Source: Leptolyngbyaceae cyanobacterium M33_DOE_097
Lineage (GTDB): Bacteria; Cyanobacteriota; Cyanobacteriia; Leptolyngbyales; Leptolyngbyaceae
Length of the DNA stretch: 39,852 bases
Assembly (NCBI GenBank): GCA_015296075.1
Contig: DVDV01000238.1
Coordinates: 1-39,852 of the forward strand
Reading direction: 5' to 3'
Positions within the stretch are counted from its first letter, which is position 1. The number at the start of each line of letters is the position of its first letter. The notes under the pieces are model-generated. The model was given only the letters and a program-made list of their open reading frames with translations, was not told the DNA's origin and ran no database searches. This document shows, piece after piece, positions 1 through 39,852 of the stretch. A program made the translations under genes and the position numbers.

Positions 1-92
1 CCGCATTCCACCTTCTTAGTTCTGTCAGCCAACCAGGTAGGAATAGTTATAAACTTGAGTCCAAACAGAACTCTATCGCAAATCTACTTTTT

Positions 93-1070
93 ATGAATGA
101 CTACCAGGGTAATAAACATATATTTTCAAGGTTACAAGGAATTCAGAAAATGCTGATGGCTGCATATGAATCTAATAACTTAGCCAGTACTTACACAATG
201 GGTAAAGAGCGGGAAACTTTCATAAATCTCTTTCTTTCCAATGTTTTACCAAGACAGTTTCGTTTTGGTTCAGGTGAGATTACAGATATTGGTGGAAACT
301 TAAGTGGACAAGTAGACATTGTAATTGAATACTCAATCTTTCCAAGCCTCCAATTACCAGGTGCGGGGCTTGAAACAAGACTTTACTTAGCAGAAGGTGT
401 TGCCGCTGCCTTTGAGGTTAAATCTAATCTTGCCGAGAAATGGGAAGATGTTAAGAAAGCAGCTCAAAAAATCAAGAGATTAAAACGTAGATTTGGAGGC
501 TCAATGGGTTTGCCTCCGCCTTTTATACCAGTTATTGCGGTAGGCTATACGGGCTGGTCTACTATGAATACCCTTAAGGGAAAAATTGAAGAGGGATTTG
601 AACTTGAAGGAATAGAAGAAAAATATGTAGATGGAATTCTCATTATAGATAAGGGTCTGTTTGTCTGGAGACAAAATATGTTTTCTATCCCCCAAATTAG
701 TCATGCGTTCGAGGGCCCTCAAGCACTATGGGGCTTAATCTCAGCATTACACTTATTAGCAAAATCCCTTCAATCTTCAAGTCTAGATATTGCATTTTAT
801 GGGAGTCCAGAGTTAGCTATTTTAGGAGGATTGTGTAGCTGGGTTAACGGCGATTTTACTGAAGAAATCAACTTCAATAACTTCGCTAGAAGAGCCCATT
901 TAGATAAACAAGAACAAGAAAGGATTATTTCTATTTTGCAAGAGAAAGGGCTAATTCAGATCGTTTCTAATGAAATACAGACTGAAGGAGAGGAGAGAAT
1001 TCTGAAAATCAAAATCATTGAAAATGATGAAACTAAAGGTGCAAGTCAGTATTTTAGTGCAATAGTTTGA
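93..1070 (+). CDS. DUF6602 family protein with PD-(D/E)XK-like signature
   Basis: 325 aa. The N-terminal part has the layout of DUF6602 proteins: a helix with Glu40 (GKERETFINLF), then D75 in GQVDIVIEY, then E108-V-K110 in AAFEVKS. This E...D...ExK arrangement resembles the active site of the PD-(D/E)XK nuclease fold, so a nucleic-acid-cleaving or nuclease-derived role is an inference, not shown. The last 90 residues look like a small helix-rich, winged-helix-like domain. There is no signal peptide or membrane segment, so it is probably cytoplasmic. The ATG at 93 has no clear Shine-Dalgarno sequence. The gene stands alone in AT-rich DNA about 2 kb inside the tRNA-Gly scar, so it is likely cargo of an integrated element. 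Substrate and partners are unknown. Confidence 0.75.
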   Translation: MNDYQGNKHIFSRLQGIQKMLMAAYESNNLASTYTMGKERETFINLFLSNVLPRQFRFGSGEITDIGGNLSGQVDIVIEYSIFPSLQLPGAGLETRLYLAEGVAAAFEVKSNLAEKWEDVKKAAQKIKRLKRRFGGSMGLPPPFIPVIAVGYTGWSTMNTLKGKIEEGFELEGIEEKYVDGILIIDKGLFVWRQNMFSIPQISHAFEGPQALWGLISALHLLAKSLQSSSLDIAFYGSPELAILGGLCSWVNGDFTEEINFNNFARRAHLDKQEQERIISILQEKGLIQIVSNEIQTEGEERILKIKIIENDETKGASQYFSAIV

Positions 1071-1226
1071 AAAATGTCTTATTACTCTGCAGATTTATTT
1101 AGGTTTACTTACTGAACTGAAAGACTGCTGCTAATTTTCTTTCCTTCAAATATTTTGAAAAGATTATTCTGATTGCAATCATGCTCACACACACATCTTA
1201 AAAGCCAAAATCTTTCCCAAAGTTTA

Positions 1227-1487
1227 TCATTTGGCTCTAAATGAAGCTTTTAAGCTCAGTTTCTGAGCCTCTTTGTAATCAATGAATGAACCATGCGAAT
1301 AATAGAAATTTCTAGTGGAAATACGCTCAACTATACTTTCTATAGCCCTATCATCAGCTTCAGGAAACATACGCTCCTTTAGAGCTGTTTTAGCAAGTTT
1401 TTGGGTTTGCTTAATAGCTTGGTCTGCAATCTGACGCAGAATATTATGCCACCTCTGTCTTCTACACTGTGACAGATTTTTCTTGGA
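1227..1487 (-). pseudogene. Decayed 3' end of a protein gene (86 codons, no start)
   Basis: On the minus strand 86 codons stay open between an in-frame TAG (1488-1490) and a TGA (1227-1229), with no plausible start codon until an internal Met at residue 40. The composition is protein-like: a helical RWHNILRQIADQAIKQTQK stretch, then ERM, then YYSHGSFIDYKEAQKLSL. The pattern of Glu-Arg-Met, Ser-His-Gly and Lys-Glu-Ala-Gln resembles the C-terminal helices of Clp-fold serine proteases of the serine-dehydrogenase-proteinase type. That match is from memory and weak. I read it as the 3' remnant of a gene whose 5' part is gone, consistent with decay inside a mobile island. Confidence 0.4.
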
Positions 1488-1534
1488 CTAAACTTAAGAC
1501 TTCTAATTATGTCTTGTGGAGCGTCTACTCCATT

Positions 1535-1569
1535 ATCAAATACCCGGTAGTGTTAACCGGGTATTTGAT
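1535..1569 (-). terminator. 14-bp perfect hairpin, likely terminator of the 1594-1839 gene
   Basis: Arms 1535-1548 (ATCAAATACCCGGT) and 1556-1569 are perfect reverse complements around a 7-nt loop. The hairpin lies 25 bases beyond the stop codon of the minus-strand gene. There is no long T tract outside the stem, only the ATTTGAT that is part of the stem, so termination is inferred from position and stem strength. Confidence 0.45.
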
Positions 1570-1593
1570 GAATTCACCTTATCTAATGAGCTA

Positions 1594-1839
1594 CTAAACC
1601 AAACTTACATGCTTTGTAAGAATCCGCATAACTTCACCAGGATTGACTGTAGGAAGCTGTCTAGACCATTCATCTGGTCTAGCGTATCCGTAGTGAAACA
1701 GGGTCATCACAAAGAACTGCACTACTTGAGGACTGCCGATCGCAATGACTCGCAGCATATCAGGAGCAGGGCGATCGCGTAAGTCGATTAGAAGCTGCTC
1801 CGAAGGAATAGTTGTTTGACAACTTATGTTTTCTGTCAT
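1594..1839 (-). CDS. Small conserved cyanobacterial hypothetical protein
   Basis: 81 aa. The core RPAPDMLRVIAIGSPQVVQFF, then the region through EWSRQLPTVNPGEVMRILTKH, is of a type I recognise from small cyanobacterial proteins of unknown function, in which an LRVIA..G.P.VV.FF segment is followed by W....LPT..PG.VM..L. A GGAG lies 11 bases upstream of the ATG. There is no signal peptide, transmembrane segment or catalytic motif. It is flanked by hairpins on both sides (1535-1569 and 1868-1902), so it is probably a one-gene transcription unit. The plus-strand ORF over the same bases (1516-1782) looks like a shadow. No function can be assigned. Confidence 0.6.
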   Translation of the reverse strand: MTENISCQTTIPSEQLLIDLRDRPAPDMLRVIAIGSPQVVQFFVMTLFHYGYARPDEWSRQLPTVNPGEVMRILTKHVSLV

Positions 1840-1867
1840 TATGTCTTTAACTCCATATCGGGGTTGA

Positions 1868-1902
1868 CCCTGTCCTGTGAGCCTGAGAACTTCTGGACAG
1901 GG
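1868..1902. terminator. Hairpin CCCTGTCC/GGACAGGG followed by T-rich tract
   Basis: Arms 1868-1875 and 1895-1902 form a perfect 8-bp stem with a 19-nt loop, followed on the plus strand by TTTTAGTTTTCT. This looks like a plus-strand terminator, although no convincing plus-strand gene lies just upstream. It also falls in the leader of the minus-strand gene starting at 1839, where the same stem could form in the 5' UTR. Confidence 0.45.
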
Positions 1903-1985
1903 TTTTAGTTTTCTACTGCAAGAGTAACATGGTGTGACTGAGTGTTACACTCTGCGTTACCCAGTTACATACAGAAATTTATAAG

Positions 1986-2192
1986 ATGCTGACGAGTGTT
2001 AAACATTATTCTGACGTGACAACAGACCTTGAACGAATCACTGCCTACGTAGATCCTGAGGTAAAGAAGGGTCTTGAAGAATGGGCGAAGAAAGAGCAGA
2101 GAAGCCTTTCAAATCTGGCGGCTGTTCTACTTACTAATGCCTATCGAAACTATGAAAAGCAACAGAGTCAGAATCACGAGAACTCACAGTAA
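1986..2192 (+). CDS. Ribbon-helix-helix (CopG/Arc-type) protein
   Basis: 68 aa. Residues about 17-52 fit a ribbon-helix-helix fold: a beta strand (ERITAYVDPEVKKGL), helix A, a turn (KEQRSLSNLAAVLL) and helix B ending in AYRNYEKQ. Such proteins dimerise and bind DNA with the strand, usually repressing their own gene or acting as the antitoxin half of a toxin-antitoxin pair. No toxin-like ORF follows: the next gene starts 213 bases on and encodes a secreted protein. This is therefore an orphan RHH protein, plausibly a regulator carried by the island. No Shine-Dalgarno sequence is visible before the ATG. Confidence 0.7.
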   Translation: MLTSVKHYSDVTTDLERITAYVDPEVKKGLEEWAKKEQRSLSNLAAVLLTNAYRNYEKQQSQNHENSQ

Positions 2193-2405
2193 AGAAATAT
2201 ACCGATCGCCTTAGCATACCCAAGTTATTAAAAACTCAAGTCCGTTTACTAGCACCATTTTGATTACTGTGCTAAGTAGAGTAGTGACCTTAAAAAAGGT
2301 GTGCAGAAGATAATTCTCTGAAGTAACCGGAAAATACAAAATTCTCTAGAAAAATATTCAAAGGGTGGCTATCGATACATTAACAACTGTGTAAACCGAA
2401 AAGCC

Positions 2406-2843
2406 ATGTGGGTAAAACTTATTAGAATTAGCCTCGCTCCAATTCTGCTCTTAGGCTTTGCGCCTGTATCTGCTCAAGAAATTAATTACATCTGTTTTAT
2501 TCAAAGGGCAAACGGTAGGGTTATAAACCTTACAAAGCTTTGTGAACGAAAAGTGGCTGTGCAACCTTCTATTCAACAGCCTCAAAAACCACAGCTAAGT
2601 GAAAAGGAGCTTAAAAAAGCTCTCGAACTTGTTGGAACTGCCTATGCAGACTCTTACTGTGAAGCAAGAGCGCAAGGAAAAACTCACCGTCAAGCGTCAA
2701 ATGATGCAAGCTCGGTTGCTGCTGAATATTTTGTGCGTACTGGTATCCCAGACGACAAGTTAGATGTTGAGTGGTTCCAAAATGCCAATGAAAAGAGTAA
2801 GCTGTTATGCCCTGAGCTTCAACCAAAGGGACGTTACACATAA
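2406..2843 (+). CDS. Small secreted hypothetical protein
   Basis: 145 aa. A signal peptide is clear: WVKLIR, a hydrophobic stretch to about residue 20, then APVSAQ as the likely cleavage site. The mature N-terminus has the YICFIQRANGRVINLTKLC motif (two Cys and a R-V-I-N-L-T segment) that recurs in short exported cyanobacterial proteins of unknown function. A Gln/Pro-rich linker follows (about residues 55-65), then an alpha-helical domain with two further Cys (SYCEARAQG and KLLCPEL). It is likely periplasmic with possible disulfides. It is the last gene before the tRNA-Gly scar. Confidence 0.65.
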   Translation: MWVKLIRISLAPILLLGFAPVSAQEINYICFIQRANGRVINLTKLCERKVAVQPSIQQPQKPQLSEKELKKALELVGTAYADSYCEARAQGKTHRQASNDASSVAAEYFVRTGIPDDKLDVEWFQNANEKSKLLCPELQPKGRYT

Positions 2844-2911
2844 AGAGGGCTTTAGGCTGCTATCTCTTTTGGGCAGTTTTCAATGTAGCTATTGATCGTA
2901 AATTGGATGAA

Positions 2912-2944
2912 CATCTCTATCTCTTCTTATATGAAGAGGAGATG
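2912..2944 (+). other. Bulged hairpin downstream of the secreted-protein gene
   Basis: CATCTC plus CTCTTC (2912-2917, 2921-2926) pairs with GAAGAG plus GAGATG (2933-2944) around the loop TTATAT, leaving a 3-nt bulge. It lies 69 bases after the stop at 2843. There is no T tract, so a terminator role is only possible. Confidence 0.3.
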
Positions 2945-2955
2945 AAGCAAAAGAT

Positions 2956-2976
2956 TTTGGGTGTAATTTGGGTGTA
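2956..2976 (+). repeat. Tandem 10-bp direct repeat TTTGGGTGTA next to the tRNA scar
   Basis: TTTGGGTGTA occurs at 2956-2965 and again at 2967-2976, a period of 11 bases (about one helical turn). The repeat lies 47 bases from the tRNA-Gly fragment. Short direct repeats beside an attachment core are typical binding sites for tyrosine recombinases or their accessory proteins. That role is inferred from position and phasing. Confidence 0.5.
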
Positions 2977-3022
2977 GAAAATCTCTCTATTCTCTAAAAC
3001 CCCTTCCCTGATTGAGTTGTGT

Positions 3023-3068
3023 TTAGCCTTCCAAGCTATTGATCCGGGTTCGATTCCCGGTGCCCGCT
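3023..3068 (+). other. 3' half of a tRNA-Gly(UCC) gene; probable attachment-site scar
   Basis: The stretch reads as the 3' part of a tRNA from the anticodon stem on. It has anticodon loop CTTCCAA (3028-3034, anticodon UCC), a 5-nt stem half GCTAT, a 4-nt variable loop, T stem-loop CCGGG-TTCGATT-CCCGG (3044-3060), acceptor strand TGCCCGC (3061-3067) and discriminator T3068. Only four of five bases pair in the anticodon stem, and nothing upstream provides the D arm or the GCGGGCA 5' acceptor strand. It is therefore not a functional tRNA. Partial 3' tRNA copies of this kind are left at the far end of elements that integrate into tRNA genes. The intact copy should lie upstream of base 1 in the same orientation. 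Confidence 0.8.
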
Positions 3069-3240
3069 TTGAAAGTCTACATCTGTACCGAGTAGCTGTG
3101 AGTAGCTGGAAAAGAGCTATTTAGCAAGGCTTTAGATGAATTAGGACAAATGGCTGAGAAGATTCGGTCACCTCGCGAATCTTGAAACTCCCCTCTATTT
3201 TCTAAGGTGGAGAAATAATAGCCAGCGTGGAGCTTCTGCC

Positions 3241-3588
3241 ATGGATAGGATTAAGCGCCAGTGTTCATTGTCGAGCAGCTTACTTGTGGATTTTTATCAC
3301 GGCTGGATGATTGAAGTAAAAGCGGGTCAGCCCGATTCTTACCGCTACCAATGCACTTCTTCAAATGGAACCAGTCTCAATAGCGTAATTTTGTACAGTC
3401 AAGCTCCACAAGCGCATCAAGCCGCAATCGAAGTAATTGCATTATTTGAAGCATGTGTTGCTCTTAAAAACTGGCTAAGGGCAGCCTTTGAAGCAGGTTT
3501 GGTCGCTGAACATGAGTGGTATACCCTAACCCAATCCTTAAATGTTGCAGCAGGTCATCATCCCTCAGCGCAGACTGGCAAAGACTAG
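3241..3588 (+). CDS. Conserved cyanobacterial hypothetical protein
   Basis: 115 aa, soluble, with no signal peptide. The core runs VDFYHGWMIEVKAGQPDSYRYQCTSSNG, then SQAPQAHQAAIEVIALFEA, then a helical tail ending SLNVAAGHH. I do not recognise a named domain. A short beta-rich segment (HGWMIEV, YRYQC) is followed by helices and it has the look of a small conserved cyanobacterial protein. It starts at an ATG 172 bases beyond the tRNA-Gly scar, so it is probably the first backbone gene after the island. Confidence 0.55.
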   Translation: MDRIKRQCSLSSSLLVDFYHGWMIEVKAGQPDSYRYQCTSSNGTSLNSVILYSQAPQAHQAAIEVIALFEACVALKNWLRAAFEAGLVAEHEWYTLTQSLNVAAGHHPSAQTGKD

Positions 3589-3764
3589 TAGTTCACCCAA
3601 AGAACGTTGCAGGGTTGAAATGGCTGAGCTGTTGGTCATTCGTTTTCTCTACTTGGCAAAGTTGGCTTGGCAGACCACTAGGGATGTAAGCAGGTGCCCA
3701 AGCTAAAGAACGTGGATGATGAGAATTCAAATTTTCTTGGCAAGGGGAACATGAGTAACTGGAG

Positions 3765-3860
3765 TTTGGACTAATTCAAAAAATACACCATATTTAGGAG
3801 GGGCGAACAGCTGTTCGCCCTTACATATAGTGGAAAATCGCGTTTAGTCTAAAGTCCAAA
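3765..3860. mobile_element. MITE-like element with TTTGGACT ends and a palindromic core
   Basis: TTTGGACT (3765-3772) and its reverse complement AGTCCAAA (3853-3860) bound a 96-bp stretch centred on the perfect 20-bp palindrome GGGCGAACAGCTGTTCGCCC (3801-3820). Between ends and core the two halves are also roughly complementary, so the whole unit can fold into one long imperfect hairpin. ATGAGTAA occurs at 3751-3758 and 3860-3867, possibly a target duplication, although the left copy is 6 bases from the terminal repeat. There is no coding capacity. The core design matches the unit at 37845-37945. Confidence 0.55.
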
Positions 3861-3981
3861 TGAGTAAGGTTGATGTAGAAAATCCCTGACAAAGATTAAA
3901 TTTGTAACAAAAACTACAGTTTATTTTTAATTGTCTGAAAATAGAGGTAGAAACCATATTGAGCCTTTAGGAAGAAAGACA

Positions 3982-4116
3982 ATGACAAGTAAACGAGAAA
4001 CCATCATCCGCGAGTTACGACACCAGCTTTACTACACTAACCCTGGTCCTGAGCGGGAAGCGGTTCGGCAACGGCTTGATTTTTGGATCCACCACTATCG
4101 CCCTGACACAAAGTAA
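3982..4116 (+). CDS. 44-residue hypothetical protein
   Basis: The frame is open from a TTG at 3931, but ATG 3982 with AGGAAGAAAG just upstream is the better start, giving 44 aa: MTSKRETIIRELRHQ, then YYTNPGPEREAVRQRLDFW and a basic tail. It is strongly charged, probably helical and cytoplasmic. I do not recognise a family. The only support is codon-like composition, the ribosome-binding site and the well-placed terminator hairpin after it, so it could still be a chance ORF. Confidence 0.4.
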   Translation: MTSKRETIIRELRHQLYYTNPGPEREAVRQRLDFWIHHYRPDTK

Positions 4117-4159
4117 TGCCCGTTCAAGCGAATGGCTTATTTCTGTTTGACTCTCCCTT

Positions 4160-4218
4160 AATCCCCCTGATGTCTTGCAAAGTGGCAAATGCCTAAAATA
4201 TGCAGAGTCAGGGGGATT
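4160..4218. terminator. Long-range inverted repeat between convergent genes
   Basis: AATCCCCCTGA (4160-4170) and TCAGGGGGATT (4208-4218) are perfect 11-bp complements separated by 37 bases, with TTTT at the right end and TTAA at the left. The pair lies between the convergent small ORF and eda and could stop transcription from either side. The loop is longer than in classical terminators. Confidence 0.45.
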
Positions 4219-4283
4219 TTGATGGATAGCCCGTCAGGGCAACGGGAGTTATCCCTTTAGTAGCGTTTCGTAGTAACGCCTTA

Positions 4284-4952
4284 CTATGAGTTTGCCCGAT
4301 CGCCCACCTTGCCAAGAAATGGCTGCAAGTGCTGTTGCAAGCGGATAGCTTGTTGAGTGATCGCATCCCAGTTACCACTAGCCAGTGCCGCCTTTGGAAA
4401 GAGTTCTCCGGCAAGACCAACCGCGATCGCGCCTGCCTTTAAGAAGTCACTTGCATTGGCCAGCGTCACACCTCCTGTAGGGATGAGGGGAATTTGTCCG
4501 AGTGGGCCTTGGAGACTGCGAATATAGGCCGCCCCTCCCACCGCTTGAGCCGGAAAGATTTTGACACAAGTAGCCCCAGCTTGCCAGGCTGCCACAATTT
4601 CGCTGGGAGTGAGGGCCCCCGCTACGATGGGCGTCTCTGCTGTCACAGCCTTTTGAATCAATTTGGATGAGGTGTGCGGTGTAAATAGGTACTGTGCCCC
4701 GGCAGCGATCGCAGCTTCGAGTTGTTCGATGGTTAGCAACGTGCCTGCTCCAATCACGCAGTGAGGCAGCTCTGACCGCAATTTTGAGATCAGGTCGGCT
4801 GGGCGATCGCTATTCCAGGTAATTTCAATTAACGGCATGCCAGCCTGGGCGATCGCGTGGGCCATGTGATAACCGAGGGCAATGTCATCAGCGCGAATCA
4901 CTGCGATCGCTCGGTGTTGTCGAAGTAAAGAAAGCCAGGTTTCAGGAGACAT
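4284..4952 (-). CDS. eda: KDPG/KHG aldolase (2-dehydro-3-deoxyphosphogluconate aldolase)
   Basis: 222 aa from ATG 4952, which has GGAG seven bases upstream; the frame also extends to a TTG at 4976, less likely. Class I aldolase TIM barrel: AIAVIRADD at strand 1, LIEITWNS (catalytic Glu region), VIGAGTLLT, YLFTPHTS, TPIVAGALTPSEI, CVKIFPAQAVGG with the Schiff-base Lys, and IPTGGVT phosphate loop. It cleaves 2-keto-3-deoxy-6-phosphogluconate to pyruvate and glyceraldehyde 3-phosphate in the Entner-Doudoroff route and can act on 4-hydroxy-2-oxoglutarate. The gene follows ftsH on the same strand, but a strong terminator lies between them, so eda probably has its own promoter or depends on read-through. 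Confidence 0.9.
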   Translation of the reverse strand: MSPETWLSLLRQHRAIAVIRADDIALGYHMAHAIAQAGMPLIEITWNSDRPADLISKLRSELPHCVIGAGTLLTIEQLEAAIAAGAQYLFTPHTSSKLIQKAVTAETPIVAGALTPSEIVAAWQAGATCVKIFPAQAVGGAAYIRSLQGPLGQIPLIPTGGVTLANASDFLKAGAIAVGLAGELFPKAALASGNWDAITQQAIRLQQHLQPFLGKVGDRANS

Positions 4953-4983
4953 CGGTTTGCTCCGATTTAAAGACAAAAAAATA

Positions 4984-5002
4984 GGGCGCTCGTCTAGCGC
5001 CC
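4984..5002 (-). terminator. Rho-independent terminator of ftsH
   Basis: GGGCGCT (4984-4990) and AGCGCCC (4996-5002) form a perfect 7-bp GC-rich stem with a 5-nt loop. In minus-strand reading the stem is followed by TATTTTTTTG, a classic terminator. It lies 26 bases beyond the ftsH stop and 31 bases before the eda start. Confidence 0.85.
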
Positions 5003-5028
5003 CATCAATTTTGAGTCAATCTCAGGGC

Positions 5029-6867
5029 TTAGGCAATTGCCGCAATCTTGACATCACTATTTGCGAGTAGCTCTTGCAGCTCGTCAGCATCTACTGTCTC
5101 TTTCTCGATCAGCATTTCAGCCAAGCGATCTAAGATAGCGCGGTTTTCAGTCAGCACCGCCTTAGCACGACGGTAGGCTTGCTCAACCAGATTGCGAACT
5201 TCGTCATCAATTGCCGAAGCCGTTTCTTCAGAGAAGTCACGCTCAGAAGCGATGTCACGACCTAAGAACATGTTGCCTTGCTGACGACCTAACGCAACAG
5301 GGCCGAGGCGGTCGCTCATACCAAAGCGAGTCACCATCTGACGCGCAACCCGTGCAACTTGCTGCAAGTCGTTAGAAGCACCTGTAGTCACTTCTTCATC
5401 ACCAAAGATAATTTCTTCAGCAATTCGACCACCGAGGGCAACCGCCATCTGGTTTTGCAGGTAAGAGCGCGAATACAGGCCCGAATCCATCCGGTCTTCA
5501 CTTGGAGTAAACCAGGTCAAACCACCAGCCCGTCCACGAGGAATGATGCTGATCTTTTGAACGGGGTCATAGTCAGGCATCAAAGCACCGACAAGCGCGT
5601 GTCCGGCTTCGTGGTAAGCCACGAGTTCTTTCCGCTTTTCGCTCATCACCCGATCTTTCTTCTCAGGCCCTGCCAACACGCGATCAATTGCGTCATTGAC
5701 TTCATCCATCGAGATTTCAGTCAAGTTACGACGAGCCGCCAAAATTGCTGCTTCGTTCAACAAGTTTGACAGGTCTGCTCCGGTGAAACCGGGAGTCCGA
5801 CGGGCGATTTTCTCAAGATCCACATCTTGCGACAAGGTTTTGCCACGCGCGTGGACATTCAGAATCTCTAAACGACCGCTAAAGTCAGGGCGATCGACAA
5901 CCACTTGACGGTCAAAACGACCGGGACGCAGCAATGCCGCATCTAGTACATCAGGACGGTTCGTTGCCGCAATGATGATGATGCCAGTGTTGCCTTCAAA
6001 CCCGTCCATTTCGGTGAGTAACTGGTTGAGGGTTTGCTCACGCTCATCATTACCGCCACCCAGTCCGGCACCACGCTGACGGCCAACGGCGTCAATTTCA
6101 TCGATAAAGACGATACAAGGTGCGTTTGCCTTTGCTTGTTCAAATAGGTCACGGACGCGAGAAGCACCGACCCCAACAAACATTTCGACAAACTCAGAAC
6201 CAGAGATCGAGAAGAAAGGAACGCCTGCTTCACCTGCCACAGCCCGTGCCAACAGAGTTTTACCAGTCCCCGGAGGGCCAACCAGCAAAACACCCTTGGG
6301 AATTTTGGCTCCAACCGCAGTAAAGCGATCCGCATTCTTCAGGAAGTCAACCACCTCAGCTAACTCCAGCTTTGCCTGCTCAATACCAGCGACATCGCCG
6401 AACGTAACTTGGGTTTGAGGCTCCATTTGTACCCGTGCCCGCGACTTGCCAAAGTTCATTGCCTGACTACCAGGACCACTCTGCGCTCGTCTTAGGAGGA
6501 AGAACAACCCGACTAACAGCAGGACGGGAAATAGCAACCCGCTAAATGCACGCACCCAAGCGCCATCATCTGTTTGAGGAGAGACAGAAATATCAACTCC
6601 TTTGCGGGTCAAGATGTTGATCAGCTCAGTGTCGCTAGGTAAGACGTTCACTGTTATCATCTTGCCTGCCTCTGGCACGCGAATCTCGGTGCGAGAGGCG
6701 TTCATCTGAACTTTCTCGATTTTGCCGCTTTCGACTCTTTCAAGAAATTCTGAGTAAGTCAGCTCTTCACGAGCCGTTGGCTTACCATCAATCAACGCTG
6801 TTGCCAATGAAAGGGCAACAATTGCCAACAGCGCATATAATCCAACATTTCTCCACCGCTTATTCAC
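5029..6867 (-). CDS. ftsH: ATP-dependent zinc metalloprotease FtsH (FtsH3/Slr1604 type)
   Basis: 612 aa, GTG start with AGGAGG nine bases upstream. Two transmembrane segments (about residues 8-25 and 108-125) flank a lumenal or periplasmic domain. Then come the AAA+ module, with Walker A GPPGTGKT (197-204), Walker B IVFIDEID (252-259) and second region of homology [19 protein letters not shown], and the M41 protease with zinc motif HEAGH (419-423). The N-terminus ([13 protein letters not shown]) and full-length match point to the FtsH3 group of cyanobacteria. FtsH3 is known to pair with FtsH1 or FtsH2 homologues. Known roles include degradation of damaged membrane proteins, photosystem II D1 repair and regulator turnover. 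It appears monocistronic, with its own terminator at 4984-5002. Confidence 0.95.
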
Positions 6868-7151
6868 CGGCGTTTTCCTCCTAGCTATCTGAGTGCGGAG
6901 TTTTTCTTATTTTATCGTGTTAACTAATCTTAACGTAATCTCAGAATTCGCGGGAGGGTTTTTCAGAAAAGTTAGAAACCAGGCAGAGAAGGTATTCTGA
7001 CGAATCAGGAAAACGGCTAGGTAGGAACGCTCATTCGGATGCGATCGCCACATTTTTCTAACAAATCCCGTCTGGCTCGTCGTTTCTGCTACTTCCGACG
7101 CTTTCGACTAAAGCTTTAAGATTCTTATCCTTTAAGGTGGGTTATGGCAGG

Positions 7152-8330
7152 TTACTCAGCTTTTAAGGCTTTGATCGGGTCAAGCTGGGCGGCACGATAA
7201 GCAGGTGGAATTCCAGCCGCAATTCCCACGAAGAGGGCAGACCCCAGGGCGATCGCGCCCGTATCAAACTCAAATTGGTAAGGCAAATCAAACTGTTCGG
7301 CCACTACTAGCGTTAACCCATGTACGCTCACAAGAGCGCCAGTACCACCGATCAGACTCAGGGTTGCGGCTTCTAGAATAAATTGCAGCATGACATCCCG
7401 CTTTGTTGCACCAATCGCTCGTCGCAGGCCAATTTCGGGAGTCCGCTCGGTGACAGAAGCGATCATCACATTGGCGATCCCCACACCTCCGATCAGCAGT
7501 GAGATGATCGCAACGGCTGTTAACGCCTGTCCCGCCATATCAAGCGTTCGCTGTTTCGCCAAAATATCTTCTGAGTTGTTAAAGTCCCACAGGCGGCGAT
7601 CCGGGCGTACCTGTTGCAGCAAGCTTCTGGCTTGTTTGCCGAGTTCTTCTAAATCACGGATGTCTGCAGGCGCAACCTGAATCGAGTCAATGGTTTGGTC
7701 GCCATTGATCGCGCTATAGATCGCTAACGGAATTTGAATTAAACCGCGCGGTTCTTCGTCACTTTTTTTAGTCGGTAAAATTCCAACTACGACGAAGGGC
7801 TGGCCGTCCGCATAAATCCGTTCGCCTAATGGATTTTTGCCCTCAAACAGACGCTTAGCTAAAAATTCGTCAATCACCGCGACGGGTCGAAACTCGGTGT
7901 AGTCCGCATCAGTAAAGAAACGTCCGGCTGCGAGGGGATATCCCTCATTCTTCAAAAAATCTTTGGAAACAGCCAGCATGACTGGATCGGCTTCCTGCCC
8001 CTGATAGACGACGGATGCCGTGCCAGCCCAGTTTACAGCGGCGATCGAGCGCAGTTTTGGCAGGCGCGGCCGCAAAAATTCTATATCTTCTGCTCGAAAG
8101 GGAATGCGATCGCGGCGCGGCAACCAGGCTACTCCAATGCCCACTTGTGGCCCATCACGTTCGGCTAGCTCAGCAGCAATCACGGCTTGGCTAATGCTTT
8201 TGACATGCAAAGTCGAAGTGACGGCAGCGACGCCCATAAACATTCCCAGGGTGGTCAGGGCAGAGCGGAGGAGGTTGGTTTTGAGTGCCTGGCAGGTGAG
8301 GGAGAAGAGGGCGATCGGGTGGAGAGCCAT
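7152..8330 (-). CDS. ABC transporter permease, MacB/FtsX type
   Basis: 392 aa. The N-terminal transmembrane helix is followed by a MacB periplasmic core domain (about residues 40-250) and three C-terminal FtsX helices: about 268-295 with ISLLIGGVGIANVMIASVTERTPEIGLRRAIG, 315-340 and 358-382, ending DPIKALKAE. MacB-type permeases couple cytoplasmic ATPase strokes to periplasmic adaptor motion and export lipids, peptides or macrolides without being classical pores. The substrate is unknown. The gene lies 79 bases after the HlyD adaptor on the same strand, so an operon is likely. No ATPase gene is adjacent on either side. The leader is a C-rich polypyrimidine tract and shows no Shine-Dalgarno sequence. 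Confidence 0.88.
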   Translation of the reverse strand: MALHPIALFSLTCQALKTNLLRSALTTLGMFMGVAAVTSTLHVKSISQAVIAAELAERDGPQVGIGVAWLPRRDRIPFRAEDIEFLRPRLPKLRSIAAVNWAGTASVVYQGQEADPVMLAVSKDFLKNEGYPLAAGRFFTDADYTEFRPVAVIDEFLAKRLFEGKNPLGERIYADGQPFVVVGILPTKKSDEEPRGLIQIPLAIYSAINGDQTIDSIQVAPADIRDLEELGKQARSLLQQVRPDRRLWDFNNSEDILAKQRTLDMAGQALTAVAIISLLIGGVGIANVMIASVTERTPEIGLRRAIGATKRDVMLQFILEAATLSLIGGTGALVSVHGLTLVVAEQFDLPYQFEFDTGAIALGSALFVGIAAGIPPAYRAAQLDPIKALKAE

Positions 8331-8405
8331 GGGAGGGCAGGAGGGGGGGAGATTGGGGAAGGGGGAGATTGGGAGGGGGGAGGGGGGGGGAGATTGGGAG
8401 GAGAA
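8331..8405. repeat. G-rich polypurine tract with GGGAGATTGGG units
   Basis: About 75 bases made almost only of G and A on the plus strand. GGGGGAGATTGGG-like units recur three times (around 8345, 8362 and 8387) between G runs of five to ten. The tract fills the gap between the HlyD and permease genes; in their mRNA it is a C-rich stretch directly before the permease start. It is related in texture to the tracts near 28840 and 39775. The plus strand could form G-quadruplexes. Confidence 0.7.
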
Positions 8406-8409
8406 GGAG

Positions 8410-9639
8410 CTATTTGTTTTTGACAGTGATGGGAAGACCGGGTTTGAGGGGTGGCTCGACCGGAGGAATAATGACTTCTTGGGTGAGGTCTAAACCAGAG
8501 GTAATCTCGACGGTGAGTAAGCCTTCGATGCCTAAGTCAACTTCTTGCTTTTGGGCTTTGTTGTCGCGATCGCGCACCCAAACGAACGGTTGGCCTTCAG
8601 CCCGTTGAACGGCCTCACTATTAAGCACTAAGACGTTACGGCGCTGTTCAAGCACGATTTCGACGTTGACCTGGGCACCCGGAATGAGTGTACCGCTGGG
8701 GCGATTAAGCTTGACGACAGCGGGAACGTAGGCTTGTTTGGATTGGCGATTGTTGCTGTCACTTGCCTCCGGTTGCAGCGCTTGGGGATAAAGTGCTTGG
8801 ACACGTCCATTGTAGATTTTGGCATTGGGACCAATGATACTCACACGGGCAAGTTGGTTCACTTTGATGCGAGCCGCGTCTAAAGTTGAAAGCTGCATTT
8901 CAATAAACTCTTGGCGAGGATCTCCTAAAGTCAACAAATCGGTGCGTAGCTCAACCCCATCGCCATCCCGCACTTTGACATCCAGCACAACGCCATCAAT
9001 GGGCGAGTTCACAATGCTGTTTTGAATTTGTTGCTGGATCCGTTGTTTTTCTAGCTTGAGGCGTTCTAGCTCGATCACACCAGCATTAACGGCTGCTTCA
9101 GCGTCGCGGAGCGTGGCCCGTGCATCTCGAATGCGGCTTTCTTGATCAAGAAAGCGTTGTTTTTCGATCGCCCCCTCCCTTACGAGTGACAGCATATCTT
9201 CACGCTTTTGAATTTCAACGCCGAGGCTTTCTTTGGCTTCCTGAATCCGCACTCGTTCGCGTTCAAGGGTGACTATCTGCCGTTGAATTTGCAACTCCTG
9301 GTTAGCCAGGGCGGTCTGTCGTTCTGGGTAGCGCAAGGTCAGCAGCGTTTGTCCCTGTCGAGTACGATCGCCCGGACTGACAAGCACCCGCTCGACTGCC
9401 CCCTCTGTCGGAGACTTGAGGGTCACTTGTCCACGTAGTTCAACCGTTCCGCTTTGATTGATGGTATTTTCAATATCCCCCTGCTCAGGCTGAACAAGGG
9501 TGACGGGCACCGCCGCTGTTGGCCGATTCAGTAAGAACAAGTAGATCAGCGCCCCGATCAAGCTGAATGCTGCTAAACCTCCTGACCAGACAAGCCACGG
9601 AGTGGCAGCTTGCCAGCCTTTACTGGCAGTTTTTTGCAT
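8410..9639 (-). CDS. HlyD/MacA-family efflux adaptor protein
   Basis: 409 aa from ATG 9639. One N-terminal membrane helix (about residues 13-36) is followed by the biotinyl-lipoyl half-motif (GTVELRGQVTLKSPTEGAVERVLVSPGDRTRQGQTLL), a coiled coil of about 95 residues rich in Glu, Gln, Arg and Leu, the second lipoyl half (IVNSPIDGVVLDVKVRDGDGVE) and a beta-barrel/membrane-proximal domain. This is the periplasmic adaptor that links an inner-membrane ABC transporter to an outer-membrane channel. The same frame stays open to 9945 and contains another hydrophobic stretch, but the extension would run into the divergent gene. No clear ribosome-binding site precedes ATG 9639, so the start is moderately sure. 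It pairs with the permease downstream. Confidence 0.85.
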   Translation of the reverse strand: MQKTASKGWQAATPWLVWSGGLAAFSLIGALIYLFLLNRPTAAVPVTLVQPEQGDIENTINQSGTVELRGQVTLKSPTEGAVERVLVSPGDRTRQGQTLLTLRYPERQTALANQELQIQRQIVTLERERVRIQEAKESLGVEIQKREDMLSLVREGAIEKQRFLDQESRIRDARATLRDAEAAVNAGVIELERLKLEKQRIQQQIQNSIVNSPIDGVVLDVKVRDGDGVELRTDLLTLGDPRQEFIEMQLSTLDAARIKVNQLARVSIIGPNAKIYNGRVQALYPQALQPEASDSNNRQSKQAYVPAVVKLNRPSGTLIPGAQVNVEIVLEQRRNVLVLNSEAVQRAEGQPFVWVRDRDNKAQKQEVDLGIEGLLTVEITSGLDLTQEVIIPPVEPPLKPGLPITVKNK

Positions 9640-9856
9640 AGGAGAGTCTGAGGGTGGATGAGCAAAACTAGATGAAGATTGACGAACAGATGGAAGAGGA
9701 TATGGCGATCGCCATCCGAAGTATAGCCACAAACCTAGAGTGAGTGTGACAGCTAGATTCAATGGAAGCGATAGAGTCCAGTCAAATTTTCGTGCATCCC
9801 TGTGGTGCGCCACTATCATGAGGCGAAGAATGTATTGCTTTCTGCCAAAGAGAGTC

Positions 9857-10909
9857 ATGAGAATGAATTGGCGAGTCTCATTATTGTGCGTAAGTCTGGT
9901 GACGGTGAGCCTGCTAGGGATAGCTACGCCACTCGCGGTCGGCAATCAAGCGCCTGCCTATCCACCCAATGCGCCACCCGGTTCGACATCGGAGCCGTTA
10001 CCTGATGATGATTACCGGGTCAGTGCCTTGCAGGCTGATCCACAGGGAAACCTTTGGGTTGGGTCGTGGCGTGGCCTCGCACAAATTGATGCAAAAACGG
10101 GACAACTGCGATCGCAGTTGAAATTGTCTAGTCCGACGGTTGGAGCATTAGCGCTGGATCGTCGAGGTTCTATCTGGGTTGGCACCTACGATGGTTTGTC
10201 GCGCATCAATCCCAAAACAAGCCAGGTGACGGCTCAAAATTTTTTACTGCCATCGAACCGTGTTTTGGCCTTGCAAGTGGATCGGCGCGGTTACCTCTGG
10301 GTTGGCAATGACAGTGGCTTAGCCCTGATCAATACACAAAATGGAGCCGTCAAAGCCACGTTTAAAAATCTCCCTGGAGTCAGTGCAAATGCCTTGACGC
10401 TTGATTTTCAAGGAAATCTTTGGGTCGGCACCTTAGAAGGGTTAGTGCAAATCGACACTGCCAGTGCCCTTCCGCTCCAGCAAGTTACCAATGTGCCAGG
10501 TGGCATCGTGCAGGCGATCGCCCTGAGTCCAACGCATTCTTCGTGGCTAGGCATCCCCAAGCCGACTCTCTGGGTTGGAACTCCGACAGGCTTGTACGAA
10601 ATGGATCCTGATACTGGACAGGTTTTGCAAACCCCCCCCGCAATGCAAGGCCGCAGCATCACCACCCTACGCTTCGATAAAGCTGGAAGCCTCTGGATTG
10701 GCACTGTCGAAGGCTTACTGCGGCTCAATCCTTTTACTGGCGAGGTAATTGGTGAAGTGGCGGCCAATCTGCCCTCGCGTCGCATCTACTCGATCGCTCC
10801 TGACGCAGGCGGCAAACTGTGGGTCGGCACCAGCGAAGGACTTGCCTGGGTCAGCCAAACCACCTTTCGCACGGGCGTTGTCAGAACCTTCAGCCGCGAT
10901 CGCAAATAG
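9857..10909 (+). CDS. Exported beta-propeller protein (two-component regulator propeller repeats)
   Basis: 350 aa from ATG 9857. A signal peptide is visible (NWRVSLLCVSLVTVSLLGIA, cut near AVGNQA), then a short Pro-rich linker. The rest is built from repeats of about 40 residues with the core NLWVGSWRGLAQIDAKTG, for example SIWVGTYDGLSRINPKT, YLWVGNDSGLALINTQNG, NLWVGTLEGLVQIDTAS, TLWVGTPTGLYEMDPDTG and SLWIGTVEGLLRLNPFTG. These are Reg_prop repeats, normally found in the periplasmic sensor part of hybrid kinases and forming a beta-propeller. Here the propeller stands alone without kinase or membrane anchor. It is divergent from the efflux adaptor, and a functional link is only suggested by position. 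The frame extends to 9740, but the longer N-terminus lacks a signal-peptide shape. Confidence 0.8.
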   Translation: MRMNWRVSLLCVSLVTVSLLGIATPLAVGNQAPAYPPNAPPGSTSEPLPDDDYRVSALQADPQGNLWVGSWRGLAQIDAKTGQLRSQLKLSSPTVGALALDRRGSIWVGTYDGLSRINPKTSQVTAQNFLLPSNRVLALQVDRRGYLWVGNDSGLALINTQNGAVKATFKNLPGVSANALTLDFQGNLWVGTLEGLVQIDTASALPLQQVTNVPGGIVQAIALSPTHSSWLGIPKPTLWVGTPTGLYEMDPDTGQVLQTPPAMQGRSITTLRFDKAGSLWIGTVEGLLRLNPFTGEVIGEVAANLPSRRIYSIAPDAGGKLWVGTSEGLAWVSQTTFRTGVVRTFSRDRK

Positions 10910-11067
10910 AAGTTCGGTTTTAGTCCTTTGGGCATGTCGGCAGATGACTTGGATTCAAGCTGGGTATCACTAGCGTCTTTTTTCTGCTGCCTGCCTTCGC
11001 CGATTAAACTCCGGTCAATTGCTCAAACTTCGGTGTAGGGTGGAGAAAACTCCATCTGCAACACCCG

Positions 11068-11838
11068 ATGACTCTGCAACAACTCCGCCAAATGAAACAA
11101 CAGGGACGGACGATCACTGTCCTCACTGCGTGGGATTATGCGATCGCCCGTCTCATTGATGCCGCTGGAGTTGATCTGATTTTGATTGGTGATTCTCTGG
11201 CGATGGTGGCATTGGGGCACCGCACAACCTTGCCTATCACCCTGGATGAGATGATTCACCACGCGAAAGCCGTCTGCCGGGGAGTTGAGCGATCGCTGTT
11301 GGTCTGTGACTTGCCGTTTATGTCTTATCAGGAAAGTATTCAACAGGCATTGCACACAGCAGGTAGGGTCTTAAAAGAAACCAATGTGCAAGCGGTCAAG
11401 TTAGAAGGGGGGCACCCCGCAGCGGTTGAAACGGTGGCTCACCTCGTGCAAGCGGGCATTCCAGTCATGGCGCATATTGGCTTAACGCCGCAGTCGGTGC
11501 ATCGCTTGGGCTACCGGCAACAGGGCAAGACGCCAGAGGCAGCAGAGCGTCTCGTGCAAGAGGCGATCGCGCTAGAAGCAGCAGGTGCTTTCAGCATTGT
11601 TTTAGAGCATATTCCAGCCGATCTTGCCCTGCAAATCACCCAAAAGCTGACGATTCCAACCATCGGCATTGGCGCTGGCCCCTACTGTGACGGGCAGGTG
11701 TTGGTCACGGCTGATCTGCTGGGCTTGTCAGAACGCCAACCCCCTTTTTCAAAACGTTACGCTGACTTGCAAGGAATTGTGACGCAGGCGATCCAGACGT
11801 ACTGTACTGAGGTAAAAGAGGGAAAATTCCCTTTGTAA
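11068..11838 (+). CDS. panB: 3-methyl-2-oxobutanoate hydroxymethyltransferase
   Basis: 256 aa, the full family length. It transfers a hydroxymethyl group from 5,10-methylene-tetrahydrofolate to 2-oxoisovalerate to give ketopantoate, the first committed step to pantothenate and CoA. Visible motifs are the metal-binding IGDSLAMV (D42), CDLPFMSY (D81), KLEGG (E113), [10 protein letters not shown] and the catalytic Glu180 in [11 protein letters not shown], with [18 protein letters not shown] near the C-terminus. The ATG has no strong Shine-Dalgarno sequence. It follows the propeller gene by 158 bases, with no sign of a shared operon. Confidence 0.95.
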
Positions 11839-11959
11839 GCAGTTAAGCTGCATCTGATTTGTTAGGGGCTTGGGGTTGGTTAGAAATGAGAATCCCCTGC
11901 TGATTTGTGCAGTTTTTTGGGCTTACTAATGAACAAACGTCTTAAGAGCGCGATCGCCC

Positions 11960-12988
11960 ATGAAACGTCTGATTGTCTGCTGTGATGGCACTTGGAACAC
12001 GGCTAACATGCCTTGCCCTACCAATGTTGTCAAAATTGCCAGAGCTGTAAAATCGGTTGCCAGTGATGGCATTGACCAGCTTGTTTACTATGACGAAGGG
12101 GTTGGCACCGAATGGCTAAACAAGTGGACAGGAGGCGCTTTTGGTTGGGGCATTGACGAAAATATTCAACAGGCTTACGCGTTTCTCGCGGTTAATTACG
12201 AGGCAGGCGATGAAATTTACCTGTTTGGCTTTAGCCGAGGAGCTTACACCGTTCGTAGTTTGGCAGGGTTTATCTACTGTTCTGGGCTAGTCAGACCTGA
12301 CAAGCTCGATAAAGTGCAAGAAGCCTACAAGATTTATCGCTCAAGAACGATCAAACCGGGCAATCCGATCGCTGAGCAGTTTCGGCAGGCCAATGGCGAA
12401 CGGGTGCCAATTACGGTGCTGGGCTGTTGGGATACAGTCGGTGCGCTGGGGATTCCCGACGTAGTGCCCTTTTTGCCCTTCATTCGCAAGTCTAACGAGC
12501 GCTATCAGTTTCATGACACAGAGCTGAGTGCCATCATTCAAAATGCGCTGCACGCGGTGGCGGTTGATGAGATTCGCAAGTCGTTTAACGTGACGCCGAT
12601 GAACCGGAGTCAGAACCCCAGAGCTGCCACTCAGGTCGTTCAGCAAGTTTGGTTTCCGGGCGAGCATGGTTGTGTCGGGGGTGGCACTCCAGCCCACATG
12701 CCTCTGTCAAATGCGGCGCTGAAGTGGATAGTCACCGCGATCGCCGATTTAGGACTCAAGCTCGAATTTGAGGAACTCGATTTAGCGATCGATCCTACAG
12801 TGGATTTTGATAACCAACCCCGCTTTCCGTTTAACCTCGCGCCCGTGATTCAAAGGGATGTTAATAACGGTTTTGAAGCCTTACACCAATCGGTTGCGCA
12901 ACGTTGGCAAGGTCGCGCCGACTATCGCCCCGAAAATTTAGCCATCTACCAGGCACAGCTTGATTCTGCCAGTGTGATGACGGCTTAA
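11960..12988 (+). CDS. DUF2235 (Tle1-like) alpha/beta hydrolase
   Basis: 342 aa. It begins KRLIVCCDGTWNT, the hallmark of DUF2235. The nucleophile elbow is GFSRGAYTVRSLAG (Ser92), CWDTVGA gives a candidate acid (D158) and WFPGEHGCVGGG a candidate His236. DUF2235 is the catalytic domain of type VI secretion phospholipase effectors (Tle1), but stand-alone cytoplasmic copies are common in bacteria with no secretion link. There is no signal peptide here and no type VI gene nearby, so it is best called a predicted lipase/esterase-like hydrolase of unknown substrate. The preceding gene is panB, 121 bases upstream. Confidence 0.85.
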   Translation: MKRLIVCCDGTWNTANMPCPTNVVKIARAVKSVASDGIDQLVYYDEGVGTEWLNKWTGGAFGWGIDENIQQAYAFLAVNYEAGDEIYLFGFSRGAYTVRSLAGFIYCSGLVRPDKLDKVQEAYKIYRSRTIKPGNPIAEQFRQANGERVPITVLGCWDTVGALGIPDVVPFLPFIRKSNERYQFHDTELSAIIQNALHAVAVDEIRKSFNVTPMNRSQNPRAATQVVQQVWFPGEHGCVGGGTPAHMPLSNAALKWIVTAIADLGLKLEFEELDLAIDPTVDFDNQPRFPFNLAPVIQRDVNNGFEALHQSVAQRWQGRADYRPENLAIYQAQLDSASVMTA

Positions 12989-13095
12989 ACGTGACGCATC
13001 AAAGAGTGACTCTGAGAGCCTTGTAGGTGGAACAGTAAAGCGTCACCGGCCGATCAAGCTCTCGATTAGAAACAAGCCACAACCCCACTGAAAAA

Positions 13096-13124
13096 GCCCT
13101 CTGCTTCATAGCGAAAAAGAGGGC
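13096..13124 (-). terminator. Rho-independent terminator, minus strand, downstream of psaX
   Basis: GCCCTCT (13096-13102) and AGAGGGC (13118-13124) form a perfect 7-bp stem; in minus-strand reading it is followed by TTTTTCAG. It lies about 155 bases beyond the psaX stop and is the likely end of that transcript. Confidence 0.7.
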
Positions 13125-13222
13125 ACAGCAAGAGTTAAAGATTCTAGAGCAAAGAAATATGCAAAAGCTTTAGGGAGTATGCACTTATCCTCTTTGAAAT
13201 TTGTTCAGAGGGGTTAATTGCG

Positions 13223-13240
13223 CTTTCTTGCTAAAGAAAG
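13223..13240 (+). terminator. Rho-independent terminator, plus strand
   Basis: CTTTCTT (13223-13229), loop GCTA, AAGAAAG (13234-13240), then TTTTTCTCTT on the plus strand. It probably ends the DUF2235 transcript, whose stop lies about 235 bases upstream. A short plus-strand RNA between the two is also possible. Confidence 0.65.
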
Positions 13241-13278
13241 TTTTTCTCTTATGTTTCTAAAACTTTTGCTTTGATTGA

Positions 13279-13404
13279 CTAGATCTTGACGTAGCCAGAG
13301 TAGAGTGCGCCAACAAAAATGTTTACAGCCAGCAATAAAATTGCCCAGAACGCACGAAAAGTGTACGGGGGCTTTGCACCGGGTTTGTTAGCTTGGGAAG
13401 CCAT
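13279..13404 (-). CDS. psaX: Photosystem I subunit PsaX
   Basis: 41 aa. A short polar N-terminus (ASQANKPGAKPPYT) is followed by FRAFWAILLLAVNIFVGALY, a single transmembrane helix, and a YVKI tail. This matches the pattern of PsaX from thermophilic cyanobacteria (K-P-x-Y-x-F-R-x-F-W-A-x-L-L-L-A-x-N). PsaX is a small intrinsic subunit at the rim of photosystem I that contacts antenna chlorophyll and lipid, and it is absent from many mesophilic strains. The ATG has GGAG about 8 bases upstream. The gene appears monocistronic. Confidence 0.88.
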   Translation of the reverse strand: MASQANKPGAKPPYTFRAFWAILLLAVNIFVGALYSGYVKI

Positions 13405-13723
13405 GCAGTTTACTCCAATCAATTCAATGAATCGTCCTTAGAAATACCAGAGAAGGTGCACACTTTGCAGTATTTCTCGATGAAAATTAACGACTTGCAA
13501 ACTATAGCGATCGGTAGATGACTCAGGAGATTGGAAGTGGAGGAGTGTAGGGTTAAGACGCAGTCGAAGTTCCTGCACCCTGTCCTAACTAAGATGCCTG
13601 GTACACTGAGACGCAAATTCGCATGCCATTTCTGTTTGTTACTGGTCACTGGTTATTCGCGAATGCCGAATGACTCAGTCATTATCGCCCCTACAAAATT
13701 CTTTGAATGAACGACTAGGAATT
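13405..13723. other. Gene-free stretch between lipA and psaX
   Basis: 319 bases with no ORF of note. It must hold the psaX promoter, read leftwards. Two short palindromes are visible near the lipA end: ATTCGCGAAT (13655-13664) and AATGACTCAGTCATT (13669-13683). AAAATTC (13695-13701) and GAATTTT (13719-13725) could form a weak AT-rich hairpin at the lipA stop. Confidence 0.5.
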
Positions 13724-14629
13724 TTAGCTTTCTTCCCCCGCATGATAAGAACTGCGGACAAGTGGCCCCGATCGCACATGGGAAAACCCCATTTCTCGCG
13801 CGATCGCCCCTAACTGCTCAAACTCGGCAGGAGTCCAGTATTTTTGCACGGGTAAGTGGTCTAAAGAAGGGCGCATGTATTGCCCTAACGTCAGGCGATC
13901 GCAGCCAACCGCTCGCAAGTCATGCAGGGTTTCGATAATTTCTGCCTCGCTTTCGCCATGCCCCAGCATCAGACCCGATTTAGTTGGGATAGATGGGTCA
14001 AGCTGTTTCACATGGCGCAAAACCTGGAGCGATCGCTCATACTTAGCTCCTCGGCGCACTTGCCCTTGCAAACGACGCACCGTTTCAACGTTGTGGTTGT
14101 AACACGCGGGTTGAGCCGCTACGACAGTTGCGATGCGTTGAGCTTGCAAGTCTTCTGGAGTCAAGTCTTCTACCTGTCCGCCCCAAAAGTCAGGGGTCAG
14201 CACCTCAATTTGAGTGGTTGGGTTTGTCGTGCGAACCGCGGCGATCGTTTGCACAAACCATCCGGCTCCCTGGTCGGGCAAGTCATCGCGCGCGACGGAT
14301 GTTAAGACAACATAGTGCAAACCCAGCAAGCGAACGGCCTCGGCCACTTTTTCGGGTTCTTGCGGGTCAAGCGGCATCGGGGCGTGCCCCTTATCAACCT
14401 GGCAAAAGGCACACGATCGTGTGCAAGTCGGCCCCATCAACAAAAAGCTGGCTGTTCCCTGGGCGTAACATTCACCTCGGTTTGGGCACCGTCCTTCTTC
14501 ACAAATTGTATGAATCTGCCGTTGCTTAACAATTTGCTGGACTTGGGAGATTTCACTTGCTCGCCCAATCGGACGTCGCAGCCAATCAGGTAGAGTTTGC
14601 CAATCAGGTCGTTGGGTCGAAGAAGTCAT
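13724..14629 (-). CDS. lipA: Lipoyl synthase
   Basis: 301 aa from ATG 14629; the frame extends to 14686, but the extra residues do not look like LipA. It inserts two sulfurs into octanoyl chains on lipoyl-dependent enzymes such as pyruvate dehydrogenase and the glycine cleavage H protein. Both iron-sulfur sites are present: the auxiliary cluster C43, C48, C54 ([12 protein letters not shown]) and the radical SAM cluster C69, C73, C76 (CTRSCAFC). The C-terminal [14 protein letters not shown] provides the conserved Ser region. It is transcribed away from the response regulator gene; the shared upstream region has the stem structures at 14707-14748. Confidence 0.95.
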
Positions 14630-14706
14630 TATTTGAAAACACGTGTATAGAACATCACGGTTTTGGGAAAACTGAGGGAAAGTCACTCAGCCTTGATTTC
14701 TCTTTC

Positions 14707-14748
14707 ATTGTAGGAGATTGCTACAAAAGCCAAAGGAACTCCTACAAT
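14707..14748. promoter_or_regulatory. Overlapping, mutually exclusive inverted repeats upstream of lipA
   Basis: ATTGTAGGAG (14707-14716) is a perfect complement of CTCCTACAAT (14739-14748). The same left arm TTGTAG (14708-14713) is also a perfect complement of CTACAA (14721-14726). The left arm can therefore pair with either partner but not both. The structure lies 78 bases before the lipA start and 174 bases before the response-regulator start. It may be an RNA switch in the lipA leader or a set of binding half-sites. Confidence 0.5.
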
Positions 14749-14921
14749 CAAAAAGATGTGTTTGGTTGCAGCCAAATACAGCAGTCTAGGTTAAAACTAA
14801 TGTAGCTTTTACAGTTGTGATGTGCCTGACCCCCTTTCTTGTTCTCCAGATTGTGCCGCAGGTCGTCTCAAGTGTTATTAAGCCATCTACCGTTCGAGTT
14901 CATCCTCAGAGGAGCTAAGTC

Positions 14922-15458
14922 GTGGCAACTCACAAAATCCTGGTTATTGACGATAGTAACGTTATCCGAAATATGGTGCGGGATATGTTGCCCAAAGGCA
15001 ACTTCGACGTTCTAGAAGCCAAAGATGGCTTACAAGGACTAAACCTTATCCACCAGGAGCGTCCCACGCTAATCATGCTTGACTTCCTGCTACCCAAAAT
15101 GAGTGGGTATGAAGTCTTTCAAAGAATTCAAGAAAGTCCTGAGCTATGCAGCACTCCCCTAGTGTTGATGTCAGGCCGCAGGGAAGAAGTCACAGAAAAG
15201 CTGCAAGAGCCGTTTGAATATTTTGAGTTCGTACAAAAGCCGTTCGACCAAAAGGAATTGATCGAGGCGATCAAGGCGGCAATGGCGAAAGCGAAGCGTC
15301 GTCCTGTGGTTGCAGCAGCGGCTCCAGCAGCAGGGGGTGGCGGCTCCGCAGACGTACAGGCACTCAACGAAAAAATCGTCAAGATGCAAGCCGAAATTGA
15401 CGGCATGAAGAAGCAAATGGCTCAGATTTTGGCATTTATCAAGCAAAAGCTGAAGTAA
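14922..15458 (+). CDS. Response regulator receiver protein with C-terminal coiled coil
   Basis: 178 aa, GTG start with AGGAG upstream. Residues 4-122 are a CheY-like receiver domain with acidic pair D10-D11, phosphoacceptor D54 (MLDFLLPK), S84 (LMSGR) in the Thr/Ser switch position and K106 (QKPF). An Ala/Gly-rich linker (VVAAAAPAAGGGGS) leads to a helix of about 35 residues, ALNEKIVKMQAEIDGMKKQM and onward, with heptad-like spacing, which suggests dimerisation. There is no DNA-binding or enzymatic output domain, so it probably works by protein contact. No histidine kinase is adjacent. The partner is unknown. Confidence 0.88.
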   Translation: MATHKILVIDDSNVIRNMVRDMLPKGNFDVLEAKDGLQGLNLIHQERPTLIMLDFLLPKMSGYEVFQRIQESPELCSTPLVLMSGRREEVTEKLQEPFEYFEFVQKPFDQKELIEAIKAAMAKAKRRPVVAAAAPAAGGGGSADVQALNEKIVKMQAEIDGMKKQMAQILAFIKQKLK

Positions 15459-15576
15459 GCGAACTGTTTTAGCCTGAATCTTTAGTAAAAATTGGCGGAT
15501 CCTGCCAAAAGATAGACTGCGATCGCCGCCCTTTGCCTTTTAGGATGATGAGTATCACGCTCCTTGAGGCATGGGA

Positions 15577-17853
15577 ATGGACGCAGACACGAATGAGGCG
15601 ATCGCTCAACCGAGTAGTGGACAGAATGCCCCTGAAGTCGGGGGTGGTTTGCCCGTGATTCAGTATTGGGCTGAAAAAACGCTCTCGCCCCAAGGGCCGC
15701 AAATCTGGGAAAAGTTATTTCACAAGAGCGCGTGCCTTTCCTGTGCTTGGGGCACTGGTGGGCAAAAAGGTGGCTTTGTGAATGAGTTGGGGGAAGGCAT
15801 TCAACGCTGCATGAAAAGTGTGGAGGCCATCTCGGCGGAACTGATGCCCGCGATCGCCCCCAAAATTTTTGCGAATCGCAGGCTAGCCGAGTTGCAGCAA
15901 CTCTCTTCGATGGAAGCTGATCAATTGGGGCGTTTGAGTTTCCCGATGATGCATCGGGCTGGCAGCAACCACTACGAGCGGATCAGTTGGGAAGACGCAT
16001 TGGCGATCGCTGAGACAGCCTTACGCAAAGCCCCAGACCGGGTTGCTTCCTACAGTTCGGGACGTGGCTCTAACGAAGCAGCTTACTTGCTACAACTGGT
16101 GTTACGGGCGCTGGGTTCAAACAACCTGGCTGACTGTTCTGATCTATGTCATGCTCCTTCGACCGTTGGCCTCAATCAAATGTTTGGCTCGGCCACGTCA
16201 ATGGTCAGCCTGGAAGGTTTGCGTCAAGCCGATTGTGTCGTGCTGATCGGCTCCAACGCGCCAGCCAACCATCCCCGTCTGATGAATGAGTTGATTGACC
16301 TGCGCGATCGCGGTGGCAAAGTGATTGTGATTAATCCCATTGTGGAAGTCGGGTTGGTCAAATTTGCATCCCCTGCTTATCCGATCAAGTCAATGCTGGC
16401 GGGCGGTTCTGATATTTCGTCGCTTTACCTGCAACTGATTCCGGGGAGTGACACGGCTCTCTTCGTCGGCATCCAAAAGTCTCTGTTAGAGCAAGACCTG
16501 GTGCAGTGGGAGTTTTTGCAAGCCCACACCGAAAACTGGCAGGCGGTCGCGGATTATGCCAGAAAAACTGACTGGGAAACAATTACTCAGACTTGCGGCC
16601 TTGCTAAAGCCGAAATTGACTTCGCTGCTCAGCTGATCGGCACCTCTTCTGCTGTGGTGTTTGCCTGGGCCATGGGAATTACGCAGCACACCAATGGCGT
16701 AGACAACGTTTTCAGCATCGCCAACACCGCTCTATTAACCGGGAATGCAGGTAAATCCGGTGCAGGCACAATGCCCATTCGGGGGCACTCTAACGTTCAA
16801 GGCTTTGGTTCGATGGGGGTCACGGCTCACCTCAAAGAAGAAATTCGTCAGGCGTTAGAGGTGTTGCTCGACAAACCGTTAAATCGAAATCCTGGCTATG
16901 ACACCCGCGCTTTAATCGATGCAGCCGACGCCGGAAAGATTGACTCGCTGCTGTGTCTGGGGGGCAATCTCTACGCGGCCAACCCGGATTTAACCCAGGC
17001 AAAACGGGCACTGGGCAATATTGAGACGATTATTTATCTAGCAACAAAGCCGAACCTGGGACATTTTCACGGCTTGGCAAAGCACAATACGCTGGTGTTG
17101 CCTGTGTTTAACCGCTTTGAGTCCCCCCATCGCACTACGGTTGAGTCGGGTAACAACTTTGTGCGGCTGAACGAACCGGGGACGAGCCATCTGCAAGGTG
17201 CTGATTTGAAGACAGAAGTGGCTTTTCTCTCGGAGTTGGCTCAGCGCTTACATGGCGATCGCCCGGTAAATTGGCGTAAATTGCAGGACACAAAGTATGT
17301 GCGGCAACTGATTGCTAAAACGATTCCAGGTTACGAAAAGATTGGGCAAATTGACGAAACCCGTGAGGAATTTACGATTTCTGGTCGCATTTTTCACCAA
17401 CCGAAGTTTTCGACCCCGTCAGGTAAAGCCAAGATGTTTGTGACACCTCTACCAGAGTTAAGCACGGCATCGGCAACAGAGTTGGGTTTAACTCTGGCAG
17501 TTCAAGGCATACCACTGACCTTGATTACCGGACGGAGCTACTCGCAACACAACACAGTGGTCTATCGTGAAGGCGATAAGTATCGCGGTATGCCCCATCG
17601 CAATTGCATCATGATGAACCCGGTTGACATCGAAGCAGCGGGATTGAAAGAGCATCAGCGCATTACCGTGCGAGGCGATGCAGGGCAGTTAGAGCAAGTA
17701 GAAATTGTGGGCGGCAACATCCGACCCGGTTCGGGGTTTATGTTCTACCCCGAAGTGAATGCGATCTTTAAAGCCAAAGTTGATCCACGCTGTGGCACAC
17801 CGGGGTTTAAGCGGGTTCCAGTCTGGGTGTATCCTGCTGAAGCAACCGCTTGA
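15577..17853 (+). CDS. YdeP/FdhF-like molybdopterin oxidoreductase
   Basis: 758 aa from ATG 15577, chosen because GAGG lies 7 bases upstream; an ATG two codons earlier (15571) is the alternative. The whole length fits the 'oxidoreductase alpha (molybdopterin) subunit' family typified by E. coli YdeP. An N-terminal CLSCAW pair is followed by the molybdopterin domain (RISWEDALAIAE, SSGRGSNEAAYLLQL, DLCHAPSTVGLNQMFGS, VLIGSNAPANHPRLMNEL, VINPIVEVG), MPIRGHSNVQGFGSMGV, and a C-terminal cofactor-binding barrel (LITGRSYSQHNTV, HRNCIMMNP). Only two N-terminal Cys are present, so a standard 4Fe-4S site is unlikely. The substrate is not established. No electron-transfer subunit is adjacent. Its stop is one base from the convergent ruvA stop. 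Confidence 0.85.
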   Translation: MDADTNEAIAQPSSGQNAPEVGGGLPVIQYWAEKTLSPQGPQIWEKLFHKSACLSCAWGTGGQKGGFVNELGEGIQRCMKSVEAISAELMPAIAPKIFANRRLAELQQLSSMEADQLGRLSFPMMHRAGSNHYERISWEDALAIAETALRKAPDRVASYSSGRGSNEAAYLLQLVLRALGSNNLADCSDLCHAPSTVGLNQMFGSATSMVSLEGLRQADCVVLIGSNAPANHPRLMNELIDLRDRGGKVIVINPIVEVGLVKFASPAYPIKSMLAGGSDISSLYLQLIPGSDTALFVGIQKSLLEQDLVQWEFLQAHTENWQAVADYARKTDWETITQTCGLAKAEIDFAAQLIGTSSAVVFAWAMGITQHTNGVDNVFSIANTALLTGNAGKSGAGTMPIRGHSNVQGFGSMGVTAHLKEEIRQALEVLLDKPLNRNPGYDTRALIDAADAGKIDSLLCLGGNLYAANPDLTQAKRALGNIETIIYLATKPNLGHFHGLAKHNTLVLPVFNRFESPHRTTVESGNNFVRLNEPGTSHLQGADLKTEVAFLSELAQRLHGDRPVNWRKLQDTKYVRQLIAKTIPGYEKIGQIDETREEFTISGRIFHQPKFSTPSGKAKMFVTPLPELSTASATELGLTLAVQGIPLTLITGRSYSQHNTVVYREGDKYRGMPHRNCIMMNPVDIEAAGLKEHQRITVRGDAGQLEQVEIVGGNIRPGSGFMFYPEVNAIFKAKVDPRCGTPGFKRVPVWVYPAEATA

Positions 17854-17854
17854 G

Positions 17855-18478
17855 TTATTTGCTGAGCCAGGCGATCGCTTCCCGAATCCAGGCTTCAGCG
17901 TCAGCACTTTTAGCCAGGGCAGCGGTTTGTCCCACAGCTTTCAGAGCTTTGGTAATTTCGCTGTTTGAGTAGCCAAGCGCCAGCAAAGTCATTTCGACAT
18001 CTTCCTGGACTGTACCGGCGGGGCCTGCGGCTGGCAGCGTTACCATACCAGATTGTTCGCGCCATTCGGCTAACTTGGTTCTAAGTTCCAGGGCAATCCG
18101 TTCGGCGGTTTTGCTGCCCACTCCCGGCGTTTTCGAGAGAAGGCGAGTATTGCCCACAACGATCGCCTGTACCAGATCAGCCATACCCAGAGTATCGAGC
18201 AGCGCCATCGCCAGTTGAGGGCCAACCCCGCTAACGCTAATCAGTTGGCGAAACAAATCCCGCTCGGCCACAGAACCGAAGCCAAACAGGGTGAACTGAT
18301 CTTCTCGCAGTTGCAGGTGAGTAAAGAGTTGCAGCAACTCGCCCATCTCAGGAATTTGCTGGAGCAGGCGCGGCACAATTTGAACGTCATACCCGACCTG
18401 GTTGACATCCAGCGTCAAAATCACGCGATTTCCCTGTTTTTGAATGCCAGCGATCGCGCCCTTGAGAAAACCAATCAT
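17855..18478 (-). CDS. ruvA: Holliday junction branch migration protein RuvA
   Basis: 207 aa. The N-terminal OB-fold (IGFLKGAIAGI, VGYDVQI) leads to two helix-hairpin-helix motifs, LISVSGVGPQLAMALLD and LLSKTPGVGSKTAERIALEL, and the C-terminal RuvB-contacting domain (MTLLALGYSNSEITKALKAVGQ). RuvA tetramers bind four-way junctions and load RuvB. ATG 18478 directly abuts the stop codon of the sucrose-phosphate phosphatase gene, which points to translational coupling in a two-gene operon with no obvious functional link. Confidence 0.95.
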   Translation of the reverse strand: MIGFLKGAIAGIQKQGNRVILTLDVNQVGYDVQIVPRLLQQIPEMGELLQLFTHLQLREDQFTLFGFGSVAERDLFRQLISVSGVGPQLAMALLDTLGMADLVQAIVVGNTRLLSKTPGVGSKTAERIALELRTKLAEWREQSGMVTLPAAGPAGTVQEDVEMTLLALGYSNSEITKALKAVGQTAALAKSADAEAWIREAIAWLSK

Positions 18479-19240
18479 TTATAAAAAACCAAAGTGCTGC
18501 AAGCCTTCTAAGATACCAGCCGCGCAGTGGTTTTTGGCAAGGTAGCGGTTGGGATTGGGGTTGAGATAATGCCACTCCAATAACTCTGGACGAGCATTGC
18601 CAACAATGATGCCCCGTTCATCTCGCGCTTGAAACATTGATAGGTCGTTACCCGAATCACCACAGGCGATCGTGTGTTCAGAACCGATCCCCAACTGCTC
18701 ACGGATAAAACCCATTGCATTCCCCTTATTGGCATGGCGCGGCAAAATATCCAGATCTTGCCCCCCACTGTAGATAAGTTGCGCATCAATGCCGCGATCG
18801 CGCAGTGCTTTATCAAACCGGGGAATCACTTCTTTCGCAGCTGCTTCGGATAGAAAGTAGCTCACCTTATAGGGGCGTTGCTCAGTTTCAGGTTGGGGCA
18901 CAAGATCAGCAAAATGGGAGCCAACAGCCCGGACTTCTGCTTGATTCCAGCCCTGACTGAGCCGCTCAGCCCAGCCTGTGTCGATCGCATCCTGACCCTG
19001 ATAGTAAATTTCGGTACCGACTGAGAGAATCAGCACATCCGGCTTTAACAACCCCTTTTCTTCTTCTAACTCGCGATAGAGTGTGGGCGATCGTCCGGTT
19101 GAATAAATTAACCGCGTCCCATATTTTTGACGATGCTGATCTAACTTCTGGTTGAGTTCATCAAGAGCGGTATCTAAGCCAACCAGCGTGTTATCCAAAT
19201 CAGTAATTAATAAGAATGGCTGCACAGGTAATTCACTCAC
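18479..19240 (-). CDS. spp: Sucrose-phosphate phosphatase
   Basis: 253 aa. HAD-superfamily enzyme with motif I DLDNT (D14 nucleophile, D16 acid/base), motif II YSTGRS, the cap-domain substrate contacts (RPYKVSYFLS, SGGQDLDILPRHANKG) and motif IV CGDSGNDLSMF. Length and order match the cyanobacterial single-domain SPP. It hydrolyses sucrose 6-phosphate to sucrose, the second step of sucrose synthesis; sucrose is a compatible solute and photosynthate in cyanobacteria. No sucrose-phosphate synthase gene is in the window. It is cotranscribed with ruvA by overlap of stop and start. Confidence 0.92.
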   Translation of the reverse strand: MSELPVQPFLLITDLDNTLVGLDTALDELNQKLDQHRQKYGTRLIYSTGRSPTLYRELEEEKGLLKPDVLILSVGTEIYYQGQDAIDTGWAERLSQGWNQAEVRAVGSHFADLVPQPETEQRPYKVSYFLSEAAAKEVIPRFDKALRDRGIDAQLIYSGGQDLDILPRHANKGNAMGFIREQLGIGSEHTIACGDSGNDLSMFQARDERGIIVGNARPELLEWHYLNPNPNRYLAKNHCAAGILEGLQHFGFL

Positions 19241-19469
19241 TCGCGACCTTTGCTCAACAGTTTACTGAGGTTTGACATCTTCTGCATCTCACTCAAGCAA
19301 AGAGCCAAAACCTTCAAATCAGTTGTTGAAAAAAAGCTAGAGTCAGGCCGTTGGCGCCTGTTATCCCGATTGAGGGGAATTCCGGCAATTTTTCTTAGAA
19401 TTAGGGGCTAGAACGCACGAGCATTTCCAACGCAGGAATAATGCTTGCTATTCATACTGGGAGAGAGTT

Positions 19470-20726
19470 GTGACCGTTTGGTATAAAAAGTTCTTGAACT
19501 GGGCACCTCAGCTTAGCCTCGCGGTTTGGTTACTTGCTGCTGGTCGCCTGCTCTCACAAACAGGTTCAGGGTTTACGGCGTTTCTCGCTCCGATTTTCTT
19601 TGTCAATCAGTTGGGTTTATCTGCCACGCAGGTTGGGGTTGGCTTGGGCAGTGCGGCAATATCCGGTGTGATTGGACGCGCCTTGGGCGGTTCGCTGTCA
19701 GATGGCAAGTTTGGGCGCAGGTGGACACTGATGATCGCCGCCCTGATTTCGGCGGGTTCGTCTCTCGTTTTGGCGATCGCCAACAACTTCACGGTCTTTG
19801 TGCTGGCGAATCTACTCATGGGCATGGGAATTGGCCTGTACTGGCCTGCGAACGAAGCACTGGTTGCCGACCTGACGACTCCAGAGACCCGCAATGAAGC
19901 GTTTGCAGTCACCCGCTTATGTGACAACCTGGGTTTGGGGTTAGGGGTTGCGATGGGAGGCGCTTGGGTCAATGCAACGGGCAATTACCGGGCGCTGTTT
20001 GTGATTGATGGCATTTCGTTTTTGCTGTTGCTGGGTCTACTACTGCGCTTTATTCAGGAACCAGAACGGGTTGAAGCCCCTTTACCGCAGGGGAAAGGGT
20101 GGAGTGTAGCGTTGCGCGATCGCCGTTTGCAAACCTATTCACTCGTCAACATTTTGTTTACGGCTTACATCGTGCTGTTAACGAGTACGTTGCCACTCTA
20201 TTTCAGCAACTTTGTGAACCAGACCGAAACGAGTCGCGGCTTCAGCCCCGGAATGATTAGTAGCCTGTTCACCTGGCACCTGTGTCTATCGGTGGTGTGT
20301 CAGTTACCTGTTGCCCGGTTACTAAATCGGTTTGGGCAAGTTCGCACGTGAATGCTGTCCAGTCTGCTGTGGGCACTGGGATTTGTGGGTATTTGGTTTA
20401 CCGGCGTGACGCCAATTTTACCGTTGTTCTGGGCGATCGCGGCGCTGGCTGTTTTAACGCTGGCGGTTGTCAGCTATCTGCCCTCTGCCTCAGCGCTGGT
20501 TGTGCAACTGGCACCGACTTCGATGCGGGGTGTGTACCTGTCGATCAACTCACAGTGTTGGGCGGTAGGTAGTTTTATTGCACCACCCCTCGGTGGTTGG
20601 GCCATGGATCAGACAGCAGCGTTTGCTCACCAATTTTGGTTGATCATGGCAGGCAGTCTGTTGGGGGCGATCGCGATTCTCTTTCAGCTCAATCGACAAA
20701 TTCAAAAATCAGCGATTCTCCAATGA
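19470..20726 (+). pseudogene. MFS transporter interrupted by an in-frame TGA
   Basis: A GTG start at 19470 with a GGGAGAG ribosome-binding site opens a major facilitator gene. It has GRALGGSLSDGKFGRRWTL (motif A, loop 2-3), AIANNFTVFVLANLLMGMGIGLYWPANEALVADL and the 6/7 loop. After 293 codons an in-frame TGA stops it at 20349-20351. The very next codon, ATG 20352, is in the same frame and continues with the last helices (SLLWALGFVGIWFTG, AIAALAVLTLAVVSYLP, LGGWAMDQTAAFAHQFWLIMAGSLLGAIAILF) to 20726. Joined, the 417 sense codons make a normal 12-helix transporter. Either a single nonsense mutation, a sequencing error, or two separately translated halves. The 3' end overlaps the convergent SGNH gene by 18 bases. 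The substrate cannot be told. Confidence 0.85.
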
Positions 20727-21710
20727 CTGCGCCGCTCTGGTATTCTGTCTTGCTAAGAAGCCGCGAGTGGCTGATTGATAGGCTTGCTGATAGGCTTCAA
20801 AGTTTTCAGGAGTGACTTGAATGCCAAATTCTAATGGTGCCCCCTGCAAAAACTGAGTGATCTTCTCGTTGACTTGAGGATAGTAGTGAATTCCGTCGTA
20901 GGTGTTTGCAACATCTTCAGTCACCTTTGATGGAATTGAAAAGTCATACACAACATCAAAAATCGCTGTTGTATCTTTCATAAATGAAAGATAGCAATCC
21001 ATATTGCGATTGTAATATTCACTCACTACTAACCAGGGTGAAAGAGGCGGCACATAGCCAATAATCTTTGCATTTGGAAATGTTTCTCTCAGCTCTTTAA
21101 AGTGAGCCAAACTTGATTTATTACACGTACGCTCTGACTTAGTTTCAAGAAATCTGGGCCTATATTTAGGCGCATTCGAAATTACTTTCACTTCAAAGTC
21201 TTCATCGTAATAGCGCGGTAACGGTGACTGGTCACGCAGTGTTCGATAAGAAAAACCTAAAACGTCTAAAGAGAACAAATAAGCCTGGTAAATTGGCTTG
21301 AGCGCAATCGGCGGAGCCTCTGCTTGGTCTTCTGCCCCCAATAGGGGACCATCAAACCCAATATAAATAACTTTTGGATCACCTCCGCGTTGTTTGACAT
21401 ATTTGCCGTAATTAACAATTTCAGGAACTAAAGCGAGACTAAAAGAGTAATTAAAGCATTTCGATGATTTAAAGTCGGATGCTTTGATCAAAGTTACTTT
21501 TGAATTGCCAAATAGGTAGCAGTCATATTCACTTGCCGAATTCTGCATAAATAAGTTTGTTTTTGAAACACGCTCATTAAAAGCAAAATTCTTTTTGTTG
21601 ATGCGGTTACCAGACCCATACCAAAGGGGGTCGATCAGCCAATTAACAATTCCAACAAAAAACATCAAAACAGGGATGAGAACAAAATACAGTCTCAAGT
21701 AAGACTTCAT
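20709..21710 (-). CDS. Membrane-anchored SGNH-like protein, partner of an MBOAT acyltransferase
   Basis: 333 aa. An N-terminal membrane helix (about residues 7-26) anchors a periplasmic domain. The segment CYLFGNSKVT (Ser70) fits block I of SGNH hydrolases and NTYDGIHYYP supplies the D272-x-x-H275 pair, so a Ser-Asp-His triad is plausible. The family of AlgX/AlgJ/DltD/PatB-type proteins works with a membrane O-acyltransferase to put acyl groups on exported polysaccharides or other glycans. The MBOAT gene lies directly upstream, 54 bases away on the same strand, which supports this. The acceptor glycan is unknown. Confidence 0.78.
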   Translation of the reverse strand: MKSYLRLYFVLIPVLMFFVGIVNWLIDPLWYGSGNRINKKNFAFNERVSKTNLFMQNSASEYDCYLFGNSKVTLIKASDFKSSKCFNYSFSLALVPEIVNYGKYVKQRGGDPKVIYIGFDGPLLGAEDQAEAPPIALKPIYQAYLFSLDVLGFSYRTLRDQSPLPRYYDEDFEVKVISNAPKYRPRFLETKSERTCNKSSLAHFKELRETFPNAKIIGYVPPLSPWLVVSEYYNRNMDCYLSFMKDTTAIFDVVYDFSIPSKVTEDVANTYDGIHYYPQVNEKITQFLQGAPLEFGIQVTPENFEAYQQAYQSATRGFLARQNTRAAQSLENR

Positions 21711-21764
21711 AGCGCACCTATAAAACCCATTGAAATAAGTGACACAATTTCTTGCTAGATGAGG

Positions 21765-23282
21765 CTAAAACTCAAAGTAGAGGAACTCACTGACTCTAGC
21801 TAAACCGAGAAAGGCAAACACTGTAATAACAGCGGCAGCTAACGCCCAAGTCGGTGATGGTTGCCATTGCAGCTTTTTCAGAAGGCGATCGCTCCACTTG
21901 TCAGAGGGTTTTGGCTCAAAGTGCAAAGCCGGACTGTAAGTGCCCATCCACTCTTGCACGTTAGGGGCAAACCAAATAATCGCGAGTAATAGCGCCAACC
22001 ACACAAGATCAGTCAGCTCTAGCTCCAAAATGTTAGAGGGGTCAGCACCGAGTGTCAGTCCCGCCATGCCTTGCAAAACTGAGAGTGCAGCTTGCATTGA
22101 CCCCGCTCGAAAGAAAACCCAACTCACGACAACCGCTACAAATGTCAGTCCCCAGCCCAACCCCCGCAACAACCAGCGATCTTGCTTCAAGTCATGCCCT
22201 AAATGCTGGCGAAACCGTCGCCATTGGTGATTAGTCACGAGATAAGCTCCGTGCAACCCACCCCAAAGCACAAATGTCCAGCCAGCCCCGTGCCACAATC
22301 CTCCCAATAACATGGTCAGCAACAGGTTAAGACAACGGCGAAATTCACCGCGCCGACTGCCACCCATCGGGATGTAGAGATAGTCGCGCAAGAAGTTCGA
22401 CAGAGTAATATGCCAACGTCGCCAAAAGTCTGTGATGCTGATGGATTTGTAAGGCGAATTGAAGTTAAGCGGTAGCCGAATGCCAAAGAGGTAGGCAATC
22501 CCGATCGCCATGTCTGAGTAACCTGAGAAATCGAAGTAAAGTTGCAGCGTGTAGGCAATCGCGCCCCCCCAAGCATCGGTGAAGGATATGATCTCTCCGG
22601 CTAGCGCTTCGTTAAAAACTGGACTGACATAAGCAGATACGCCATCAGCGAAAATGACCTTCTTGAACATCCCCATAAAGAAGATCGTCAAACCAACCGC
22701 TAACTGCTGCGAACTAAAGCGATAAATTTCGCGGTTTTCGTATTGAGGTATGACCTCTTTATGGCGAACAATTGGCCCCGCTAATAAGTTAGGAAAAAAG
22801 CTGGCGAATAAAGAGTATTTAATTGGGTCATCCTCTTTTGTTTTGCCTTGATAGGTATCAACTAAATAAGCGATCTGCTGAAAAGTAAAAAACGAAATCC
22901 CTAAAGGTAGAGCGATCTTGCCAACATTGAAGTCTGTTTTCAGCAATAAACTTGCATTTTCAGCAATGAAGTTTGCGTATTTAAAATAAGCCAGTGCGGC
23001 TAAGTTAATAAAAATGCCAAAGGTAAGTAGCAACTTTTTAGTAGGTTGCTTAAGTTGCTCTGAGCTTAACCCTCGTCCAATAGCGTAATTAAAAACAATC
23101 GAAAAGATAAGAATTTTTAGATTGGCAGGATTTGACCAACCATAAAAAATTAGCGAGGCAAGCACCAACCAGCCTAATGGTAGCTGATAGCGCATTGCCC
23201 AACTTGAATGACTAATTAAAAGAAAACCGATGAAGGCAAGCGGAAAAAACAGGAAAATGAACTCAAATGAGTTAAATAACAT
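21765..23282 (-). CDS. MBOAT family O-acyltransferase (AlgI-like)
   Basis: 505 aa with about 11-12 membrane helices. Hallmarks of the AlgI/DltB branch are present: LPLGISFFTFQQIAYLVDTY, FPNLLAGPIVRH, LYFDFSGYSDMAIGIAYLFG, the SITDFWRRWHITLSNFLRDY region, and the catalytic-core GGLWHGAGWTFVLWGGLHG with H331 and H344. Such proteins pass an acetyl or acyl group across the membrane to a periplasmic transferase. The next gene encodes a fitting SGNH partner. Together they probably O-acylate an exopolysaccharide or wall glycan. No polysaccharide polymerase or glycosyltransferase cluster flanks them, so the substrate pathway is encoded elsewhere. Confidence 0.9.
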   Translation of the reverse strand: MLFNSFEFIFLFFPLAFIGFLLISHSSWAMRYQLPLGWLVLASLIFYGWSNPANLKILIFSIVFNYAIGRGLSSEQLKQPTKKLLLTFGIFINLAALAYFKYANFIAENASLLLKTDFNVGKIALPLGISFFTFQQIAYLVDTYQGKTKEDDPIKYSLFASFFPNLLAGPIVRHKEVIPQYENREIYRFSSQQLAVGLTIFFMGMFKKVIFADGVSAYVSPVFNEALAGEIISFTDAWGGAIAYTLQLYFDFSGYSDMAIGIAYLFGIRLPLNFNSPYKSISITDFWRRWHITLSNFLRDYLYIPMGGSRRGEFRRCLNLLLTMLLGGLWHGAGWTFVLWGGLHGAYLVTNHQWRRFRQHLGHDLKQDRWLLRGLGWGLTFVAVVVSWVFFRAGSMQAALSVLQGMAGLTLGADPSNILELELTDLVWLALLLAIIWFAPNVQEWMGTYSPALHFEPKPSDKWSDRLLKKLQWQPSPTWALAAAVITVFAFLGLARVSEFLYFEF

Positions 23283-24089
23283 CTCTGAACCTTACCACGA
23301 CACCCTTGATAGATTGACTAAGAAATTAATGAATAGATACCTAACTTTTAGGATGAAATCATAAAAATTAAGTTTGAATTTTACTTTTAGAGTCTTCTTA
23401 AGCGGAATCGCTCAAATTTATGTTTTGACAATATCACCTTTAATTCCTACTAAGGGTTAACACTTAGTGTCTTTAGAAAGACTTTAAATTGAAGGTTGAC
23501 AAATACTTCAGTACATAGCGTAAGGCGTGAGTTTGGCAAGCTTTTGTCATTGCTTCAGTGATTTACCTTAATATGTCTACTTCAATGATTTGGCTATCGT
23601 CCGATTGAACTAGCGTCAACTTGCTGAACTGTGAAAATGCTGTTGAAGAAAACTTTTTACAACCACTTTCCCAGTTCAGAGGAATCGATGCTTTATGCAG
23701 AATCACTAGATTTTTTATCAGGAGAACCTTTCATAATCTCCGCTCTAGGCGTGACCTGAGCTAAAGCCGCGATCGCCTGAAACGGAGTGGCTCCAGTTCA
23801 ATCTCCTAAAAATGAGTTCTCCGTAAAACCAACTTTTTTAGTCTTCCCATTACGTTTAAAAGCCTAACAATACCGAGATAATCACTAGACAAGTCAGTTT
23901 TGTGCCCAATTGACGAAGCTCAGCGTGTCATTCTCAGGAAAGATTCCGCGTTTCCCGGTATCACTTTTCTATTGAACTGAACCGATCGCCAGTAGTCAGT
24001 AAGAGAGTGGGATCGGTATAGTAGTCGTATTCATTGAGTCGGGATCGTGACCGACCCATTATCTGCTTGAGAGGAGTGGTTGAGAAGCT
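23283..24089. other. 807-base gene-free stretch with a promoter-like site and palindromes
   Basis: No ORF of note on either strand. It separates the MBOAT gene (leftwards) from hpnH (rightwards) and must hold both promoters. TTGACA (23425-23430) and TACTAA (23448-23453), spaced by 17 bases, form a good sigma-70-like plus-strand promoter. Just downstream lie ACACTTAGTGT (23460-23470) and GTCTTTAGAAAGAC (23469-23482), both perfect dyads, then a second TTGACA near 23496. The promoter is about 600 bases from hpnH, so either a long leader or a separate small RNA is possible. Confidence 0.5.
23425..23453 (+). promoter_or_regulatory. Sigma-70-type promoter candidate
   Basis: TTGACA, a 17-base spacer, then TACTAA. 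Two overlapping perfect dyads follow directly (23460-23482) and could be an operator or an early RNA hairpin. No gene starts nearby on the plus strand. Confidence 0.4.
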
Positions 24090-25115
24090 ATGGCAATTCA
24101 TTGGTTGCAAGCATTAGAGATCGGTAAGTATCTCGTCGCTCAAAGGCTGAAAGGGCGAAAGCAATTTCCTCTGACGCTGATGCTAGAACCGCTGTTCCGC
24201 TGTAATTTGGCGTGTACTGGTTGTGGCAAAATTCAGCATCCGGCTGATATTCTGGTACAAAACTTGACCCCAGAGCAATGCTTTGCAGCGGTCGAAGAGT
24301 GCGGTGCGCCAGTTGTGGCCATTCCAGGTGGGGAGCCATTGCTGCACCCTCAAATCGATGAGATTGTGCGGGGACTGGTAGAGCGCAAGAAATTTGTTTA
24401 CCTCTGTACCAATGGTTTGCTGCTCGAAAAAAGCTTAGACAAGTTCACTCCGTCTCCTTATTTCAGCTTTAGCGTACATCTGGATGGTCTGCAAGAACAC
24501 CATGACAAGTGTGTTGACCGTAAAGGGGTATTTGAGACGGCGGTTAAGGCAATTAAAGCGGCCAAGGCGCGTGGCTTCCGCGTGACGACCAACACCACAG
24601 TCTTTGAAGGCACTGACCCAAAAGAAATGCAAGCCTTCTTTGACTTTTTGGCTGAGCTGAACGTGGATGGAATGATGATTTCTCCCGGCTACAGCTACGA
24701 GTGGGCACCCGATCAAGACCATTTTCTCAAGCGCGAACAGACCCATAGCCTCTTCCGCGAAATTTTGGCACCTTACAAAGCGGGTAAAAAGAACAACTGG
24801 AACTTTAACCACAATCCTCTATTCTTAGACTTTCTCATTGGTGAGAAAAACTACGAATGCACGCCTTGGGGCATGCCGAGCTACAGCGTGTTGGGTTGGC
24901 AGAAGCCTTGCTATCTCTTAAATGAAGGGCACTACAAGACCTATCGCGAGTTGCTCGAAAACACCGACTGGAATCAGTACGGGCGTAAGAGCGGTAATCC
25001 CAGCTGTCAAGATTGCATGGTGCATTGTGGTTATGAGCCGACTGCCGCAATGGATGCGATGGAACCAACCAACTTTGGCCGATCGCTCGGTGCTTTACTG
25101 GGTGTAGGCAACTAA
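24090..25115 (+). CDS. hpnH: Adenosyl-hopene transferase HpnH (radical SAM)
   Basis: 341 aa. The radical SAM cluster motif is C38, C42, C45 (CNLACTGC), with [10 protein letters not shown] as the SAM-binding GGE motif. The C-terminal part has [12 protein letters not shown], which is characteristic of HpnH. It joins the 5'-deoxyadenosyl radical to diploptene, forming adenosylhopane, the first step in making C35 bacteriohopanepolyols. The ATG follows a GAGAGGAG stretch at moderate distance. hpnI starts 6 bases after the stop, so the two are an operon. Squalene-hopene cyclase is not in the window. Confidence 0.95.
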
Positions 25116-25121
25116 TCGGTC

Positions 25122-26285
25122 ATGTTGCTGTTGCTTCAACTGTTGCTGACAGGGGCGATCGTGGGGTCGCTCCTGTTTTATGCTGCCTGTGCCTTCTTTA
25201 CGCTCCGTTTCTTTCGTAGCCCTGCGCCATCTCTACCCGAAGCTGAAATCTTGCCGGGAATCTCGATCCTGGTGCCTGTCAAAGGCTTAGATCCGGATGC
25301 TTGGGAGAACTGGGTTTCCTTGTGTCAGCAAGACTACCCCACCTATGAGGTTTTGTTTGGTCTGGTCGATACCGATGATCCGGCGATTCCTCTCCTGCAA
25401 AAGCTTGAGCAGACTTACCCTGATAAGGTGCGCCTCTTTACCGGGTTAGCGCCACGCGGCATTAATCATAAGGATAGTAGTCTCACCTATCTGCTCGAAG
25501 CGATGCAGCATGAGATCATCGTCTTTGTGGATAGCGATATTCAGGTGAGTCGCGACTATCTCCGCACTGTGACGGCGCCTCTGGTCGATCCGCAGGTTGG
25601 TATGGTGACCTGTGCCTTTGTGGGACGCCATCCTAAATATTTAGGCGCGGCACTGGCATCGCTTGGTCGCTGCTGTGACTTTGTGCCCAGTGCGCTAATT
25701 GCGCGTGCGATGGATGGGGGCTTGCGTTTTGCGGTGGGTGCCACCATGGCGATGCGAAAGTCTGCTTTAGAGCAGGCTGGTGGGTTACATACCAGTCGAA
25801 TTGGGTCTGACTATAACTTAGGCAAACGAACGGCTGAAGCGGGCTATCGGGTAGAGTTGTCTCGCTATTTGCTAGAGTCAGACACGGGTAACGAAACCGT
25901 TGGCGAACTGGTGCGACGGGAGTTGCGTTGGGCTAGAACGATTCGCTTTAACCGGGGCAATATTTATTACGGGCAAGCCTTTTGCTTTGGTACAGTTTGG
26001 AGCGTGCTGCTTCTGTTGGTTTCAGGGTTGGCTAAATGGACGATCGCGCTTACCCTTTTCACGTTTGTTTTACGTTACTTACAAGCCTTCATTGCAGTTC
26101 GCAACCTGCAGTGTGATGGCTTGGTCGGCTGGCTCTGGCTCTTGCCCTGGCGGGATGCGTTGAGTTTTTGGGTGTGGCTCAAAGGGGCCTGGGGCGATCG
26201 CGTGACCTGGCGTGGACGTAACCTCCAAATCTACGAAGACGGTTTGATCCGCATTGCTGATGCAGGTGAAACCTCACCCTCTTAG
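25122..26285 (+). CDS. hpnI: Hopanoid-associated glycosyltransferase HpnI
   Basis: 387 aa, a family 2 (GT-A) glycosyltransferase related to ceramide glucosyltransferases. It has an N-terminal membrane helix (about 5-28), ISILVPVKGLDPDAWENW, FGLVDTDDPAI, the metal-binding VFVDSDI (D137, D139), GATMAMRKSALEQAGG, and the (Q/R)xxRW motif as RRELRWARTIR, followed by two to three C-terminal membrane helices. HpnI is known to add N-acetylglucosamine to bacteriohopanetetrol in other bacteria. Its tight coupling to hpnH supports a hopanoid role here; sugar specificity in cyanobacteria is inferred. Confidence 0.88.
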   Translation: MLLLLQLLLTGAIVGSLLFYAACAFFTLRFFRSPAPSLPEAEILPGISILVPVKGLDPDAWENWVSLCQQDYPTYEVLFGLVDTDDPAIPLLQKLEQTYPDKVRLFTGLAPRGINHKDSSLTYLLEAMQHEIIVFVDSDIQVSRDYLRTVTAPLVDPQVGMVTCAFVGRHPKYLGAALASLGRCCDFVPSALIARAMDGGLRFAVGATMAMRKSALEQAGGLHTSRIGSDYNLGKRTAEAGYRVELSRYLLESDTGNETVGELVRRELRWARTIRFNRGNIYYGQAFCFGTVWSVLLLLVSGLAKWTIALTLFTFVLRYLQAFIAVRNLQCDGLVGWLWLLPWRDALSFWVWLKGAWGDRVTWRGRNLQIYEDGLIRIADAGETSPS

Positions 26286-26571
26286 ACCAACTGAGATCGT
26301 GCTGAGACTGATAACTTAACCCAGGCGATCGTGGAGATAGCCTCGTGCCATTTCACTTTGATAGGCAACCGATAGCTCTTCCAGTCTCCTGCTTCTGGCT
26401 CCGTTCAGATCCTTTCTCATAGGAGCTCAGGGACACTGGGGCAAATCCAGAAAGCCGAAATTTCAAAGAATTGACTGATGCGTTGCGTGATGAGGGTGGA
26501 TCAAGGGCGCGTCCGATCCTAACCCACAGGATGCTGGCGATCATTGCGTCACCAGCAACAACCCTAGAAAA
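26286..26571. other. Gene-free stretch between hpnI and petA
   Basis: Lies between convergent genes. Apart from the petA terminator at its right end I see no repeat, ORF or promoter worth naming. Confidence 0.4.
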
Positions 26572-26595
26572 AAGGGTAGGCAAATGCCTACCCTT
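26572..26595 (-). terminator. Rho-independent terminator of petC-petA
   Basis: AAGGGTAGGC (26572-26581) and GCCTACCCTT (26586-26595) pair perfectly over 10 bp with a 4-nt loop. In minus-strand reading T runs follow the stem (CCCTTTTTTCTAG). It lies 23 bases after the petA stop. Confidence 0.92.
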
Positions 26596-26617
26596 GAATG
26601 TGAGTTTGAACTGGAAA

Positions 26618-27580
26618 CTAGAATTCCATTTCGGCTGCTTGAACGCGCTCGACTTGCTTCTTCTTCAAGACCAAGAAGATTTGAGCCAAGATAACCAGTG
26701 CGAAGAAGCCGAGTAAACCAACAATCCGGTTTGGATCTTGCAGCACAATCTCAGTGTCAACTTGACCAAAGCCACCCACGTTGGGGTTTTCAGTCAAGGC
26801 GGCACCATCGGCAACCGTTTCACCCTCTGCGACCAACAATACAGGCCCAGCAGGAATCGTGTCAGTTACAGTGCTACCGTCTTCTTTTTGGATGGTCACA
26901 ACATAGCCGCCATCTTCAGGCTTGGTGATAGAGGTAATGGTGCCAGCCGCAGAAGCGTTATAAGCGGTGTTGTTGCTCTTTTCACCTGTGGGATAAACCT
27001 GACCACGTCCACGGTTACCACCAACGTGAACAGGGTACTTACCAAAGCGGAGCGACTTATCGGCCTTAGGATCAGGCGACAGAATCGGGAATGCAATTTC
27101 TTGATATTGCTCACCAGGTAAAGGCCCGACCACCAAAATGTTTTGTTTATCTTCGCTGTAGGGCTGGATGTAGAGACTTTCTGCCATCTCTTTTTGCTCT
27201 TCTGTCATCCGCTCTTCAGGAGCCAGCTTAAAACCTTCAGGCAGCATCAAAACTGCGCCCACATTCAAAGGCCCTTTACTGCCATCACCCAAAACTTGCT
27301 GAGCTTTCAGGTCATAAGGTAGTTTGACAACCGCTTCAAATACGGTGTCAGGTAAAACGGATTGGGGTACTTCGACTTCCGTGGGTTTTTGAGCGAGATG
27401 GCAATTCGCGCAGACAATTCGTCCGGTTGCCTCACGAGGGTTTTCGTAAGCTTGTTGAGCGAAGATCGGGTATGCCGCAGCGGCACGGGGCATGCTCAAG
27501 CTACCGGCTAAGATAATCGTCACCAGGGCGATCGCCGTCAAAAAACGGCTCTTAATGCTCTCTAAAGGATGGGTTCTCAT
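26618..27580 (-). CDS. petA: Cytochrome f (cytochrome b6f complex)
   Basis: 320 aa. A signal peptide ends at AAAA before Tyr37, whose amino group is the sixth heme ligand in cytochrome f. The c-heme site is C57-A-N-C60-H61. The lumenal domain shows the expected [20 protein letters not shown]-like region (seen as [20 protein letters not shown]), and one C-terminal membrane helix (about 286-305) ends in [15 protein letters not shown]. It passes electrons from the Rieske protein to plastocyanin or cytochrome c6. It is the second gene of petC-petA (90 bases apart) and is followed by a strong terminator. Confidence 0.97.
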
Positions 27581-27670
27581 CAGTCTATGTTTGGCAAAGA
27601 GTTCTACAGAGTTTGTTTCAAGAATTCACTTAAGGCTATCGGCGATCGCTAGCCCAGCAGATTGTGGGAG

Positions 27671-28210
27671 TTACGCCCACCAGGGATCATCGCCAGTACG
27701 GAAGTCAGTTTCAGTCCACTGAGTAAAGGTGAGTTTGTCTTCTTCAACCGTTGCGTGTACCAGTGCTAGAGACAGTGGAGCGGGTCCCCGCACAACCTTC
27801 CCTTCGCTGTTGTACTGAGAACCGTGGCAGGGGCACATAAACTTGTTCTCGTTGGGGTTCCAAGGCACAACGCAACCTAAGTGAGTGCAAACTGCGTTTA
27901 AGCCAAAGTCAGCCAGAGACTTATCTTCTTTAACGATGATGTAGGTTGGGTCGCCCTTCAGACCTTGAGACAAAACGTGGTCGCCAGGGGCATGAGTCGC
28001 GATGAAGTTGCTTACTGAAATGTCGTTACCCAAAGCATCTTTCGCCGTTACGCCGCCACCCGATCCGCCAGCGGAGGGAGGAATAAAGTACTTTACAACT
28101 GGGTAAAGGGCTCCTAAAGCAACCCCCGTCACTGAGCCAAACGTCAGCAAATTCATAAACTGACGACGGCTAAGATTTGGTACATCCGAGGCTCCAGAAA
28201 CTTGTGTCAT
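27671..28210 (-). CDS. petC: Rieske iron-sulfur protein (cytochrome b6f complex)
   Basis: 179 aa. An N-terminal twin-arginine motif (SRRQFMN, Arg15-Arg16) and one membrane helix (about 20-42) are followed by a Gly-rich hinge (SAGGSGGGV). The 2Fe-2S ligands are C108, H110 (CTHLGC) and C126, H129 (CPCHGS), with C113 and C128 forming the disulfide. It oxidises plastoquinol and hands electrons to cytochrome f, encoded next. Twin-arginine targeting is the usual route for this protein. The divergent DUF3067 gene upstream is a conserved neighbour in many cyanobacteria. Confidence 0.97.
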
Positions 28211-28507
28211 GACTCTCGTTCAACTCACTCAGGATAAAAATTAAGTATGTTATGGACCAACGCGCCCGCTGGCGGTTCAGGTACCCACTGGGAAACCACA
28301 CCCTCTTAACGGAGTCACTAGCAAACGACGAACGCAAAACGTTACGCTTTGGACGTTGAGAAGATTTCCCCGTGTCACAGGCAGTCCATTAAAATCATTA
28401 CACATTTCTTGACGTAAGCAGCGCAGCTATCCGGTTGGATTAATACGAAATGTTAAGCGTTCTGTGATGTGGTTCGACCTTCTAATCCCGATTCGAAAAC
28501 TTCAAAT

Positions 28508-28825
28508 ATGACAGGAACGGAGTTACGTCAGCTAATTCAAACTAAATGGGGCTATTCCTTCGATGTCCAGTTGCGACGCACGCAGGGCAAGATCTTCATG
28601 CTGATTATGTGGCGCTATTTAGAGCAACGTTCATTTCCCTTATCAGAGGCGGAGTACATTGAGCATCTCAACGCGATCGCCAGTTATTTAGAGGCGTGGG
28701 GTAGCGTTGAGCAGGTGCAGCAGTTTGTCTCTGAAACTAAAGAGCGCCCTCGACTTGGCAAGGCTGTTGCGATTCCAATCGATTTGGGCGATCGCGCTTC
28801 CGAGTGGATTGTTGAGGAGAGTTAG
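28508..28825 (+). CDS. DUF3067 family protein
   Basis: 105 aa from ATG 28508; the frame extends upstream to a GTG at 28469, but TGTELRQLIQTKWGYSFDVQL is the usual start of the family. A compact soluble domain with KIFMLIMWRYLEQRSFPLSEAEYIEHLNAIASYLE and a C-terminal GDRASEWIVEE. DUF3067 is restricted to cyanobacteria and plastids. It is commonly next to petC, as here (divergent, 297 bases between the starts), which hints at a role linked to cytochrome b6f or Rieske maturation. This is inference from neighbourhood. Confidence 0.85.
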   Translation: MTGTELRQLIQTKWGYSFDVQLRRTQGKIFMLIMWRYLEQRSFPLSEAEYIEHLNAIASYLEAWGSVEQVQQFVSETKERPRLGKAVAIPIDLGDRASEWIVEES

Positions 28826-29621
28826 GTCACGGTTGGAAGCAGGGAATAGAGGGCGTGGAGGAGAGCAGGGAGGAAGTGAAAGGTAGCCTGGGTAATTTGA
28901 AATTCTGCTCAATCGAGGTTGGGCAACTTCGATTTCTACTTATTGGCTGAAGAAAGTAAAACCGGGATTGTGATGGAAGATTTGCAGGGGTGCTTTGGAT
29001 TTTTTCAGGTTGAATTTCTTAGTTTTGAATCAAAGGATTTTTGAATAGTTTGAAATGAATTCCTAGCGTTTGCTTCGCTATTCAAGAAACTAGAAATCAG
29101 CAAAAGATGGCTCTCAAAAAAAATAGTTTTAATCGTTAACATTTAGCTTCTGAAATCATTTTTGAAATGTGGAGCAAGAGACTTAAGTTGTGAACAGACC
29201 TCACTGACAGGTCTGCCTTTAGATATATCCGCTGAAGTTAAAAATGTATCGAAAAGTACATTAAGGTAGATTCGCAAGACTTTAAAGATTAATTAAAAAT
29301 TAAGATTTCACCAAGTAGCTATCGATACAAAATTTGGCTGAAACGCAAAAGGGCTGCAGGGCGATTTCTAATTTTCTTGATCCCCAATAGGAAGTCATGA
29401 AGAAATTGCGAATTCTTGCTTAAGTTCAATTGGCAATGAGCATGAATACCCTCATACTTTATATATGAGGTAATACTTGCTTTTACGTTTTGTGAAGGGT
29501 AAGTGTTACCAATTCACTTTTTGGCGCAACTAATACTTGTTCCCTTTGATACTAAGTTTGATTTTCTAAAATTTAAACACTAGCCACCATGCAGCCAACC
29601 ACGCCCTTCACTTTTAAGCCG
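28826..29621. other. 796-base gene-free stretch with several dyads
   Basis: No credible ORF. It contains a purine-rich piece (about 28840-28880, with AGGGAATAGAGGG also found at 39811), the hairpin CAGACCT-7-AGGTCTG (29195-29215), the GTA-N8-TAC dyad (29243-29262), CCTCATA-7-TATGAGG (29450-29470) and GGTAAGTGTTACC (29498-29510). The density of dyads suggests a regulatory region or small RNA gene rather than plain spacer. Confidence 0.5.
29243..29262. promoter_or_regulatory. NtcA-type binding site candidate (AATGTA-N8-TACATT)
   Basis: GTA (29246-29248), 8 bases, TAC (29257-29259) is the consensus of NtcA, the cyanobacterial nitrogen-control activator, here extended to a 6-bp dyad on each side. 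No TAN3T box lies at the standard 20-24 bases in either direction; TATATC or TATCTA on the minus strand is the closest. The next plus-strand start is about 360 bases away, so the target is unclear. Confidence 0.4.
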
Positions 29622-29798
29622 ATGAATATTACACAAATTTTTTGTCCCAATTGCGGTAGCCACGCTGAGCGTCACCACCTTGAAGAAGATGGTTTGATTC
29701 GTACTCAGTGTCACGCCTGTGATTATTTGATGATTACTTGCGACAAGACGAATCGAGTCATTGAGGCTTACGCCCCAGGGCTGTACGCAAATAAATAA
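29622..29798 (+). CDS. Small zinc-ribbon protein, conserved in cyanobacteria
   Basis: 58 aa from ATG 29622; an ATG at 29589 would add 11 residues. Two CxxC knuckles are present, C8-P-N-C11 and C30-H-A-C33, followed by DYLMITCDKTNRVIEAYAPG. I recall this pattern from short cyanobacterial proteins, some mislabelled as PriA fragments. It probably binds one zinc ion. The function is unknown. It stands 15 bases from the convergent rlmN end. Confidence 0.72.
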   Translation: MNITQIFCPNCGSHAERHHLEEDGLIRTQCHACDYLMITCDKTNRVIEAYAPGLYANK

Positions 29799-29813
29799 GG
29801 TTCGCTAGTGTAA

Positions 29814-30854
29814 TTAGCGGAGGGTTGAAGCTCGCAGTTGACCACAGGCCGCATCGGCTTCTAAACCGCGTGTTTGACGCACACTAACAGCAACACCCTC
29901 TTGCTTTAATACGGTGACAAAATCTTGGACTCGTTTAGGGCTAGGGCGTTTGTAGTCCACTTCTTTGATGGGGTTATAGGGAATTAGGTTAACGTGGCTC
30001 TGAAATCCGCGCACATGATTGGCTAGCTCGATCGCATGCTGTGGCAAATCATTCAGCTCTGACAACAAAATATATTCGAACGTTACACGCCGACCTGTGA
30101 TTTCAACATACTCCTGGCATTCTTCAAGCAATGCCTTAAGGGGGTATTGTTTGGCGCTGGGGATTAGTTTTTCGCGAACTTCCTGATTAGAGGCGTGCAG
30201 GCTCACAGCCAGGGTTGCTTGCAAGTGGTGGTCTGCCCACCGGCGAATCCGTCCGGGAATACCAACGGTGGAAATGGTGATTGAGCGTTGCCCAATACCA
30301 ACATCTTGGTTGAGCGATCGCACCGCTTTCAAAACATTTTCGTCGTTCAGCAAGGGTTCACCCATGCCCATAAAGACGATATTGCTGACCCGCTGTCCAA
30401 AATCAGACTGCACTGTTAATACCTGATCAACAATTTCATGGGTGTGCAAATTTCGCAGCAGTCCACCTTTACCTGTTGCGCAAAAGTTGCAGGCCATCGG
30501 GCAGCCAACCTGGGATGACACACACACCGTCAACCGCTTCTCGGTCGGGATGCCAACCGTTTCAATAATCTGGCCATCGCTTAGACGAAGCAAATATTTG
30601 ACAGTGCCATCACGAGAAACTGAGCGATAGTGCAGTTGCGATCGCCCTAAGTCGATAGTTTCGAGTGCTGCTCGCCATTGCTTCGGAAAAACGGAGATCT
30701 CAGCCAGCGATCGCACGCCTTTGTCATAGATCCACTCGTGCAGTTGTTTGCCGCGATAGGCCGGCTGCCCTTGCTGCTGCACCCATTCAGTCAGCTCGGT
30801 TTTTGACCGACCTAATAACGGCAGGGAAACTATTTCTGACGACTGAACAGACAT
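29814..30854 (-). CDS. rlmN: 23S rRNA (adenine-2503-C2)/tRNA (adenine-37-C2) methyltransferase RlmN
   Basis: 346 aa. Radical SAM enzyme with C118, C122, C125 (CPMACNFC), the SAM-binding [10 protein letters not shown], and the C-terminal catalytic Cys337 in ADAACGQLR that forms the methylene bridge. An N-terminal helical domain ([14 protein letters not shown]) contacts RNA. It methylates A2503 of 23S rRNA and A37 of some tRNAs, which supports decoding fidelity. It is single-copy-like and not in an obvious operon; the S9 peptidase gene lies 109 bases upstream on the same strand. Confidence 0.95.
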
Positions 30855-30963
30855 GGCAAGCGCCTAAAAACCACAATCTCTATTCTAGAATCTGGTTCTC
30901 TTAGCGGTTGCTCTGCCTGAGATAAATCATCAAGATTCGCAAATCGTTGCGGAAAGCCAACGA

Positions 30964-33153
30964 TTATTCATAGGGAATTTCCAGGACTCTAACCAGAAAA
31001 GCCCAGCGATCGCTGATTTCTTCGATGATTTTGGCGGTTGGTTTTCCAGCTCCATGCCCCGCTTTGGTTTCAATCCGAATTAAGACGGGAGCGTTGCCCC
31101 GATGCGCTGCTTGTAAGGCAGCCGCAAACTTAAAGCTATGGGCAGGCACAACGCGATCGTCGTGATCAGCAGTAGTAATCAGCGTTGCGGGGTAAGCCAC
31201 GCCAGGTTTGAGATTATGCAGCGGCGAGTAGGCATAGAGCACTTTGAACTCTTCGGGATTTTCGGGAGAGCCATACTCTGAAGTCCAAGCCCAGCCAATT
31301 GTAAATTGGTGGAACCGCAACATATCCATCACACCCACAGCGGGTAACGCAGCCCCAAACAGTTCCGGGCGTTGGGTCATGCAAGCCCCGACCAGCAAGC
31401 CGCCATTGCTGCCACCAGAGATAGCCAGCTTTTTCGGCGTTGTATAACGGTTATCAATCAGCCATTCGGCAGCGGCGATAAAGTCATCAAACACGTTCTG
31501 CTTTTTTAACTTCATGCCGGCCTGGTGCCAGTCTTCGCCATATTCACCACCTCCGCGCAGGTTAGGCATGGCGTAAACCCCACCCATCTCCATCCAAACT
31601 AGATTGCTGATCGAGAAGCTCGGCGTCAGCGACACGTTGAAACCGCCATACCCATAAAGAATGGTGGGATTATTGCCATCCAGCTGAACCCCTTTCTTGT
31701 GGGTAATGAACATGGGAATGCGCGTGCCGTCTTTGCTGGTGTAGAAGACTTGCTTGGTTTCGTAGTCGTCAGGCTCAAATGCCACCTCTGGCTGCCGGAA
31801 AACGCTACTTTCACCCGTCACCATGTTGTAGCGGTAGATCGTGGCAGGTGTTGTAAAGCTGGTGAAGCTGTAGAACGTCTCGGTATCGCCGCGATCGCCC
31901 CCAAAACCACCCACTGAACCAATCCCTGGCAACTCAACCTCCTTCACAAACTGCCCGTTCAGGTCAAAGATCTTGATCTGGTCGTAGGCATCTTTCAGGT
32001 AGGACGCGACAAATTGATTGTTGAGGAGGCCCACACTTTGCAGAGTTTCCTCGGCTTCAGGAATAATCTCTTGCCAGTTCTCGCGATCGGGCTTGGCAAT
32101 ATCGATCGCGATCAACTTTCCGCGCGGAGCATCCAAGTCGGTACGAAACCAAAAGCGGGTTCCCTCATTTTCAATAAAGCTGTACTCAGCCTCAAATTCA
32201 CGAATGAGTTCAACAACGGGAGCATCTGGCTGAGTCAGGTCTTTGTAAAACACAAGATTGCGTGAGTCTGTCCCCAACCAAACCGAAATGATCAGATAAT
32301 GTCCATCTTCGCTAACCCCACCACTAAAGCCCCAATCTTTATGATCTGGACGTTCGTAAATCAACACATCTTCTGACTGGGGGGTGCCTAAACGGTGATA
32401 GTAAAGCTTTTGAAAGTAATTGACATCTTCTAGCTGGGTTTTCTCATTGGGTTCGTCATAGCGCGAGTAAAAAAACCCCTGGTTATCAGGTGTCCAAGCG
32501 GCTCCTGAAAACTTAACCCAGCGGACGAGATCCGGCAGATCTTCGCCCGTTTCAATATCGCGCACTTTCCATTCTTGCCAGTCAGACCCAGCGGTTGATA
32601 AACCATAGGCGAGCAGGTTGCTGTTATCGCTAACTGCAATGCCAGACAGGGCAACGGTGCCATCTTCTGACAATGTGTTGGGGTCTAACAAAACCTTTGG
32701 CGTGTCATCCAACTTTTTCAACGTGTAGAGAACGCTCTGGTTTTGTAAACCATCGTTTTTGAAATAGAAGTAACGTTGCGTATCGGCTTGACCTTTGGCG
32801 CTGGTTTCAGGCTCCCCTTCCTTAAAGGGAACACCATACTTCTCGAAGTTCCACAGCTCAGTCAGCCGTTGATTAATCTTTTGCCGAACGCCAACACCGT
32901 CAAGAAACTTTTCGGTGAGTTGATTTTGAGCCGTAATCCAGGCTTGAGTTTCAGTAGAGTCAGGGTTTTCAAGCCAACGGTAGGGATCGGCTACCTTGAC
33001 ACCGTGATACGTGTCAACTTGATCAACGGTTGGGGTTTTAGGATATTTCAAAGGCTCTTGGGTCATGGCAGCCAACATCGAACTACTCAGTCCATAGTGC
33101 CAGAGGAAAACGAGTAGGGTACTTAAGCACCCCAAAAAAATTCGCTTTTTCAC
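30964..33153 (-). CDS. Prolyl oligopeptidase family serine peptidase (S9A)
   Basis: 729 aa from GTG 33153; a TTG at 33171 adds six residues. The N-terminus (KKRIFLGCLSTLLVFLWHYGLSSS) looks like a signal peptide, so the enzyme is probably periplasmic; a cytosolic start further in cannot be excluded. The propeller domain begins VDTYHGVKVADPYRWLENPDS. The alpha/beta-hydrolase domain has GGSNGG with nucleophile Ser582, the DHDDRVVPAHS acid region, and His700 in KAGHGAGKP. It cuts short peptides after proline. Length (about 700 aa) is as expected for prolyl endopeptidases. Confidence 0.92.
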   Translation of the reverse strand: MKKRIFLGCLSTLLVFLWHYGLSSSMLAAMTQEPLKYPKTPTVDQVDTYHGVKVADPYRWLENPDSTETQAWITAQNQLTEKFLDGVGVRQKINQRLTELWNFEKYGVPFKEGEPETSAKGQADTQRYFYFKNDGLQNQSVLYTLKKLDDTPKVLLDPNTLSEDGTVALSGIAVSDNSNLLAYGLSTAGSDWQEWKVRDIETGEDLPDLVRWVKFSGAAWTPDNQGFFYSRYDEPNEKTQLEDVNYFQKLYYHRLGTPQSEDVLIYERPDHKDWGFSGGVSEDGHYLIISVWLGTDSRNLVFYKDLTQPDAPVVELIREFEAEYSFIENEGTRFWFRTDLDAPRGKLIAIDIAKPDRENWQEIIPEAEETLQSVGLLNNQFVASYLKDAYDQIKIFDLNGQFVKEVELPGIGSVGGFGGDRGDTETFYSFTSFTTPATIYRYNMVTGESSVFRQPEVAFEPDDYETKQVFYTSKDGTRIPMFITHKKGVQLDGNNPTILYGYGGFNVSLTPSFSISNLVWMEMGGVYAMPNLRGGGEYGEDWHQAGMKLKKQNVFDDFIAAAEWLIDNRYTTPKKLAISGGSNGGLLVGACMTQRPELFGAALPAVGVMDMLRFHQFTIGWAWTSEYGSPENPEEFKVLYAYSPLHNLKPGVAYPATLITTADHDDRVVPAHSFKFAAALQAAHRGNAPVLIRIETKAGHGAGKPTAKIIEEISDRWAFLVRVLEIPYE

Positions 33154-33395
33154 AGTTAACGAGCTACACAAGTGACGCAGGAAGGAACAAACCCAGGCGC
33201 GATCGCCTTAGAAACACAAGCGCAAGGTACGCGATCGTCTCAGTTGATTTAGAACTTTGACTAAAGATCCTTGAACAGCGTTCAATGCACTATAAACGTT
33301 ATTTTCTAACTACATTTTTGTAATCAGGATTACGCACGATTGATAATTCGCAACTGTAGTTTAAGTTAAAGATGTTAGACAGAAACCTGTAGTCG

Positions 33396-35213
33396 TTACT
33401 TAGCGGGGGTATTGGCTGGTTTTGCACTCGCTTGTTGTTTGGTGCGCTCCCAACTGAGCAGGCCAACGCCAAAGGTCACTAAAAAGATTCCTAAAAACTG
33501 AATAAACTGAAGCTTGTCGTTAATTACAAGTAGCCCCAACAAAGCAGTAACGGCTGGGCCGCTAGAGGCAATGATTGAAGCTAACGAAGCACCCATGAGC
33601 CGCACCCCAAAGTTGTTGGCTAAATAACCAACGAGCGTCAAAATGCCAAGCACTAAGCCACCCACGAACAAACCAGAAGAATCACCAACTTTGACACCTA
33701 GGTCGAGTGGCATCAGCAAAACGATACTAGAGAGGACGAAAATCGTCGCAAACTGAATCAAGCTGACTGGCACCGGATGTAATTTTTTAAATCCCAGCTG
33801 CATAAACAGCAGGTAGAAGGCAAATGCAACCCCCGAAAGAGCGGCAACGATCACACCCGTTGCGCCACCTGTAACGATCGCGCCCCAACTGATGCGGGGC
33901 AAGGCGGTAAAGAAAACGCCCAGCAAAATAATGCCCATAACTACCCACCGCAACCGGGTCGGGCGATCGCGGAACAGCAGCCACGCTAAGGGCACCGTCA
34001 CAATCGGGTACATAAACAACAGCGTGACCGCCACCCCAGGCCCAATGCGACCGATCGCAATGTAGATCAAGATTTGCGATAAAAACAGCGAAACACCGCT
34101 GATAAAGACATTAATTAACGGGCGGCGATCGTCTGAAGTCGTAAACCTCCTGATATCACGCCACACAGGGGGGTACAAAAACATGGCAACGGGCACCATC
34201 AACGGCAACACAATTAACATGCGTAACCAAAGAATTAATAGGGCATTGCCGAGGCCAAGCTTGATAAAGCCACCCATCTCATAGCCACCACCCAACCAGC
34301 CAAAAATGACACTAGGGGTGCCAACAATCTTGACGACCACATTGTGAAACGACAGTGCCAGAGTCGAGAGCAGCACCAACAGCAAGCCCACTTGAAACTG
34401 AGATAACTCGCGCTTGACGGGGGGAGGCGGTGCGACAGGTGTTGCCGGAAACTGGAGGGGCAGAGGGTTTGATTGAGCAGTAGAGGAGGTCGAGGTTGCG
34501 GGATCTTCCGATGGTTGAATGAAAGAATCGCGAAACTCTTGGGGTGAGACTGGAGGTGCAGCCTCATAAGCAGTGTCAGAAGTGGGATGCCCATTACTGG
34601 GGATGGGCGATCCTATTGGCGATCGCGCCGTTGCGACTTCCACCTGGAGTTGCTCTCGGAGCCGCTCAATCAGCGCTTCTAGAATTGTCGCGCCTTGCTG
34701 CTCTAAAGTATGCATCCGGTTGAGCTGCTGCGACAGAGAACTCTCGTAGCTATCAAGTTCTCGCTGAAGGGTTTTGAAGGTATTGGTAAAGCTAGCATCA
34801 AAGCTAGAAAGTAGGCGCTGGGCCGTCTCATCTGTGCCATTGCCACTGATACTGATCGCTCGCTTAGCCGTACTTGCGCTAGCCATTTCACTTAAGCGCT
34901 CGACGATCAACGCTTGCAGATGATTAGCAATCACCTGGGCTAGCTGCTTAGCCCAAATTTGTTGTTGCGCCATCTGTTGATGCGAGAGTGCTTCAAACCG
35001 TTGAGTTTGAAGGGCATGTTGCTGCTGACGCAACGCCTCAACTTCGGTCTGCAACCGAGCTTTCTCAGTTCGCAGCCAAAGCACCTCCTCTGAAAGCTGA
35101 GCAATCAAGCCGTCGTGGAGATTTTGCAACTCGTTTGAGACTGTCTGCAAAATCTGCTCAGCAGACCGAGACGAGTTAGTACCTTTTTGCCATTGATTGC
35201 CCTGATGATTCAT
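33396..35213 (-). CDS. DMT/EamA transporter with N-terminal coiled-coil extension
   Basis: 605 aa from ATG 35213 (GGAA upstream); a TTG at 35234 is in frame. Residues about 20-200 are soluble and rich in Gln, Glu and Leu, with strong heptad-like stretches (LSEEVLWLRTEKARLQTEVE, LQRELDSYESSLSQQLNRMH). A Ser/Pro linker (about 205-270) leads to ten membrane helices in two EamA halves, beginning QVGLLLVLLSTLALSFHNVVV and ending LGIFLVTFGVGLLSWER. EamA proteins are drug/metabolite transporters, often of amino acids or nucleotide derivatives. The long cytoplasmic coiled coil is unusual. The substrate is unknown. Confidence 0.87.
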   Translation of the reverse strand: MNHQGNQWQKGTNSSRSAEQILQTVSNELQNLHDGLIAQLSEEVLWLRTEKARLQTEVEALRQQQHALQTQRFEALSHQQMAQQQIWAKQLAQVIANHLQALIVERLSEMASASTAKRAISISGNGTDETAQRLLSSFDASFTNTFKTLQRELDSYESSLSQQLNRMHTLEQQGATILEALIERLREQLQVEVATARSPIGSPIPSNGHPTSDTAYEAAPPVSPQEFRDSFIQPSEDPATSTSSTAQSNPLPLQFPATPVAPPPPVKRELSQFQVGLLLVLLSTLALSFHNVVVKIVGTPSVIFGWLGGGYEMGGFIKLGLGNALLILWLRMLIVLPLMVPVAMFLYPPVWRDIRRFTTSDDRRPLINVFISGVSLFLSQILIYIAIGRIGPGVAVTLLFMYPIVTVPLAWLLFRDRPTRLRWVVMGIILLGVFFTALPRISWGAIVTGGATGVIVAALSGVAFAFYLLFMQLGFKKLHPVPVSLIQFATIFVLSSIVLLMPLDLGVKVGDSSGLFVGGLVLGILTLVGYLANNFGVRLMGASLASIIASSGPAVTALLGLLVINDKLQFIQFLGIFLVTFGVGLLSWERTKQQASAKPANTPAK

Positions 35214-35535
35214 GACGCAGTTCCAAAGAGCCAACCTCTGACTGAATCTGTTGTTGGCGGCTTGTTGACTATTGTTCCCAGGCTGTCAAAGAACACAACG
35301 ACTTTTTCGGCTGAATGCAGCTTCAGTGGAGCAATTCTTCTGCTCACACGTTATAGCCAGTTACGTAGACAGAATAACTGGAAAGCCACTGCCGCACGCT
35401 GCATTCTGTAAAGCAGAATAAAATAATAGACTCTTAAAAAAATCGTTAACACTTAAATTAAAGTGTATCCGCTGAATCTGCGATCGCACGGAAATTTCAT
35501 GCTTTTCTACGAACTAATGATTTGAGTTTCGTTCC
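35214..35535. other. Gene-free stretch between the DMT transporter and allA
   Basis: 322 bases, divergent promoters expected. AATCGTTAACACTTA (35441-35455) and TATCCGCTGAA (35466-35476) recur in similar form at 29131-29145 and 29226-29236. ACACTT-6-AAGTGT (35449-35466) is a 6-bp dyad between the two. Confidence 0.4.
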
Positions 35536-36039
35536 ATGCACACCCCTCAGATCAAACATTTATCAGCTCAACCAATCAGCCAGGATGCATTTTGTCCCTA
35601 TGGGCAGGTCATTTTTGCCTGCGAAGATCATAAATTATTTGATCAAACGGATGCGCAACTTGTCTTAGACCGGGGAACTCCTCGGTTTTACATCATGCGC
35701 CTCAACCAAAGGCCCTTGAGGTTTCATCGAATTACTCGCCATGTTCAATGTACTCAGTGTTTGGGATCTTTAGGGGGCAAAGCTTGGTTTTTAGGAGTCG
35801 CTGCACCCAATCATCAACAGTCTGTTCCTGATCTGGATACGCTACAGGTTTTTCACATTCCAGGCAACTGCTTCGTGAAGCTCCACCTTGGCACCTGGCA
35901 TGCTGGCCCCTACTTCGAGGCAGAGTGGGTCGATTTTTATAACCTTGAGTTAAGCGATACAAACGTGAGCGACCACGAAACTTGTGACTTGATGAAGACT
36001 TGGGCGATCGAGGTTGAAATTGCGACCCAGTATTTTTAG
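35536..36039 (+). CDS. allA: Ureidoglycolate lyase family protein
   Basis: 167 aa. It matches the AllA/ureidoglycolate hydrolase fold: PISQDAFCPYGQVI at the start, RFYIMRLNQRPLRFHRITRHVQCTQCLGSLGGKAWFLGVAAP in the middle and FHIPGNCFVKLHLGTWHAGPYF at the end, the last part carrying conserved His residues. AllA releases urea from ureidoglycolate to give glyoxylate in allantoin/purine breakdown. No other purine-catabolic gene is adjacent, so the physiological role here is not proven by context. ATG start, no strong ribosome-binding site. Confidence 0.85.
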   Translation: MHTPQIKHLSAQPISQDAFCPYGQVIFACEDHKLFDQTDAQLVLDRGTPRFYIMRLNQRPLRFHRITRHVQCTQCLGSLGGKAWFLGVAAPNHQQSVPDLDTLQVFHIPGNCFVKLHLGTWHAGPYFEAEWVDFYNLELSDTNVSDHETCDLMKTWAIEVEIATQYF

Positions 36040-36053
36040 GCGAAAGAACAAAA

Positions 36054-36082
36054 TAAGCCTGACATCTGTACCGTCAGGCTTA
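36054..36082. terminator. Bidirectional terminator between allA and petG
   Basis: A perfect 10-bp stem, 36054-36063 with 36073-36082, and a 9-nt loop. In minus-strand reading it is followed by TTTTGTTCTTT, suiting petG; in plus-strand reading by ATAAAAG, less typical, for allA, whose stop is 15 bases upstream. Confidence 0.75.
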
Positions 36083-36107
36083 ATAAAAGTTGAACAATAA
36101 TTTAATC

Positions 36108-36221
36108 CTACAGCCCTAGTTGGTCGCCCCGACGGTACTGCAAGTAAGCTGCTACAAACAAACCAGCCAGAGTAATGGGGATTAGCCCTAGCACGATGCC
36201 CAGCAAAATTGGCTCGATCAA
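36108..36221 (-). CDS. petG: Cytochrome b6f subunit PetG
   Basis: 37 aa, exactly the PetG length: [19 protein letters not shown], then [17 protein letters not shown]. PetG is a one-helix subunit needed for assembly or stability of the b6f complex. The start is a TTG; AGGAG lies 7 bases upstream and no ATG or GTG is in frame nearby, so TTG is the only sensible start. It is easily missed because of its size and rare start codon. It is followed by a terminator and appears monocistronic. Confidence 0.93.
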
Positions 36222-36566
36222 CGTTAGTCTCCTTTTATAACCGCAGGTCTTAAAAATGGGGCTGAAAAACCCAGCCAAACTGTCATTGCTAGCCCCGCTG
36301 CTCGCAAACTTGTGATAAACGCAACTTGCAACTCAGAAGGGGACAGAACAGCTTCGGTTCATCCATCCCAATTGGTACAACCCTTATCTTAAGGTAAAAG
36401 CAGCCCTCAACCAAGCCAGAAAACGTTGCAAGTTGATTGGATCCCCAAAGAACTGCTGATTTTGCCGTTTCTTTAGTAAATGTGAGAAATTGCAAAGTTA
36501 TCTAAACTGGCTATAAATTAGTAAAGAATCAATGCCGCAAATTTAAAAGACTTAAAGATTAAGCAG
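36222..36566. other. Gene-free stretch between petG and cytM
   Basis: 345 bases holding the divergent promoters for petG and cytM. Apart from an AT-rich tail before cytM I see no repeat, dyad or ORF that stands out. Confidence 0.4.
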
Positions 36567-36953
36567 TTGAATAATCAAATTGCTACGACCAAAGAAAACA
36601 CGGGTCAGGCTGTTAAGGCGGTGACAACACTTTTGTTTGCGATCGCATTCGTCATCCTTATCCTTGTTTTTGGGTTTTATCGGTCACATCCGGCCAACCC
36701 TTATGTCAAAGATGTTTTGGCATTGCAGGGGAATGCGGTGCAAGGAAAAGCGATCTTTTTGATGAATTGTGCTGGGTGTCATGGCGAAGCCGCAGACGGA
36801 CGCGTAGGTCCCAGTTTGCATGGGTTGTCTGACCGCAAATCAAGAGTGGCTATCATTCAGCAAGTTATCAGTGGGCAAACGCCGCCAATGCCTCAGTTTC
36901 AGCCTTCGACTCAAGAAATGGCAGACTTACTCAGCTATTTAGAAAAGTTGTAA
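36567..36953 (+). CDS. cytM: Cytochrome cM
   Basis: 128 aa. An N-terminal membrane anchor (about residues 18-37) is followed by a small class I cytochrome c domain: HPANPYVKDVLALQGNAVQGKAIF, heme site C68-A-G-C71-H72, VGPSLHGLSDRKS, and TPPMPQFQPS with likely axial Met108, ending MADLLSYLEKL. These motifs are typical of CytM, a low-potential cytochrome conserved in cyanobacteria and implicated in stress, respiration and dark heterotrophy. The start is a TTG (36567); a GTG at 36621 would cut the N-terminus. It is separated from petG by a divergent promoter region. Confidence 0.88.
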   Translation: MNNQIATTKENTGQAVKAVTTLLFAIAFVILILVFGFYRSHPANPYVKDVLALQGNAVQGKAIFLMNCAGCHGEAADGRVGPSLHGLSDRKSRVAIIQQVISGQTPPMPQFQPSTQEMADLLSYLEKL

Positions 36954-37155
36954 TCGGGATGTGATTCTAAAAATGAGGCTCAGTTCTCAGGTTGAGAATT
37001 TGACCGTCCAGGAACCTCTGGTAAAGATCTAAGGTCGAAAAACACACGATTGAAAAAACTTTGTCATGATAGAACCCGGTACCTAGAGTATTTTAGATAC
37101 AGCTTTGTTTGGTCAGTCGTTAAACCGTTTCTCTGCAATTTACTGTTATTAGCCT

Positions 37156-37758
37156 ATGACTCGCTTAGATAGCAATCATTCTGACCGCTCTGATGAAACT
37201 TCCAACCGCCCAGTTCATGAGAATCCTTGGGTCGAGGGGATTAAAACGATTGCTTTAAGTGCTGTACTCGCATTTGGCATCCGCACGTTTGTTGCAGAAG
37301 CACGTTATATTCCCTCTGGGTCGATGTTGCCAACGCTGCAAGTCAACGATCGCCTGATTGTCGATAAGGTTGGCTATCGGTTTAGTAATCCGGGGCGGGG
37401 CGATATTGTTGTGTTTTCGCCAACTGATAAATTGCAAGAGCAAAACTACAAAGACGCATTTATCAAGCGAGTAATCGGCTTGCCCGGTGAAAAAGTCGAG
37501 GTTAAGGGTGGCAAGGTTTATGTCAATGACCAGGCTCTAAAAGAGATCTACGTCGAAGATAAGCCTGCTTACCAGTATGGGCCTGTGATCGTCCCTGAAA
37601 ACTCTTACCTGGTCTTGGGCGACAACCGCAACAACAGCTATGACAGCCATTACTGGGGCTTTGTGCCACGTGAGAATATTATTGGCCGCGCCGTTGTGCG
37701 GTTTTGGCCACCTGAGCGGGTTGGTAGCATTCAACCTGACCCAAGCTACGCAAAGTAG
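37156..37758 (+). CDS. lepB: Signal peptidase I
   Basis: 200 aa. One N-terminal membrane helix (about 29-45) places the catalytic domain outside. Catalytic Ser56 is in [11 protein letters not shown], Lys104 in [13 protein letters not shown], and the family boxes GDIVVF and [18 protein letters not shown] are present. It removes signal peptides from exported and lumenal proteins. ATG start. A very strong terminator follows at 37801. Confidence 0.95.
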
Positions 37759-37800
37759 CCGGTTCAACTCAAGCTGTTGAGGTCTGAGCTTAACTTTGTC

Positions 37801-37844
37801 TGCTGGTCAGAAACATCCTTGAGAGTTTCTGACCAGCATTTTTT
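37801..37844 (+). terminator. Rho-independent terminator of lepB
   Basis: Perfect 14-bp stem (37801-37814 with 37825-37838), 10-nt loop, then TTTTTT. It lies 42 bases after the lepB stop, and its T run directly abuts the MITE-like element. Confidence 0.95.
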
Positions 37845-37945
37845 GGCGTTGCTGAATGTATATATGATTTTTGGATAAGCATCCCTATGCTAGGGGCGTT
37901 TCGCGAAACGCCCTTACAGAATTCATACGCCCAATCAGCAACGCC
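37845..37945. mobile_element. MITE-like element with GGCGTTGCTGA terminal repeats
   Basis: GGCGTTGCTGA (37845-37855) and its exact complement TCAGCAACGCC (37935-37945) bound a 101-bp non-coding unit. Its centre is the perfect 20-bp palindrome GGGCGTTTCGCGAAACGCCC (37894-37913), flanked by TAG and TTACA. GGCGTTGCTGA-type ends with a palindromic GGGGCG core are, as I recall, a frequent intergenic repeat in cyanobacteria. No target duplication is evident. Confidence 0.7.
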
Positions 37946-37966
37946 CATTCTTTTTAAGAGAGTGCC

Positions 37967-39655
37967 TTACAGCTTCAGGTTTAAGTCTGTGACAGCGCCT
38001 AAACTGCTAGAGGCAACAAGACTGGCATATTTGGCTAATACGCCGGATGTATAGCGGGGCTTGGGTGGTTGCCACTTGGCCCGTCGTTGTTCTAGTTCTG
38101 TTTCGGAGACATTGAGTTGTAGGAGTCGAGCAGGTGCATCAATGGTGATGGAGTCGCCTTCTTCGACAAGGGCGATCGCGCCACCGACATAAGCTTCAGG
38201 GGCAACGTGACCGACCACCATGCCATACGTGCCACCTGAGAAACGCCCATCTGTAATTAAGCCCACTGAATCACCCAGACCTGCCCCAATAATGGCAGAC
38301 GTTGGGGCCAGCATTTCGCGCATGCCGGGGCCACCCTTGGGACCTTCGTAGCGAATGACGATGACATCACCCGCGTTGATTTTGCCAGCCAAGATCGCAT
38401 CCAAACATTCTTCTTCGGAGTTAAAAACTCTGGCAGGCCCAGTAATTTGTGGGTTTTTCACGCCTGAGATTTTGGCAACGGCTCCTTCACTAGCCAGATT
38501 TCCCTTCAGGATAGCCAGGTGCCCACTGGTGTACATAGGGTTGCCCCAGGGACGAATCACATCCTGGTCGGGGCGAGGCTCAGCGGGAATATCGCGTAAA
38601 AGTTCTTCAACGGTCTGGCCAGTGATGGTGATGCAGTCGCCGTGTAGCAAGCCATTGACGAGCAACATTTTCATCACTTGAGGAATGCCACCCGCCTTGT
38701 GTAAGTCAGTCGCGACGTAGCGTCCAGATGGCTTGAGGTCGCATAGCACTGGCACCCGCGCCCGAATCGTCTCAAAATCATCCAGAGTGAGGGGCACGCC
38801 AATTGAGTGCGCGATCGCCAAAAAGTGCAGCACCGCATTGGTCGAGCCACCCACTGCCATGATCACTGAGATCGCGTTCTCAATTGACTTGCGGGTGATG
38901 ATGTCAGAGGGGCGGAGATTGTTGCGAATGGCCTCAACCAGTACCTTACCCGCGATCGCGGTGTTTTCTGCTTTTTCAGGGTCTTCGGCGGCCATCGTAG
39001 ACGAGTACATCAAGCTCATGCCCATCGCCTCAAAAGCTGACGACATGGTGTTAGCAGTGTACATGCCCCCGCAGGAACCCGCACCAGGACACGCATTGCG
39101 CTCTACAGACGTGAGGCGAACTTCATCAATGCGACCGGCACTGTACTGACCTACTGCTTCAAAGGCACTCACAACGGTCAGGTCTTCGCCCTCAAGGTGA
39201 CCAGGTTTGATGGTGCCGCCATAAACAAATAGGGCGGGAATGTTCATCCGAGCCATTGCGATCATCGCACCGGGCATATTTTTGTCACAGCCCCCGATCG
39301 CCAGGATGCCATCCATGCTTTGTGCGTTACAGGCTGTTTCGATCGAGTCGGCAATCACATCACGGGAAACAAGGGAGTACTTCATGCCCTCGGTGCCCAT
39401 TGAGATGCCATCGCTCACTGTGATGGTGCCAAAGACTTGCGGCATACCGCCCCCAGCTCGAATGCCATTTTCTGCTTGGATCGCGAGCGGTGCAATGCCC
39501 ATGTTGCAAGGGGTAATGGTGCTATGGGCACTGGCTACCCCGACAATTGGTTTCTTAAAGTCTTCATCCTGAAAGCCAACCGCCCGTAACATGGCTCGGT
39601 TGGGCGATCGCTGTACGCCCTGGGTTACAACCTGACTTCTCAAATTTTCAGACAT
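37967..39655 (-). CDS. ilvD: Dihydroxy-acid dehydratase
   Basis: 562 aa, full length. Cluster-binding Cys residues are at C50 (TPCNMG), C123 (GGCDKNMPG) and C195 ([14 protein letters not shown]), the set of 2Fe-2S ilvD-type enzymes. The C-terminal catalytic region has [21 protein letters not shown]. It dehydrates dihydroxyisovalerate and dihydroxymethylvalerate in valine, leucine and isoleucine synthesis. Its valine-branch product 2-oxoisovalerate is also the substrate of PanB, encoded at 11068-11838. It is monocistronic as far as visible. Confidence 0.96.
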
Positions 39656-39774
39656 CGTGTGTTTCTACTCTCTCAATGCAGAATTAGCCGTTTGCAGCTC
39701 AGGAGGGTCTGCCAGCACGTTTGCAACACAGTGCTTTCGATTCCGGTTTATTCATTATCGGGCAAGGTGCGAAT

Positions 39775-39852
39775 GCTGGTAGGGGTGGAAGGATAGGGAA
39801 GACAAGGGGGAGGGAATAGAGGGAAGGAGATGGGAGTGGGGGAGTGGGGGAG
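39775..39852. repeat. G-rich polypurine tract at the window edge
   Basis: From about 39775 to the end the plus strand is almost only G, A and a few T, with repeated GGGGGAG, GGGAAG and GAGTGGGGGAG units. AGGGAATAGAGGG (39811-39823) also occurs at 28841-28853. It continues out of the window. Confidence 0.6.

Follow-up and report, generated by a model that had tools for sequence, protein, structure and literature searches.

A probable right-hand attachment site of an integrative island in a tRNA-Gly(UCC) gene of a Leptolyngbya-like cyanobacterium

Analysis of a 39,852-bp stretch of DNA (the window), which is one entire contig (C69) of a draft genome of 6.96 Mb in 437 contigs, indicates with high confidence that positions 3024-3070 are the attR core of an integrative genomic island, inserted in what appears to be the only tRNA-Gly(UCC) gene of a Leptolyngbya-like cyanobacterium. 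The evidence in hand consists of a duplicated core, an intact tRNA gene, an integrase, repeats shared by the two ends, and closed elements of like anatomy in relatives. From these we infer the order of recombination, the binding of the repeats and the current mobility of the island.

The displaced tRNA fragment and its surroundings

The core is a 47-bp sequence on the + strand (TAGCCTTCCAAGCTATTGATCCGGGTTCGATTCCCGGTGCCCGCTTT) that comprises the 3' part of tRNA-Gly(UCC), with the tRNA running through 3068, plus TT. Its 5' limit is the second base pair of the anticodon stem, and it contains in order most of the anticodon arm (anticodon TCC at 3030-3032), the variable loop, the T arm, the 3' acceptor strand, the discriminator T (3068) and two more bases. 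The sole other exact copy in the genome is on contig C22 (1492-1538, minus strand, 47/47 identity, E 9e-18), where ARAGORN finds a complete tRNA-Gly(UCC) at 1494-1564, and the sequences diverge immediately at either side of the core. The next close match is tRNA-Gly(CCC) on C45 (83%). As no further near-identical copy was found in the genome, the tRNA-Gly(UCC) gene appears to be single-copy, and by this comparison that of C22 appears to be the only gene of its kind. ARAGORN made no tRNA call in the window. With the Rfam tRNA model, 3013-3060 scored 18 bits against a gathering score of 29, in a match that begins in the anticodon arm. ARAGORN, Rfam and the comparison within the genome thus confirm the original prediction, made from the letters of the window, of a 3' half of tRNA-Gly(UCC) on the + strand without a 5' half, although the limits it gave (3023-3068) need shifting to the span of identity with the intact gene, 3024-3070.

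A step in base composition coincides with the tRNA fragment: G+C is 0.39 in 38-3070, whereas 3-kb windows to the right average 0.494 and do not fall below 0.423. The region at 38-3023 (+), which is bounded on its right by the att core and carries the putative attR arm repeats, can be read as the attR-proximal (right-hand) end of the integrated element. It had been described as sparse and AT-rich, and its richness in AT is borne out; its sparseness is only partly so, since 93-2843 holds four plausible genes. A cargo gene at 93-1070 (+) encodes a DUF6602/NucC-like PD-(D/E)XK nuclease of 325 aa (Pfam DUF6602 2e-18; PADLOC PD_DExK 6.8e-20, NucC 1.4e-11), and the genes upstream of it are cut off by the end of the contig. 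It is followed by an 81-aa protein with no family assigned (1597-1839, minus strand), a ribbon-helix-helix (CopG/Arc-like) DNA-binding protein of 68 aa (1986-2192, +; Pfam RHH_5 4.2e-9, PHROG Arc-like repressor 7.2e-8), and an open reading frame for a small protein of 145 aa with a signal-peptide-like N terminus (2406-2843, +), which has a weak homologue in the closed element of genome G015 (phmmer 2.4e-4). The 81-aa protein has homologues in Scytolyngbya (G013), next to the attR fragment, and in G015, within the closed tRNA-Thr element. There are up to nine relatives of this protein per genome (for example in G068, 46-51% identical), and in G006 (L114) a homologue, with no integrase, follows an intact tRNA-Gly at a distance of some 0.7 kb on its 3' side and may be what is left of an island.

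To the right of the core, 3071-4283 presumably is chromosomal flank, with open reading frames and without element features. Beyond it are eda (4284-4976, minus strand) and ftsH (5029-6867, minus strand), the latter 95% identical in a same-genus genome. Cytochrome b6f genes are also among the window's open reading frames, and the gene content is cyanobacterial.

The integrase end and the repeats shared with the window

An intact tRNA-Gly and a tyrosine recombinase had been predicted to the left of the fragment, with the tRNA sharing at least 3028-3068. They could not sit in the window, as it is one complete contig; both are found at the start of C22, a separate contig, where the tRNA shares 3024-3070 with the window and adjoins a recombinase on the same strand. 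The tyrosine recombinase (C22:97-1353, minus strand, 418 codons) has Arm-DNA-bind_2 and Phage_integrase domains (Pfam 1.2e-17 and 1.8e-10) and starts some 0.2 kb beyond the intact tRNA-Gly(UCC) gene, on its 3' side. It is full-length compared with its relatives except at the end, where in the alignment some ten residues read from an insertion sequence (IS) stand in place of the final two. It is the only integrase of its family in the genome at E 1e-40, and its closest named relatives are those of Leptolyngbya and Scytolyngbya.

Lambda-type arm-binding integrases have arm sites placed as repeats flanking the core. Both features of this type are present here: an N-terminal arm domain, and repeats on either side of the core (three plus two) as putative arm sites. 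Between tRNA and integrase on C22, TTGGGTGTA occurs three times in tandem with an 11-bp period; two copies of the same period lie at 2957-2976 (+) of the window, 47 bp left of the tRNA fragment, as putative attR arm-type sites. Searching all 6.96 Mb for TTGGGTGTA-N1-3-TTGGGTGTA returned only C22 (at attL, and once inverted within the integrase gene) and window 2957-2976, and a reversed-pattern control had 0 occurrences genome-wide. At the level of sequence, the shared TTGGGTGTA repeats are an independent second signature linking C22 and the window. With the intact tRNA and the integrase located on C22 and these repeats at both ends, the proposal that an element integrated in tRNA-Gly(UCC) reaches the fragment from beyond the window is supported.

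The two inverted TTGGGTGTA copies within the integrase coding sequence (C22 (L014) 1034-1054) are about 0.3 kb from the putative arm sites, and one inverted copy is also present inside the integrase genes of G018 and G012. They might serve as an additional regulatory or arm site, or simply reflect conserved codons. A further arrangement is seen at locus L103 (G030:C205; 634-757 and 1007-1678), where a tRNA-Gly 3' fragment has TTGGGTGTA repeats on its left and directly after it come TTTGGGGTA repeats and a second, partial integrase. These are apparently tandem islands, and it looks as if the second one had used the attR of the first.

An integrase search of 97 genomes gave matches in 49, and the 31 loci with usable upstream sequence were analysed. 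A complete tRNA (Gly, Val, Arg, Thr, Met, Phe or Lys) is found within 600 bp upstream on the same strand in 27 of the 31, at a median distance of 183 bp. In four relatives the element is closed on one contig, running over 4.0-18.3 kb from a full tRNA with integrase to a 3' tRNA fragment: G015 (tRNA-Thr(UGU), 18.3 kb, TTGGGTGTA repeats at both ends), G051 (tRNA-Thr(UGU), 14.8 kb, TTTGGGTATC), G041 (tRNA-Thr(CGU), 13.5 kb, ACTGTGATAAA) and G020 (tRNA-Gly(UCC), 4.0 kb, TTTGAGTACG), the repeats of the last three also being at both ends. The 3' fragments of the closed elements start at the anticodon arm, or slightly earlier in G020. The Scytolyngbya (G013) island, with TTTGGGGTA repeats, is also split across contigs. 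In G015, G051, G041, G020 and G013 the tandem repeat seen at the tRNA/integrase end is present again immediately to the left of the fragment. Across six elements each attL motif fits its own attR best, and only two of the 720 possible pairings reach the observed fit; the tie is a swap between the present genome (G000) and G015, due to the one motif that they have in common.

Across the family, 30 of 31 loci have a tandem 9-mer pair (at least 8/9 alike, with a period of 10-12 bp, mostly 11) in the 130 bp before the integrase start, compared with 3.4% of shuffled sequences, and the sequence of the repeat differs between elements. Pairwise, motif similarity tracks how identical the N-terminal arm domains are (Mantel rho 0.61, p 2e-4), and is weakly correlated with identity of the catalytic domains (rho 0.15), and the arm-domain correlation after correction for the catalytic domain is 0.60 (p 2e-4); these figures are correlations on 30 related sequences, with a permutation that models phylogeny incompletely.

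Contig breaks, missing parts and other explanations

C22 and the window remain separate contigs, both broken in multi-copy insertion sequences, in a genome that is unusually rich in them. Positions 1-37 of the window are the terminal part of one such IS, with 37/37 identity to C22:101-137 and to 10 other contig ends. The same IS end closes C22, C406 and the window, and the assembly breaks there. This end is about 137 bp long, of which the window has only 37 bp. No contigs bearing a different end of the IS were found, and this one-ended picture reflects either very long terminal repeats or an effect of assembly. A 38-aa terminal peptide gave no IS family. Joining C22 to the window through a single IS with a target-site duplication was rejected, as the IS end is identical on both and the flanks mismatch. 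Since the same end is on both contigs without matching target duplications, the gap between them is more than one simple IS.

C406 (L185, 11.9 kb) begins with the same IS end and has core genes of the element family. It encodes the C-terminal half of the family's helicase (E 4.7e-152 to that of G051). Its other genes encode a "KSKGP" protein that is also present in other elements, HsdM, HsdS, a DUF3800 protein, a Uma2-type protein and HsdR, the last cut by a second insertion sequence (11740-11887), the end of which is found at about 40 contig ends. A search of the genome with the helicase of G012 returned no match; this search was insensitive here, as direct comparison with C406 then did find a helicase. 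With its DUF3987-type helicase and type I restriction-modification genes, C406 is probably the missing middle of the island.

An empty site was not found, as tRNA-Gly does not adjoin ftsH/eda in the relatives checked; the single same-genus genome has them on different contigs. Linkage of tRNA-Gly to tonB-like/glcD at one flank and to hyp/eda/ftsH at the opposite flank was sought without success, because gene order differs in the relatives.

The ends might be unlinked, if the fragment and the C22 integrase belonged to two different insertions, or if one island was later split by chromosomal rearrangement between insertion sequences. Insertion sequences commonly cause rearrangements; multi-copy IS sequence is at the ends of both contigs, and a second IS is at 40 or more contig ends. 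However, the genome has only one integrase of this family at the threshold above and the arm repeats agree between C22 and the window, which makes this explanation unlikely; a rearrangement would in any case leave the identity of the fragment unchanged. Much less credible still, to the point of being negligible, is a tRNA pseudogene that arose by random duplication or decay without site-specific integration. Partial tRNA genes in prokaryotes do have several origins (PMC9897764), but this copy is exact with sharp limits on both sides, it starts at the anticodon arm and has arm repeats at the attR distance, both as seen in the closed elements, and an integrase adjoins the intact tRNA gene.

The nature of the island is a separate matter, as it could be a prophage rather than a satellite- or defence-type island. 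The integrase has distant likeness to those of cyanophages (34% identity to Planktothrix phage PaV-LD and 31% to Leptolyngbya phage Lsp-JY17). Against this, a scan of IMG/VR for close relatives gave none, the closed elements are 4-18 kb, and Pfam scans, which covered most larger proteins in two of the closed elements and selected ones in a third, found no virion or conjugation proteins, the domains there being helicase, restriction-modification, HNH, Fic, HTH and Uma2. Virion structural genes were likewise absent from the Pfam-scanned proteins of C406 and the window, and it is in this lack among scanned proteins that the present elements differ from PaV-LD. We regard a prophage as very improbable.

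Proposed mechanism, affinities and significance

An integrative island in tRNA-Gly(UCC), the preferred reading, would have formed by recombination at the anticodon arm between the chromosomal tRNA gene and an attP that held the tRNA's 3' part, catalysed by a tyrosine recombinase encoded on the island. This would have restored a complete 3' half to the tRNA gene at the left end (C22) and displaced the gene's former 3' part to the right end of the island, at window 3024-3070. The N-terminal arm domain of the integrase is predicted to bind the tandem TTGGGTGTA copies, three on the left and two on the right, bridging to the core for integration and excision. Several insertion sequences entered the island later, one of them at the very last integrase codons.

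A regenerated gene and a displaced fragment are known to mark the ends of islands in tRNA genes, and 2083 islands with anticodon-centred sites have been counted (PMC4383910). The present island resembles these anticodon-centred tRNA-targeted islands (Islander class A; sublocation A of Williams 2002) in having an intact tRNA and a tyrosine integrase at one end, a displaced 3' fragment at the other, and crossover at the anticodon arm; it does not differ from them in principle, but is split over contigs by insertion sequences. Going by their general description (PMC10872708), the tycheposons of Prochlorococcus and others are similar as cyanobacterial cargo islands of 4-200 kb with a tyrosine recombinase and a tRNA border, whereas their cargo is described as nutrient-related and that of the present island is defence-like. 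The tRNA-Thr(UGU) element of G015, a complete genome of the same family, has the same TTGGGTGTA repeats at both ends, an integrase of 48% identity, and homologues of the 81-aa and 145-aa proteins, but it differs in its target tRNA and its cargo of GmrSD-type and HNH proteins. The islands of Scytolyngbya sp. HA4215-MV1 and Leptolyngbya sp. ULC077bin1 have tRNA-Gly(UCC) as target and integrases that are 76% and 81% identical, respectively, although the former has TTTGGGGTA and not TTGGGTGTA repeats at both ends.

The island type itself is well known, and the new part is the family-wide arm-motif pattern; our literature search found no cyanobacterial description of such elements or their arm repeats. 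Taken together, we see about an even chance that these are a cyanobacterial family of satellite-like, defence-carrying elements (integrase, small HTH protein, DUF3987-type helicase, "KSKGP" protein and cargo) with modular integrases, whose N-terminal arm domain recognises a private 9-bp motif repeated every 11 bp at each end of the element, and with an arm code that changes largely independently of the catalytic domain. If this is true, attL and attR of one element can be paired even across fragmented assemblies, giving a means of matching island ends in fragmented genomes. In the present case, a 47-bp scar read from raw sequence correctly predicted an integrase and an intact tRNA on an unlinked contig. 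The analysis also exposes a cyanobacterial integrase family with many natural arm-motif variants on a common layout, and this opens arm-site recognition by tyrosine integrases to testing through simple swaps of domains or sites.
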